A stretch of 50,520 nucleotides of DNA, from contig WQSW01000007.1 in the NCBI GenBank assembly GCA_009787695.1, forward strand, positions 4,061 to 54,580, read 5' to 3'. This stretch comes from Treponema sp. Lineage in GTDB: Bacteria > Spirochaetota > Spirochaetia > Treponematales > Breznakiellaceae. The position numbers were made by a program, and so were the translations under genes. Positions 1 through 50,520 of this stretch are shown piece after piece (position 1 is the stretch's first letter; each line of letters starts with the position of its first letter). The notes under the pieces are model-generated. The model was not told where the DNA came from. It saw only the letters and a program-made list of their open reading frames with translations, and searched no databases.

Positions 1-762
1 GGGATTTTAATAATTTATCTTATAATGAAAGGCTCAAACGGCGATTATGATTACAAGAATCTTTTTTTACTTTCCATCATTCCTGCCGTTCTTGGACTTT
101 TAATGTTTGTTTTTGTAAAAGAAAAGAAAAAAGAAACAACTAATCAAAGCGAAATAGAAACACCAAAAGTAAAAGAGCCGTTTTGGAAAAATATAAATAA
201 GATTGACAGGCAATTAAAACTCTATCTGTTAGTTGTTTTTATTTTTACATTAGGCAACTCTTCAAAAGCATTTATGATTCTAAAGGCAAGCGATTCTGGT
301 TTTAATCAAATTAATGTAATACTGCTTTTCCTGATCTATCACATAACAGCAGCAGTTTTATCAATCCCTCTTGGAAAATTATCGGATAAAATAGGACGGA
401 AAAACCTTCTTGTTCCCGGCTACTTCATCTTCGCTCTTTGTTATTTAGGTTTTGCATTTGCATCAACTAAAATAGAAATGATAGCCCTCTTTACCCTTTA
501 CGGTATTTACACTGCAATGATAACAGGTGTAGAGCGCGCCTTTGTAGCGGAAATTGCACCTGCCGAATTAAAAGGCACAATGCTTGGGCTTCATTCCACA
601 GTTGCAGGCATTGCACTCCTTCCTGCCAGCATTATCGCAGGGTTTTTATGGAATCTGTACGGATCGGGTGTTCCGTTTCTTTTCGGAGCAAGCATGGCTC
701 TGATAGCCTGCGTTTTATTATTTATCTTTATGAAGAATAAAATAAATTTATCACCGCATTAG
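1..762 (+). CDS. MFS transporter, C-terminal part (5' end outside window)
   Basis: The reading frame is open from the first base, so the gene starts upstream and only about 253 C-terminal residues are present. The visible part has roughly seven hydrophobic segments. It carries the MFS loop signature GKLSDKIGRKNLL, which in 12-helix MFS proteins recurs between TM8 and TM9, so this is the second half of the transporter. Just before it, a charged linker rich in K and E (KEKKKETTNQSE) fits the cytoplasmic loop between the two halves. The substrate cannot be told from this fragment. The gene converges on the cyclase-like gene, with 24 bases between them that contain a short palindrome (767-778). 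Confidence 0.85.
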   Translation, partial: GILIIYLIMKGSNGDYDYKNLFLLSIIPAVLGLLMFVFVKEKKKETTNQSEIETPKVKEPFWKNINKIDRQLKLYLLVVFIFTLGNSSKAFMILKASDSGFNQINVILLFLIYHITAAVLSIPLGKLSDKIGRKNLLVPGYFIFALCYLGFAFASTKIEMIALFTLYGIYTAMITGVERAFVAEIAPAELKGTMLGLHSTVAGIALLPASIIAGFLWNLYGSGVPFLFGASMALIACVLLFIFMKNKINLSPH

Positions 763-786
763 TAATAAGTGATCACTTTAATTTTT

Positions 787-2298
787 TTATTTTTTACCGG
801 AGTATAATGTAAACTCCATCTTTTCTTTGTTCTGCGAAAGCATACTAAGCCATAGATTTTTTTTCTTTGTTATTTCTTTGCTTTTGCGTCCTATGCCGCG
901 CATTTTTTCAAAAATATGAACACCGCTTTTTGCGGCAGTCCATGTCTTGTAATGATTGCCGAAAATTTGCTCTGCTTTTTCATCTACTTCTTTATCAATA
1001 TGTTTTTCAAAAGCATCAAGAAGAAGCTGGTATTTTTCTGTTATTCCTTTAAGGTAATCAAGTATCAATCTGTCGAAAGCATGGATTTTTTCACTGACCT
1101 CAATCAAATAATATAAGTACTCCACAGCAAGATAATAATCTTCGCTGACACAATAAGCTTTCATTGCCTGACGGCAAAGCTGTATATAAGATTCGTTTGT
1201 AACAGTTTGCATTGCATTAATCGGCATGGAAGGCACAACAGAAAATTTCGGCATGGATTGTGCAACACGCGTTAATAATTCCATTAAATCCTGAAAAATT
1301 CTTTGTTCCCATAAATTTTCTTTTATAGATGAAAAAAGATTTGTTAAGTCCTCTGCAAATTTTTCTTTGTAGCGTTCGTTTTTATCAAAAACAACTTCGC
1401 AGGTTGGAATCATAACACCTTTAAATTCAATATGCCCTGTATCAAAAAAGTAAATTGCATCTTTTTGTTTTAATATACAAACATTCTCTTTGTTCTCTTT
1501 ATTTTCTTTTTCATAATTCATCATAACCTGTTTTGCGATCATAACCTTCGATTCTTTGGGAGATAATTCATTCGCTCTTGTTTGCAGTCTTGCTCCTGAA
1601 TTAAGAAGGAAGCCTGCAAGATTTCCCCTCTCTGTAATAATAAGCGGGCTTTGGGTGTTTCCTCCCGTAATGCCACCTGAAATTTTAAAAGGAGGCAAGG
1701 CTTCTGCATTTCCTGTCCGTTTTGTTGAAATATCAGGATCGCCTACTATATCTGTTTTTCCAAAATAATCTATTATACACAATGTTACCATTAGCGCGTC
1801 TGTGGCACTCGCTGCCACTACAACCATTTCATCTCCGCGTTCCCTTTGACTGATCGCGCCGCACTGAGTGGAAATACGTTTTATTTCGTTCTCTATTGCC
1901 CAATCTAAATTATGCATCATCGACAAGTTTTTTCTGGATTCCATGCAGAACTTGGTATAGCCGTGTATGTCTAGCATCGCTACATACAGGTTTGATATTT
2001 GCAGAGTCTTTTTTAAATCACCGGCTTCGGGAAAATCCCTGTCTTGAATTACAACTTCTTTCCATAACTTTTTATGCGTATTCGGGCAGATAGATGCAAA
2101 GAAACCCCAATTAAGGCGTTTTATCATTTGAAAGGCACGCAAAATAACAGGATGCGTCCATTTATCTTTCAATACAGGGGCGGCTAATTCTCTTAACTTG
2201 GAAAAAGAAGTAACTTCTTTAATAATGATTTTATCGTAGAGGAATGAGAAGAATTCATGCTCTGTCATCCCGCTGTTGTACTCGTTAATATTTTTCAC
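787..2298 (-). CDS. Class III adenylate/guanylate cyclase-like protein
   Basis: A 503-residue soluble protein. Residues about 104-290 look like a class III nucleotide cyclase homology domain. The segment LYVAMLDIHGYTKF places D110 where the first metal-binding Asp sits, and RERGDEMVVV places D156 at the second. FKISGGITGG and the later LLNSGARLQTRANEL match the conserved 'GI..G' and 'N.AARL...A' regions. No membrane segment or known sensor domain is visible; the N-terminal ~100 residues and C-terminal ~200 residues are unassigned helical sequence. Start is GTG at 2296-2298 with AGGG upstream. Cyclase activity is inferred; transition-state residues are not clearly conserved, so it could be a degenerate cyclase. 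The cNMP-binding proteins at 16039-18071 could respond to a cyclic nucleotide. Confidence 0.65.
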   Translation of the reverse strand: MKNINEYNSGMTEHEFFSFLYDKIIIKEVTSFSKLRELAAPVLKDKWTHPVILRAFQMIKRLNWGFFASICPNTHKKLWKEVVIQDRDFPEAGDLKKTLQISNLYVAMLDIHGYTKFCMESRKNLSMMHNLDWAIENEIKRISTQCGAISQRERGDEMVVVAASATDALMVTLCIIDYFGKTDIVGDPDISTKRTGNAEALPPFKISGGITGGNTQSPLIITERGNLAGFLLNSGARLQTRANELSPKESKVMIAKQVMMNYEKENKENKENVCILKQKDAIYFFDTGHIEFKGVMIPTCEVVFDKNERYKEKFAEDLTNLFSSIKENLWEQRIFQDLMELLTRVAQSMPKFSVVPSMPINAMQTVTNESYIQLCRQAMKAYCVSEDYYLAVEYLYYLIEVSEKIHAFDRLILDYLKGITEKYQLLLDAFEKHIDKEVDEKAEQIFGNHYKTWTAAKSGVHIFEKMRGIGRKSKEITKKKNLWLSMLSQNKEKMEFTLYSGKK

Positions 2299-2401
2299 TT
2301 ACACCCTGCCAATTATCATTATAGTATACAATTAAAAAAAATAACAGTCTAAAAAAGGTTGATACATAAAACCTTTTAAGATATTATTGCAAATAGGGAA
2401 A

Positions 2402-2947
2402 ATGGAATCTGTAATTTTATTAAATAATTCCGCTGTCGCATTAACTGAGGCAAATAAGCCTTTTGAAGCTATCTCTCTGTTTCAGAAAGCGTTAATATTA
2501 GAACCTGAAAATCCTATGCTCTGGCTGAATATGGGTATTGCCCAGCAAAAAACAGGAGAATATAATATTGCAATAGAAAGTTTCCGGCACAGCCTTACAT
2601 TTGACAATAACTTAACTGAAGCATGGTATTCCTTAGGATTGATTTATTACGAGATGAATGAATTTGTATTATCAGAAAATTGCTATAAATCCGCTATTTT
2701 ATGTAATGACAATGATCCAAAAATATGGAACAACTTAGGGGTTCTCTACTTTAATCTGGAAAAAAACGATGCAAAAACATCGTTAGAACAGGCGCGTGAA
2801 TGCTTTGAAAAAGCTCTAAGCCTTTGCCCTCATTTTTTCGATGCGCTTTATAACTTGCGCGATACTTGCAGGGAATTAAAAGATTACAGAGCCGCAGCAG
2901 AATTTGAAAGGATACTTTCAGCATTTCAGGATATTGATAATAAATGA
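2402..2947 (+). CDS. Tetratricopeptide-repeat (TPR) protein
   Basis: About 181 residues made of consecutive 34-residue helical repeats. Repeat hallmarks include AISLFQKALILEPENPMLWLNMGIAQQ, in shorter form AIESFRHSLTF and AREAFEKALSL-like segments (here ARECFEKALSLCPHFFDALY). It is a scaffold for protein-protein contacts; no signal peptide or catalytic domain is seen. The ATG at 2402 is preferred. A TTG five codons upstream (2387) is possible, but neither has well-spaced Shine-Dalgarno sequence. The stop overlaps the start of the YmdB-like gene (ATGA at 2944-2947), so the two are translationally coupled and probably function together. Confidence 0.8.
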   Translation: MESVILLNNSAVALTEANKPFEAISLFQKALILEPENPMLWLNMGIAQQKTGEYNIAIESFRHSLTFDNNLTEAWYSLGLIYYEMNEFVLSENCYKSAILCNDNDPKIWNNLGVLYFNLEKNDAKTSLEQARECFEKALSLCPHFFDALYNLRDTCRELKDYRAAAEFERILSAFQDIDNK

Positions 2948-3777
2948 AAATTCTATACATAGCGGAACTTGTAGGTAAAGCAGGAGTATTCACCTTTAAA
3001 AAAGCGCTCCCTGAACTTAAATCACGTTACAAGTGGGATTTTTTAATTGTAAATGCAAACGGAGCCACAGGCGGCAACGGGCTAGGCCGCAGTCATGCCG
3101 CTTACATTCATAAACTGGGAGCAAATGTAATTACCTTAGGGGACTGCTGTTTTTATAAAAAAGATTTAACAGAAAATTTAGATAAGATACGCTTTGTACT
3201 GCGCCCGGAAAACTTAAATCCGGAATCTCCTGGTTTTGGTTCTTTTATTTACAAAGCAGGCAATACAGGCGAAAAAATAGCTGCCTTAACGCTCATGGGA
3301 CAAAACGGTTTTAACCGCTTGCACGCTAACAACCCCTTTAGCATTCTTCCGTCTTTATTGGAACGATTAAGAAAACAAACCCCTTACATCATCATTGATT
3401 TTCACGCGCAGGCAAGCGCGGAAAAAAAGACACTCTTTTATGCGGCGGACGGTCTTTGTTCTGCGGTAATCGGCTCGCACACCAGAGTTCAAACAGCAGA
3501 TGAAACTATCCTCCCAGGCGGTACTGCTGTAATCAGCGATGCAGGCAGAACAGGAAGCTTCCAATCGGTAGGAGGCTGCGATATTCATTCCCGCATTAAA
3601 GAATATTTAACGGGAATCCCCGACTGGACAAAAGATGCATGGGACGAACTTGAAGTACAGGGAGTGTATCTTGATATCGGCAAAGACGGAAAAGCAACTT
3701 CCATAGAAAGAGTGCGTATTGGGGTTACTAAACAAATAAATGATCAAGAAGATGAAACAACCTCAGCTTCGTGTTAA
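2944..3777 (+). CDS. YmdB-family phosphoesterase homologue with degenerate active site
   Basis: 277 residues, the usual length for the YmdB/TIGR00282 calcineurin-like family (phosphodiesterase acting on cyclic nucleotides). The overall pattern is retained: MKILYIAELVG, GGNGLG, NVITLG, IIDFHA, GSHTRVQTADE and SVGGCDIHSRI. However, most metal and catalytic positions differ from the family consensus. The Asp of 'GDIVG' is E8, the E-N pair of 'NGENAAGG' is N39-G40, the 'GNH' motif is G66-D67-C68, and the second His of 'THTHV' is R181. H154 and H179 remain. I therefore infer a binding or scaffold protein rather than an active phosphodiesterase. It is coupled to the TPR gene by a 4-base overlap. 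Confidence 0.8.
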   Translation: MKILYIAELVGKAGVFTFKKALPELKSRYKWDFLIVNANGATGGNGLGRSHAAYIHKLGANVITLGDCCFYKKDLTENLDKIRFVLRPENLNPESPGFGSFIYKAGNTGEKIAALTLMGQNGFNRLHANNPFSILPSLLERLRKQTPYIIIDFHAQASAEKKTLFYAADGLCSAVIGSHTRVQTADETILPGGTAVISDAGRTGSFQSVGGCDIHSRIKEYLTGIPDWTKDAWDELEVQGVYLDIGKDGKATSIERVRIGVTKQINDQEDETTSASC

Positions 3778-3789
3778 AATCTTTTTTAT

Positions 3790-3820
3790 TTGACTTTTTT
3801 ATATAATATTTATACATTAT
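3790..3820 (+). promoter_or_regulatory. Candidate promoter for hsp20
   Basis: TTGACT at 3790-3795 is followed, 17 bases on, by TACATT (3813-3818) in a very AT-rich stretch. CATTAT (3815-3820) is another possible -10. This would give a leader of about 110 nt before the Hsp20 start. Read by eye only. Confidence 0.4.
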
Positions 3821-3825
3821 ATATA

Positions 3826-3928
3826 GGAGCGTTGCTCTAAGTTCTAAGAATCGCCCGTATGGGGGTTCTGATATTAAACCATGGCGTAAGCATGGCAGAA
3901 ACCGCACAACAAAAGCTGCGGTAAGGAG
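3826..3928 (+). promoter_or_regulatory. Structured 5' leader of hsp20 (four small hairpins)
   Basis: The leader contains consecutive inverted repeats: GAGC/GCTC (3827-3837), AGAA..CCC/GGG..TTCT (3847-3869), CCATG/CATGG (3879-3895) and ACCGCA/TGCGGT (3901-3922). The last stem ends exactly where the Shine-Dalgarno AAGGAG (3923-3928) begins. Small heat-shock genes in other bacteria often carry RNA thermometers in this position, but no known thermometer motif was recognised here. Confidence 0.4.
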
Positions 3929-3934
3929 TTTTTT

Positions 3935-4534
3935 ATGAAAGGTACAAGAAATTTTGTAGATCTGGGAAATGTATTCGATGAGATTTTCGAAGCAGCCCGC
4001 AATTTTCAAGACGGTTTTTCTTTTAAGTTCAATCCCTTTGATTCAGAAACTACAGGATTCAAAAGTAAGAATCCGGAGGATTACTGCCAAGAACCTTTTA
4101 ACTTCGGCAAGCATTTTTTTGATGAGAATACCGATTATTACCCTAACTACTCATACCCGCCGATGAATGTTTTTATGACAGAAGACAGAACATTAGCCTT
4201 TGAATTTGCTCTTGCAGGTTTTGATGAAAAAGATATCAGTCTTTCTTTTCAGGGTGATTATATGGTTTTCTCGGCAAAAATTAATAATACAGGTTCAGGA
4301 TTTACAGACGCTGATCAGAGTCCTGTAAAAGAAGAAAACATCCGCTATTTTAAAAGACGGCTTAAATTAAAAGATATAGAAAAGCAAAAATATTTTGTGC
4401 CTCTTGATAAATACGCTCAGGAAAAAGTAAGAGCTCTTTATAAAAACGGAATCTTGCGTGTTTTTATCCCGCCGAAAGATGAGCCGGATCAAAGCGACGG
4501 TATAAAAATAGAGATCGTAAAAGAAGGCAGCTAG
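3935..4534 (+). CDS. Hsp20/alpha-crystallin family small heat-shock protein
   Basis: 199 residues. The N-terminal ~75 residues are variable and Phe-rich (oligomerisation arm). The alpha-crystallin domain spans about residues 78-190: PPMNVFMTEDRTLAFEFAL begins it, and it ends with the conserved KNGILRVFIPP. An I-x-I-type tail (IKIEIV) follows, which docks neighbouring subunits. The product is an ATP-independent holdase in the cytoplasm. The start ATG at 3935 has AAGGAG seven bases upstream. The protein is longer than typical bacterial IbpA-like proteins (about 140-160 residues) because of the extended N-terminal arm. The structured leader suggests post-transcriptional heat control, which is inference. 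Confidence 0.88.
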   Translation: MKGTRNFVDLGNVFDEIFEAARNFQDGFSFKFNPFDSETTGFKSKNPEDYCQEPFNFGKHFFDENTDYYPNYSYPPMNVFMTEDRTLAFEFALAGFDEKDISLSFQGDYMVFSAKINNTGSGFTDADQSPVKEENIRYFKRRLKLKDIEKQKYFVPLDKYAQEKVRALYKNGILRVFIPPKDEPDQSDGIKIEIVKEGS

Positions 4535-4582
4535 TAAACAGAGTTCATAAAAAAAATACTGGTTCTATTTCTAAAATTTTGT

Positions 4583-4588
4583 TATAAT
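4583..4588 (+). promoter_or_regulatory. -10 box of siaA, leaderless configuration
   Basis: A perfect TATAAT lies seven bases before the siaA ATG at 4596, and no Shine-Dalgarno lies between them. Transcription would start at or next to the ATG, giving a leaderless message. The -35 region (about 4560-4565) is poor. Confidence 0.5.
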
Positions 4589-4595
4589 GTAAGCA

Positions 4596-6404
4596 ATGTT
4601 TCAGATAATGAAAAAGGGCCGGTCTTTAATTAAACCTGTTTTTTCTTTTAATAAAAGCGGTAAATTTCTGCTGATCTCCTCTATTGCTTTCCTTTTATTT
4701 TTCTTAATCAGCAGTACCGCTTTTATAATTTTAATGGATCGAATCCTTCTAAAAAACGCAGGACAGGAATTAACGAAAACAGTTGAACTTGAACGTCTTA
4801 AATTACAGGCTTCCATAAACAGCGAAATCGCTATTGTTTTAAAAATGACGGACTCTCCTTTAATAAAAAGATATTTTTCTAACCCTGCAATTAATGAACT
4901 TGAAATACTTGCCTTTGAAGAATTTGCAGCATACAGAAGAGCATTCACTGCGAAATCTGTATTTTGGGTTAATGATATCGACAAGCTTTTTTATTCAGAC
5001 GATTATGAACCATACAAAGTAGACCCTGAAAATCCTGATAATTACTGGTATTTAATGACCCTCCATGAAACAGAAATATATAATTTTAATATTAATTATA
5101 ACCCTGATCTGAATGTAACAAACCTTTGGATCAATGCGCCTGTTTTTGATAATGATAATAAACCGATTGGGATTGTCGGAACAGGTATCAATTTATCGGA
5201 TTTTATTGATACTATTTACCATAATGATGACATCAATAATAATTTATATTTTTATAATTCATCAAGAGAAATTACCGGTGCTAAAGATATAGAGCTTGTT
5301 GCAAAAAAAATTAAAATAGATGATGAACTTGAAAAAATAAATAAGGAAATTCTTTTAAAACTAAATGATCCTAACACATCTTTAAACAATACAAACGGAA
5401 TTATTAACTTTCAAACAAAGATTAATAAAGGAGTTGCGGTTATCGCTTCAATTCCTGATTTGGATTGGTATGCCATTTCATTTGTACGTTTTACAATTTG
5501 GGATTCTTTAAAAACAGGAATGACTGTTCTATTTTCAATTTTAATGATCGTAATGTTAATTGTGTTTATTTCTGTTTATATTATTCACGAATCAAAACTT
5601 GCAAAAAGCCGTGCAGAGGCTGCAAGAGAAGCTGTCCTTTCCAGTATTGAATATGCAAGTAAAATACAAACTAACCTGCTCCCGGATGAAACTGCATTTA
5701 AAAATGCTTTTTCAGATTATTCGATTATATGGAATCCTAAAGATATAGTAAGCGGTGATATTTATTGGCTGAAAAACTTTAAAGAAGGTTCTGTCCTTTG
5801 TGTTTGCGATTGTACAGGGCACGGAACACCCGGCGCGCTTTTAACAATGCTTGCAGTCTCCTCTTTTGAAGCATCAGTTACGGAAAAAAACTGCAAAGAC
5901 ACTGCAAACATAATTTGGGAACTTGAAAAAAGACTTACAACTGTGTTAAACGCAAAAAATCTCGATAACGCAAACAAAGGGCTTTCCATAAAAGACGGCT
6001 GCGATCTTGCTGTTTTATTTATTTCTAATAACGGGGATATTATTACCTCTTCCAGCCGAATCCATATTTTTATTTGCGACGGAGAAAATGTCACACAAAT
6101 TAAAGGGCAAAAACTTTCAATCGGCGAAGGCATTTTAAAAAGCAAAGAGCTGATAAAAACCGTGCAAATCCCTGCAAATAAAAATAATAAATTTTATATC
6201 GCTTCTGACGGTTTATATGATCAAATCGGCGGGGAAAAACATATTCCGTTTTGTTACGAAACATTCAAAAATATTATTCTTGAAAACCACAATATAAGTC
6301 AGGAGAATATCTCTTTAAAAATTTGGACAGCATTTGAAGAATACAGAGGCGAAAAGCCCAGAGTAGATGATTTTGAATTAATAACTTTTAAACCAAAAAC
6401 TTAA
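4596..6404 (+). CDS. siaA: SiaA-like PP2C/SpoIIE phosphatase with extracytoplasmic sensor
   Basis: 602 residues. A membrane segment at about 26-50 is followed by a ~250-residue extracytoplasmic region with dCache-like features (YWYLMTLHE, NLWINAPVFDNDNKPIGIVGTGI). A second membrane segment (about 305-330) comes next, then a short helical linker without an obvious HAMP domain. The C-terminal SpoIIE/PP2C domain has metal-binding aspartates in VSGDIYW, CDCTGHGTPGALL, ASDGLYDQ and VDDFELI. In Pseudomonas SiaA is the phosphatase that dephosphorylates SiaC. The immediately downstream genes encode the other Sia components, which supports this role. Start is ATG 4596, or ATG 4608; neither has a Shine-Dalgarno, and the -10 box is adjacent. 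Confidence 0.82.
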   Translation: MFQIMKKGRSLIKPVFSFNKSGKFLLISSIAFLLFFLISSTAFIILMDRILLKNAGQELTKTVELERLKLQASINSEIAIVLKMTDSPLIKRYFSNPAINELEILAFEEFAAYRRAFTAKSVFWVNDIDKLFYSDDYEPYKVDPENPDNYWYLMTLHETEIYNFNINYNPDLNVTNLWINAPVFDNDNKPIGIVGTGINLSDFIDTIYHNDDINNNLYFYNSSREITGAKDIELVAKKIKIDDELEKINKEILLKLNDPNTSLNNTNGIINFQTKINKGVAVIASIPDLDWYAISFVRFTIWDSLKTGMTVLFSILMIVMLIVFISVYIIHESKLAKSRAEAAREAVLSSIEYASKIQTNLLPDETAFKNAFSDYSIIWNPKDIVSGDIYWLKNFKEGSVLCVCDCTGHGTPGALLTMLAVSSFEASVTEKNCKDTANIIWELEKRLTTVLNAKNLDNANKGLSIKDGCDLAVLFISNNGDIITSSSRIHIFICDGENVTQIKGQKLSIGEGILKSKELIKTVQIPANKNNKFYIASDGLYDQIGGEKHIPFCYETFKNIILENHNISQENISLKIWTAFEEYRGEKPRVDDFELITFKPKT

Positions 6405-6413
6405 GGAAAAACA

Positions 6414-7139
6414 ATGGATTTATTTGAAAAAGAACAGCATATTTATGATAATGCATATTTACACGCAATTGACGTTAGAAACGGCGCGCCTTTAAATTTG
6501 GAAGAATTTGAAACAATCACAAAAGAATACGGAAAATTATTAAAACATGTACGAAGAATTACAAAACTGGCAGATAAAACTACAATCGATTTATTTGAAA
6601 GCAATATTGATTTAATAGACAAAGCACATCGGGATACACTAACCGGCGTATTTAACAGACGCTATCTGGAAGAAAAAATTAAATTTTTTATTAAAGACTT
6701 ATCACGCTCAAACAGTTTAATGAGTATATTGATGATTGATATTGATTTTTTCAAAAAATATAATGATACATACGGTCATAATAAAGGCGATATCTGTTTA
6801 AAATCTATAGCGGAAATATTTACAGAATGTATATCAAGAGAAGACGATTTTGTGGCGCGTTACGGCGGCGAAGAGTTTGTAATTGCATTGCCTCACACAG
6901 ATGAAAAAGGAGCGCTCTTAACAGCGCAAAAAGTACTTGATAAATTAGCAAGTTATCAAATTCCGCATGAAAAAAATGAAGGTTTAGGTTATGTCACTGT
7001 ATCCATAGGTCTTAGTACAATTAATGTAAAACACACCCATAATCTGACCGATTATATCAAATGTGCAGATGAAGCCCTTTATATTTCAAAACAAAACGGA
7101 CGAAACCGATTTACTTATTTACAATTTAAAGGAGAATAA
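6414..7139 (+). CDS. siaD: SiaD-like diguanylate cyclase (GGDEF)
   Basis: 241 residues. The N-terminal ~70 residues form a helical stalk with no membrane segment. The GGDEF domain starts at DTLTGVFNRRYLEEK, holds the metal/substrate segment MIDIDFFKKYNDTYGHNKGD, and has an intact active-site GGEEF at 151-155. An inhibitory I-site RxxD (R142-D145) lies five residues before it. It should make cyclic di-GMP from two GTP and be feedback-inhibited. It follows siaA by nine bases (AAGGAAAAA ribosome-binding site) and precedes siaC/siaB. In P. aeruginosa SiaC binds and activates SiaD, and the same arrangement of a soluble stalk plus GGDEF is seen here. The SiaD assignment rests mainly on context. Confidence 0.82.
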   Translation: MDLFEKEQHIYDNAYLHAIDVRNGAPLNLEEFETITKEYGKLLKHVRRITKLADKTTIDLFESNIDLIDKAHRDTLTGVFNRRYLEEKIKFFIKDLSRSNSLMSILMIDIDFFKKYNDTYGHNKGDICLKSIAEIFTECISREDDFVARYGGEEFVIALPHTDEKGALLTAQKVLDKLASYQIPHEKNEGLGYVTVSIGLSTINVKHTHNLTDYIKCADEALYISKQNGRNRFTYLQFKGE

Positions 7140-7199
7140 TTTTTTCTTATAGCCATATTTGCAATAAGTATGATAAAATAAAACAGAGGTTATTAAAAT

Positions 7200-7598
7200 A
7201 TGGCAGAAAAACAAGCTGATTTCTTTAAATTAGAAAGGCAAAAATCAACTTCTACTCCCTATATACTAATAGACGAAGAAAAAAATTATATGAAAATAGA
7301 AGGTCTTTGTTTTAATGAAAATGTTATTGATTTTTTTATTGAAATTAATGATTGGCTGGACAAATATCTAAATACTAATTTTAAATTATTTACATTTGAC
7401 TGTGCTATGGAATATTTTAATAGTTCTACTGTTAAAGTACTATTTAATTTGATCATGAAAATGGACGAGGCTTCTTCCGGTGAAAATAAAGTAATTTTAA
7501 ATTGGATAACTGTAAAAGAAAACGAGATAATTATCGAATGCGGAGAAGACTTCCGGGAAGAAGTTATAAATTTAACATTTAATATGGTAATAAATTAA
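7200..7598 (+). CDS. siaC: SiaC-family (DUF1987) regulatory protein, copy 1
   Basis: 132 residues, single DUF1987 domain. The recognisable features are TPYILIDEE, an acidic IEINDWLDKYL helix, FTFDCAMEYFNSSTVK, and NEIIIECGEDF near the end. In P. aeruginosa SiaC a Thr in the equivalent 'YFNTSS' motif is phosphorylated by SiaB and dephosphorylated by SiaA, and unphosphorylated SiaC activates the diguanylate cyclase SiaD. Here the aligned residue is Ser (S75, with T77 nearby), still phosphorylatable. The start ATG has AGAGGT upstream. A 60-base gap separates it from siaD and includes a possible -10 (TATGAT 7169-7174), so the C-B-C part may have its own promoter. Confidence 0.85.
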   Translation: MAEKQADFFKLERQKSTSTPYILIDEEKNYMKIEGLCFNENVIDFFIEINDWLDKYLNTNFKLFTFDCAMEYFNSSTVKVLFNLIMKMDEASSGENKVILNWITVKENEIIIECGEDFREEVINLTFNMVIN

Positions 7599-7617
7599 TT
7601 TTTACAAGGAAAAAAAC

Positions 7618-8196
7618 ATGATCATGGAAATGATAAATTGGCATAAAACGTTAAACGAAAAAAAGATTATTCTGATTTATTCAGGTCCTCTTTGGTCACA
7701 ATGGATAGGAGAGATAGCAGGAACGCTTAAAAAACATCTTGAAATTGATAATATACCGATAAACACATCACAAGAAGTATTCTCTGTATTTATCGAACAA
7801 ATGAATAATATGCTGATGTATTCTGCAGAAAAGATAAAGTTTGAAGTATCTCCTGACAAACAAGAAGTTTATGAATCGCCTAAAGGAATGTTTGTTCTAG
7901 GAAAAGAAGGAAACTCCTATTTTATTCAAACTTGTAATGTAATGAAAAAAGAAAATTCTCTTCTAATTAAAAACAGAATTGATTATTTAAACACGCTTGA
8001 TAAACAAGAGTTGAGAAAATTCTATAAAAAGCAAATGAAAACAGATGATGACAACCCTGAAAGCAAGGGAGCAGGTCTTGGCTTTATCGAAATAGCACGC
8101 AGAATCAGTTCAAAAATAGAATATTCTTTTTCTGATTATGATGAAGGGCTCACCTTTTTTACATTGCATGTAACCATTGGGGGAATAAAAGAATGA
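7618..8196 (+). CDS. siaB: SiaB-family GHKL protein kinase
   Basis: 192 residues. It matches the SiaB/DUF6272 family: IILIYSGPLWSQW near the N terminus, an N-box-like helix VFIEQMNNMLMYS (ATP/Mg binding Asn), and a G-box-like KGAGLGFIEIARRIS. The predicted role is to phosphorylate SiaC proteins using ATP, opposing SiaA. It lies between the two siaC copies; its TGA overlaps the second siaC start by four bases (8193-8196), so translation is coupled. The ATG at 7618 has AAGGA about seven bases upstream; in-frame ATGs at codons 3 and 5 are less well placed. Confidence 0.8.
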   Translation: MIMEMINWHKTLNEKKIILIYSGPLWSQWIGEIAGTLKKHLEIDNIPINTSQEVFSVFIEQMNNMLMYSAEKIKFEVSPDKQEVYESPKGMFVLGKEGNSYFIQTCNVMKKENSLLIKNRIDYLNTLDKQELRKFYKKQMKTDDDNPESKGAGLGFIEIARRISSKIEYSFSDYDEGLTFFTLHVTIGGIKE

Positions 8197-8576
8197 AACC
8201 TTTTAAAATGATATGGGAAAAAACTGACATTACGCCTTTAATAATAATTGACGAAGAAGCAGGATACATGAAGTTCGAAGGAGAATGTTATTGCGAAAAT
8301 GTAAGCGCATTTTTTAAAGAAACCAGCGACTGGTTAAATGAGTTTTTAAAAAAAGATTTTGATTCGTTTACCTTTGACTGTGAGTTTAAATATTTCAGCA
8401 GCGCTACTGTAAAAGTGCTTTTAAATATGCTAATTTGTCTGGATAATTCCAAAAACAGTAAAAATATAACCGTAAACTGGATAGCGGAAAATAAAAATGC
8501 AATTATTATTGAATGCGGCGAAGATTTTAAAGAAGAACTAAAAAATATTTCATTTAACTTAGTAATTAAAGACTAA
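8193..8576 (+). CDS. siaC: SiaC-family (DUF1987) regulatory protein, copy 2
   Basis: 127 residues, clearly paralogous to the protein at 7200-7598. The two share TPxIxIDEE, DWLNEFL/DWLDKYL, FTFDC..(E/K)YF, ATVKVL/STVKVL, AIIIECGEDF/EIIIECGEDF and an (F)NLVIKD/(F)NMVIN tail. The phospho-acceptor motif reads YFSSATVK (S70, T72), differing from copy 1 (YFNSSTVK). Having two SiaC targets for one SiaB suggests either two output proteins or competition for the kinase; this is inference. Its 3' end overlaps the convergent deoC by four bases. Confidence 0.83.
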   Translation: MKPFKMIWEKTDITPLIIIDEEAGYMKFEGECYCENVSAFFKETSDWLNEFLKKDFDSFTFDCEFKYFSSATVKVLLNMLICLDNSKNSKNITVNWIAENKNAIIIECGEDFKEELKNISFNLVIKD

Positions 8577-9265
8577 TATCCTGAAGCACAGCCGCCTGCA
8601 AACTCTGTTTGTGCAAACTCTGTTTGTGCAAGCAATTTAACAGCAGAACTTGTACCGATACGGCTTGCACCCGCTTGTATAAATGCTTGTAAATCATCGC
8701 GAGTTTTAACGCCTCCTGCAGCTTTTATCTTTACATTTGAGCCGATATTTTTTTTAAAAAGTTCAACATCTGCAAGGGTTGCTCCTGCTGTTCCGAAACC
8801 TGTAGAAGTTTTAATAAAATCAGCGCCTGCTTCTGTTACAACCTTGCACATACGCACCTTTTCTTCTTCTGTTAAAAAACAAGTTTCTATTATTACTTTT
8901 AAAATTTTTTCTTTACATTCTTTTTTAATAAGTTTTATTTCTTCAAACACATAATCATACTTACCGTTTTTTACATCGGCAACATTAATTACCATGTCTA
9001 TTTCTGATGCGCCGCTTAAAATAGCGCGCTGCGCTTCCAGAACTTTCGCCGCAGTGATTGAATAGCCAAGAGGGAAACCTATAACCGTACATATATTTAA
9101 TTTTTCATAAACATTGTGAACAGGCATCACATAAGACGGGGGAATACATACAGAAGCTGTCTTATAAAGGAGCGCTTCATCACAGAGAGTTTTAATTTCT
9201 TCCCATGAAGAAGTCATCTTTAAAAGCGTATGATCAACTTTACTTAAAATTTCTTCGTTTGTCAT
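8573..9265 (-). CDS. deoC: Deoxyribose-phosphate aldolase
   Basis: 230 residues, normal length for DeoC. It cleaves 2-deoxyribose 5-phosphate to acetaldehyde and glyceraldehyde 3-phosphate in deoxynucleoside catabolism. Key residues are in place: D90 in SEIDMVINVADV, the Schiff-base lysine K152 in FIKTSTGF, and K181 in IKAAGGVKT. The C terminus is odd: residues 213-223 read AQTEFAQTEFA, encoded by an exact 15-bp tandem duplication (8598-8627), ahead of a GGCASGY tail. The catalytic Tyr of DeoC lies at the C-terminal end, and the final Tyr here may fill that role. It follows the purine permease in the same direction, consistent with nucleoside salvage. Confidence 0.93.
   Translation of the reverse strand: MTNEEILSKVDHTLLKMTSSWEEIKTLCDEALLYKTASVCIPPSYVMPVHNVYEKLNICTVIGFPLGYSITAAKVLEAQRAILSGASEIDMVINVADVKNGKYDYVFEEIKLIKKECKEKILKVIIETCFLTEEEKVRMCKVVTEAGADFIKTSTGFGTAGATLADVELFKKNIGSNVKIKAAGGVKTRDDLQAFIQAGASRIGTSSAVKLLAQTEFAQTEFAGGCASGY
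8598..8627. repeat. 15-bp tandem duplication inside deoC
   Basis: Two exact head-to-tail copies of GCAAACTCTGTTTGT (plus strand). On the coding strand the unit is ACAAACAGAGTTTGC, a quasi-palindrome (CAAAC-AGA-GTTTG). The duplication is in frame and adds five residues. A unit differing at one base is tandemly repeated at 49651-49680. Confidence 0.9.
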
Positions 9266-9279
9266 AAATATTTTTTTCC

Positions 9280-9316
9280 GCGCATAAAGAGAACATATCC
9301 TATTCCCTTTATGCGC
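9280..9316 (-). repeat. Inverted repeat between the purine permease and deoC
   Basis: Perfect 10-base arms GCGCATAAAG (9280-9289) and CTTTATGCGC (9307-9316) enclose a 17-base loop just upstream of the deoC ribosome-binding site. No U-tract follows in the deoC direction beyond GGAAAAAAATA. It may attenuate or process the message between the permease and deoC. Confidence 0.55.
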
Positions 9317-9337
9317 CTTTGCGGTTAAAACCTCTGC

Positions 9338-10732
9338 CTAGCCTGTTATCGCCATTAAGATGAAGTAAAGCAAGAACAACAATGTGGCACCAAACAAAAT
9401 TGGGTGAATGTCTTTTGCTTCTTTCCTGCAAAGTTTAACAATACAAAAAAAGATAAAACCTGCCGCTATTCCGTAAGAAATGTTATACGCAAATGTCATA
9501 ATTGTAATTGTAAAGAATGCGGGAACTGATTCATCAAGTTCTTTCCATTGAATACCTGCAAATGATTCAGCCATTAAAATACCGACAACGATAAGAACAG
9601 GAGCTGTGGCTTGTGCAGGAGCCATACCGAATAATGCAACCAATGGGATACAAAGAAGGAAAAGAACAGCGGTAACTACAGAGGTTAAACCTGTGCGTCC
9701 TCCTTCGCTGATACCGGATGCACTTTCAATATAAGTTGTTGTGTTGGAAGTTCCAAACAATGCGCCGATTGATGTAGCAGTTGCATCTGCAAATAAGGCT
9801 TTGTCCATTTTAGATCTAAAACCTTTTGAGTCAGCCAAAGCTTTTTCATCTTCTTCATCAAAGATACCTGATTTACGCCCCGTACCGATAAAAGTTCCGA
9901 TAGTATCAAAAGTGTCCGTTAAACTGAATGCAAAAATGGTAATAAGTACAACAATAGCTCTGTCGTTTTTAAAGAGACTCAATAAACCCGGATCGCCGAA
10001 AAAGGCAAAAGATACATCTTTAAAACCTGAAAGAGCAGACAGGTTAAAAAGAGCTTCCAAATTCTTAGGAGTATTTGTTATACCCATTGGAATTCCTATC
10101 AATGTAGCTGCAATAATACCGATTAGCATCGCTCCTTTTATTTTAAGCATCATAAGAATAACAATTATTGCAAGACCGATAAGTGCAAGGATAGGTCCCG
10201 ATGAATTAAAGTGAGAAAGCGACGGTACTGCGGCCGCACCTAATGTGAATCCTTCTGAAGTATCGACAAAATTAATAAAACCTGCATTCTTTACACCAAT
10301 ATAAGCGATAAAAAGACCAATACCGCCGCCGATAGCCAACTGCAACGATTTAGGAATTGCTTTAATAATCGCTTTGCGCAGTTTTGTTACAGTTATAATA
10401 ATATTTAATAAACCGCAGACAAATACCATCGCTAAAGCTTCCTGCCATGCAAATCCAAGAATACCGCATACTGTATAAGCAAAAAATGCATTTAAACCCA
10501 TACCCGGCGCTAATGCAAAGGGGACTCTTGCAACAAAACCCATAATGAGAGTACCGATTGAGGCGGCAAGAATAGTCGCTACAAATACACCGCCCCAGCT
10601 CATTCCTGTAGTTGCCAAGATACTGGGATTAACAAACATGATATACGCCATTGTAAAAAATGTTGTAAAACCTGCAAGTATCTCCGTTCGGTAACTTGAT
10701 CCGCTGCTTTTTATTCCAAAAAACTTATCCAT
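9338..10732 (-). CDS. NCS2/AzgA-type purine permease
   Basis: 464 residues, strongly hydrophobic with about 12 membrane segments. The N terminus (EILAGFTTFFTMAYIMFVNPSIL) and the segment VPFALAPGMGLNAFFAY are typical of the PbuG/PbuO/AzgA hypoxanthine-guanine-adenine:H+ symporter group. The TDTFDTIGTFIGTG motif and GTSNTTTYIESASGISEGGRTG segment carry the conserved substrate-site residues. It imports purine bases across the inner membrane. It lies between hndD and deoC, all on the minus strand with short gaps (22 and 72 bases), so it may be at the end of the hydrogenase transcript. The exact base specificity cannot be read from sequence alone. Confidence 0.9.
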   Translation of the reverse strand: MDKFFGIKSSGSSYRTEILAGFTTFFTMAYIMFVNPSILATTGMSWGGVFVATILAASIGTLIMGFVARVPFALAPGMGLNAFFAYTVCGILGFAWQEALAMVFVCGLLNIIITVTKLRKAIIKAIPKSLQLAIGGGIGLFIAYIGVKNAGFINFVDTSEGFTLGAAAVPSLSHFNSSGPILALIGLAIIVILMMLKIKGAMLIGIIAATLIGIPMGITNTPKNLEALFNLSALSGFKDVSFAFFGDPGLLSLFKNDRAIVVLITIFAFSLTDTFDTIGTFIGTGRKSGIFDEEDEKALADSKGFRSKMDKALFADATATSIGALFGTSNTTTYIESASGISEGGRTGLTSVVTAVLFLLCIPLVALFGMAPAQATAPVLIVVGILMAESFAGIQWKELDESVPAFFTITIMTFAYNISYGIAAGFIFFCIVKLCRKEAKDIHPILFGATLLFLLYFILMAITG

Positions 10733-10754
10733 TTAAATTCTCCTTACTTTACTT

Positions 10755-12503
10755 TTATTTAAGGTATAAAGGTCTTTCTGTATATTTTGTATGCAGTAAT
10801 TCATGCGCTTTATGCCCGCCCGGTTCTCCAAGAAATTCTTTATATACCTGATTGATAAAAGGATTCTGATGTGAGCAGCGGTACTGAGATTTTTCATCAT
10901 CAGCATAAATGCCGTTTGATCTTTGTTTGCGGATTTCGTCCGTGCAGCCGTAAGGCTGTCCGCCGCCGCCGATACAGCCGCCTCTGCATGCCATTACTTC
11001 TATAAATTGGTAAGGCATTTCTTTCTTTGCAGCTTTTGCGGCACGGATTTCTTCCATTACAGCTTCGATGTTTCCCATTTGATGAGCGACAGCGATGCGG
11101 ACTTTTGTTCCAGCAATATCAACTTCCCCTACTTTGACGCCTTCTATGCCGCGTGCAGGAAGAAAATTAATATCGGGCATTTCTTTTTTAGTGATAAGAT
11201 AATAGGCGCTGCGTACAGCCGCTTCCATTACCCCTCCTGTAACGCCGAAAATAGTTCCCGCTCCTGTGTACGGTCCCAATGGGCTGTCCGCTTCTTCATC
11301 ATCAAGTTTTAAAATTTCAATGCCTGCTTGTTTGATCATTCTTGCAAGCTCTCTTGTTGTGATAACGATATCGACATCATAGCCGTGACCTGCGCTCTTC
11401 ATGTCGTCGTTGCGTTTTATTTCCCACTTCTTTGCAGTACATGGCATGACAGAGACTGAGTAAACCTTTGCAGGGTCAACCCCCGCCTTGCCTGCCCAGT
11501 AAGCTTTAATCATCGCGCCCATCATCTGCTGAGGCGATTTTGCCGTTGAAAAATGGGGGATTAAATCGGGGAAATATTTTTCAAGATAGTCTACCCATGC
11601 AGGGCAGCAGGAAGTAATTAAGGGAATCGCGCTGTTTTTATCGTTCAAGCGTTTAACAAGTTCCGTTCCTTCTTCCATGATTGTAAGGTCTGCGGAAAAG
11701 TTTGTGTCAAAAACAGTTTTAAAACCAAGTTTGCGAAGAGCCGCATATATCTTTTTTGTAAAAACAGTTCCGGGAGGAAGACCGAATTCTTCGGCTAACG
11801 CAACGCGGACGGCAGGAGCGATTTGCACAACAGGATGCATTTGCGCATTTTGAAGCGCACTCCAAACTTTTACCGTGTCGTCTCTTTCATAAATTGCACC
11901 GACAGGGCAATGAGCCGAACATTGACCGCATTTGATACAGGGGCTTTCGCCTAACGGAGCGTCTGCCGCGCTTGCTATCTTCCCTTTTATCCCGCGCCCT
12001 AAAAATTCCAATGCCCAAACATTTTGCACATCCTGACAAACTTTTACGCATCTTCCGCAGCGTATACATTTTTCAGGACACAAAACAATTGAAGGGTTTG
12101 AATCGTCAATAGGAATATCATTCTTTACTTTTTTAAAGGGTGCTTCTCTAATCCCGAATTCAGACGCTAAGTCCTGAAGTTCGCAGGAATGATTGCGCGG
12201 GCACTGTAAGCAGTCATCAGGATGATTTGAAAGAATAAGTTCAAGCACCGTGCGGCGAACTGAAATAATTTCCGGATCATGAGTGATGATTTTCATATTG
12301 TTTTCGCACGCTGTAGTACAAGCGCGTACCATTTTTGCAGAGCCTGCCATTCTTACTATACAGATACCGCAGGAAGCCCACGGCGGAAGGTCTGGGGTGT
12401 AACAGAGAGTTGGAATTTTTATATTGACTAATTTTGCAGCATCAAGGATTGTTGTCCCTTCATTCACTTCCAATTCTTTACCGTTTATTGTAATTTTTAT
12501 CAT
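10755..12503 (-). CDS. hndD: NAD-linked [FeFe]-hydrogenase catalytic subunit (HndD/HydA type)
   Basis: 582 residues with the full modular layout. An N-terminal [2Fe-2S] domain has C34, C45, C48 and C62. A His-ligated [4Fe-4S] site follows (H94, C98, C101, C107). Two [4Fe-4S] ferredoxin clusters come next (C142-P..C146-C149-C152/C156 region and C189, C192, C195, C199). The H-cluster domain has all three signatures: TSCCPAW at 297-303, MPCTAKKWE at 353, and ACRGGCIGGGG at 505. A short C-terminal small-subunit-like tail completes it. It catalyses reversible H2 production or oxidation in the cytoplasm. It is the last gene of the hnd set, 15 bases after hndC. The HydEFG maturation enzymes are not in the window. 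Confidence 0.95.
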   Translation of the reverse strand: MIKITINGKELEVNEGTTILDAAKLVNIKIPTLCYTPDLPPWASCGICIVRMAGSAKMVRACTTACENNMKIITHDPEIISVRRTVLELILSNHPDDCLQCPRNHSCELQDLASEFGIREAPFKKVKNDIPIDDSNPSIVLCPEKCIRCGRCVKVCQDVQNVWALEFLGRGIKGKIASAADAPLGESPCIKCGQCSAHCPVGAIYERDDTVKVWSALQNAQMHPVVQIAPAVRVALAEEFGLPPGTVFTKKIYAALRKLGFKTVFDTNFSADLTIMEEGTELVKRLNDKNSAIPLITSCCPAWVDYLEKYFPDLIPHFSTAKSPQQMMGAMIKAYWAGKAGVDPAKVYSVSVMPCTAKKWEIKRNDDMKSAGHGYDVDIVITTRELARMIKQAGIEILKLDDEEADSPLGPYTGAGTIFGVTGGVMEAAVRSAYYLITKKEMPDINFLPARGIEGVKVGEVDIAGTKVRIAVAHQMGNIEAVMEEIRAAKAAKKEMPYQFIEVMACRGGCIGGGGQPYGCTDEIRKQRSNGIYADDEKSQYRCSHQNPFINQVYKEFLGEPGGHKAHELLHTKYTERPLYLK

Positions 12504-12518
12504 AATACTCTCCTTCCC

Positions 12519-14330
12519 CTATGCCTTTATTACCGCTTTAAATTTACACGCAGCCAAACATTCGCCGCATTTTACACATTCGTCATGATTGATTTTATAA
12601 GGGGGTTTTTTCTTGTCAGGATATTTTGCCGCATCTTCCGGTGTAATACAATTTGAAGGGCATTTTTTTGCGCAAACACCGCAGCCTATACACTTCGGAG
12701 TATCAATTGTGAAGCTTAAAAGTTTTTTGCATTTTCCTGAACGGCATTTTTTATCGTGGATATGTTCTATATATTCCTGGCGGAATTTTAAAACGGTTGA
12801 CATTACAGGATTTGCAGCGGTACAGCCTAACATACAAAGAGATGCGCGTGTCATTGCAATACCTATTTCTTCAAGTTTAACAAGGTCTTCATCAGCCCCT
12901 TTGCCTTCGGCGATTTTTTCAAGAAGTTTTAAAATTTGGGTTGTACCGATACGGCAGGGAGAACACTTACCGCAGCTTTCATCAACGCAGAATTCCATGT
13001 AGAAGCGTGACACGTCAACGACACAGTCATCTTCGTCCATTACGATCATGCCGCCTGAGCCCATCATAGAGCCGTTAGCCGTCAATGTATCAAAGTCGAT
13101 AGGAAGATCAAGTGACTCTTCTGTTAAGATACCGCCTGAAGGACCTCCTGTCTGCACTCCCTTGAATTTTTTACCGTTTTTAATTCCGCCGCCGATTTCA
13201 AAAACAATTTCGCGTAACGTAGTCCCCATAGGAACTTCGATAAGACCTGAACTTTTTACCTTTCCTGTGAGCGCGAAAACTTTTGTCCCTTTTGATTTTT
13301 CAGTCCCGATCTTCGCAAGCCATGCGCCGCCCCTTGCTGTAATTACCGGAATATTTGCAAGTGTTTCAACATTATTGATAATGGTCGGCAGCTGCCATAA
13401 ACCTTTATTTGCAGGGAAAGGAGGCTTAGGAACGGGCATTCCTCTATTGCCTTCTACCGATTTTATAAGCGCGGTCTCTTCGCCGCAAACAAATGCTCCT
13501 GCCCCTAAACGTATTTCAATATCAAAATCAAAGTTTGAACCGAGTATACTTTTGCCTAACAGCCCGTATTCGCGTGCTTGTTTTAATGCGATTTTTAAAC
13601 GCTCGATGGCAAGAGGGTATTCTGCGCGGATATAAACAAAACCCTGATTAGCGCCTATCGCCCTGCCTGCTGTGATCATCCCTTCTATAACAGAGTGCGG
13701 ATCGCCTTCGATTGTGGAGCGATCCATGTATGCGCCAGGGTCTCCTTCGTCAGCGTTGCAGATAACGTATTTTTTTTCACCTGACGCTTTGCGTGCAAGG
13801 TCCCATTTTAACCATGTCGGGAATCCTGCACCGCCTCTTCCGCGTAAACCTGAGGTTTTTACTTCTTCAATTATTTGTTCCTGTGTCCAATCAAAGAGAA
13901 CTTTTTCAAGACCGGAATAACCTTCGCGGGCGATATATTCATCTATACTTTCAGGATCGATAACACCGCAGTTACGCAAAACAACACGGAATTGTTTTTG
14001 ATAGAAAGGAATATCTTCTACGACATTCATCTTTTTTTCGGCAGTTGAATCGAAAAGCAGTCTCTTTACTTCCCTGCCCTTTATAATTTGTTCCGCGATA
14101 ATTTCTTTTGCGTCTTCGGGTTTGACGTCAACATAAAAAGAATCTTCGGGTAACACTTTGACGATAGGACCCCTCTCGCAAAAACCGAAGCAGCCTGTTT
14201 TTACAATCTGCACTTGATCTTTTACGCCTTGCTTTTCCGCTTCAACGCTAAGCTGAGCGAATATTTCCGTACTCTTGCTTGCTTCGCACGCCGTTCCGCT
14301 GCATACCAGAATATAATGGTTATACGCCAT
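12519..14330 (-). CDS. hndC: NADH/FMN-binding hydrogenase subunit (HndC/HydB, NuoF-like)
   Basis: 603 residues. The N-terminal ~90 residues form a thioredoxin-like [2Fe-2S] domain (CSGTACEASKS and TGCFGFCERGP). The NuoF core follows, with the glycine-rich GRGGAGFPTWLKW FMN/NADH site and NADEGDPGAYMDR, then an SLBB segment. A [4Fe-4S] site reads CGKCSPCRIGT. The C terminus adds two ferredoxin clusters (CIGCGVCAKKCP and CVKCGECLAACK). It passes electrons between NAD(H), ferredoxin and the hydrogenase subunit. In characterised HydABC/Hnd complexes this subunit is central to electron bifurcation; whether this one bifurcates is inferred only. It sits 12 bases after hndB. Confidence 0.94.
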   Translation of the reverse strand: MAYNHYILVCSGTACEASKSTEIFAQLSVEAEKQGVKDQVQIVKTGCFGFCERGPIVKVLPEDSFYVDVKPEDAKEIIAEQIIKGREVKRLLFDSTAEKKMNVVEDIPFYQKQFRVVLRNCGVIDPESIDEYIAREGYSGLEKVLFDWTQEQIIEEVKTSGLRGRGGAGFPTWLKWDLARKASGEKKYVICNADEGDPGAYMDRSTIEGDPHSVIEGMITAGRAIGANQGFVYIRAEYPLAIERLKIALKQAREYGLLGKSILGSNFDFDIEIRLGAGAFVCGEETALIKSVEGNRGMPVPKPPFPANKGLWQLPTIINNVETLANIPVITARGGAWLAKIGTEKSKGTKVFALTGKVKSSGLIEVPMGTTLREIVFEIGGGIKNGKKFKGVQTGGPSGGILTEESLDLPIDFDTLTANGSMMGSGGMIVMDEDDCVVDVSRFYMEFCVDESCGKCSPCRIGTTQILKLLEKIAEGKGADEDLVKLEEIGIAMTRASLCMLGCTAANPVMSTVLKFRQEYIEHIHDKKCRSGKCKKLLSFTIDTPKCIGCGVCAKKCPSNCITPEDAAKYPDKKKPPYKINHDECVKCGECLAACKFKAVIKA

Positions 14331-14342
14331 CTTGTTTCCCCT

Positions 14343-14738
14343 TTATTTACTTAAAATATCTATAGCGGGTCTGTCTAAAATATGACCGCTCAATAATTCT
14401 TTGCCGATTAAGTGTTTTTGAATAATCTCTCTGGCAATTTCAGCATTTACCATACCGTAAATTACCGCAGGCATTCCCGGAACTACAACTTCGACAGTCG
14501 GCTCTGAATGACAAAGCCCCATGCATCCTGTCTGTCTTACAAGGCATGTATCTGCTATTTTGTGCTCATCAAGACCTGTAATAAATGCATCTAAAGTCTG
14601 CTTTGCACCGGCGGCTATACCGCAAGTTCCCATCCCGACAACAATTTGAATTTCCTTTCCTTCAGCGTCACGCTTGCTAAGATCGGTCTTCTTTGAATCG
14701 CGTAACTTTCTTAAATCGTCTAAACTCATTTTTGCCAT
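14343..14738 (-). CDS. hndB: [2Fe-2S] thioredoxin-like ferredoxin subunit (HndB type)
   Basis: 131 residues. After a charged N-terminal helix (SLDDLRKLRDSKKTD), a thioredoxin-like ferredoxin fold has its cysteines in GMGTCGIAAGA and RQTGCMGLCHSEP, the four-cysteine [2Fe-2S] pattern. The size and position between a NuoE-like and a NuoF-like gene match HndB of the NADP-reducing hydrogenase operon of Desulfovibrio and relatives. It would act as a small electron carrier or structural subunit of the complex. The Shine-Dalgarno AGGAGG lies just upstream of the ATG. Confidence 0.88.
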   Translation of the reverse strand: MAKMSLDDLRKLRDSKKTDLSKRDAEGKEIQIVVGMGTCGIAAGAKQTLDAFITGLDEHKIADTCLVRQTGCMGLCHSEPTVEVVVPGMPAVIYGMVNAEIAREIIQKHLIGKELLSGHILDRPAIDILSK

Positions 14739-14753
14739 ATTTTCCTCCTAAAT

Positions 14754-15302
14754 TTATTCACTGTCTTCTAAAGATACTAAATACTCTTTTAATAAAACTA
14801 ACGCTCCCGCATCTTCAAAACCGCCGATTGCTTCGGCTATTTCTGATTTGCAGATTTCGTATTCATTCCCGTTCTGTTTTCGGCGGATAATTATTTCCGC
14901 CTTGCTGTCGAACATCAATATAGTTCTGAACATTCCCGGAATATCGCCTGTCGGCGGAATATCAACATTTCCTGTATCGAACCATGCCGTTACCGTAGTG
15001 CCCTGCCCTTTTTCTGATTGCACATCCCAACCGCCGCCTGATTGTTCTGCTGTTTGAATTAAAAACGGCAATCCTAATCCCACCTTTCTGTTAGGGTGCT
15101 TAATGCCGTCTGTTACAAACGGGTCTAAAGCCCTCTTTAATTCCTCCTTTGTCATTCCCTTGCCGTTATCTTTTACAAGAAAACGAAACTCGCCGGTTTT
15201 ACCGGCATTACTCTCTATTACATCAAGTTCAACTAACTGAGCGCCCGCCTCTACCGCATTCTGCGTTATGTCGGTTACTAAATCAGTCAATGTAAAATGC
15301 AT
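14754..15302 (-). CDS. GHKL-type ATP-binding protein encoded within the hydrogenase operon
   Basis: 182 residues, essentially a single HATPase_c domain. The N-box is DITQNAVEAGAQ, the G1 box is VKDNGKGMTKEEL, and KVGLGLPFLIQTAEQSGGGW gives the G2 region. There is no dimerisation His box, receiver or membrane segment. Similar ATP-binding proteins accompany hnd/hyd hydrogenase genes in other anaerobes, but I know of no established role. It could be a small kinase or switch protein that modulates the complex or its expression. It lies between hndA and hndB with a 15-base gap to hndB and an 81-base gap behind hndA that contains two hairpins. The ~55-residue C terminus is unassigned. Confidence 0.82.
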   Translation of the reverse strand: MHFTLTDLVTDITQNAVEAGAQLVELDVIESNAGKTGEFRFLVKDNGKGMTKEELKRALDPFVTDGIKHPNRKVGLGLPFLIQTAEQSGGGWDVQSEKGQGTTVTAWFDTGNVDIPPTGDIPGMFRTILMFDSKAEIIIRRKQNGNEYEICKSEIAEAIGGFEDAGALVLLKEYLVSLEDSE

Positions 15303-15303
15303 G

Positions 15304-15326
15304 GCTAAAAACCTCTGGTTTTTAGC
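15304..15326 (-). promoter_or_regulatory. Hairpin enclosing the ribosome-binding site of the GHKL gene
   Basis: Perfect 10-base arms GCTAAAAACC and GGTTTTTAGC with a three-base loop end one base before the start codon. In the transcribed (minus) direction the loop and second arm contain AGAGG, the likely Shine-Dalgarno. Folding would hide it, so translation of the ATPase could be controlled separately from the hydrogenase subunits. Confidence 0.55.
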
Positions 15327-15350
15327 TTAGAAGTTTCAAAAGAAAACATG

Positions 15351-15365
15351 GTTTCCTTCGGAAAC
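15351..15365 (-). repeat. Small hairpin downstream of hndA
   Basis: GTTTCC-TTC-GGAAAC is a perfect 6-bp stem in the gap behind hndA (stop at 15384), followed in the transcribed direction by mixed sequence rather than a U-tract. It could protect the hndA 3' end after processing. Confidence 0.4.
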
Positions 15366-15383
15366 TCTATAAAAGAAAAAAAC

Positions 15384-15875
15384 TTAAACATTCTGGTATT
15401 TTGCGATAATGCCGGGAATTTCATTCTTGGTAAGTTTGCCGAATGTATCTGTCCCGACAGTTAAAACAGGTGCAAGACCGCAGCAGCCGACACAGCGGAC
15501 AGGGTCAACAGAAAATTGCCCGTCTTCTGTTACACCGTTGGGCTCTAATCCTAACAGCTTTCTTGTTTCGTCTATTAAATCCTGAGCGCCTTTTAAATAA
15601 CAGGCGGTTCCAAGACAAACTGAGATTTTATGCTTTCCCGGTTTTGATGTTTTAAAAAAATGATAAAAAGTGATAACCCCGTAAACACGGGCAAGCGGGA
15701 TATCGATAAGACGTGATATTTTTTCCGCTGAAGGGCGGGAAATAAACCCGAAGATTTCTTGGGTTTTATGAAGAATCATGATAAGGCTGCCACGTTTAAC
15801 CTTCCATTCTTCAATAAATGCTAATAATTCTTGAGGAAATGTAATATCCCCTTCTGTTTTTGCGGTTTCTGCCAT
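15384..15875 (-). CDS. hndA: NuoE-like [2Fe-2S] hydrogenase subunit (HndA/HydC)
   Basis: 163 residues, the standard length for the 24-kDa complex I/NuoE family. An N-terminal helical bundle (LIMILHKTQEIFGFISRPSAEKISRLIDIP, first part) is followed by RVYGVITFYHFFK. The thioredoxin-like domain has the four cluster cysteines in CLGTACYLKGA and DPVRCVGCCGLAP. It binds one [2Fe-2S] and pairs with the NuoF-like HndC to exchange electrons with NAD(H). It is the first gene of the minus-strand hnd set, so the operon promoter should lie in 15876-16038. The start ATG has AGGGGGA upstream. Confidence 0.94.
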   Translation of the reverse strand: MAETAKTEGDITFPQELLAFIEEWKVKRGSLIMILHKTQEIFGFISRPSAEKISRLIDIPLARVYGVITFYHFFKTSKPGKHKISVCLGTACYLKGAQDLIDETRKLLGLEPNGVTEDGQFSVDPVRCVGCCGLAPVLTVGTDTFGKLTKNEIPGIIAKYQNV

Positions 15876-16004
15876 GCGTCCCCCTAATGTAAGTATTTTA
15901 AAGGGTAATTGTCAAAAAAACAAGAGGAGTTTTACTTGAAAACTTTAAGAAAATTAACAGAGTTTCTGTTATTTTGAGCGGCAAAAACAGTGTATAACAC
16001 ATAC

Positions 16005-16032
16005 TCGACATTTTTATCAATATTGTTATAAT
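16005..16032 (+). promoter_or_regulatory. Promoter of the cNMP-binding/GGDEF pair, leaderless
   Basis: TCGACA (16005-16010), a 16-base spacer and TATAAT (16027-16032). The ATG at 16039 begins six bases after the -10 box with no Shine-Dalgarno, so the transcript is probably leaderless. Confidence 0.55.
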
Positions 16033-16038
16033 AAACAA

Positions 16039-17058
16039 ATGACCGAGTTTGATTTGTCTCTGCTTCAAAAAACAGATCTTTTTTCTAAACTTAATCAAAA
16101 TGATGTTAGATTTGTCTCTTCTCATACGGAGGTAATTAATCTTCCAAAGGGGAAATTGCTGTTTTCTGCAGGGGAAAAAGCCGCTCGTTTTTATATTTTG
16201 ATAAACGGGGAAATTCGGGTTTTTAAGAAAATTGATGACAGCAATTCAAAAGAGTCGATGCGTGAAGAGGATATGGCTCAATTTACATCAGGTGATACCA
16301 TCGGTGACTTTGACTTTGCACGGGGTGCTGAATATGACGCTTTTGCGGAAGCAAACACCGATTCCCAGCTTATCGTATTTCCTAATGCAGACCAGACCCT
16401 TGACTCCCTTGCCATAGAAGAGCCCCAAATAATTTGCAATATATTAATCAGTGCGATTGTTATGATGACCGCCCGTATAAAATCCACAAACAAATTGTTA
16501 CTGAATAATATGTCATGGGTTCAAGACCTCCACAGGCGCGCTTATGAAGATGCCGGCACAGGTTTGTGGAAACAAACTTTAATCGCAGATGAAATTATCG
16601 GCAGCCTTAAAGACAAGGCAGCCCTTATCATGCTGAAACCTGATCGTTTTAAAATACTCGTTGATTCTCGGGGTCATAGTGCAGGGGACGAAGCGATGAT
16701 TAAGATTGCGCTTATTTTAAAAAATATTTGCCGCCGGATCGGGAACGGTTGGGCGCTGCGATTTAAAAGCAACGAGGTAGGGTTAATTTTTAATAATTGC
16801 GATGCACAGCAAGCAAAAGAAATTGCTGAACTTTTGGCATCAGAAATAGCCTGTATGGAAGAAGTTCCTGCAATCGAAGGAGAAAATAAAATAGAAGTAT
16901 TTCATTTTTCTGCTACTATTTCATGGTGCATTTGGCCCTTTGACGGTTCTGAATGGATGGCTCTTTTTCAAGGAAATTATGCAAATCTTCTTGAAACATG
17001 CAAGGCAGGAGGCAATACAATTGTTCATTTTTCGCCGAAAGAGAAAGGTAAATTATGA
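16039..17058 (+). CDS. cNMP-binding domain fused to a degenerate GGDEF domain
   Basis: 339 residues. Residues about 12-135 resemble a CAP_ED/cyclic-nucleotide-binding fold (LPKGKLLFSAGEKAARFYILINGEIRVFKK, first half; GDTIGDFDFARG). A GGDEF-like domain follows (about 172-335). The catalytic signature is replaced by KSNEV (243-247), the first metal Asp of the 'DIDxFK' motif is Lys (LKPDRFK), and there is no RxxD I-site. So it should not make c-di-GMP and may act as a receptor or a partner. It overlaps the next gene by four bases, and the two share the same architecture, so a heterodimer is plausible. It is divergent from the hydrogenase operon. Confidence 0.8.
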   Translation: MTEFDLSLLQKTDLFSKLNQNDVRFVSSHTEVINLPKGKLLFSAGEKAARFYILINGEIRVFKKIDDSNSKESMREEDMAQFTSGDTIGDFDFARGAEYDAFAEANTDSQLIVFPNADQTLDSLAIEEPQIICNILISAIVMMTARIKSTNKLLLNNMSWVQDLHRRAYEDAGTGLWKQTLIADEIIGSLKDKAALIMLKPDRFKILVDSRGHSAGDEAMIKIALILKNICRRIGNGWALRFKSNEVGLIFNNCDAQQAKEIAELLASEIACMEEVPAIEGENKIEVFHFSATISWCIWPFDGSEWMALFQGNYANLLETCKAGGNTIVHFSPKEKGKL

Positions 17059-18071
17059 CAGAAGAAATCCTTGAATCGAAAACAATATTATCAGTTGTTT
17101 CAAAGCTTTCTCTTTTCTGTGCTTTAGATGAAAATGAATTTAATACAGTCAGTAATTTTTTAAAAACATTGCACATAACAAAAGGAGAAACTCTTTTTAA
17201 CGAAGGCGATACAGGCGAAGATATGTTTGTCCTTTTTTCCGGTACTTTAAACGCTTACGGCACTCAATCTGACGGAACTCAAAGAATGCTGTTTAACGTA
17301 GCGGTGGGAGAATTTTTCGGGGAAATGTCTGTTATAGCCCACACTCCCCGCTCTGTAACAATAACGGCAACAGAAGATTCAATTGCTGTTAAATTTAAAG
17401 GAAATGATTTTTACCGTATTATAAATGAATATCCTGTAATCGGCTCTAAAATACTAAGATCGATAAGTATTGTGCAAAATAATTGGTTAGATCAATCTTC
17501 AAAGTCTGTTAGCGATTTAGTCAGGTGGGGAGAAACCGCCCGCCGCAGAGCTGTTACAGATGAAATGACAGGACTTTACAACCGCCGCTTTTTAGAAGAT
17601 TCGATAAATAAGCGTTTTAACAATCAATCAATGAACTTGCGCATAACGTCCCTTTTAATGATGGATTTAGATAAAATTCACGGGATAAATGACAAGCACG
17701 GGACAAAAGCCGGAGACATTGTAATTACAGCCGCTTCAGAAATAATCCGCTCATGCTTGCGGCAAGGCGATATTCCCGCCCGTCTTTCAGGAGATGAGTT
17801 TGCTATCCTCCTTCCTGACACTGATAAAAAAGACGCAGTAAGAATTGCAGAGCAAATTCGCAAAAATATCGAGAAATTACAAATTGAAGTGCCTGAATCT
17901 CCTAATTCAGCACAGACAGTAATGATAGGGACACGTACCAGCATCGGCATTGCGATTGCTCCCGCACACGCGCGCACACTCGAAGAGCTGGAAGAAACAT
18001 CCGATTTTGCTTTACGAAAAGCAAAAGAGCTAGGCAGAAACCGGGTAGAAGTTTTTTCAAAGAACAATTAA
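17055..18071 (+). CDS. cNMP-binding domain fused to an active-type GGDEF diguanylate cyclase
   Basis: 338 residues. The CAP_ED fold spans about 14-140 (GETLFNEGDTGEDMFVLFSGTL, with VGEFFGEMSVIAHTPRS carrying the phosphate-binding cassette and its Arg). A linker leads to the GGDEF domain (about 165-335): TDEMTGLYNRRFLED, MMDLDKIHGINDKHGTKAGD, an intact SGDEF at 245-249, and an I-site RQGD at 236-239. It should synthesise c-di-GMP, with activity set by ligand binding to the N-terminal domain. It is a paralogue of the upstream gene, whose GGDEF is dead. The ATG lies in the stop overlap ATGA (17055-17058). The ligand is unknown; the cNMP-binding Arg in PRS suggests a cyclic nucleotide. Confidence 0.86.
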   Translation: MTEEILESKTILSVVSKLSLFCALDENEFNTVSNFLKTLHITKGETLFNEGDTGEDMFVLFSGTLNAYGTQSDGTQRMLFNVAVGEFFGEMSVIAHTPRSVTITATEDSIAVKFKGNDFYRIINEYPVIGSKILRSISIVQNNWLDQSSKSVSDLVRWGETARRRAVTDEMTGLYNRRFLEDSINKRFNNQSMNLRITSLLMMDLDKIHGINDKHGTKAGDIVITAASEIIRSCLRQGDIPARLSGDEFAILLPDTDKKDAVRIAEQIRKNIEKLQIEVPESPNSAQTVMIGTRTSIGIAIAPAHARTLEELEETSDFALRKAKELGRNRVEVFSKNN

Positions 18072-18140
18072 AAATCCTTGTCTTATAAATAATTTTTTAT
18101 TATTTTTTATAGTAATACATGATTATATGCGGAGGGTTTT

Positions 18141-18416
18141 ATGAGTTCGAATATTTTTGCAGAAACAACAGAGATTGCACCCGATCAGCTAATCGGTACA
18201 AAATGGTTAGGCTGGAGCGATTTATTCAACGATCGGTTCTCCATAGAGTTTATAAATGAAAAAAGGTGTGTTTACACATCACAGCCCAAAAAATATCCGC
18301 TGACATATGACATCATAGAAGGAAAATTATATATCAGCAATATTACAGGAGCTTTTGAACTCAGAGGAAATATGCTTTTTAATAACGATCTGCCTGTTTT
18401 TGAAAAAACAGCATAG
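18141..18416 (+). CDS. Conserved 91-residue orphan protein, copy A
   Basis: I do not recognise a named family. The protein is 91 residues, with no signal peptide or membrane segment, and is rich in alternating hydrophobic/aromatic residues that suggest a small beta-barrel or lipocalin-like sheet. Cores are LIGTKWLGWSDL, YTSQPKKYPL, EGKLYI and FELRGN. A paralogue of identical length lies at 50238-50513; I count 52 of 91 identical residues without gaps. The start has GGAGG upstream in both. It sits alone between the GGDEF protein and the acyl-CoA synthetase, with its own ribosome-binding site. Confidence 0.8.
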   Translation: MSSNIFAETTEIAPDQLIGTKWLGWSDLFNDRFSIEFINEKRCVYTSQPKKYPLTYDIIEGKLYISNITGAFELRGNMLFNNDLPVFEKTA

Positions 18417-18426
18417 CATTCCTTAA

Positions 18427-20070
18427 TTATTGCGAGCGCTCTTTAACTATCTTGTTCCCCATTTCGCGTAACAAATACTTTTGTATCTTTCCGCTTGATG
18501 TTAACGGATAACTATCTACAAAGAAAACATATCTTGGAATTTTATAACGGGCAATTTTTTCCCTGCAATAATCGCGCACATCTTCTTCCGACATTTTTAC
18601 ATCCGGTTTAAGAATAACAAAGGCGCCCACTTCTTCTCCGTATTTTTCGCTTGTAATCCCTGCTACCTGCACATCCTTAATACCGGGCATGGCGTATAAA
18701 AAGTCTTCCACTTCTTTTGGAGAAATATTTTCCCCTCCGCGTATTATAAGGTCTTTAATGCGCCCCGTAACTTTAAAGTTTCCGTTCGCGTCTTTTATCC
18801 CCTGATCCCCTGAGTGAAGCCAGCCGTTTTTATCGATACATGCATCTGTCGCCTCAGGCATTTTGTAATAACCTTTCATGGTGTTATAACCCCTGCAGCA
18901 AAACTCGCCGTGAACGCCGTCAGGGCACTCTTCGCCTGTTTCCGGGTTGCGGATTGTCACTTCCACTCCTGCAAGAGCGCGTCCTACCGTTTCCACTTTT
19001 ACAATGATGTCATCGTCGAAACGAGTTTGAGTCATTACAGGGGATGATTCCGTTAAGCCGTAACAAATTGTTACTTCTTTCATGAACATCTGGTCTATTA
19101 CCTGACGCATTGTCTCGATTGGGCATGGAGAACCTGCCATGATACCTGTGCGAAGACTTGAAAGATCGAACATTTTAAACATGGGGTGATTAAGCTCGGC
19201 GATAAACATTGTAGGCACTCCGTAAACTGCCGTACATTTTTCTTTTTGAATAGTAGCCAGCACGAGCAAAGGATCGAACCATTCAACAAGAGCGGCAGTC
19301 GAACCATGCGTAATAATCGCCATCATTCCAAGAACAAGCCCGAAACAATGGAAAAGAGGAACCGGCAGACACACAATGTCTTTTTCGGTTAAACGCTGAT
19401 TGTCGCCGATGCCAAGACCGTTATTTAAAATATTCCGATGTGTGAGCATTACGCCTTTCGGGAAACCTGTGGTGCCTGATGTATACTGCATATTCACTAC
19501 ATCGTTGGTATTAAGAGAGGCTTCAATTTCTCGTAAAACCTTTGAATCTGAATGCTGTCCTAACAGTAATAATTCGCTTAAACTAAACATTCCCCTGTGT
19601 TTTTGCTGCCCTATGTGCACAACATATTTTAGAAAGGGAAATTTCGGCGAATCAAGATTTCCCCTTTGAGAAGTTTTTAATTCGGGGACAAGCTCATTTA
19701 CCATTGAGATATAATCCGAATCGCGCCAGCCGTTTGTTAAACACAAGCAAACCATATCAGACTGCTGTAACACAAATTCCAGCTCATGGGTTTTATAACC
19801 TGTGTTGATAGTAACAAGAACCGCCCCTATTCTTGCGCATGCAAAAAGAACTGTATTCCAGTCAGGCACATTAGTTGCCCAAATCCCGACATGATCGCCT
19901 TTTTTTACGCCGATAGACAGCAAACCGTTTGCAAAATCATCCACCCTTTTATCAAAATCCGAATAAGTAAAACGAAGATTACGATCCGAATAGACAAGAA
20001 AGTCATGATCAGGATGCGCCGCAGCTTTTTCGCGTAACATTTGAGATAAAGTAATTTCAATGTATTCCAT
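18427..20070 (-). CDS. AMP-binding acyl-CoA synthetase
   Basis: About 547 residues from the ATG at 20070. It belongs to the adenylate-forming superfamily: the P-loop [11 protein letters not shown], the YGLTESSPV motif, [12 protein letters not shown] and [20 protein letters not shown] are present, and the C terminus has the catalytic Lys in SSGKIQKY. It activates a carboxylic acid, most likely a medium- or long-chain fatty acid, to acyl-AMP and then acyl-CoA. An upstream in-frame start (20103) would overlap the regulator gene and is less likely. It is transcribed with the XRE-cupin gene directly upstream (13-base gap), which suggests that regulator controls it. Exact substrate is unknown. Confidence 0.9.
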
Positions 20071-20083
20071 ATTTTTTACCAAA

Positions 20084-20665
20084 TTAAACCGGTGTATAAA
20101 CAACCGCCAGAATCTTTACAGTATTGTTATCTGCTGAAAAAACTTTATGCGGCACTATCGAATCGTAATAAACACTGTCACCTGTTTTTAATGTTTCTTT
20201 GCTATTTCCGTATTCCAAAGCAAGTGTTCCTTCCATTACAAAGATGAACTCTTCGCCTTCATGCGCGGACTTGTCCTGTTTTGCATCGGCTTGTATTGTT
20301 ACGATAAAGGGTTCCATATGCCTGCCTGTTTTATCGGCGGCAAGAGCGTTAAAACTCATACCATGATGACCGCTTGCGGCAGCTCCTTCCGGTATACCTG
20401 TTTTAAAACGTGTTGTATCTATAGTATTTCCGGCTCTGCAAATTACAGGTCCCAGCTGTTCGTGATCATCCAGAAGTGTGCCTAGGCGTACGCCCAGCCC
20501 CCTTGAAATTTTAATGAGAGGTGCAAGGTCTGGAATTAAACCTGCATCTTCGATTTTTGCGATTAAGTCTGACGATACGCCTGAACGTTCTGACAGCACT
20601 TCCCGACTGATTGAATAAGTTTTTCTAAGTTCGGCGATACGTTCGCCTAATGTATATGTTGCCAT
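20084..20665 (-). CDS. XRE-family HTH regulator with C-terminal cupin domain
   Basis: 193 residues. The N-terminal HTH_XRE domain spans about 7-62 ([33 protein letters not shown], first part). The C-terminal cupin_2 domain (about 110-190) has [19 protein letters not shown] and the later [14 protein letters not shown] with its His. The cupin usually binds a small effector. It heads a two-gene run with the acyl-CoA synthetase. A well-formed promoter (TTGACA 20695-20700, TAAACT 20673-20678, minus strand) places the start codon seven bases after the -10 box, so the mRNA is probably leaderless. Confidence 0.87.
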
Positions 20666-20672
20666 GCCAATC

Positions 20673-20700
20673 AGTTTACAGAGAGATAAAATTATGTCAA
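20673..20700 (-). promoter_or_regulatory. Promoter of the XRE-cupin gene, leaderless
   Basis: Read on the minus strand: TTGACA (20700-20695), 16-base spacer, TAAACT (20678-20673), then ATG at 20665. No Shine-Dalgarno fits in the remaining seven bases. Confidence 0.55.
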
Positions 20701-20722
20701 GAAGGAATAATTAAAAAATTAA

Positions 20723-21442
20723 TTAATTCCAAATCACTTCGTAAACCAATGGAGTTTCCAAAACAAAAAGATCAAGTAACGGTATATCAAATAAAGCATT
20801 TCGCCCGGAAAAAGTTCCGCCTGAAACACTTCTTACAGTACCCGGAAATTCGACATAAGTATTAATTCTTGAAGAAGCGATTTCTCCGCTTATCTGATTA
20901 TTATAAAAAGAAGAGACCAGTTCCAAATACTCTTCTTTGCTGATATTTTCGCCTGTTACAATCGGAGCCATAAGCGCGTTTAAATAATCACATATATCCG
21001 AAGATAAAAGTTTAATTATTTCAGGGCTGGTAGAACGATCGATGACCACTCTGCACCTTCCGCCTGTTTCCGGAACCCTCTGTTCAAAAGTGATAAAACC
21101 CCTTCCTGCGGCGGAAAGAAAATCGCTGATTCGTGATATATGCACCTGCCCTTCGATAGCATTTGTAGAGGTATTTCTAAGCCTTGCAGAAGAGACACCG
21201 GGTGCAGCTGACAAAGAGCGCGAAATGGAAGCGCTGTCTAAAACCATGCCTTCATTCCCCCCTGCCGCAGACAATCTGGAAATAAGAGAGGTCATCCCCC
21301 TTTGGAGGGAAAAATTAACAGACAAGACGGCAGAGCCGTTTGCAGCTATTGAGCCGTCTATGCGGGCTGCACAAGACATTGAACATAGAACAAAGAACAA
21401 GGAACAGAAAATTGCTGCATATCCTTTAAATAATTGCTTCAT
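20723..21442 (-). CDS. Putative lipoprotein of unknown function
   Basis: 239 residues. The N terminus (MKQLFKGYAAIFCSLFFVL) is a lipoprotein signal ending in CSMSC, with the lipidated Cys at 24 in a relaxed spirochaete-type lipobox. The mature part is soluble, Ser/Ala/Arg-rich, and contains RVVIDRSTSPEIIKLLSSDICDYLNALMAPIV in part, without a family I recognise. It is probably anchored in a membrane facing the periplasm. An A/T-rich inverted repeat (GGAAT..ATTCC, about 20702-20730) at its 3' end may help terminate transcription. No operon partner: it is 57 bases from the XRE-cupin gene and 61 bases from the next upstream gene. Confidence 0.75.
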   Translation of the reverse strand: MKQLFKGYAAIFCSLFFVLCSMSCAARIDGSIAANGSAVLSVNFSLQRGMTSLISRLSAAGGNEGMVLDSASISRSLSAAPGVSSARLRNTSTNAIEGQVHISRISDFLSAAGRGFITFEQRVPETGGRCRVVIDRSTSPEIIKLLSSDICDYLNALMAPIVTGENISKEEYLELVSSFYNNQISGEIASSRINTYVEFPGTVRSVSGGTFSGRNALFDIPLLDLFVLETPLVYEVIWN

Positions 21443-21503
21443 ATCATATAAATGTATCAGATAATAAAAAGTTTCAATAGATTCTTATTAATTTATGTGG
21501 TAA

Positions 21504-22148
21504 TTACCATTCTCTGGGTATAAATCCTTGAGGGACTGTAATCATCATTGTATCACCGCTTTGTTCAATTACGTAAAGACCCGCTTCTATTGTTGCTTTC
21601 TTTACATCAGAGCCAAAAATAGCGCCTGCAATCGCTCCTTGTACTTTTCGCTTGTCTTTAATTCTGTCTCTGGATTCGCGCAATATCTGCATTCTTTTAA
21701 GATGAGAATCCACATCCTTTAAATTAGGCTTTGTTTTTACCTCTATAGCCATTAAAAATTCGCTGTTTTCCAATAAAATATCGATTTCTGCAATCCGATT
21801 CCCGTTATTATCATCGATCTTATGAATACCTGAATAACTGCCGAAATGATAGCCCAATTCGTTAAAACGCTTATTAATGTTAGGGGCGACCAAATGTTCG
21901 GCGATTTCACCGAACCTATTGTATAAATCCCCCATCTTTTTATCCGTTTCCTTCATTTGGTTGGATGTTTCTTTAATTTGGCGATCTGTTTCTTCAATTC
22001 GGATGGCTGTTTCTTCAAAAAGACGTTCATTTTTTCTATGCGCTTCTCTTAACTCCTCCATCGCTTTTCTGTCTTCCATAAGCGCCGCCCATACCTGTTC
22101 AAAGGTAATGCCCCTAGGGTAGTCAGGAATAGTTTGCTCTGTTCCCAT
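21504..22148 (-). CDS. Coiled-coil protein with PD-(D/E)XK nuclease-like domain (DUF3782-like)
   Basis: 214 residues. Residues about 20-90 are a long coiled coil with heptad-like TIR/QIKET repeats (EETDRQIKETSNQMKETDKK). The C-terminal domain has AEIDILLENSEF followed by MAIEVKTKPNL, the D...ExK pattern of PD-(D/E)XK enzymes, and ends in YVIEQSGDTMMITVP. Proteins of this layout are common in spirochaetes and cyanobacteria, and their function is not established. It is not next to restriction or toxin genes. The start ATG has AGGAG-like sequence upstream (rc of ctcct at 22154-22158). Confidence 0.75.
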   Translation of the reverse strand: MGTEQTIPDYPRGITFEQVWAALMEDRKAMEELREAHRKNERLFEETAIRIEETDRQIKETSNQMKETDKKMGDLYNRFGEIAEHLVAPNINKRFNELGYHFGSYSGIHKIDDNNGNRIAEIDILLENSEFLMAIEVKTKPNLKDVDSHLKRMQILRESRDRIKDKRKVQGAIAGAIFGSDVKKATIEAGLYVIEQSGDTMMITVPQGFIPREW

Positions 22149-22199
22149 ATTAATCTCCTGTGAAAGAATTTACATAACACATACGCGCTATGTTTTTTT

Positions 22200-22253
22200 A
22201 CGGCTGATGGGTTAGAAAAATCCACAGGATTTTTCTAATGGTTAACGGCTGAT
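22200..22253. repeat. Perfect palindrome flanked by 9-bp direct repeats
   Basis: TTAGAAAAATCC (22212-22223) and GGATTTTTCTAA (22227-22238) form a perfect 12-bp stem with a three-base loop. Identical ACGGCTGAT copies lie at 22200-22208 and 22245-22253. The arrangement resembles a very small insertion with target duplication, but it could also be a chance repeat. This intergenic stretch (22149-22388) otherwise shows only the promoter of the next gene. Confidence 0.6.
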
Positions 22254-22352
22254 ATGACAAAAATCGGAAAATGTAATGATTCCGCAACTTTATTCTAACA
22301 AAAAAGCAGGTATTTATCAATATCAGAAAGTTAAATTTAAGGTAATAAATAT

Positions 22353-22381
22353 TTGAAAATTATTTAAAAATGTATCATTAT
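22353..22381 (+). promoter_or_regulatory. Candidate promoter for the lipoprotein at 22389
   Basis: TTGAAA (22353-22358), 17-base spacer, CATTAT (22376-22381), seven bases before the ATG. The -10 is weak; TATTAT at 22379-22384 is an alternative. There is no Shine-Dalgarno. Confidence 0.4.
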
Positions 22382-22388
22382 TATAGTA

Positions 22389-23510
22389 ATGAGGAGTATT
22401 CTTTTAAAAACTCTAATATCCTCAATTTTTGGTATTATAGTCGCCATTTGTATGTGCGCTTGCATAGAACCTATAAGTGTAAAAGACTTTCTTGAAAATC
22501 CAATAATAGAAGCAATAACAAGGATTAAATTAATAAACGAAACAAACGATCAGAACATACGTGCGGGCAACCGCAGGATAGAAGGGCTTAACCCTGATAA
22601 ATACTATCTTGTAGAAATCCTAAAAGAATTGGAAGAATCCTATGATCCGCCCCGCCTAAGGTTTGTAACAGCAACAGGAGCGCTTGGCGGAACGCTATCC
22701 GATAATGCCCCTGACCTATCGGCTATCGGCAGGGTATCTGACGGAAGAGTGACAGGTCTCAGCAATGATTTAACCTATAGAATATGGACAGCCGCTCCTT
22801 TTACAGAAGAAATGGACCTTTATGATCATACAGATGACGATATAACAACTGCCGCAGGTCTTACAGGGGGGCTGACATCTGTAGTAAAAGTAAATGCTCA
22901 AAATATATTAAATCTGCCTGCATCGTCTAACGGCAATTATTATCTTGACCTTAGAAGTGTATTAACTCTGCCCGATCCTGTAGATTATGCTGTAAAGCGC
23001 CCCAGCATCGACCCTTTAGGCAATGATATTTTCATTGGATCAGATTTGATTATAAAACTGGAAGAAGAAGGGACTACAACAGAATATATCTTTTTTGACG
23101 GAACGACTCCCCCCGACAAAAATGATCCTGCAAGCTTTTGGGTGTTGACAGTTACTATCGGAAGTAAAGGAGAGTTATCAATATCTTTAATTACATTAGA
23201 AATAATAAACGGAGTACCTGATTTTGATCAAACTTCGTTAACAATTTCTCAAAATGCTATTATTTCTGATTCAATTGAATATATATTAACTATAAGTAAT
23301 TCATCTTATTTTAAAACACCGATTAAATGGAAATATAATGGCATTATAATAGCGCAAGGAGAGACCATTAATATAAACGATATTTATAAAGATCCTGATA
23401 TTAGTGTTGACTTTTTAGCAGTAGGGAATAATAATTTATCTGTGGAAGTAGTACTTATAGAAAACGATAAACCGTATTCTGCAAGTTTTACAATAAATGT
23501 TACTAATTAG
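22389..23510 (+). CDS. Putative lipoprotein with Ig-like C-terminal domain
   Basis: 373 residues. A hydrophobic signal ends at the lipobox MCAC, with C25 lipidated and followed by IEPI. The mature protein is beta-rich and of unknown function. The C-terminal ~85 residues (TIKWKYNG..., AQGETININ, NDKPYSASFTINVTN) resemble the end of the next lipoprotein, so both share an Ig-like module. The CIEPI/CMEPI start of the mature sequence is also shared. A 29-base gap and a good GGAGG Shine-Dalgarno before the next gene suggest one transcript. It is probably a surface or periplasmic lipoprotein. Confidence 0.78.
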   Translation: MRSILLKTLISSIFGIIVAICMCACIEPISVKDFLENPIIEAITRIKLINETNDQNIRAGNRRIEGLNPDKYYLVEILKELEESYDPPRLRFVTATGALGGTLSDNAPDLSAIGRVSDGRVTGLSNDLTYRIWTAAPFTEEMDLYDHTDDDITTAAGLTGGLTSVVKVNAQNILNLPASSNGNYYLDLRSVLTLPDPVDYAVKRPSIDPLGNDIFIGSDLIIKLEEEGTTTEYIFFDGTTPPDKNDPASFWVLTVTIGSKGELSISLITLEIINGVPDFDQTSLTISQNAIISDSIEYILTISNSSYFKTPIKWKYNGIIIAQGETININDIYKDPDISVDFLAVGNNNLSVEVVLIENDKPYSASFTINVTN

Positions 23511-23539
23511 AAGTTAGTGAGTAAAATAGGAGGAAGAGA

Positions 23540-25006
23540 ATGAAAAGAAATTTATTTTTTACAACAATGGCGGTAGTATTGCTGATTGCAGCATTACTTA
23601 TAACAAATTGTATGGAACCGATTGACACATCTGGGATAACTAAAACATCTTCAGATAAAACAGAATTATTACAAGAAGGAAAAGGGACAATTACTTTATC
23701 CATCAATGATCCAAAAGGGCGCAGCACAATTTTACCTGCATGGTCGGGGCTTATTGAAAAGTATACTGTAACCCTTACACCCGCGACAGGTTCTCCAACA
23801 GTATTTGAAGTTGTTGATTTTTCTACTCCGCAAACAAAAACTGTGGAACTAGGTACATATACGGTCACAGTTGTGGGTTTCTTCGAAGCCGCTGCTGCAA
23901 CAGAATGTTGTATTGATTGTGATGGTGTAGACAATAATACTGCTTGTGCATGTATTTGTTGCGGCGGAGACGGCAGTTCCTGCAGCAGTTGTTCATTTAA
24001 AGAAAAAATGCCTGTAGCATCAGGTTCAAGTGCAGGAGTTGTAGTTACATCTTTAGGCGCACAAACAACAATAACCCTTAAAGAATATTTAAGCGGTACA
24101 GGAACCTTTACATGGGATTTTACAAATTATCTTCCGTCAAATTTTTCAGGCGGAGATACAGCGCAAATTACCTTTGTTCCAATAGTAACAGGTACAGATC
24201 CGGGAACAATTGATTTAACATCCAATCCGACCGGTAGTTATCTTGCAATAACAGCAGGTTATTATAATGTAACTTTGACAATATCTAAAACAGGTTATTT
24301 TGATCATTCTGTAAACAGGGTTCTCCATATTTATAGAAATATGACATCCGCATGGACAGATACTAATATGATTGAAGATCTTGCACCTAAAACATATACA
24401 ATCACTTTTGATGGACAAGGAGGAACTGACCCTGCACCTATTCTTAATCATCCACATGGAAATACAATAACAACAGACCCCGGTGAACCGACAGGCGGTC
24501 CTTCAGCAAAAGTATGGGATGGATGGTATACACAAGATGGAACAGTTGATTGGGGTACTAAATGGATTTTCACTGCATCAGGATTTAGAGTTCTCAATAC
24601 TATGACCCTTTACGGAAAATGGGATGATAACTCAGCTAATTTACAGATAACAGTTAATGACTTTAATGTCTCAGAGGTTGTACTCAATACAAGCACTCCT
24701 TTAACTGTTCATGTAAGTGAATTCCAATATAAAGCTGTAGGAACATCTGTTAATAAAACCATCACAATTACAAATTCGGAAACCTTATCCGGCATTACAT
24801 GGACTTGCGGCGGTATTCAACTTGGCACTGCAAGCTCATTAACAATAGACTTTAACGGATCTTTAGCGCAGCAAGCGGGTTTAACACAAATTCCTGATCC
24901 AGACGAAACAAAAGAACATCAAATTACTGTATCAGCAACTGTAGACGGAGATAAACCTTGGTCTGCATTTATTATTATTACTGTTACAAATACTACAACG
25001 CCATAA
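23540..25006 (+). CDS. Putative lipoprotein with cysteine-rich insert and InlB-like repeat
   Basis: 488 residues. Lipobox LLITNC (C24) followed by MEPI. An N-terminal beta domain (about 47-175) contains an insert at 123-151 with nine cysteines (123, 124, 127, 136, 138, 140, 141, 148, 151) plus acidic residues. Residues about 287-367 look like an InlB/Listeria-Bacteroides repeat (YTITFDGQGG..., WDGWYTQDGTVDWGTKW, TLYGKWDDN). The C-terminal module (about 375-485) matches that of the upstream lipoprotein (ITWTCGGIQLG, GDKPWSAFIIITVTN). The overall build suggests a surface adhesin-like lipoprotein; the cysteine cluster may bind metal or form disulfides. A strong terminator follows. Confidence 0.78.
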   Translation: MKRNLFFTTMAVVLLIAALLITNCMEPIDTSGITKTSSDKTELLQEGKGTITLSINDPKGRSTILPAWSGLIEKYTVTLTPATGSPTVFEVVDFSTPQTKTVELGTYTVTVVGFFEAAAATECCIDCDGVDNNTACACICCGGDGSSCSSCSFKEKMPVASGSSAGVVVTSLGAQTTITLKEYLSGTGTFTWDFTNYLPSNFSGGDTAQITFVPIVTGTDPGTIDLTSNPTGSYLAITAGYYNVTLTISKTGYFDHSVNRVLHIYRNMTSAWTDTNMIEDLAPKTYTITFDGQGGTDPAPILNHPHGNTITTDPGEPTGGPSAKVWDGWYTQDGTVDWGTKWIFTASGFRVLNTMTLYGKWDDNSANLQITVNDFNVSEVVLNTSTPLTVHVSEFQYKAVGTSVNKTITITNSETLSGITWTCGGIQLGTASSLTIDFNGSLAQQAGLTQIPDPDETKEHQITVSATVDGDKPWSAFIIITVTNTTTP

Positions 25007-25026
25007 CAAACTGATTAATTAAATTA

Positions 25027-25060
25027 AAAGCCTGTTACATTTGTGTAGCAGGCTTTTTTT
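25027..25060 (+). terminator. Rho-independent terminator after the lipoprotein pair
   Basis: AGCCTG-TTACA / TGTA-GCAGGCT stem with a short loop, followed by TTTTTTT. A textbook intrinsic terminator 20 bases after the stop codon. Confidence 0.9.
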
Positions 25061-25149
25061 ATCTTGATAAAACTGTTTAAAAACTGTTTTTCATTGACGT
25101 AAGGATAAAAATCAAGTAACTTTATAGAATTACCAAAAAGAGGAGAATT

Positions 25150-25380
25150 ATGAACGATATAACCGAAGAAGAAGCCGATGCGCTGGATGAATATTTTACA
25201 AAGAATCTGCCAAAATGTGATCCCGGTAAAGGTGGTATAACAACACGTCAAGGTTTCCGCATGGTTGCACTTGATCGCTTTTCGGAAGATTATCTTATTA
25301 CTATGGCGTTAGCAACTAAAAAAACCCCGACTGAAATCATCAGCGATTTAGTCAGAGAAAAGATCGCTGTTTCGATTTAA
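25150..25380 (+). CDS. Ribbon-helix-helix-type small protein (antitoxin-like, solitary)
   Basis: 76 residues. The N terminus is acidic (NDITEEEADALDEYF). The C-terminal half (GFRMVALDRFSEDYLITMALATKKTPTEIISDLVREKI, first part and end) fits a CopG/RHH DNA-binding fold: a beta strand followed by two helices. Such proteins are often antitoxins of the BrnA/CopG type, but no toxin gene lies on either side; the neighbours are a terminated lipoprotein and a beta-barrel gene. It could be a solitary regulator or an antitoxin remnant. The ATG has GAGGAG a few bases upstream. Confidence 0.65.
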   Translation: MNDITEEEADALDEYFTKNLPKCDPGKGGITTRQGFRMVALDRFSEDYLITMALATKKTPTEIISDLVREKIAVSI

Positions 25381-25415
25381 TTTACCTTCATTCCGTAACC
25401 AAAAAGGTTAAAAAC

Positions 25416-25444
25416 TTGAAAAAAAGCCCTTTTTCTATTATAAT
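25416..25444 (+). promoter_or_regulatory. Strong sigma-70 promoter for the beta-barrel gene, leaderless
   Basis: TTGAAA (25416-25421), exactly 17 bases, TATAAT (25439-25444). The ATG at 25453 follows after eight bases, with no Shine-Dalgarno. Confidence 0.65.
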
Positions 25445-25452
25445 TAACTTAA

Positions 25453-26625
25453 ATGAAAAAGTTATTACTTTTACCATTATTGCTTATCATTACAATTAAC
25501 TCCTTCGCACAGGAAACTCCGGTGCAAAATGCAGAAAATCTGCCAAATAGACGTATTTTTATCGAGGGAAGAGGGGTAAATAGCAGACAACAAGAATATT
25601 TTTATATAAATTTCAGAAAAGAAGCGGCAAGTACAGGTTATCCTGTTGTTAATAATAAAAATGAAGCTGCTTATGTGTTCAGATTTAACATTACAAACAA
25701 TCCAAACAGAGATATTGATCCTAATCTATATGTAATGAAAATCAGCCTTTTAAACAATATCAGTAATATAGAAATCATATCTTTTGACTTTTTTTTCTCT
25801 ACACTAGAGGAAATGGATCAGCATAACAGATTTATCTTTTTTAACGCGGTAAGCGGAGTTATCCCTCCGCTGGCAGAAAAGGATTTAGTTGTTGTTCAAG
25901 AAATTATTGAAGAAGTGATTATTCAAGAAATCGATACCAGCTGGCGCGATAAATGGATTTACTTAAGAACTGGATTTGACTACCCTATTACTTTTTATGC
26001 TTTATTACCGACCGGATTAACTGCAGAAGCGGGAGTATATATCGGTCCGTCTGCTATTGAACCGGAAGATTTTCAAATACTTGATCATAAAATTTTAGCA
26101 ATGCCGGGAATTTCAATCGGAGTTGAAGCGCAATTACTGAATTTTTTAAGTTTAGGAGTAAATCTTCAGCTTAGTTTAGGAGATACAAGAGATAATTATT
26201 TTGTCAATGTAGCGCTAGGCGCTGAGTTAAAATTCCCTCTTAAGTTTTTTAAAAATTTTATGATTGAACCTTACGGCAGTTTTGTATTACCAATAACTGT
26301 TTCAGAAATATTCAGCAAATTTCCTAAATTTGCTTTGGGCGGCGGAGTTCAAATATCTACAAGAGGCGGATCGCTTGGAGCTTTCTTTCTTGATGTAAAG
26401 TATCTTCATTCAATCGGCGAAACTGCAATGTATAATCCTTTCGGCGATGTTTTTCCTGAACCTCCAGAAATTCATTATAATCGTTTTGCTCTTATTTTCA
26501 GCATCGGATATAAATTCGGCTTTTTAGATAAAAAACCAAAAGCTTCTGTTCAAAAACCTGTGCAAACAACAGAATTCCCGGAATCAGATTCTGAGTCCTC
26601 TCATATTCATATTTTTGATTTCTAA
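25453..26625 (+). CDS. Putative outer-membrane beta-barrel protein
   Basis: 390 residues. A classic signal peptide (MKKLLLLPLLLIITINSFAQ) with a likely cleavage after SFA. Residues about 30-150 form an N-terminal periplasmic domain. From about 175 on, alternating strands (YLRTGFDYPITF, LTAEAGVYIG, SIGVEAQLLNFLSLGVNLQLSLGD in part, FALGGGVQIS, RFALIFSIGYKFG) end in a typical transmembrane strand. The last ~25 residues are a Ser/Glu/Gln tail beyond the barrel. The function is unknown; it resembles spirochaete OmpA/opacity-like porin-fold proteins. The 3' end overlaps the convergent GNAT gene by four bases. Confidence 0.78.
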   Translation: MKKLLLLPLLLIITINSFAQETPVQNAENLPNRRIFIEGRGVNSRQQEYFYINFRKEAASTGYPVVNNKNEAAYVFRFNITNNPNRDIDPNLYVMKISLLNNISNIEIISFDFFFSTLEEMDQHNRFIFFNAVSGVIPPLAEKDLVVVQEIIEEVIIQEIDTSWRDKWIYLRTGFDYPITFYALLPTGLTAEAGVYIGPSAIEPEDFQILDHKILAMPGISIGVEAQLLNFLSLGVNLQLSLGDTRDNYFVNVALGAELKFPLKFFKNFMIEPYGSFVLPITVSEIFSKFPKFALGGGVQISTRGGSLGAFFLDVKYLHSIGETAMYNPFGDVFPEPPEIHYNRFALIFSIGYKFGFLDKKPKASVQKPVQTTEFPESDSESSHIHIFDF

Positions 26626-27542
26626 TAATAAGTAATTCTATAATCTGATTTTATTTTAAAACCTAACCGCGTATATAATTTACATGCCGCAATATTTGTC
26701 TTTTTTACAAAAAGTGTAATCCCCTTCCCTTCGCCGAGCAGCTCGTTTACAAATTGGGAAGTCATCATTTGTGCAATACCTTTCCGGCGAAAATCCGGGC
26801 GAATATAAACACCGCCTATCATACAGCGTGTATATGAATTTCCGCTGACATTTATTTTTCCTATTATTTCACCGTTTATTTCAGCTAAAAGTATTTTCTC
26901 TTTTGCAATTATATTGGAAAGATTAACTCTGCTCGCCGCAGCACTAAAAGAAGATCCTTTATGAAGAACCTCTTCATGTTCATATGCCGATTGCAAAGGT
27001 GCCAAAGTATCTAAATCTGTCATACGCGCAGGTCTTAATGTAACTTGAGCGCTTTTTTTAATTGGCTGCATGTTTTCTGTAAAAACCGAATCTAACGCCA
27101 TAAGATCATAATCAAAAATGTCAGCCGGAGTTTGACCGAATTGCCTCATAACATTTTCTAAAATTATAACTTCTTCTTTTATCCCTTGAATCGAATGGAG
27201 TTTTTTTAATTGAAAATACCCGCCTAAAAATTTCGGCAGCGGGATTTGCTGTAAATTATTAAATACGGGTATAATCGTACTTTTTGAATTTATTATCAGT
27301 GCATTTAATTTCTTGTCTTTGCCGATTAATTTCCAAACAGAATCATTTGATATGTTACGTGCAAGAAATCTGGCACATGCGCTTACATATTTATCTTCTA
27401 ATTCGCATAACATATCTTCGGCAGGGATTATTTCCTTGTCATTGTTTTTCATTTTCCGCCATTTACCGCGAACCTTTGGTTCGGCGCACAAACCGGGTTT
27501 GCCTGCCATGTCAGTGTGCGGTTCGTTAGATACACTATTCAT
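26622..27542 (-). CDS. GNAT-family N-acetyltransferase
   Basis: 306 residues if translated from 27542. The C-terminal GNAT domain (about 168-306) has VTLRPARMTDLDTL, ILLAEINGEIIGKINVSG, GVYIRPDFRRKGIAQMM with the acetyl-CoA loop R-R-K-G-I-A, and TNIAACKLYTRLGFK. The preceding ~130 residues are a helical domain often seen before GNATs in spirochaetes. Residues 1-30 are atypical and are encoded by a palindromic stretch (27469-27525). The Met at codon 31 (27452), preceded by GGCGGA, could be the true start. The longer frame overlaps the upstream GH3 gene by eight bases. The acetyl acceptor is unknown. Confidence 0.82.
   Translation of the reverse strand: MNSVSNEPHTDMAGKPGLCAEPKVRGKWRKMKNNDKEIIPAEDMLCELEDKYVSACARFLARNISNDSVWKLIGKDKKLNALIINSKSTIIPVFNNLQQIPLPKFLGGYFQLKKLHSIQGIKEEVIILENVMRQFGQTPADIFDYDLMALDSVFTENMQPIKKSAQVTLRPARMTDLDTLAPLQSAYEHEEVLHKGSSFSAAASRVNLSNIIAKEKILLAEINGEIIGKINVSGNSYTRCMIGGVYIRPDFRRKGIAQMMTSQFVNELLGEGKGITLFVKKTNIAACKLYTRLGFKIKSDYRITYY
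27469..27525. repeat. Palindromic element at the 5' end of the GNAT gene
   Basis: Nested inverted repeats: CGAACC-TTT-GGTTCG (27469-27483), CGCACA (27485-27490) with TGTGCG (27515-27520), and inside it the 15-mer ACAAACCGGGTTTGC (27488-27502). CGAACC can also pair with GGTTCG at 27520-27525. The 15-mer matches the tandem units in deoC and the MFP gene at 13-14 of 15 positions. Confidence 0.55.
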
Positions 27543-29178
27543 AAGGCAATATTCCCAAAGCCGGAATTCTGCCTGTTATTGCAGAAAAGGCAGAGGCAAA
27601 AGATTCTGGTGCATAACTATATACTGCAATTGCTCCTGTTACCCAGTTGACGTTTTCTATATGTACAGGGCTTAAAACAGAAATTACATAAACAGGTTTA
27701 TTAAGCTGACGTAAATTATTTAACATACGCAAATCGTTGTTATCTGCAAGACAAAAAATAATTGTGTCTGCTTCACCGGCTGCAGCAATTAAATTTGCTG
27801 GAGTAGTTTGAGATGAAAACACAAAACTGTAATTATTAGGGAATGCAAGTCTGCCGTATTTATAAAAATCGGTAAATCTTCCTGTTAGAAGCACACGCCC
27901 TGCTTTTTCTTTTGTTAAAGGAAAACCGGAAGCCTGTGATTTTACAATTGTAACGCTTCTCGCTGCAAGGTTCAAAAAAAATGCAGAACCGTCAGGATCA
28001 GAAAGTTCCGCTTCCGCTTTGGCAAGGTCCGGAATGTACGGAACAGCGTTTTCGCCTCTTAAATATTTTAATTTTAATTCAAGTACTCGGCGAGCGGAAG
28101 CCCTTACAATTTGATTGAAATCTTCTTCTGTTCTCATTGAATTAATAAGCAATGTCCATATCATATCTGTAAGAACAGGCGTATTTGAAAATAATAAGAT
28201 ATCATTCCCTGCAATAAGGGCTTGTTTTGCTGTGCGTGATAATGCACCGGTAAAAGAAGTTGCACCTACCATGTTAAGGTCATCGGTTATTACAAGCCCT
28301 TTAAAACCAATTCTGCCGCGTAACACATCACGCAAAAACCACGAAGACAATGATGCAGGCGCCAAACCGCCTTCTGTTTGCGGAAATGAAATATGACCGC
28401 TCATTATAACGGGAATTCCTTCAGATACAAGCATCCTGTAAGGGAGTAATTCTCTGTTCCAAAGAGTATCAAAATTAATTTCAATTCTGGGAAGGATACC
28501 ATGCGAGTCAAGTTCTGTGGCTCCGTGTCCGGGATAATGTTTTGCTGTCGGAATAACACCTGCTGAAAGCTGCCCTCTGGCAAAAGCCATACCTAAAATT
28601 CCGGCTCTTACAGGATCGCTTCCGAAAGCGCGAGGTCCTATCAATACAGAATCGCGGTTTGTAAATAAATCGACAGCGGGAGCAAAGTTCATATTGACAC
28701 CTAACAGAGCCAATTCCTTCCCTATATAATAACCTGAAAGATAAGCGTCACGCGGATAACCTGACGCGCCTATCGCCATATTTCCCGGAGTTTCGCTTGT
28801 TGCCCCTCTGATGTGCCGTATCCATCCGCCTTCCTGATCTGTTGCAACAAGAAGAGGGATTTTAAAAGCGCCTTCTAAACTTAAAGATTGCAATTCGCCT
28901 ACTGTCCTTGCAAGACGCAGTGTATCAGTTGTATTCCAGCCGAAAATCTTGACCCCGCCTATATTTCTTCGGCGTATCCATTCCATAATTAATGGCGACG
29001 GTTCTTCTCCTACCCAGCCGAGCATAAACACTTGGGCAAGAGCCTGCTCGTCAGTCATTGCGTTTACAATTGCAGATGCTAATTCCAAAGGAGGGCGCGG
29101 ATCGTTAAAACTTAACTGCGCTTGTGCAAAAAGAGAGAAAGAATTAATCAGTAATAAAAAATATAACAGTCGTTTCAA
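27535..29178 (-). CDS. Glycoside hydrolase family 3, NagZ-like beta-N-acetylhexosaminidase
   Basis: 547 residues with a signal peptide (KRLLYFLLLINSFSLFAQA), so it acts in the periplasm or outside. The GH3 N-terminal barrel covers about 30-360: LLVATDQEGGWIRHI, the NagZ-type loop KHYPGHGATELDSHG with the His/Asp general-acid pair, and the nucleophile region GLVITDDLNM. A second C-terminal domain (about 390-547) is a partial GH3_C-like domain. It likely removes beta-linked N-acetylglucosamine from muropeptides or chitin oligomers. Start is TTG at 29178 with AAAGGA upstream. The GNAT gene follows with an overlap. Confidence 0.88.
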   Translation of the reverse strand: MKRLLYFLLLINSFSLFAQAQLSFNDPRPPLELASAIVNAMTDEQALAQVFMLGWVGEEPSPLIMEWIRRRNIGGVKIFGWNTTDTLRLARTVGELQSLSLEGAFKIPLLVATDQEGGWIRHIRGATSETPGNMAIGASGYPRDAYLSGYYIGKELALLGVNMNFAPAVDLFTNRDSVLIGPRAFGSDPVRAGILGMAFARGQLSAGVIPTAKHYPGHGATELDSHGILPRIEINFDTLWNRELLPYRMLVSEGIPVIMSGHISFPQTEGGLAPASLSSWFLRDVLRGRIGFKGLVITDDLNMVGATSFTGALSRTAKQALIAGNDILLFSNTPVLTDMIWTLLINSMRTEEDFNQIVRASARRVLELKLKYLRGENAVPYIPDLAKAEAELSDPDGSAFFLNLAARSVTIVKSQASGFPLTKEKAGRVLLTGRFTDFYKYGRLAFPNNYSFVFSSQTTPANLIAAAGEADTIIFCLADNNDLRMLNNLRQLNKPVYVISVLSPVHIENVNWVTGAIAVYSYAPESFASAFSAITGRIPALGILPYE

Positions 29179-29199
29179 AAAATAATCCTTTATAAAATT

Positions 29200-30144
29200 T
29201 TAATTATTCATCTGGTCAATAAATTTTGCCGCATTGTGAGCTGCAATCGCTCCGTCTGCGGCTGCTGTTACAACTTGGCGGAATGCACCTGCACGTACAT
29301 CGCCTGCGGCATAAAGACCTTCTATACTTGTCTCCATTTTTTGATTAACAATAATATAACCGTCTTCATTTTTTTCTATTTCAAGATTGTTAATAACTGA
29401 TGTTTGCGGAACAGTCCCTGCAAAAATAAAAACAGCATCAGCATCTTCTTCATAAGAATCACTGTTATCTGTTTTCTGTAAAACAACAGTTTTTACTTTT
29501 TGCTCACCTTTTATTTCTTTAATTACCGTATTAAAACGCACCTCTATGTTAGGGTTTTCAAGCGTCCTTGCTGCGAGTGCTTTTTGCGCTCTGAAACTGT
29601 CTCTGCGGTGGATAAGAATCACTTTTGTTGTAAGATTTGCAAGGTAGCGCGCTTCATCGCAAGCGGCATCGCCTCCTCCCACTACAAATATTTTTTTTCC
29701 TTTAAAAAAATGACCGTCGCAAGTTGCACAATAGGAAACTCCTCTGCCTGTAAAAGCAGCCTCGCCCGGTATTTCCAGTAAACGCGGTTTTGCACCCGTT
29801 GCGATGATTATAACAGGTGCAAGATACATTGTTCCGTCATCTAAAAGAACTTCAAAAAAACTGTCGATTTTTTTAACTGATTTAATTTTATTAATTATTA
29901 TTGATGCTCCGAATAATTCCGCCTGACGATGAAGATCAACTGCAAATTCATAACCGGATTTAGGCGGCATATCATTTTGCCCCGCATTTCCCGGATAATT
30001 TTCCAGCACATCTATCAATATTGCCTGACCTCCTACGGATAGCATTTCGATTACTAAAACTTTTAAGTTCGCCCTTGCTCCGTATTGCGCCGCTGTAAGA
30101 CCTGCGGGACCTGCTCCGATTATGATTAAATCTAAAATTGCCAT
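29200..30144 (-). CDS. trxB: Thioredoxin-disulfide reductase
   Basis: 314 residues, standard for low-Mr TrxB. FAD-binding GAGPAGLTAAQYGARA near the N terminus, the redox-active CATC (C139, C142), the NAD(P)H Rossmann motif VVGGGDAACDEA, and the C-terminal FAD motif GLYAAGDVRAGAFRQVVTAAADGAIAA (first part). It reduces thioredoxin; the thioredoxin gene itself is at 43793-44113, not adjacent. In the NADPH site, HRRDSFRA keeps the Arg residues used for NADPH recognition. It diverges from the transglutaminase-like gene with a 51-base gap. Confidence 0.95.
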   Translation of the reverse strand: MAILDLIIIGAGPAGLTAAQYGARANLKVLVIEMLSVGGQAILIDVLENYPGNAGQNDMPPKSGYEFAVDLHRQAELFGASIIINKIKSVKKIDSFFEVLLDDGTMYLAPVIIIATGAKPRLLEIPGEAAFTGRGVSYCATCDGHFFKGKKIFVVGGGDAACDEARYLANLTTKVILIHRRDSFRAQKALAARTLENPNIEVRFNTVIKEIKGEQKVKTVVLQKTDNSDSYEEDADAVFIFAGTVPQTSVINNLEIEKNEDGYIIVNQKMETSIEGLYAAGDVRAGAFRQVVTAAADGAIAAHNAAKFIDQMNN

Positions 30145-30161
30145 CCTTACTCCTAAAACAT

Positions 30162-30190
30162 TTTACATTTTTTCTTGATTAAGTTATAGT
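30162..30190 (+). promoter_or_regulatory. Promoter of the transglutaminase-like gene, leaderless GTG
   Basis: TTTACA (30162-30167), 17-base spacer, TATAGT (30185-30190). The GTG start at 30196 is five bases downstream, with no Shine-Dalgarno. Confidence 0.5.
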
Positions 30191-30195
30191 AAAGT

Positions 30196-31701
30196 GTGAA
30201 CTTAAAATCGTCAATAATTATAATTAAAACTCATGTTTTTTTTGCCTTTTTTTTATTTTTTATTCTAACATCGATTTACTCACAAAACAGGCAAATAACC
30301 GCTTTTCCCCGCCTTGACTCAGATCCGAATGCAAACCGTTTTAACAGCAAAAAAAACTCATATACATGGACAGACCTTGCAGAAATAAGCCTTTGGGCTT
30401 CCGGCGACACTTCACTTGTAAATTTAGAAAAAATTAATACGGCTGTCGGTAATTTACTTAATTCAACTGAACTTCCGTCTTCTAACAAAGAAAAAGCGGA
30501 GTTTATTCTTCAATTTTTACATACTATCTTACGCACATATTCTCTTTATCAAACAAGAGTAGATACCGTTTTTACAAACGGTGTTTATAATTGTGTTTCA
30601 TCCGCTGTTCTTTATATGATCCTCTGCGAATCTGCAGGAATTAGAACAAGCGGTGTTATAACAAAAGAGCATGCCTTTGTAATGGTTCATATTGACGGGC
30701 AAAGTATCGATGTTGAAACAACAAACCGTTTTGGATTTGATCCGGGAAACAGAAAAGAATTTCATGATCAATTCGGAAGGCTGACAGGTTTTTCTTATGT
30801 TCCTGCGCAAAACTACCGTGACCGCCAGACAATAAACCATCTTGAATTAATCTCTTTAATATTAAATAACAGAATTGCAGATTTTGAAAGAAGAAATAAT
30901 TATTTTGATGCTGTTCCTCTTTCTATCGACAGAGCTGTTTTGCTTTTAGGCGAATCGTTATCTGTCATTAATGAATTTTATTACACAGACCTTTTTAAAG
31001 ATCCTCGCAAAGATTTATTAGACAGATTGATAAATTACGGTTCAACTTTATTAAGAACAAACAGAGAAGAAGAAGGTTTGCGCTGGGCAATGGCAGCATC
31101 TGCCAGATATACAGATAATATGCGCTGGCAGGAATTTATTTTAGTTGCTGCAAATAACAGAGTAGTAAGATTAATAAGGGAAAGAAAAATTGATGAGGCA
31201 AGAGTTTTTCTTGAAAGCACAAGAAGCCTTTTATCAGACCTTAATTTTTTACAGTTAGATACAATAGTAACAGATGCTGAATTAATAAACCGCGCCAATC
31301 AAAGCACAACTGCCGCCGAAGGAGACAATGTAATAAATGAAATTTATGCGGCGCAAAATGCAGGCAAAATGAGCGAAAGAAGGGCATCAGAACTTATTAC
31401 TCTTACAGTTCAAAGAACTGCCGCCTCCCTTTGCGCAGCGCCGGAGAGGAATTGGAGAGCGGCAATCAATTACATAGAGGCTAGCCTTTCAAAAATAGGC
31501 ACAAACAGAGTAATTGAGCAGGCGCTTCAAACATACAAAGCAAACCTTGCCGCAGAATACCACAGCCGCTTCGCCGCCGAATGGAATAAAAGAAACTTTG
31601 ACGAAGCAGAACGCATCTTAAACGAAGGGTTAGCGGAATTCCCCAACAACAGGCAGCTTCTTGCAAACAGAGATTTAGTTAACAGACACCATACAAGATG
31701 A
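30196..31701 (+). CDS. Exported transglutaminase-like/TPR protein
   Basis: 501 residues from a GTG start. The N terminus (IIIIKTHVFFAFFLFFILTSIYSQ) is a signal peptide. Residues about 90-200 fit a transglutaminase-like cysteine-peptidase core: the Cys in GVYNCVSSAVLYMIL, the His in TKEHAFVMVHI and the Asp in SIDVETTN. The rest is helical with TPR-like repeats, ending in FDEAERILNEGLAEFPNNRQLLANRDL (two segments). It is predicted to be periplasmic. Catalytic role, protease or amidase or crosslinking, is unknown. There is no in-frame ATG near the start, which supports GTG. Confidence 0.78.
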   Translation: MNLKSSIIIIKTHVFFAFFLFFILTSIYSQNRQITAFPRLDSDPNANRFNSKKNSYTWTDLAEISLWASGDTSLVNLEKINTAVGNLLNSTELPSSNKEKAEFILQFLHTILRTYSLYQTRVDTVFTNGVYNCVSSAVLYMILCESAGIRTSGVITKEHAFVMVHIDGQSIDVETTNRFGFDPGNRKEFHDQFGRLTGFSYVPAQNYRDRQTINHLELISLILNNRIADFERRNNYFDAVPLSIDRAVLLLGESLSVINEFYYTDLFKDPRKDLLDRLINYGSTLLRTNREEEGLRWAMAASARYTDNMRWQEFILVAANNRVVRLIRERKIDEARVFLESTRSLLSDLNFLQLDTIVTDAELINRANQSTTAAEGDNVINEIYAAQNAGKMSERRASELITLTVQRTAASLCAAPERNWRAAINYIEASLSKIGTNRVIEQALQTYKANLAAEYHSRFAAEWNKRNFDEAERILNEGLAEFPNNRQLLANRDLVNRHHTR

Positions 31702-31711
31702 TAATCACTTT

Positions 31712-33994
31712 TTATTTCGCGTAATAATTTATTAAACACCCATCAATTAATATTCGGCGTTCTGCATCGGTTAGATCACCTAATGTTACTTTTATTTCTG
31801 TATTTGTTTCACCTAACACGTAACCTATGATCGATTCCTTCTTTTCTTGAATAGCCGTTTTTATTCCGGGAAAAAAAACAAAGCAATTAAGGCTTAGCGC
31901 TTTTTCATCTGTAATTAAAAAAGGCAGTATCCCCCAATTGATAAGGTTTGACCTGTAACGCTTTGTTGCATATTCAAGAGCAAAGTTCACGCTTCCGCCG
32001 AGTACCCTCTGGCAGGAAGCGGCTTGTTCACGCGCTGAGCCGTCACCCGGTTTGCGTGCAAAAATCGCGCTGCCTATAAGAAGATTATTAACATCAATAA
32101 CAGGGAAATTTAATTTTATAGTTTGCAGTTTTGAAAGAAGGTCTTTTGCTTCTTCCGTTTCCGCTTCTATCTTTTCACTTATCGCTTTTTTTATAAAATC
32201 ACTTTGTACCGCTATTTCTTTTGCTCTTTTTACATAATCCGGGTCTTTGCGGCTTAATGTAAATTCCGCCAGTTTTAACGGGTTTGAACGGTATGAAGAA
32301 GTTTCACCTGACGGGATAAGTTCATCGGTTGTTGTTACAGGGTCTGTGATAAAACTTACGATTCTAACCAAGAGGTTTTCCTGTAAAGCGGGCATCTTAG
32401 GCCAATCTTTAATATTGGGACCGAATATCAATTCTGTTTCTGTCTGCGGTTTTCCCGTACCGTTAAAAACACGTTTTTCGTAGATGCTCTTGTCAAAAAA
32501 GAACTTATATTTACCATACTTTGTATTTATCTCTGTCGCATCAGTGATTTTTCCGCCGTTAATTGCAGAGGCTGCAATTGATCGCGCATCCATTAATGCA
32601 ACACAGGCTATTTGCCCGTCATTTGGTTTTGAGCCTTCGCGGTTCATAAAGTTGCGCGTAACGTGGCGGATAGAAAGTTCGTTATTTGCAGGTGTATCCC
32701 CCGCTCCGAAACACGGTCCGCAGAATGCTTCTCTTACAAGAACGCCTGCTTTCATTAATGTTTCTACCGTACCGTTTTTTACCAATTCCAAATATGTCGG
32801 CTGGCTTTCAGGATATACGCTCATTGTAAAATTACCGTTGCCTAGAAATGAGCCTTTCAAAATATCCGCCGCCGCCATAATATTAGAAAAAATTCCGCCT
32901 GAGCAACCTGCAATTATTGCCTGCTGTGCCCAAATTCCGCCGTCATGATACTTTAAACCGAGTTTTAAATTCAGACCTGAACTTTTATTTTCTTCTTCTG
33001 TCTTTGCTAAAATATCCTTAGCGTTCTTTTGTAATTCTTTTATTGTGAAAACATTACTCGGATGGAAAGGAAGTGCAATACAAGGTTTAATTTTTGAAAG
33101 ATCGATTTTTATAAACCCGTCATAATAAGCTGCTTTTGCAGGTTTTAATTCTTTGAAATCGCCTTCTCTGCCCCTTTCTTTTAAATATTCTTTAACATTA
33201 TTATCTGTTCTCCAAATTGATGACCAGCAAGCGGTTTCAGTTGTCATAACATCAATCCCGTTACGGAAATCAACTGACATTTTTTCAATTCCGTCTCCGA
33301 TAAACTCCATCACTTTATTTTTTACATAGCCGTTTTTAAACACAGCACCGATTATTGTAAGCGCGACATCTTGAGGACCTACACCTTTATTAACTTCCCC
33401 TTCAAGATAAACTCCGATTACAGGAGGGGACGGCATATCATAAGTTCTGCCAACCAATTGTTTTGCAAGCTCTCCTCCGCCTTCGCCGACTGCCATTGTG
33501 CCTAACGCTCCATAGCGAGTGTGGCTGTCAGAACCTAAAATCATTTTACCGCAGCCTGCCATCATTTCGCGATTGTAACTGTGAATAACTGCAAGATGAG
33601 GCGGCACATATACTCCTCCGTATTTGCGTGCCGCAGAAAGTGCGAATACATGATCATCCTGATTGATAGTGCCTCCGACCGCGCAAAGACTGTTATGGCA
33701 GTTTGTAAGAACATAGGGAACGGGAAATTTTACCATCCCGCTGGCGCGCGCCGTTTGAATTATCCCTACATAAGTTATGTCGTGTGATGTAAGAGAATCA
33801 AATTTTAAAGAGAGATTGCGTTCATCGCCGCTATTATGAGAAGTAAGTATACCGTAAGAAATCGTTCCCTTACGTGCATCTTCTTTGGATGTATTTACAC
33901 CGCGCTGTTTTAATTTTACAGAAGCGTCAGCATCATCGCTTATAATTTCCTTTCCGTCAATTAAATAAACACCGTTTTTATATAGTTCGAGCAT
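31712..33994 (-). CDS. Aconitase-superfamily hydratase (YbhJ-like)
   Basis: 760 residues. The aconitase catalytic core is clear: the SDSHTRYGALGTMAVGEGG segment and cluster cysteines in AGCSGGIF and EAFCGPCFGAG, giving the three ligands for a [4Fe-4S] cluster. The C-terminal swivel domain contains the KPGDGSAREQAASC active-site region. Length and pattern resemble E. coli YbhJ and the 'hydratase' proteins of spirochaetes rather than AcnA or AcnB. It would interconvert a hydroxy-acid by dehydration/rehydration, but the substrate is not known. No other citrate-cycle genes are nearby. The start ATG has AGGGGG upstream. Confidence 0.85.
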   Translation of the reverse strand: MLELYKNGVYLIDGKEIISDDADASVKLKQRGVNTSKEDARKGTISYGILTSHNSGDERNLSLKFDSLTSHDITYVGIIQTARASGMVKFPVPYVLTNCHNSLCAVGGTINQDDHVFALSAARKYGGVYVPPHLAVIHSYNREMMAGCGKMILGSDSHTRYGALGTMAVGEGGGELAKQLVGRTYDMPSPPVIGVYLEGEVNKGVGPQDVALTIIGAVFKNGYVKNKVMEFIGDGIEKMSVDFRNGIDVMTTETACWSSIWRTDNNVKEYLKERGREGDFKELKPAKAAYYDGFIKIDLSKIKPCIALPFHPSNVFTIKELQKNAKDILAKTEEENKSSGLNLKLGLKYHDGGIWAQQAIIAGCSGGIFSNIMAAADILKGSFLGNGNFTMSVYPESQPTYLELVKNGTVETLMKAGVLVREAFCGPCFGAGDTPANNELSIRHVTRNFMNREGSKPNDGQIACVALMDARSIAASAINGGKITDATEINTKYGKYKFFFDKSIYEKRVFNGTGKPQTETELIFGPNIKDWPKMPALQENLLVRIVSFITDPVTTTDELIPSGETSSYRSNPLKLAEFTLSRKDPDYVKRAKEIAVQSDFIKKAISEKIEAETEEAKDLLSKLQTIKLNFPVIDVNNLLIGSAIFARKPGDGSAREQAASCQRVLGGSVNFALEYATKRYRSNLINWGILPFLITDEKALSLNCFVFFPGIKTAIQEKKESIIGYVLGETNTEIKVTLGDLTDAERRILIDGCLINYYAK

Positions 33995-34193
33995 ATAACC
34001 CCCTTTTATAAGAAAAATTATTATTTTTTATTTTAACTGCACTTACTATTAAAGCAGCGCTGTATTTTTTGCTTTTTAACTTAAAAACAAGCGATTTTTG
34101 CATTTTTTTTCCTTGTAACCGTATTATACTATCATTTTTCCGATTTCTTCAAGCTTGACGATTTACCGTTTGGCTGTTTTAATTATTATAACT

Positions 34194-35858
34194 ATGGAAA
34201 TACTTGACCTGCATTATGTAAAAGAAGACTTGGATATGGGCATCAGTGCTGAAGGCGTTTTATACAAAAATTCGGCAGATATAACAAAACGTATAGAAGC
34301 TATAAAAAAGACCGTTAAAACAATCAATCTTAACTTTCAAACAGCTCTGAAAAAAGTGCCTTTAGTTATACAAGAATGTACACAACTTGAAAAATTAAAT
34401 ATTTCACATACAGGTATAACCGAAATACCGGATTTTATTTTTGAGCTGCCGAATTTAAAAGACCTTTCCTGCTGCTGTTCATTTCTTAAAAATTTTCCCT
34501 ATTCTGTTTTTAAAGCTCAAAAACTGGAAAGACTGCATATACGTATAAACAAAGACTGGATAATACCTAAGAAAATTCCTGTTTTACCGGAATTAAAAAT
34601 CCTTGAAGTTGATCTTTATACATCAATGGATCTTCCTTCCAACTTAGGCATTTTAAAAAAATTGGAAACATTGACTATTGTTACAAAATATACCGAAGGT
34701 GATGTTCCTCCTTTGCTGTTATCTTTTAAAGATCATCCGTCTTTAAAAGAGGTTAGTATTATTGATCCTTTTTACAGATACAGAAAATCTTTAGATCTTG
34801 CGCAAATTGCAAAAATGCTTTCTACCTGTAAAAACATTGAATCGTTAAAACTTTGCGGTTATTCTGTAGGTGAAAAACATGAAGCGCTTTCCTTATTAAA
34901 AAATCTTAAAGTTTTAGAATTGCGTCATTTATTACAGGAAGGAAATATTTTCGATTCTATAAAAGATTTAAATAATCTTGAAAAGCTAGGTATTTGGGGA
35001 AGTGAATTCAAAATAACTCAAATTCCTGATATTTTTTCTAATATGAGTGAATTACAGGAATTTTCTTTTGCAGGAAATATGATAAAAGAACTTCCTTTAT
35101 CATTATACAATCTTCCTAAATTAAAAATACTGGAAATAGGAAGCACGGGAATTTCTTTAATAGATGATAAAATCGGTTCATTAAAAACTTTGGAACAGAT
35201 TCATATTTATGACTGTATATTGGATAGATTACCAAATTCAATTTTTGAATTGCCTAACTTAAGGATTCTTAATATCGAAGAAAATATTTTCAGCGAAAGC
35301 GTTATATCAAAAATAAGAGAAAATATAAATACACTTATAAAAAACGGTCAGAAGATTCTTTTTACATATGACAGACAAGGTTACAGGCAAATGATAAAAA
35401 AATTACGTGTTTGCGATGATGATTCTATGAGTATGGAAGCCTACGTTAAATTTTGTTTAAATGCGATAAAAGAAAACCCTAATGCAATTAAATATGTTAA
35501 TGCAGAAAAATTAAACTCTTATTATGCACAATTATGTATGGCAGTAGTTAAACAATCTTGCTTTGCTTTGGAAAACATCGATCCTGAAGCGCTTGGCAAA
35601 CAATATTATAAAATATGCATGGAAGGTGCAAAAAGCCATGATATCGGAAACGCTTTTAAATTTATCAGGGAAGAATTTTTAACGGATAAAGAATACCTGC
35701 TTGTCTGCCTTGAAGCTGCCCTGCATAACAGATCATCAGATTTTTTAAATTACTTTAATACTGATGCATTTCAAAAACGCTTTAATAAAGAGGTTTACGA
35801 TCGTGTTTGCTGGGTGGCTATTTTACATAATCCTCGTACTGCGGCAAAAAAGATTTAA
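34194..35858 (+). CDS. Leucine-rich-repeat protein with C-terminal DUF4116-like repeats
   Basis: About 554 residues from ATG 34194. Residues about 55-370 are leucine-rich repeats with a 22-24-residue spacing (LEKLNISHTGITEIPDFIFELPNLKDL in part; LPKLKILEIGSTGI; LPNLRILNIEENIF). The C-terminal ~150 residues consist of repeats like YAQLCMAVVKQSCFALENID and YYKICMEGAKSHDIGNAFKFI, resembling DUF4116 units. No signal peptide or membrane segment is visible, so it may be cytoplasmic, though LRR proteins of spirochaetes are often exported. A TTG at 34155 could add 13 hydrophobic residues. Its role is unknown; protein binding is expected. Confidence 0.75.
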   Translation: MEILDLHYVKEDLDMGISAEGVLYKNSADITKRIEAIKKTVKTINLNFQTALKKVPLVIQECTQLEKLNISHTGITEIPDFIFELPNLKDLSCCCSFLKNFPYSVFKAQKLERLHIRINKDWIIPKKIPVLPELKILEVDLYTSMDLPSNLGILKKLETLTIVTKYTEGDVPPLLLSFKDHPSLKEVSIIDPFYRYRKSLDLAQIAKMLSTCKNIESLKLCGYSVGEKHEALSLLKNLKVLELRHLLQEGNIFDSIKDLNNLEKLGIWGSEFKITQIPDIFSNMSELQEFSFAGNMIKELPLSLYNLPKLKILEIGSTGISLIDDKIGSLKTLEQIHIYDCILDRLPNSIFELPNLRILNIEENIFSESVISKIRENINTLIKNGQKILFTYDRQGYRQMIKKLRVCDDDSMSMEAYVKFCLNAIKENPNAIKYVNAEKLNSYYAQLCMAVVKQSCFALENIDPEALGKQYYKICMEGAKSHDIGNAFKFIREEFLTDKEYLLVCLEAALHNRSSDFLNYFNTDAFQKRFNKEVYDRVCWVAILHNPRTAAKKI

Positions 35859-35912
35859 TACTTTTTAAAACAATACAGGAAGCTTCACCTCTTTGCGTCT
35901 CGCTGTAAGTAC

Positions 35913-36620
35913 TTAAAAATTATCGTACCATCTGCCAGGAACAAGATTTGCATTTCTTAAGCTTGCAAGTTCGCTTACTGTAACAAAACCATAACCTTGT
36001 TTTCTAAGTTCATATACAAGATCGGGGAATGCTTCAAAAGTGTTATTGTTACCGAAATCATGCAGAATAATAATTTGACCGTTTTTTACATTTTTTAAAA
36101 CTTTTTCTTTTAAAATTGAAGGTCCTGCATCATAATCCCAATCATCGGTATTGTAGCCGCCTATATAAATCAAACCTAATTCTTTTACAACATCATCAAC
36201 ATAATTGTTTTTATTTAACATAGGGGGTCTGAAATACTTAGGCTCGCTGCCGGTTTTTTCTTTAATTGAATCTTGCGCTTTTTTTATATTATCTCTGATC
36301 GGCTGTCTGCTTGTTTCATCTGCCAGATTAACATTTGTGTATAAGTTATTTGCAATCTCATGCCCTTCATCTATCATTCTTTTAACTATATTCTCATATA
36401 TATCTCTGTCAAAATTAAAACCTGATACAAAGAAAGTCGCTTTAATATCATTATCTTTCATTATATTAAGATAAGTTTCAGTATTGGCAGAAGGCCCGTC
36501 ATTAAATGTAATTGCAATCCATTTATCAATTTTAGGAAACGCGCTGTTAGTCTTTGTTGCACATCCTCCCAGCACAATTAACAAAATACTTGTTAAAATA
36601 AAAAATCTATTCAACCTCAT
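35913..36620 (-). CDS. NodB-like polysaccharide deacetylase lipoprotein, catalytic residues lost
   Basis: 235 residues. Signal and lipobox VLGGC (C20). The NodB fold is evident: ITFNDGPSANTETYLNIM, KATFFVSGFN, DEGHEIANNLYTNVNL, YFRPPML and IIILHDF. In active enzymes motif 1 is TFDDGP and motif 2 is H-(S/T)-x-x-H. Here the catalytic base Asp is N40, and both metal-binding His of motif 2 are N92 and N96. D41, the RPP (132-134) and H188-D189 remain. I infer a glycan-binding or otherwise inactive protein. Shine-Dalgarno AAGGAGG lies upstream of the ATG. It is a single gene between the LRR gene and lepA. Confidence 0.85.
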   Translation of the reverse strand: MRLNRFFILTSILLIVLGGCATKTNSAFPKIDKWIAITFNDGPSANTETYLNIMKDNDIKATFFVSGFNFDRDIYENIVKRMIDEGHEIANNLYTNVNLADETSRQPIRDNIKKAQDSIKEKTGSEPKYFRPPMLNKNNYVDDVVKELGLIYIGGYNTDDWDYDAGPSILKEKVLKNVKNGQIIILHDFGNNNTFEAFPDLVYELRKQGYGFVTVSELASLRNANLVPGRWYDNF

Positions 36621-36687
36621 TTTTTCCTCCTTAAAGACTGTAATTTCCTAAATAAATTAGGCTCTTTATATTATATCATATATCTGT

Positions 36688-36693
36688 TATATT
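36688..36693 (+). promoter_or_regulatory. -10 box of lepA, leaderless configuration
   Basis: TATATT eight bases before the lepA ATG (36702), with no Shine-Dalgarno. The -35 is not clear. Confidence 0.4.
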
Positions 36694-36701
36694 AATCGAT
36701 A

Positions 36702-38507
36702 ATGGCACAAACACAAAATATACGTAATTTTTGTATAATCGCTCATATTGATCACGGGAAATCCACCCTTGCCGACAGGCTTATTCAAAAAGCCAAACTT
36801 GTCGATGACCGCAATTTTAAAGATCAAATCCTTGATAATATGGATATAGAAAGGGAAAGAGGCATAACAATAAAAAGCCAAGCTGTTACAATCCCTTATA
36901 CGGCAGCAGACGGCACAGAATACATTTTAAATTTAGTTGATACACCGGGTCATGTTGATTTTAGTTACGAAGTAAGCCGGGCGATCAATTCCTGCGAAGG
37001 GGCATTGCTTTTAGTTGATGCAACACAAGGTGTACAGGCGCAAACCCTTTCCAATATGTATCTTGCACTTGAGCATAATCTTGAGATAGTGCCTGTAATT
37101 AATAAGATTGATATGCCTGCCGCCGATGTTCCAAGAATTAAAAAACAAATTGATAAAGACTTAGGTCTTGATTCAGAGAGCGCGCTTTTAGTTTCTGCCC
37201 GGCAAGGTACAGGCATAGATGAACTTTTTGAAGCAATCGTCCGCCATATCCCCTCTCCGAAAGGAAACCCGTCTTCTCAGCTGCGCGCGCTCATTTTTGA
37301 CTGCCACTATGATCCCTACAGAGGAGTTGTAGTGCATCTTCGCCTATTTGACGGAAAAATAAAAAAAGGGATGAAGATTTTATTTTTTTCAAACAATTCC
37401 GTTTACGAAGTGGAAACTGCAGGCGTTTTTAAATTAGCGTTAGTTGAAACTGATGAACTTTCTGCAGGGGATGTCGGTTATATAATTGCTGGTATTAAAA
37501 CAGTAAGCGATGTGCGTGTCGGCGATACTGTAACAGGAGCTGATAACCCCTGCACTGCCGCGCTCCCCGGTTTCAGAGAAATTAAACCTGTGGTATTTTC
37601 TTCGATATATCCTGTTGACTCAAATGATTACGAAGAATTGCGCTCCAGTATGGAAAAATTAAAACTAAATGATGCAAGCCTTGTCTTTGAAAAAGATTCA
37701 TCTGCCGCCTTAGGTTTTGGTTTCCGCTGCGGATTTTTAGGGCTCTTGCACCTTGAAGTTATTCAGGAACGGCTAGAGCGCGAATTTGATCAATCTGTAA
37801 TTTTTACGGCACCTTCTGTTAAATACAAGGTGCATCTTAGAGGCGGCGAAGAACTTTTTATTGATAACCCGATGGAATACCCCGATGAAGGCAAAATTGA
37901 AAGCGCACAAGAGCCTTACATAAGAGCGTCCGTTATTACACCGACCGATTATCTTGGAAACATAATGACCCTCTGCCTTGAAAAAAGAGGCGTCCAAACC
38001 AACATGACATATCTTGATGAAAAACGTGTTGAACTTATTTATGACATGCCCTTAGCCGAAGTGTTATTCGATTTTTATGACAGATTAAAAAGCATCAGCA
38101 GGGGTTATGCCTCCTTTGATTATGATATATCCGGCTATAAACCGACAGAACTTGCAAAACTTGACATACTCCTTAACGGCAAAGCGGTAGACGCTCTTTC
38201 ACAATTAGTTTTTAAAGGCAACGCATATGAGCGCGCCCGCAAAGTTTGCGAGCGTCTTCGCGATGAAATCCCCCGTCAGCAATTTAAAATCCCGATACAG
38301 GGTTCAATCGGCAGCCACATAATCGCACGCGAAACTGTAAACGCCCTGCGAAAAGATGTTCTTGCAAAATGCTACGGCGGCGACATTACGCGCAAACGCA
38401 AGCTTCTGGAAAAACAAAAAGAAGGAAAAAAACGCATGAAAATGGTAGGCGATGTTGAGCTGCCTCAAAGTGCATTCCTTGCCGTATTAAAATCGCGTGA
38501 TGAATAA
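36702..38507 (+). CDS. lepA: Elongation factor 4 (LepA), back-translocating GTPase
   Basis: 601 residues, the standard length. The GTPase domain has G1 [10 protein letters not shown]2/G3 [12 protein letters not shown] and DTPGHVDF, G4 NKIDMPAAD and G5 SARQGTG. The EF-G-like domains II, III and V follow, and the LepA-specific C-terminal domain ([40 protein letters not shown]) ends with the [20 protein letters not shown] signature. It binds the ribosome and acts in translation or its quality control under stress. The gene is monocistronic here, with a possible bidirectional terminator after it. Confidence 0.97.
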
Positions 38508-38510
38508 AAC

Positions 38511-38529
38511 GGTAAATTTCTTATTTACC
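38511..38529. terminator. Possible bidirectional terminator between lepA and the HNH-like gene
   Basis: GGTAAAT-TTCTT-ATTTACC is a perfect 7-bp stem at a convergent junction. On the minus strand it is followed by GTTTTATT, a weak U-tract; on the plus strand there is none. Confidence 0.45.
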
Positions 38530-38892
38530 TTGAATATCATCAAGAACTAAAACATGAACAATTTTTAAATTATTAATTTCATCTGTTCCGCCGTCATTTT
38601 TAGATATTTTATGCTGAATTATCCAGCCGAATTTAGAATGTGTATCTTCGTATGCTGTTCTCATAATAGTCAGCCCTGTTTCATCTTTTGCTCTTGTAAC
38701 ATCCCCGAATTTTTCTTCCCAAACTTTCATTGCTTTTTCCCGATCAAACATTTTTTTTATCCCCTTTTTATGAATACAAACAACATTAGCAATTATTATT
38801 CCCTCAACTAACCCAAGCATATATTGCTGATTCATTTTTGTTAGTTTTAAAAAACTGCATTTCATTTTTTCTATTTTTTGTTTGTTGCTCAT
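38521..38892 (-). CDS. Small HNH-like protein with helical N-terminal extension
   Basis: 123 residues from 38892. The C-terminal part, from the Met at 38751, resembles a family of small HNH-like proteins: FDREKAMKVWEEKFGD and FGWIIQHKISKNDGGTDEINNLKIVHV. The usual D-H of the HNH motif is Q-H here and the C terminus is short, so nuclease activity is doubtful. A strong Shine-Dalgarno (AAAAAGGGGAT) precedes the Met at 38751, so a 76-residue form may be made from that internal start. The first ~45 residues resemble the C-terminal helix of XRE regulators such as the divergent neighbour. The upstream start overlaps a 10-bp inverted repeat. Confidence 0.6.
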   Translation of the reverse strand: MSNKQKIEKMKCSFLKLTKMNQQYMLGLVEGIIIANVVCIHKKGIKKMFDREKAMKVWEEKFGDVTRAKDETGLTIMRTAYEDTHSKFGWIIQHKISKNDGGTDEINNLKIVHVLVLDDIQGK

Positions 38893-38931
38893 ATATGAAT
38901 TTATAATAACTATATATGAGCATTAAGTCAA
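38887..38931. promoter_or_regulatory. Inverted-repeat operator and promoter between HNH-like and XRE genes
   Basis: GCTCATATAT (38887-38896) and ATATATGAGC (38912-38921) are perfect 10-base arms 15 bases apart. They overlap a minus-strand promoter: TTGACT (38931-38926), 17 bases, TATTAT (38908-38903). This is a natural operator for the divergent XRE repressor. Confidence 0.55.
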
Positions 38932-39018
38932 TAAAATACTACATAAAATAATTGATTTTTTTAAATACATTCACTTGATAGGTAAACGGTACTATTATAT
39001 GCTGATTAATGAGAATTT

Positions 39019-39348
39019 ATGACTATCAATGAAAGGATTAAAGAAATAAGACGGCTTTTAAATAAATCTCAGCGGGAATTCGCAAAAGCAATATATGTTT
39101 CCAATGGTTATTTATCGGAAATAGAGACCGGCAGAAAAGAAGTAAATGAGCGTCTAATCCATCTTCTCTCAAGTACATTTCATGTAAACAAACAATGGCT
39201 TCTTACAGGCAAAGGAAGTACATTCATCAATTCAATAAAAGACAGATTAGATAAGATGTCTGTTCTTTTTAACGAATTAAATCCTGAGTTTCAGGATTAC
39301 GTGCTGCAGCAAATGGATATACTGATCAAATTACAAAATAAATTATAA
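39019..39348 (+). CDS. XRE-family transcriptional regulator
   Basis: 109 residues. The HTH_XRE domain spans about 5-62: INERIKEIRRLLNKSQREFA, VSNGYLSEIETGRKEVN and LSSTFHVNKQWLLTGKG. The C-terminal ~40 residues form a helix (LFNELNPEFQDYVLQQMDILIKLQ) probably for dimerisation. It is divergent from the HNH-like gene, with a perfect inverted repeat over that gene's promoter, so it likely represses it. There are no phage genes around, so this is not obviously a prophage switch. The 3' end overlaps the convergent DUF115 gene by six bases. Confidence 0.82.
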   Translation: MTINERIKEIRRLLNKSQREFAKAIYVSNGYLSEIETGRKEVNERLIHLLSSTFHVNKQWLLTGKGSTFINSIKDRLDKMSVLFNELNPEFQDYVLQQMDILIKLQNKL

Positions 39349-40953
39349 TAATCTAAGCATCGGATCGATCTCTATGCGCACTCTTTTTAAAAAAGATAAA
39401 TCTTCTGTATTTGGTTTTCTTCCTCCTGCACAATCCGGAAAATGCGCCCATAGATAATCACATTCATCAATTAAAATATTAAATCTCTTTTTATCTGATG
39501 CTTCCTCCCCTGTTAAAAATGCTTTTATTTCTTCTAATCGTTTTCTTTCTTTTATAAGAAATTCATTCAGCTTTTTAGCGTAATCATCATGAACTTGCCC
39601 TCCGTTACCGAAGTTATTTTCCCCTTTTTCCTTATTTTCTTTATTTAAAATCTCCAGCGCTTCTTTCATTGAAAGTGTTTTAACGCCGAGAGAAAGCCCT
39701 GTCCCTTCTATGTCAAATATCCGCTCATCTGCGCCGAATTCTTGTTCAAAAAGATTCCGGTAATTTTTCATAATAGGATTTGTGCGCACACTGCCGCCTT
39801 TTTTAGATAATTGTTCAGATGATCTTTCAAAAACCGATAAATTAAACAATCTTTTAAATCGTGTTTGCTTTTTAAGCAGTGCTAAATGCCCTTGCGTACA
39901 GCGTGCATGATACTTGTCCTGTGTAAATGAAAAATCGATACCTGAACAGATTATTTTTCCATTTGTCAGTTTTCTTGCTAATTCTACAGCTGTTAAACCG
40001 ACAGAGCCTAAAGGCGAAATCACAGCAGGAAGCAATTGAGCTTCTTTTAATCTTTCAAAAATACGCAGATGCGTCCAAGGAGTATAAAAAAGAAAACCGT
40101 CTCCGTTAAGCAAATGTGCAGATGCAGGGAGCGCGGAAATATCAAATGCAATAGGTATTTTACAATCACGGCAGCCGATAAAATCCCTTATGTTCCAATG
40201 CTGGCTTTCTAAAATTACAACTAAATCGGGAATAATATTCCTTTCAAGCAAAGATCTAAGACAAGTATCAACACAAATAATTTTAAAAGACCTATTTGCA
40301 ACATTTTTTAAATTCTTAAGTTCTTGTAATATTTCATCCAATGACGGACCTGCGCCAAGCACAAGGACTGCATCCTGTCCAAAGGAAAGATTTGATATTG
40401 ATTGAAAATCTGCCGCCAAGCGGATGTTTCGCAAAGCATTGCGGATATAAAGACGCCCTAACTTTGTTAATGTCAGCGCATTGCTCCAATTTACTGCAAT
40501 CTCGCGGCGGAGAGTATCGCATAAAGAGGTATATAATCCGCTTGCTAACTGCCAGCCTCCTGTAAGGTGCACATTTTCAATATAACGGAAAGCCATTGAG
40601 CCCCATGTCTCGCGTACAAAACAAGCACATTGCTCTTTGTCACAAATATTTGTTAGGTGAAACTTTTTATTTTGGATTATTGTCCGGCAGATATTTTTTT
40701 TTGCAATTTCAAATAAATTATTATCCGCCTCTATGCACAAAACAACAGAATTAGGCGCTTCTTGTTCAAGACGCAATAATAATTTTTCTAAACCGTAACC
40801 GTAAATAGGAGAAGGGCAAAAATAAAGGGTGTTATCTTTTACCTTGACAGCATCTATAATACGCTCTGCACGGCGGATCGGATCAACACCGGAAAGAAGT
40901 GTTATACCATTATAAACGAAAGGCTGTCCCTGCGTTTCTGAAGAACCGCGCAA
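39343..40953 (-). CDS. DUF115 (MptE-like) protein, Maf-type
   Basis: 536 residues. The central region has the DUF115/6-hydroxymethylpterin pyrophosphokinase-like fold: QDAVLVLGAGPSLDEIL, FKIICVDTCLRSLLERNIIPDLVVILE (in two parts), and GKIICSGIDFSFTQDKYHARC. In Campylobacter and other flagellates this family (Maf/PseE-type) is involved in flagellin glycosylation; in archaea MptE makes pterins. The spirochaete context favours the first, by analogy. The start is TTG at 40953, with AAAAGGTG about ten bases upstream and a stop three codons before it. It follows the PpiD-like gene by 16 bases, in the same direction. Confidence 0.8.
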   Translation of the reverse strand: MRGSSETQGQPFVYNGITLLSGVDPIRRAERIIDAVKVKDNTLYFCPSPIYGYGLEKLLLRLEQEAPNSVVLCIEADNNLFEIAKKNICRTIIQNKKFHLTNICDKEQCACFVRETWGSMAFRYIENVHLTGGWQLASGLYTSLCDTLRREIAVNWSNALTLTKLGRLYIRNALRNIRLAADFQSISNLSFGQDAVLVLGAGPSLDEILQELKNLKNVANRSFKIICVDTCLRSLLERNIIPDLVVILESQHWNIRDFIGCRDCKIPIAFDISALPASAHLLNGDGFLFYTPWTHLRIFERLKEAQLLPAVISPLGSVGLTAVELARKLTNGKIICSGIDFSFTQDKYHARCTQGHLALLKKQTRFKRLFNLSVFERSSEQLSKKGGSVRTNPIMKNYRNLFEQEFGADERIFDIEGTGLSLGVKTLSMKEALEILNKENKEKGENNFGNGGQVHDDYAKKLNEFLIKERKRLEEIKAFLTGEEASDKKRFNILIDECDYLWAHFPDCAGGRKPNTEDLSFLKRVRIEIDPMLRLL

Positions 40954-40969
40954 CCTTATTTACACCTTT

Positions 40970-42526
40970 TTACTGCACAAAACTACGGTAAGCATCCCTG
41001 AAATTATCAACCATTTTTTCTTTGTGATTGATAAAATAATATTGCAATGATTGCTGCGTTACACCGGGATACTCATCTGATCCGTTTAACCAAAAATCAG
41101 AATACATTGATGCGATATTTTCAATGTAATCTTCTCCCGCTTCTGTTTCTTCTGTTGGTAAAAAAACTAAAACATATTTTCCCTGAACAAGCGGTTCTGA
41201 GGGAGTATTTACCTCTGTAGAAAATGCAGTTTTCCAGAAATTTTCGTTAAGTGCAAGAGTACCTAGTTCCTGTGAATTAAAAATTGATATGGAAAAAGAT
41301 TCAAGGGAAGTAAAAATATCTATTCCGCCGTAATTTACAGAAAGAGGGCCAAAACTATCTACCACAAGATTTCGTGAACGCGCTTCATCTGAAAAATTTG
41401 ATTTTTTTGCTTCGCCGATAAATTCTCTTGCCTGAGAGATAGCCCAATCTTCCATTTTACCTCTTTCAAAATTCCTAACATAATAGCGGACACCTTCAAA
41501 AATGGTATAATCTTCTAAATCAGCTTCTATTAGTTCTTCTTCGATTCTAAAAATAACAAAGTTTTCTCCGGCAGTGATGACATCGCTTATTTCTCCTTGT
41601 TTAAGGCTGACAACAGCTCTGCGATCTGCAATATTCGGAATTTCCCTGTCCAGTGCATAATAATACCGGCTGCCCATATCCCCGCCCATATCTTTTAAAT
41701 TATCCTGAGACTGAGAACGGGCGGCTTCTTCAAAAGTAGTTGTCCCGTTTTTAACAGATTCTAAAATTCTTTTTGCTTCCCTTTCGTTGTTTACAGTAAT
41801 TTTTGAAAGATGAATTTTACCGAAAAGTTCTATATTCTCTTGAGCAAAATACCTGAATTCGCTGTCAGGGTATTCATCAACATTAAAAGAAACCATATCA
41901 AAAGTTCTTGTAGAAGCTCCCATTAAAGCGATAAAGTTAGCTTCTGCTTTAGGAATCAGCAAATTAAAATAATCTTTATAATAAGTAAATTTTGCCAGCT
42001 CATCATTAGTTTGACGCCAGAGCAATCTGCGTTCTTGATCATGCATTTGATTCCACAATACACGCGAAAATTTTCCGTTATCCTGAAATTGAGGCAGCTG
42101 GGCGACATTACGGTCAACAGTTTTTTCAGGAACTGTATACTTTGATCTTTTCATTATCTGCATAATAGCGGTATGAACTACAGCCGCCTCGTAAGCCTGT
42201 CTCCATATTTGATAAGAAATCCAAGATTCGTTAGGATCATAACCTTGTGACTGTGCATTGCGGTAAGCGTTGCTATAGTATTGCGCGAACATATTTCCTG
42301 CAACCCAGTTAATTGGTGCTTTATCATAGTATCCAAAAGTAAATTCCGCGCTTTTTGTACCAATGCCTCCTGAAAGAGCGTCTCCAAGCACAAATGTGAC
42401 TGTTACAAGAACAAGTATGAATACAGACCCTATATATAAAGCAGGACTTTGTTTAAATTTTTGCTTTATAGCCGTAAGAGAGGATTCCTTCTCCTGCCCC
42501 GCCGTTTTTTTCTCTTTTTTTGCCAT
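40970..42526 (-). CDS. PpiD/SurA-like membrane-anchored peptidyl-prolyl isomerase
   Basis: About 518 residues from the ATG at 42526, which has AGAGGT upstream; a longer frame starting at 42616 adds 30 poorly supported residues. A short cytoplasmic tail (MAKKEKKTAGQEKESS) is followed by one membrane segment (ALYIGSVFILVLVTVTFVLG). A SurA_N-like helical domain comes next, then a parvulin-like PPIase region (GKIHLSKITVNNEREAKRILESV in part, FEEAARSQSQDNLKDMGGDMG, LKQGEISDVI). The order matches PpiD, a periplasmic chaperone anchored in the inner membrane that helps outer-membrane protein folding. Some PPIase active-site residues may be altered. Confidence 0.83.
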   Translation of the reverse strand: MAKKEKKTAGQEKESSLTAIKQKFKQSPALYIGSVFILVLVTVTFVLGDALSGGIGTKSAEFTFGYYDKAPINWVAGNMFAQYYSNAYRNAQSQGYDPNESWISYQIWRQAYEAAVVHTAIMQIMKRSKYTVPEKTVDRNVAQLPQFQDNGKFSRVLWNQMHDQERRLLWRQTNDELAKFTYYKDYFNLLIPKAEANFIALMGASTRTFDMVSFNVDEYPDSEFRYFAQENIELFGKIHLSKITVNNEREAKRILESVKNGTTTFEEAARSQSQDNLKDMGGDMGSRYYYALDREIPNIADRRAVVSLKQGEISDVITAGENFVIFRIEEELIEADLEDYTIFEGVRYYVRNFERGKMEDWAISQAREFIGEAKKSNFSDEARSRNLVVDSFGPLSVNYGGIDIFTSLESFSISIFNSQELGTLALNENFWKTAFSTEVNTPSEPLVQGKYVLVFLPTEETEAGEDYIENIASMYSDFWLNGSDEYPGVTQQSLQYYFINHKEKMVDNFRDAYRSFVQ

Positions 42527-42699
42527 AAATACCTCTGATTTTGTAAATACCCAGATAAAATAGCATTTTTGCTTGTTTTTGTCTAGTGTTGAAAGAGAAA
42601 GAAATGATCGGTACACATTCGCGGAAAAAATTTCTCACTTTTTTTTCATTTTCGGTCAAGCACTGCGCATATGCAACCCATATATAGCTGGAGGTATTT

Positions 42700-43713
42700 A
42701 TGATTAGAAAATGCTTTATGTTGATCAGAGTTTTGTGCCTGCTTGCAGCACTGGTGTCAGGCTCATGTTCAACGGGAGACGCAGGGGTCTTGGCAATGAT
42801 GGGAGGCAGTTCTCAGGCGCTGCTTTATCTGGGGTCAAGAACGGTATCGGAACATGAGGTTGAGTTTGATTTTTCACAGCCTGTAACAATCAAACAATTA
42901 ACTTTTGAACCGAACCTTTCTGTTGAATCTGTGGAAAACGGCAGCACGGTAAGGGTAACACTGGATGAAGCGGTAAATCCGGGAATACTGCTCATCGCAG
43001 ACCTGCTTGCAGAAGACGAAAAGAAAAATACTATAAATGTATTAACTTCTTTCCGTTCCAGAAACAACAGGATGCCGGATTTAATTATCAATGAATTGTG
43101 TACTGAATATTCCAATCCAAAAACAGAATTTATTGAATTTAGAATTAAATCGGACGGCAATTTAGGGGCAATGCGGGTTTTTATTTCGGGCAATTCAAAT
43201 GCAAGCAAGCAAACAATTTATGAGTTTAAGCCTGTGGAAGTAAAAAAAGATGATATCATCGTGCTTCATTTGCGAACCGTAGAAGAAAGTGTAAAGGATG
43301 AGTACACAAGCAATCTCGAAGAATCAGGCGGCAAAAATGCAACACCGACTGCGCGTGATTTTTGGATACCGGAAAACACAAAACGGGTGCACAAAGAAGC
43401 GGCTGCAATTTATGCCCTTGATCAGGATGACAGGGTGCTTTGTGCGATTATGGTGTCAACAGAAACCTCTTCATGGTGGGGAAAGGAATACTTTGCAGAA
43501 ATAGCCGGATTATTGTTTAGTCAGGGAATATGGCAAACATCAGACGGAAAAATTGCAGGCCCTGTAGACGCTGTAAGAAGTACGGGAACGACTAATACAC
43601 GCACCATTTGCCGCGATGAAACAATTGAAAACACAAATACTGCCTCAGATTGGTATGTAACTGTAACAAGCGGCGCAACACCGGGAAGACCTAATAACAC
43701 AGGGAGATATTAA
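42700..43713 (+). CDS. Putative lipoprotein with lamin-tail-like domain
   Basis: 337 residues. Signal peptide ending in the lipobox VSGSC (C23). The N-terminal ~100 residues are a beta domain (VSEHEVEFDFSQPVTIKQLTFEPNLSVE in part). From about 120 the sequence LIINELCTEYSNPKTEFIEF is characteristic of lamin-tail (LTD)-like domains, and ends with TPGRPN, as LTD domains often do (the 'S.G.PN' closing motif). It is probably a surface or periplasmic lipoprotein that binds proteins or glycans. Shine-Dalgarno GGAGG precedes the ATG. The gene ends near a long palindrome and converges with trxA. Confidence 0.78.
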   Translation: MIRKCFMLIRVLCLLAALVSGSCSTGDAGVLAMMGGSSQALLYLGSRTVSEHEVEFDFSQPVTIKQLTFEPNLSVESVENGSTVRVTLDEAVNPGILLIADLLAEDEKKNTINVLTSFRSRNNRMPDLIINELCTEYSNPKTEFIEFRIKSDGNLGAMRVFISGNSNASKQTIYEFKPVEVKKDDIIVLHLRTVEESVKDEYTSNLEESGGKNATPTARDFWIPENTKRVHKEAAAIYALDQDDRVLCAIMVSTETSSWWGKEYFAEIAGLLFSQGIWQTSDGKIAGPVDAVRSTGTTNTRTICRDETIENTNTASDWYVTVTSGATPGRPNNTGRY

Positions 43714-43726
43714 AGGATTAACAATG

Positions 43727-43774
43727 ATCAGCAGATTTTCGCGGAAAATAAAAAATCCGCGAAAATCTGCTGAT
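43727..43774. terminator. 19-bp perfect palindrome between convergent genes
   Basis: ATCAGCAGATTTTCGCGGA (43727-43745) and its exact complement TCCGCGAAAATCTGCTGAT (43756-43774) enclose a 10-base A-rich loop. It lies between the lipoprotein gene and trxA. There is no strong U-tract on either side, so it may be a bidirectional, processing-type terminator or a dispersed repeat. Confidence 0.6.
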
Positions 43775-43792
43775 AGTATTAATTACAATTTA

Positions 43793-44113
43793 TTAGATTA
43801 ATTTCTTAAACATTGCCTCGATATCGTATTTAGAAGCAGCTCCGCTTTTTTGAGCCGCAATTTCCCCGTCCTTGTAAACAATCAGCGTGGGAATCGAAAC
43901 AATCCCATGCTGTTCTGCAAGGGTGCCATGCTGATCAATATTAATCTTGCCTGTTTTAATCCTGCCGGAATATTCACCGGCAATCTGATCGATTACAGGA
44001 CCTATCATTTTACACGGGCCGCACCAAGGCGCCCAAAAATCCAGAAGAACAGGAACCGGCGATTTTAACACCTCATCTTGAAAATTGGCTGCCGTTATTT
44101 CAATACTACTCAC
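43793..44113 (-). CDS. trxA: Thioredoxin
   Basis: 106 residues from a GTG at 44113, which has a strong GGGGAGGAAATTT ribosome-binding site. A longer frame to 44161 adds 16 residues that do not fit the family. The active site is WAPWCGPCKM and the cis-Pro lies in VSIPTLIVYK. It reduces protein disulfides in the cytoplasm, using electrons from the TrxB at 29200-30144. Asp in the LLDFWAPW strand is the usual buried acid. It is a monocistronic gene, converging with a lipoprotein. Confidence 0.93.
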   Translation of the reverse strand: MSSIEITAANFQDEVLKSPVPVLLDFWAPWCGPCKMIGPVIDQIAGEYSGRIKTGKINIDQHGTLAEQHGIVSIPTLIVYKDGEIAAQKSGAASKYDIEAMFKKLI

Positions 44114-44177
44114 AAATTTCCTCCCCTTAGATATTTTTATATATATAGCCAAATTTGACAAGTAGGGAATACTGCTA

Positions 44178-44206
44178 TTGACTTGATTTTCTTAAGATGC
44201 TATGAT
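44178..44206 (+). promoter_or_regulatory. Extended -10 promoter of guaB
   Basis: TTGACT (44178-44183), 17-base spacer, TATGAT (44201-44206) preceded by TGC (extended -10). The predicted leader is about 140 nt. I see no strong hairpin or riboswitch motif in it. GGGAGG precedes the guaB ATG. Confidence 0.6.
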
Positions 44207-44352
44207 CGACTATGGAAGCTTATAATATTTTTCAAAACAGATTACAAATCAATCAAAATTATCTATTTGTTCATGAAAGCATTAAAATTATGCATTTTTC
44301 TGCAAATTTTCCCGCGCAAAAAAGATATAAAACAATTATGGGAGGAAATTAA

Positions 44353-45789
44353 ATGTATAGCGAAGGTTTATCATATGACGATGTTCTTTTACAGCCCGGA
44401 TATTCGGAAATCTTGCCGAAAGACTGTAATGTAAAAACTGTACTGTGCGCCGGAATAAATCTTGATGTACCGATTATTTCTGCTGCGATGGATACAGTTA
44501 CGGAAGAAAAACTCGCAATCGCAATCGCACTTGAAGGCGGAGCAGGCGTTATCCACCGCAACCTAAAACCTGATGAGCAGGCAAGACAGGTTGCAAGTGT
44601 AAAACGCTTTTTAAATTGGATAATTGATTCGCCTGTAACTGTCCCTGAAGGTGCATATGTTCGTGATGTAAGAGTTTTAGTAGATACATTCGGTGTATCA
44701 GGATTACCGGTTGTAGACAATGACGGAAAATTAAAGGGGATTATCACAAACCGCGATCTTCGTTTTTGCCGCGATGATTCGCTTCCTGTAGTTAATGCAA
44801 TGACAAGCGAAGTTGTAGTTATCTCAGGAGAGCCGACAGTCGAAAAAGTACGTGAAAAATTTTACGAGTTTAGAATTGAAAAACTCCCTGTTGTAGACAG
44901 TGAAGGACATCTTACAGGGCTAATCACTGTCACCGACATGGAAAAAAATGAAAACTTCCCCAATGCGGCAGTGGATAAAAGCGGAAGGCTTATAGTAGGC
45001 GCTGCAATATCGCCTCAGGATTATAAAGTGCGCCTTCCTTTATTAAAAAAAGCAAAAGTTGATTTTGTCGTAATTGATACAGCACACGGCGATTCAAAAA
45101 ATGTAATGGAAGCGATACGCCAAATAAAAAAAGAATATAATATTCCCGTAATCGGCGGAAATGTCGCAACAAAAGAAGGAACACAAAGATTAATTGATGC
45201 AGGCGTTGATGCCGTAAAAACCGGTATAGGACCGGGCTCTATCTGCACAACACGCGTTGTTGCAGGAATCGGTGTCCCTCAATTTACAGCTGTTTTAGAT
45301 TGCGCAGAGGTTGCCGCAAAAGCAAAAATCCCTGTGATAGCGGACGGCGGAATAAAGTTTTCAGGCGACATAACAAAGGCGATAGGAGCGGGCGCTTCTG
45401 TTGTAATGATAGGCAATTTATTTGCAGGTTTAAAAGAATCACCCGGAAGCGAAATCTTTTTTGACGGAAGAATCTACAAAGAATACAGGGGAATGGGCAG
45501 CATGGGCGCCATTGCAGACGGAGCTGGCGACCGTTATCAGATAAGCAAAGATGAAGAGCCCGTCCCTGAAGGCATCGAAGGGAGAGTCCCATACAAAGGA
45601 GAGCTTAGAACATACCTGCATCAATTAGTCGCAGGCTTACGCAAAGGCATGGGCTATTGCGGCTGCCGCAGCATAGAAGAGCTAAAAAACTACCGCAGGT
45701 TTGTAAAAATCACAGCAGCCGGAATGAGAGAAAGCCATCCGCATGATGTGCAGATAACACAAGAGGCTCCCAATTATTCAAGGTTATAA
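44353..45789 (+). CDS. guaB: IMP dehydrogenase
   Basis: 478 residues, near normal for bacterial GuaB. The N-terminal barrel half ([17 protein letters not shown]) is interrupted by a CBS pair (about residues 94-200: [22 protein letters not shown] in part; [15 protein letters not shown]). The catalytic Cys is C298 in [10 protein letters not shown]. The phosphate-binding [10 protein letters not shown] and the flap with YRGMGSMGA follow. It oxidises IMP to XMP with NAD, committing purines to GMP. It is preceded by its own strong promoter and followed, 26 bases on, by the DUF2400 gene. The C terminus ([13 protein letters not shown]) matches the family. Confidence 0.97.
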
Positions 45790-45815
45790 CAAGGGGAAGA
45801 TTTTCACCGTATAAT

Positions 45816-46562
45816 ATGAAAACGAAATCGTTAAAACATGAACTAGATACATGGTACGAAAAAATATGCACGCCAGATTTTATCCCTTTTGATCCTGTTC
45901 AGTTTCCGCGAATGTTTTCTAAGCGCGAGGATATAGAAATCGCCGCTTTTCTTGCAGCAACTATCGCATGGGGAAGACGCGATCTTATTTTACGATCTGC
46001 AAATAAGATGTTCACTCTAATGAGGCAAAGCCCTTATGATTTTATTTTATCAGGCGATTATAAAAAACTTAAAAACAATAATATACACCGCACTTTTTTT
46101 GAAAGCGATTTAAAATATTTTTGCAAAGGGTTTGAACACTGTTATGCGCAATACGGTAATCTTGAAAAATTATTTTCAAGCGCATCAAATATTTGGGAAG
46201 GTATTGCCCTCTTTCGCGAAGAAATGGCTGGCGCAAACAAAGGGTGTTATTCAAAACATATTTCCAATCCCGGCGCAGAGGATACAAACGGCTCTGCCTG
46301 CAAACGGTTAAACCTAGCCCTTCGCTGGCTTGTGCGAAAAGGACCTGTTGATTTAGGTCTTTGGAAAAAAATAAAACCCTCTTCTCTCTTTATCCCCATC
46401 GATGTTCATGTTGCGCGTACTGCAAGGACTCTGCATCTGTTGGATCGCAATTCCAATGATAAAAGAGCTGTAATTGAACTTACAGAGAAATTACGCGAAT
46501 TTTGCGAAGAAGACCCGGTTAAATATGATTTTGCGCTTTTCGGGATGGGGGTTGAGGGTTAA
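45816..46562 (+). CDS. TIGR02757/DUF2400 family protein
   Basis: 248 residues. It fits the TIGR02757 family: IEIAAFLAATIAWGRRDLILRSANKM in part, FEHCYAQYGNLEKLF, KRLNLALRWLVRKGPVDLGLWKKI in part, and PIDVHVARTARTLHLL, ending in KYDFALFGMGVEG. The helical build with helix-hairpin-helix-like segments resembles DNA glycosylases, but no activity is established to my knowledge. It has no clear Shine-Dalgarno: TATAAT abuts the ATG, so it may be transcribed with guaB, or the start may lie elsewhere. Confidence 0.83.
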   Translation: MKTKSLKHELDTWYEKICTPDFIPFDPVQFPRMFSKREDIEIAAFLAATIAWGRRDLILRSANKMFTLMRQSPYDFILSGDYKKLKNNNIHRTFFESDLKYFCKGFEHCYAQYGNLEKLFSSASNIWEGIALFREEMAGANKGCYSKHISNPGAEDTNGSACKRLNLALRWLVRKGPVDLGLWKKIKPSSLFIPIDVHVARTARTLHLLDRNSNDKRAVIELTEKLREFCEEDPVKYDFALFGMGVEG

Positions 46563-46601
46563 ATTCTTTCAAAAAAAATTGATTAATTTTATTAAAGATA
46601 C

Positions 46602-46647
46602 TTGACAATTCATTCTTTTATCATAATAATAGTGAGTAAGTACTCAC
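46602..46647 (+). promoter_or_regulatory. Promoter and TetR-type operator of the efflux operon
   Basis: TTGACA (46602-46607), 17 bases, AATAAT (46625-46630). Immediately downstream, GTGAGTA-AG-TACTCAC (46632-46647) is a perfect 7-bp inverted repeat with a two-base centre, typical of a TetR-family operator. Binding would block initiation. The TetR gene is in the same operon. Confidence 0.7.
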
Positions 46648-46668
46648 TCACTAGAAAATGAGGGAAAA

Positions 46669-47403
46669 ATGAAGGAAACCAGTATCATACTTGACAAAAT
46701 CAACCATTATTTCGGGGACAAACAGGTTCTTTTTGACATTAATTTGAATATAGAGCGCGGAATAATCTACGGATTTTTAGGGCCTTCCGGCTGCGGAAAA
46801 ACCACAACTGTAAAAATAATGGCAGGTATTTTAGAAGCAACATCCGGCGCCGTGCAGGTGTTAGGTGAAACTATGCCGAAACTTTCACTTATGAAACGTC
46901 TTGGATATATGGCGCAATCGGACGCGTTATATGCAAACCTAACCGCAGAGGAAAATCTGATTTTTTTCAGCTCGCTTTACGGAATTCAAAAAGAAAAATC
47001 AAAGGAAAAAATTGATGAGGTTATGTTGTTGGTAAATCTGACGGATCACAAATCAAAACTTGTGTCGGCTTATTCAGGCGGAATGAAACGCCGTCTCTCC
47101 CTTGCTATGTCTTTGCTTCATGAACCTGAAATATTAATACTTGACGAGCCGACAGTAGGTATCGATCCTGTTCTTAGAAAAACAATTTGGGACGCTCTGA
47201 CATCAATGGCAGAACGCGGAATGACAATTATTGTAACTACTCATGTTATGGATGAAGCTGAAAAATGCCGCGAACTTGCAATGATGCGTGACGGAAGATT
47301 GATTGCACAAGGCTCTCCTTTAGAATTGCGTACCGGTATCGGCGCTTCAACCATTGAAGAAGCTTTCATTTATTACGGGAAAGGAGATCATGATGAAAGT
47401 TAA
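46669..47403 (+). CDS. ABC transporter ATP-binding protein (efflux type)
   Basis: 244 residues. Walker A GPSGCGKTT (about 38-46), signature YSGGMKRRLS, Walker B ILILDEPTVG with the catalytic Glu, and the H-loop VTTHVMDEAEK. The type is that of ABC-2 efflux pumps (DrrA/YbhF-like). It powers the permease encoded directly downstream. The start ATG has GAGGGA upstream. The stop overlaps the permease start region by about ten bases, giving translational coupling. Expression is controlled by the operator just upstream. Confidence 0.93.
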   Translation: MKETSIILDKINHYFGDKQVLFDINLNIERGIIYGFLGPSGCGKTTTVKIMAGILEATSGAVQVLGETMPKLSLMKRLGYMAQSDALYANLTAEENLIFFSSLYGIQKEKSKEKIDEVMLLVNLTDHKSKLVSAYSGGMKRRLSLAMSLLHEPEILILDEPTVGIDPVLRKTIWDALTSMAERGMTIIVTTHVMDEAEKCRELAMMRDGRLIAQGSPLELRTGIGASTIEEAFIYYGKGDHDES

Positions 47404-48424
47404 AATACAACCTGCGGTTGCATTTGCCCTGCGGATTTTACAGCAGATGCGTCATGATAAAAGAACTCTTGCTCTTATGTTGATGGCTCCGGTCCTTGTT
47501 TTAACATTGCTTTATTTTATTCTTGACGATACAAGCATTGAAGGTCATGTAGCTGTAATAAACGCACCTTTAAATTTTATAGACGCTCTTTCGGATTTTA
47601 ATATTACAGCTTCCTATTATAATGAGCATGATGCGAAAATCGCTCTTGAGAGGGGAGAAGCAGATGCAAGTATAAATATTATTAACGGAAAATCATTTAT
47701 CGAAATTGACGGCAGTAAACCTGATAAGGCAAAGTTTATCCTTAACGGTCTTGAAACGGCAAAGATGAATTTATATCAAAACAGGCCCGATTTAAAGTCC
47801 GATATTTTTTATGTTTACGGATACGATGATTTTAGTATGTTTGATAATTTTGGTTCAATATTGATAGGCTTTCTGATTTTTTTCTTTGTTTTTTTAGTTG
47901 CAGGAATTTCATTTCTGCAGGAGAGAACAACAGGAACTTTGGAAAAACTTCTTTCTACGCCGATACAAAGATGGGAAATTGTCGCAGGTTATGTTCTTGG
48001 ATTTGGAATTATTACTTTGCTTCAGTCTATTATTATATGCCTCTTTGTAGTTTATATTCTCGGTGTAATGATGATAGGCTCTATATTCCTTGTGCTTTTA
48101 ATAACATTTTGCACAACAATGATGGCATTAACACTCGGTATTTTAATTTCAACAGCTGCTAATAACGAATTCCAAATGATACAATTTATCCCGATTATTA
48201 TTGTTCCGCAAGTTTTTTTCTCAGGGTTATTCCAGCTCTCGCCTGTTTGGGAAACAGTAGGAAAATTTATGCCTCTACATTATGTAGCAGAAGCTTTAAT
48301 GAAAGTGATGATAAAAGGCGGCGGCTTTTTTGATATTTATCTAGATATTTTTGTAATGCTGGGATTATCTTTATTTTTTATTTTACTCAATATACGTCTT
48401 CTTAAGCGTTACAGAAAAATTTAA
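47393..48424 (+). CDS. ABC-2 type transporter permease
   Basis: About 343 residues from the ATG at 47393, which has AAGGAG six bases upstream; ATG at 47390 is equally in frame. One N-terminal membrane segment (TLALMLMAPVLVLTLLYFIL) is followed by a ~140-residue extracytoplasmic domain. Five or so C-terminal membrane segments follow, including the ABC-2 signature LQERTTGTLEKLLSTPIQRWEIVAGYVLG (two parts). This layout matches YbhS/YhhJ-type exporters. The substrate is unknown. It overlaps the ATPase gene and precedes the TetR gene by ten bases. Confidence 0.92.
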   Translation: MKVKIQPAVAFALRILQQMRHDKRTLALMLMAPVLVLTLLYFILDDTSIEGHVAVINAPLNFIDALSDFNITASYYNEHDAKIALERGEADASINIINGKSFIEIDGSKPDKAKFILNGLETAKMNLYQNRPDLKSDIFYVYGYDDFSMFDNFGSILIGFLIFFFVFLVAGISFLQERTTGTLEKLLSTPIQRWEIVAGYVLGFGIITLLQSIIICLFVVYILGVMMIGSIFLVLLITFCTTMMALTLGILISTAANNEFQMIQFIPIIIVPQVFFSGLFQLSPVWETVGKFMPLHYVAEALMKVMIKGGGFFDIYLDIFVMLGLSLFFILLNIRLLKRYRKI

Positions 48425-48434
48425 AGGAGGAAAT

Positions 48435-49094
48435 ATGGAAGAATACAAATGGCTGAATAATATACTTAATGATGATACTGAAAAAATAACAGACAAGCAA
48501 AAACTAATTATAAGAGCTGCAATAGAACTATTCAGTAAACAAGGATATGCCGCAACATCAACCAGAGAAATTGCTCAAAAAGCGGGAGTTGCCGAAGGAT
48601 CGGTTTTTAAATTATTCCCGACAAAAAAAGATTTAATTTTATGGATTATTAAACACATTATTAAAACGTCTCTTTTTCCGCTTATTTCAAGCGGAATTAA
48701 TGAATTAATGGAAAAACCATTTAACAGCCGCGAAGATTTTCTTAACGCGTTTTTTGAAAACCGCTTAGAGCTTATTCAAGAAGGGGCTCCGTTATTTAAA
48801 ATATTAATTCAAGAGATTCCTTTTCAGCCTGAAATACGCGCGATGCTGCTGGAGCAATTTAAAAAATTGCCGTTAGATATAATTGCGAAAAAATTAATTA
48901 CGACAGAAATAAACAGTGATTTTAATGAAATCGATATTATTAATATAATAATAACCTGCCTTACAGGTTTTTTCTTTTCACGTATTATAATGTTTCCGGA
49001 AATTTTCCCGGAGAACAGGATAAAAAATGATGCGGCGGTTCTTGTGCGTTTTATGAGCCGCGGATTTAAAAGCGAAAAGGAGCAGAATTTATGA
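48435..49094 (+). CDS. TetR/AcrR-family regulator of the efflux operon
   Basis: 219 residues. The N-terminal HTH (about 22-70) reads IIRAAIELFSKQGYAATSTREIAQKAG in two parts and AEGSVFKLFPTKKDLI, typical of the TetR family. The C-terminal ligand-binding domain is helical with a hydrophobic stretch near 170-190. It lies inside the efflux operon, third gene, so it probably represses its own operon through the GTGAGTA/TACTCAC operator. The gene overlaps the MFP gene by four bases. The inducer is unknown and is likely a transported compound. Confidence 0.9.
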   Translation: MEEYKWLNNILNDDTEKITDKQKLIIRAAIELFSKQGYAATSTREIAQKAGVAEGSVFKLFPTKKDLILWIIKHIIKTSLFPLISSGINELMEKPFNSREDFLNAFFENRLELIQEGAPLFKILIQEIPFQPEIRAMLLEQFKKLPLDIIAKKLITTEINSDFNEIDIINIIITCLTGFFFSRIIMFPEIFPENRIKNDAAVLVRFMSRGFKSEKEQNL

Positions 49095-50104
49095 AAAAAG
49101 ATATACCGGTAAAAAAGATTGTTCCGATTCTTGTTTTATTAACAATAATCATTTTAATTCTTTTTAATTTATTGCGCGGCGGCAATTTAAAATTACAAGG
49201 AGTTATTGAAGGGACAATATATTCGCAAATAACAGAGGTTTCCGGGAAAATAATAGAGATGAACGTACAGCTCGGAAGCCGGGTAAAAGCAGGAGATCTG
49301 ATTGCGCGCCTTGATTCAATAAATCAGCAATATACTCTGGAACAGCTTCAGATCGCTCTTGAAAAGACGCAGCTCATGAGTCAGGAAGAATTGATTAGAG
49401 CGCGCAGTAATGTCAATATAGCGGAAGCAAATTACCGCAGCGCGCAAGCAAGTTTTGTTCAAGCAAGGAATGACTTGATTTCACTTGAAAAAATGTTTGA
49501 AATAGGAGGCATTGCACGTATTGATTTTGACAATGCAAAACACAGGGAAACGCTTACATCTCAAGCACTGGAAGCATCTTTAAATCAGCTTCAAACAGCA
49601 CAAGCGCATTATTCATTTTTGCAGAACGGAATGGATAACAGAAATATTACACAAACAGGGTTTACACAAACAGGGTTTGCGTTAGCCGAAATTGATATAA
49701 GAGATATTGAAAGCAGAATAAGGCAGATGCAGGATATGCTTCAGAAATATGAAATCAAAGCAAATTGTGACGGTATTTTAATAAGTATTAATTACAATAT
49801 GGGCTCAATGGTTAATGCAGGATATAACATAGCGGATATTTCTGCGGAAAATGAAAAATTTGTTGTTTTTTATTTTCCAAACGAATATATAAATAAAATT
49901 TCTTACGGGCAGAAAATAAAAGTTAAATCCGGCAGCGAGGAATTGCAAGGGGAAGTGCGTTATATCGATGTCAGAAGCCAATACACACCGAAAGACATGC
50001 AGACATCTGCGATGAAAAATAAATTCAGCGTAAAAATTAAACTGCTCCTTCCTTCTGTAACCGCATTAATTCCCGGCAATAAGGTTGAGGTTTTTATTAA
50101 ATAA
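49091..50104 (+). CDS. HlyD-type membrane fusion protein
   Basis: 337 residues. A single N-terminal membrane anchor (KIVPILVLLTIIILILFNLL) is followed by a biotinyl-lipoyl-like half (EVSGKIIEMNVQLGSRVKAGDLIARLD in two parts). A long coiled-coil hairpin follows (about 85-185), then the second lipoyl half (KANCDGILISINYNMGSMV) and a beta barrel. It links the inner-membrane ABC exporter to the outer membrane. No TolC-type gene is in the window. Within the hairpin, ITQTGFTQTGFA is encoded by a 15-bp tandem duplication (49651-49680). Confidence 0.9.
   Translation: MKKDIPVKKIVPILVLLTIIILILFNLLRGGNLKLQGVIEGTIYSQITEVSGKIIEMNVQLGSRVKAGDLIARLDSINQQYTLEQLQIALEKTQLMSQEELIRARSNVNIAEANYRSAQASFVQARNDLISLEKMFEIGGIARIDFDNAKHRETLTSQALEASLNQLQTAQAHYSFLQNGMDNRNITQTGFTQTGFALAEIDIRDIESRIRQMQDMLQKYEIKANCDGILISINYNMGSMVNAGYNIADISAENEKFVVFYFPNEYINKISYGQKIKVKSGSEELQGEVRYIDVRSQYTPKDMQTSAMKNKFSVKIKLLLPSVTALIPGNKVEVFIK
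49651..49680. repeat. 15-bp tandem duplication inside the membrane fusion protein gene
   Basis: Two head-to-tail units ACAAACAGGGTTTAC and ACAAACAGGGTTTGC. The second differs at one base from the unit duplicated in deoC (ACAAACAGAGTTTGC on its coding strand). Both are quasi-palindromic (CAAAC-NNN-GTTT) and in the same peptide phase (QTGF, QTEF). Confidence 0.9.
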
Positions 50105-50237
50105 AATTATATTAAAATTATATATCTTTAGAATAAAAAATACTAAAACAAGCTCTAACCGTATATTCATTTTTTCCTTGCTCACAATAGTAAATTTGCT
50201 TATTTTTATATATATATGATTTAATTGAGGAGGAATT

Positions 50238-50513
50238 ATGAAAACAGAACTGTTTTTTGAACCAACATTTGTTGAACCGAAACAGCTTGTCGGCACTAAA
50301 TGGGTAGGTTGGAGCGATCTTGCTACCAACCAAATGTCAGTGGAATTTGTGGACATGACAAATTGCATTTATACCTCACAGCCAAAAAGATTTCCATTAA
50401 AGTACAATATCACCGAAGGAAAAATATTCATCAATTGTATTAAAGGATCTTTTGAACTCAGAGGAAATGTGCTTTATAACAACGAACTTCCGGTTTTTGA
50501 AAAAGCAGCATAA
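50238..50513 (+). CDS. Conserved 91-residue orphan protein, copy B
   Basis: Same length as the protein at 18141-18416, and 52 of 91 residues are identical in an ungapped alignment by eye. Conserved blocks are LVGTKWVGWSDL, YTSQPKRFPL, EGKIFI, SFELRGN and LPVFEKAA. The N-terminal 15 residues diverge. No signal peptide or membrane segment is visible. GAGGAGG precedes the ATG. It follows the efflux operon with a 133-base AT-rich gap, in which I see no terminator, so it probably has its own promoter. The family is unknown to me. Confidence 0.8.
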   Translation: MKTELFFEPTFVEPKQLVGTKWVGWSDLATNQMSVEFVDMTNCIYTSQPKRFPLKYNITEGKIFINCIKGSFELRGNVLYNNELPVFEKAA

Positions 50514-50520
50514 CGAATTT

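Follow-up and report, generated by a model that had tools for sequence, protein, structure and literature searches.

An apparently undescribed YmdB paralogue of the Spirochaetia with an altered metal site and a probable non-catalytic role

The locus

The window, by which we mean the whole 50,520-nucleotide stretch of Treponema sp. DNA analysed here (assembly GCA_009787695.1, contig WQSW01000007.1), carries a pair of overlapping genes, the first of which is recognized by Pfam TPR profiles and the second of which encodes a 277-residue homologue of the phosphodiesterase YmdB, with an ATG start and a much altered metal site (Table 1). The start codon of the second gene (2944–2946) runs into the TGA of the first (2945–2947), giving a four-base ATGA overlap. 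We refer to the relatives of this altered copy as Y2.

Two other loci in the window deserve mention. The gene of a 503-residue protein, which many relatives conserve at the same place, lies divergent from the TPR–Y2 pair; no worthwhile match was found for it in Pfam, NCBIfam or the PDB, and a cyclase-like stretch (LDIHGYT ... GDE) is discernible by eye and unsupported by profiles. On the other side, a run of genes looks like a SiaABCD-type signalling cluster in which the SiaC gene has been doubled: it encodes a SpoIIE-type phosphatase that includes a sensor-like part, a GGDEF protein, and two proteins of the SiaC family with a DUF6272 protein between them.

Table 1. Features of the window discussed in the text, with the codons of altered positions in the Y2 gene
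Feature	Position	Strand	Remarks
503-residue protein gene	787..2298	-	divergent from the TPR–Y2 pair
TPR protein gene	2387..2947	+	Pfam TPR; uncertain start, either ATG 2402 or the listed TTG 2387
Y2, YmdB-fold paralogue with altered metal site	2944..3777	+	E8, N39, G40, D67, C68, H154, H179, R181, R202
E8 codon (canonical D8)	2965..2967	+	E in 95/96 Y2, D in 52/52 canonical copies
N39-G40 codons (canonical E39-N40)	3058..3063	+	
D67-C68 codons (canonical N67-H68)	3142..3147	+	D/E at 67 in 94/96 Y2
R181 codon (canonical H177)	3484..3486	+	R/K in 94/96 Y2
Motif EYLTGIPDWTK	3601..3642	+	Y2 residues 220-233
Gene run resembling a SiaABCD-type cluster	4596..8576	+	
First SiaC-family gene	7200..7598	+	
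Second SiaC-family gene	8193..8576	+	

A YmdB fold with a dismantled metal site

The family assignment of the protein is clear. The Pfam YmdB profile (PF13277) matches it with 260 bits (cut-off 27; E 2.6e-77) over profile positions 1–253 of 253, and its sequence matches in the PDB are 4b2o, 1t70, 1t71 and 2cv9 only, that is, the four solved YmdB-type structures. An AlphaFold model built from 95 sequences reached a pLDDT of 94.8 and a pTM of 0.92, with the canonical paralogue modelled as a control at a pLDDT of 88.3. Foldseek returned 4b2o, the Bacillus subtilis YmdB, as the top match of the model (TM 0.88/0.93), and VIA-align superposed the two with Z 39.6 and an rmsd of 1.5 Å over 257 residues at 38% identity; DR1281 (1t70), TTHA0625 (2cv9) and the MPN349-type protein (1t71) share the fold at Z 35–37. 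The protein is thus modelled with the calcineurin-like alpha-beta-beta-alpha fold of YmdB, and the complete profile coverage together with the close superposition bears out the original prediction that full family length and fold had been kept. Also common to Y2 and the B. subtilis enzyme are the glycine and R-P-x-N motifs and the equivalents of H150 and H175.

The metal site is another matter. In B. subtilis YmdB it consists of D8, E39, N40, N67, H150, H175 and H177, with H68 and D71 as catalytic residues (PMC10406935). The aligned residues of the window copy are E8, N39, G40, D67, C68, Y71, H154, H179 and R181, so that six of the eight canonical metal or catalytic positions are altered (D8E, E39N, N40G, N67D, H68C and H177R) and only H154 and H179, corresponding to H150 and H175, are retained. 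Every substitution that had been read from the window alone proved correct in the alignment with YmdB-type proteins, and the window copy lacks the YmdB-type two-metal ligand set. In our alignments, DR1281, TTHA0625 and the MPN349-type protein all retain an N-H pair and an H-T-H motif, both of which are missing from the window copy. Two further differences from YmdB are the replacement of M198 by R202 and of W70-D71 by F70-Y71; position 71 was dropped as evidence, since canonical copies also vary there and it is therefore not diagnostic.

The genome of the window holds two copies of the PF13277 family. The second, L001, is a protein of 292 residues that shares about 33% identity with the window copy across 257 aligned positions and carries the complete canonical set, D-E-N-N-H-H-H-H, at all eight positions, which answers the question raised with the original prediction of whether an intact YmdB exists elsewhere in the genome. 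The NCBIfam model TIGR00282 scores the window protein at 202 bits against a cut-off of 254, and we considered and dropped this shortfall as a marker of pseudoenzyme status: because L001, at 239.6 bits, likewise falls under the cut-off, the score does not separate the two copies.

A patterned subfamily throughout the Spirochaetia

A translated scan of named genomes yielded 58 loci related to the window copy, mostly from termite-gut Treponema and their relatives and also from Gracilinema, G. caldarium among them. Across these relatives in the window's family, E8, G40, D67 or E67, H154, H179 and R181 are uniform, C68 is found in 50 of 54, and position 39 is D in 47 and N in 6, the window's N39 being the minority state. 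A short motif further along the protein, EYLTGIPDWTK, is nearly fixed in the window's family and substituted elsewhere; it falls where YmdB has a helix and loops flanking the cleft and may form a partner surface. Searches of the phylum and of the class then recovered the same two-copy arrangement throughout the class Spirochaetia, and Y2 extends into some other classes of the phylum. The families of Spirochaetia with this arrangement include some with genomes of 0.9–1.9 Mb, where the gene order is lspA, Y2, murA; as this order fits Borrelia, we call that group Borrelia-like. No published description of Y2 was found among the titles and abstracts searched, and it is apparently an undescribed subfamily.

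Residues were counted in 96 full-length Y2 proteins and 52 canonical copies. The canonical string D-E-N-N-H-H-H-H occurs in 52 of the 52 canonical copies and in none of the 96 Y2 proteins. Instead, Y2 conserves E8 (95 of 96), an acid at 67 (94), R or K at 181 (94), R202 (88), H154 (88) and H179 (75), the Borrelia-like string being E-N-F-E-N-D-G-R. The changes are patterned, in that an acid is retained at position 8 and mostly at 39, another is gained at 67, and R or K stands at 181. At position 68, that of the general acid, histidine is found in none of the 96; C, K, Q, L, W, S, N and other unrelated residues take its place.

These counts weigh on two simple alternatives. That Y2 is still an ordinary YmdB phosphodiesterase in which the ligand changes are tolerated is highly improbable: the fold and the Pfam match are those of the family, and TIGR00282 recognizes the window copy, under its cut-off, just as it does L001, but E39, N40, H68 and H177 are lost together while the intact paralogue is invariant in all 52 copies. 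A decaying gene or an assembly artefact is scarcely credible and is already refuted by conservation. A few relatives in draft assemblies do have a split frame, as at positions 1097–1999 of L049, where the Y2 frame is divided between two frames by a sequencing error or in a dying copy; the great majority of relatives nevertheless have an open frame, dN/dS is about 0.1, and the same residues appear across independent genomes. Because the window's substitutions recur in related spirochaetes, in dozens of such genomes, they are neither chance nor sequencing error.

Origin, selection and the last histidines

In a maximum-likelihood tree of 88 proteins, all Y2 sequences, including those from other classes of the phylum (families f17, f30 and f43; loci L134–L140), lie on one side of a single branch with support of 100/100. 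This rules out independent origins of Y2, with some caution about long branches, since the positions within Y2 of L126, of L132 and of the Borrelia-like group are unsure. Y2 is under strong purifying selection: by a simple and crude counting method, Y2 has a median dN/dS of 0.10 over unsaturated pairs, and the canonical copies have one of 0.14. Understood as an enzyme homologue that lacks the catalytic residues and is conserved by selection, Y2 is a pseudoenzyme as far as sequence can tell. The original prediction of a pseudoenzyme thus holds in that the YmdB-type catalytic set has gone while fold and selection persist, but a decayed homologue is not what was found; the tree depicts an ancient subfamily of single origin.

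The two remaining histidines cut both ways. Their near-invariance in the window's own family, as in a functioning metal site, counts against a purely binding role. Outside that family, they have been lost repeatedly, the Borrelia-like genomes included, while the gene was retained. The Y2 tree shows 4 changes of state at H154 and 7 at H179; of these, at least 3 and at least 4, respectively, fall on well-supported branches. That the gene outlasts its final metal histidines speaks more strongly than any other finding against metal catalysis as the conserved function.

The serious rival is a rewired enzyme, in which the metal-1 side (D8/H177) would have been converted into an E8–R181 pair and a single metal held by positions 39, 67, 154 and 179 would serve a different chemistry. 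The precedent is MslH, a lasso-peptide epimerase with a YmdB-like fold whose two-metal site has been remodelled for another task: it keeps E44, N87, H88, H259, H261 and H295 and holds one Ca(II), and no second metal, with the equivalents of E39, N67, H150 and H175 (PMC10406935). MslH is among the structural matches of the window model, at a Z of about 16, although it is a different, larger protein, whose acid/base histidines Y2 lacks. The rival is to be taken seriously because 69 of the 96 Y2 proteins combine D or E at 39, D or E at 67, H154 and H179, the four positions that MslH uses for Ca(II), and because the carboxylates at 8, 39 and 67 have been retained or gained, not lost. However, the window copy, with N39, falls outside this set; sister lineages repeatedly lose H154 and H179 yet keep the gene; and the general acid H68 has been swapped for unrelated residues. 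We consider the rewired enzyme unlikely, at roughly one chance in four. As for the prediction that most metal ligands are lost, the altered positions stand, whereas a site that binds no metal at all would be too strong a reading for the window's family, given the 69 Y2 proteins, the window's not among them, that could hold one.

Genomic context

The contexts of the two copies differ. With a strict motif, the RNase Y gene was found ahead of the canonical copy at 12 of 18 distant loci tested, and no RNase Y motif was found beside Y2 at any of 100 loci; the window copy differs from B. subtilis YmdB both in this context and in sharing its genome with an intact YmdB. A TPR gene, conversely, lies directly upstream of Y2 in 56 of 99 testable cases, often with the same four-base overlap, and of none of the 52 canonical copies. 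The translational coupling originally proposed is real at the window, where the genes overlap and the upstream frame scores as TPR, but it is specific to certain lineages, and a universal TPR partnership was dropped because only part of the Y2 loci have the gene. Directly downstream of Y2, lineages further removed from the window's, as well as some members of its own family, have a gene for the membrane protein RseC/MucC; the Pfam PF04246 cut-off was exceeded in 7 of 9 tested, and a home-made profile placed the gene at 36 of 101 loci. RseC was likewise dropped as an obligatory partner, as none was found in the window's genome and some genomes that lack Y2 have RseC. The Borrelia-like genomes have neither neighbour at Y2.

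The copies themselves travel together. The class-wide search found the family in 247 of 296 genomes, nearly all of them with exactly two copies; about 13 genomes among the matches listed have one, mostly in fragmented assemblies. The genomes listed as lacking a match belong to two distinct lineages within a single family, and a LepA tree shows two separate losses there, each of both copies; one row of that tree (G465) represents a wrong reading frame that leaves the two losses unaffected. The genomes lacking both copies include G255, of 1.1 Mb in a single contig, and genera g61–g66 of family f2, whose close relatives keep both. Presence or absence together suggests that Y2 and the intact YmdB act in a shared pathway; the joint loss amounts to about two events within one family.

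A proposed function

We regard the window gene as an ancient YmdB paralogue that has probably lost the two-metal chemistry of YmdB and probably acts through binding instead; that Y2 is non-catalytic in the YmdB sense is likewise probable. A duplicate with the YmdB fold would have given up two-metal phosphodiesterase chemistry and would leave phosphodiesters uncleaved, while E8, the acid at 67, R181 and R202, with E8 and R181 as a putative pair, may form a charged network in place of the former two metals. Y2 would then act as a binding or regulatory subunit. A calcineurin-like fold can serve as an assembly surface and not as an enzyme in VPS29 of retromer, a scaffold with the metallophosphoesterase fold; that protein is eukaryotic and distantly related, and the parallel is one of fold analogy.

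Among candidate partners, the cell's own intact YmdB comes first because genomes nearly always have both copies or neither, followed by lineage-specific neighbours, the TPR protein here and RseC elsewhere; even so, the identification of YmdB as the partner is tentative and somewhat doubtful. A more specific and rather improbable idea is that Y2 has turned from phosphodiesterase into receptor, the former site (E8, acid 67, R181 and R202) holding but not cleaving a phosphorylated ligand, which may be the substrate of YmdB itself, and signalling to the YmdB/RNase Y side; TPR or RseC proteins would be its outlets in individual lineages.

Significance

Almost all sampled Spirochaetia genomes with YmdB carry Y2 too, the Borrelia-like ones included, and the Pfam match of Y2 would prompt annotators to label it an active metallophosphoesterase. 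The subfamily yields predictions at the level of single residues, namely E8, the acid at 67, R or K at 181 and R202. A catalytically altered twin kept class-wide beside the active enzyme is a concrete example on which the recruitment of a paralogue into regulation or assembly can be tested.
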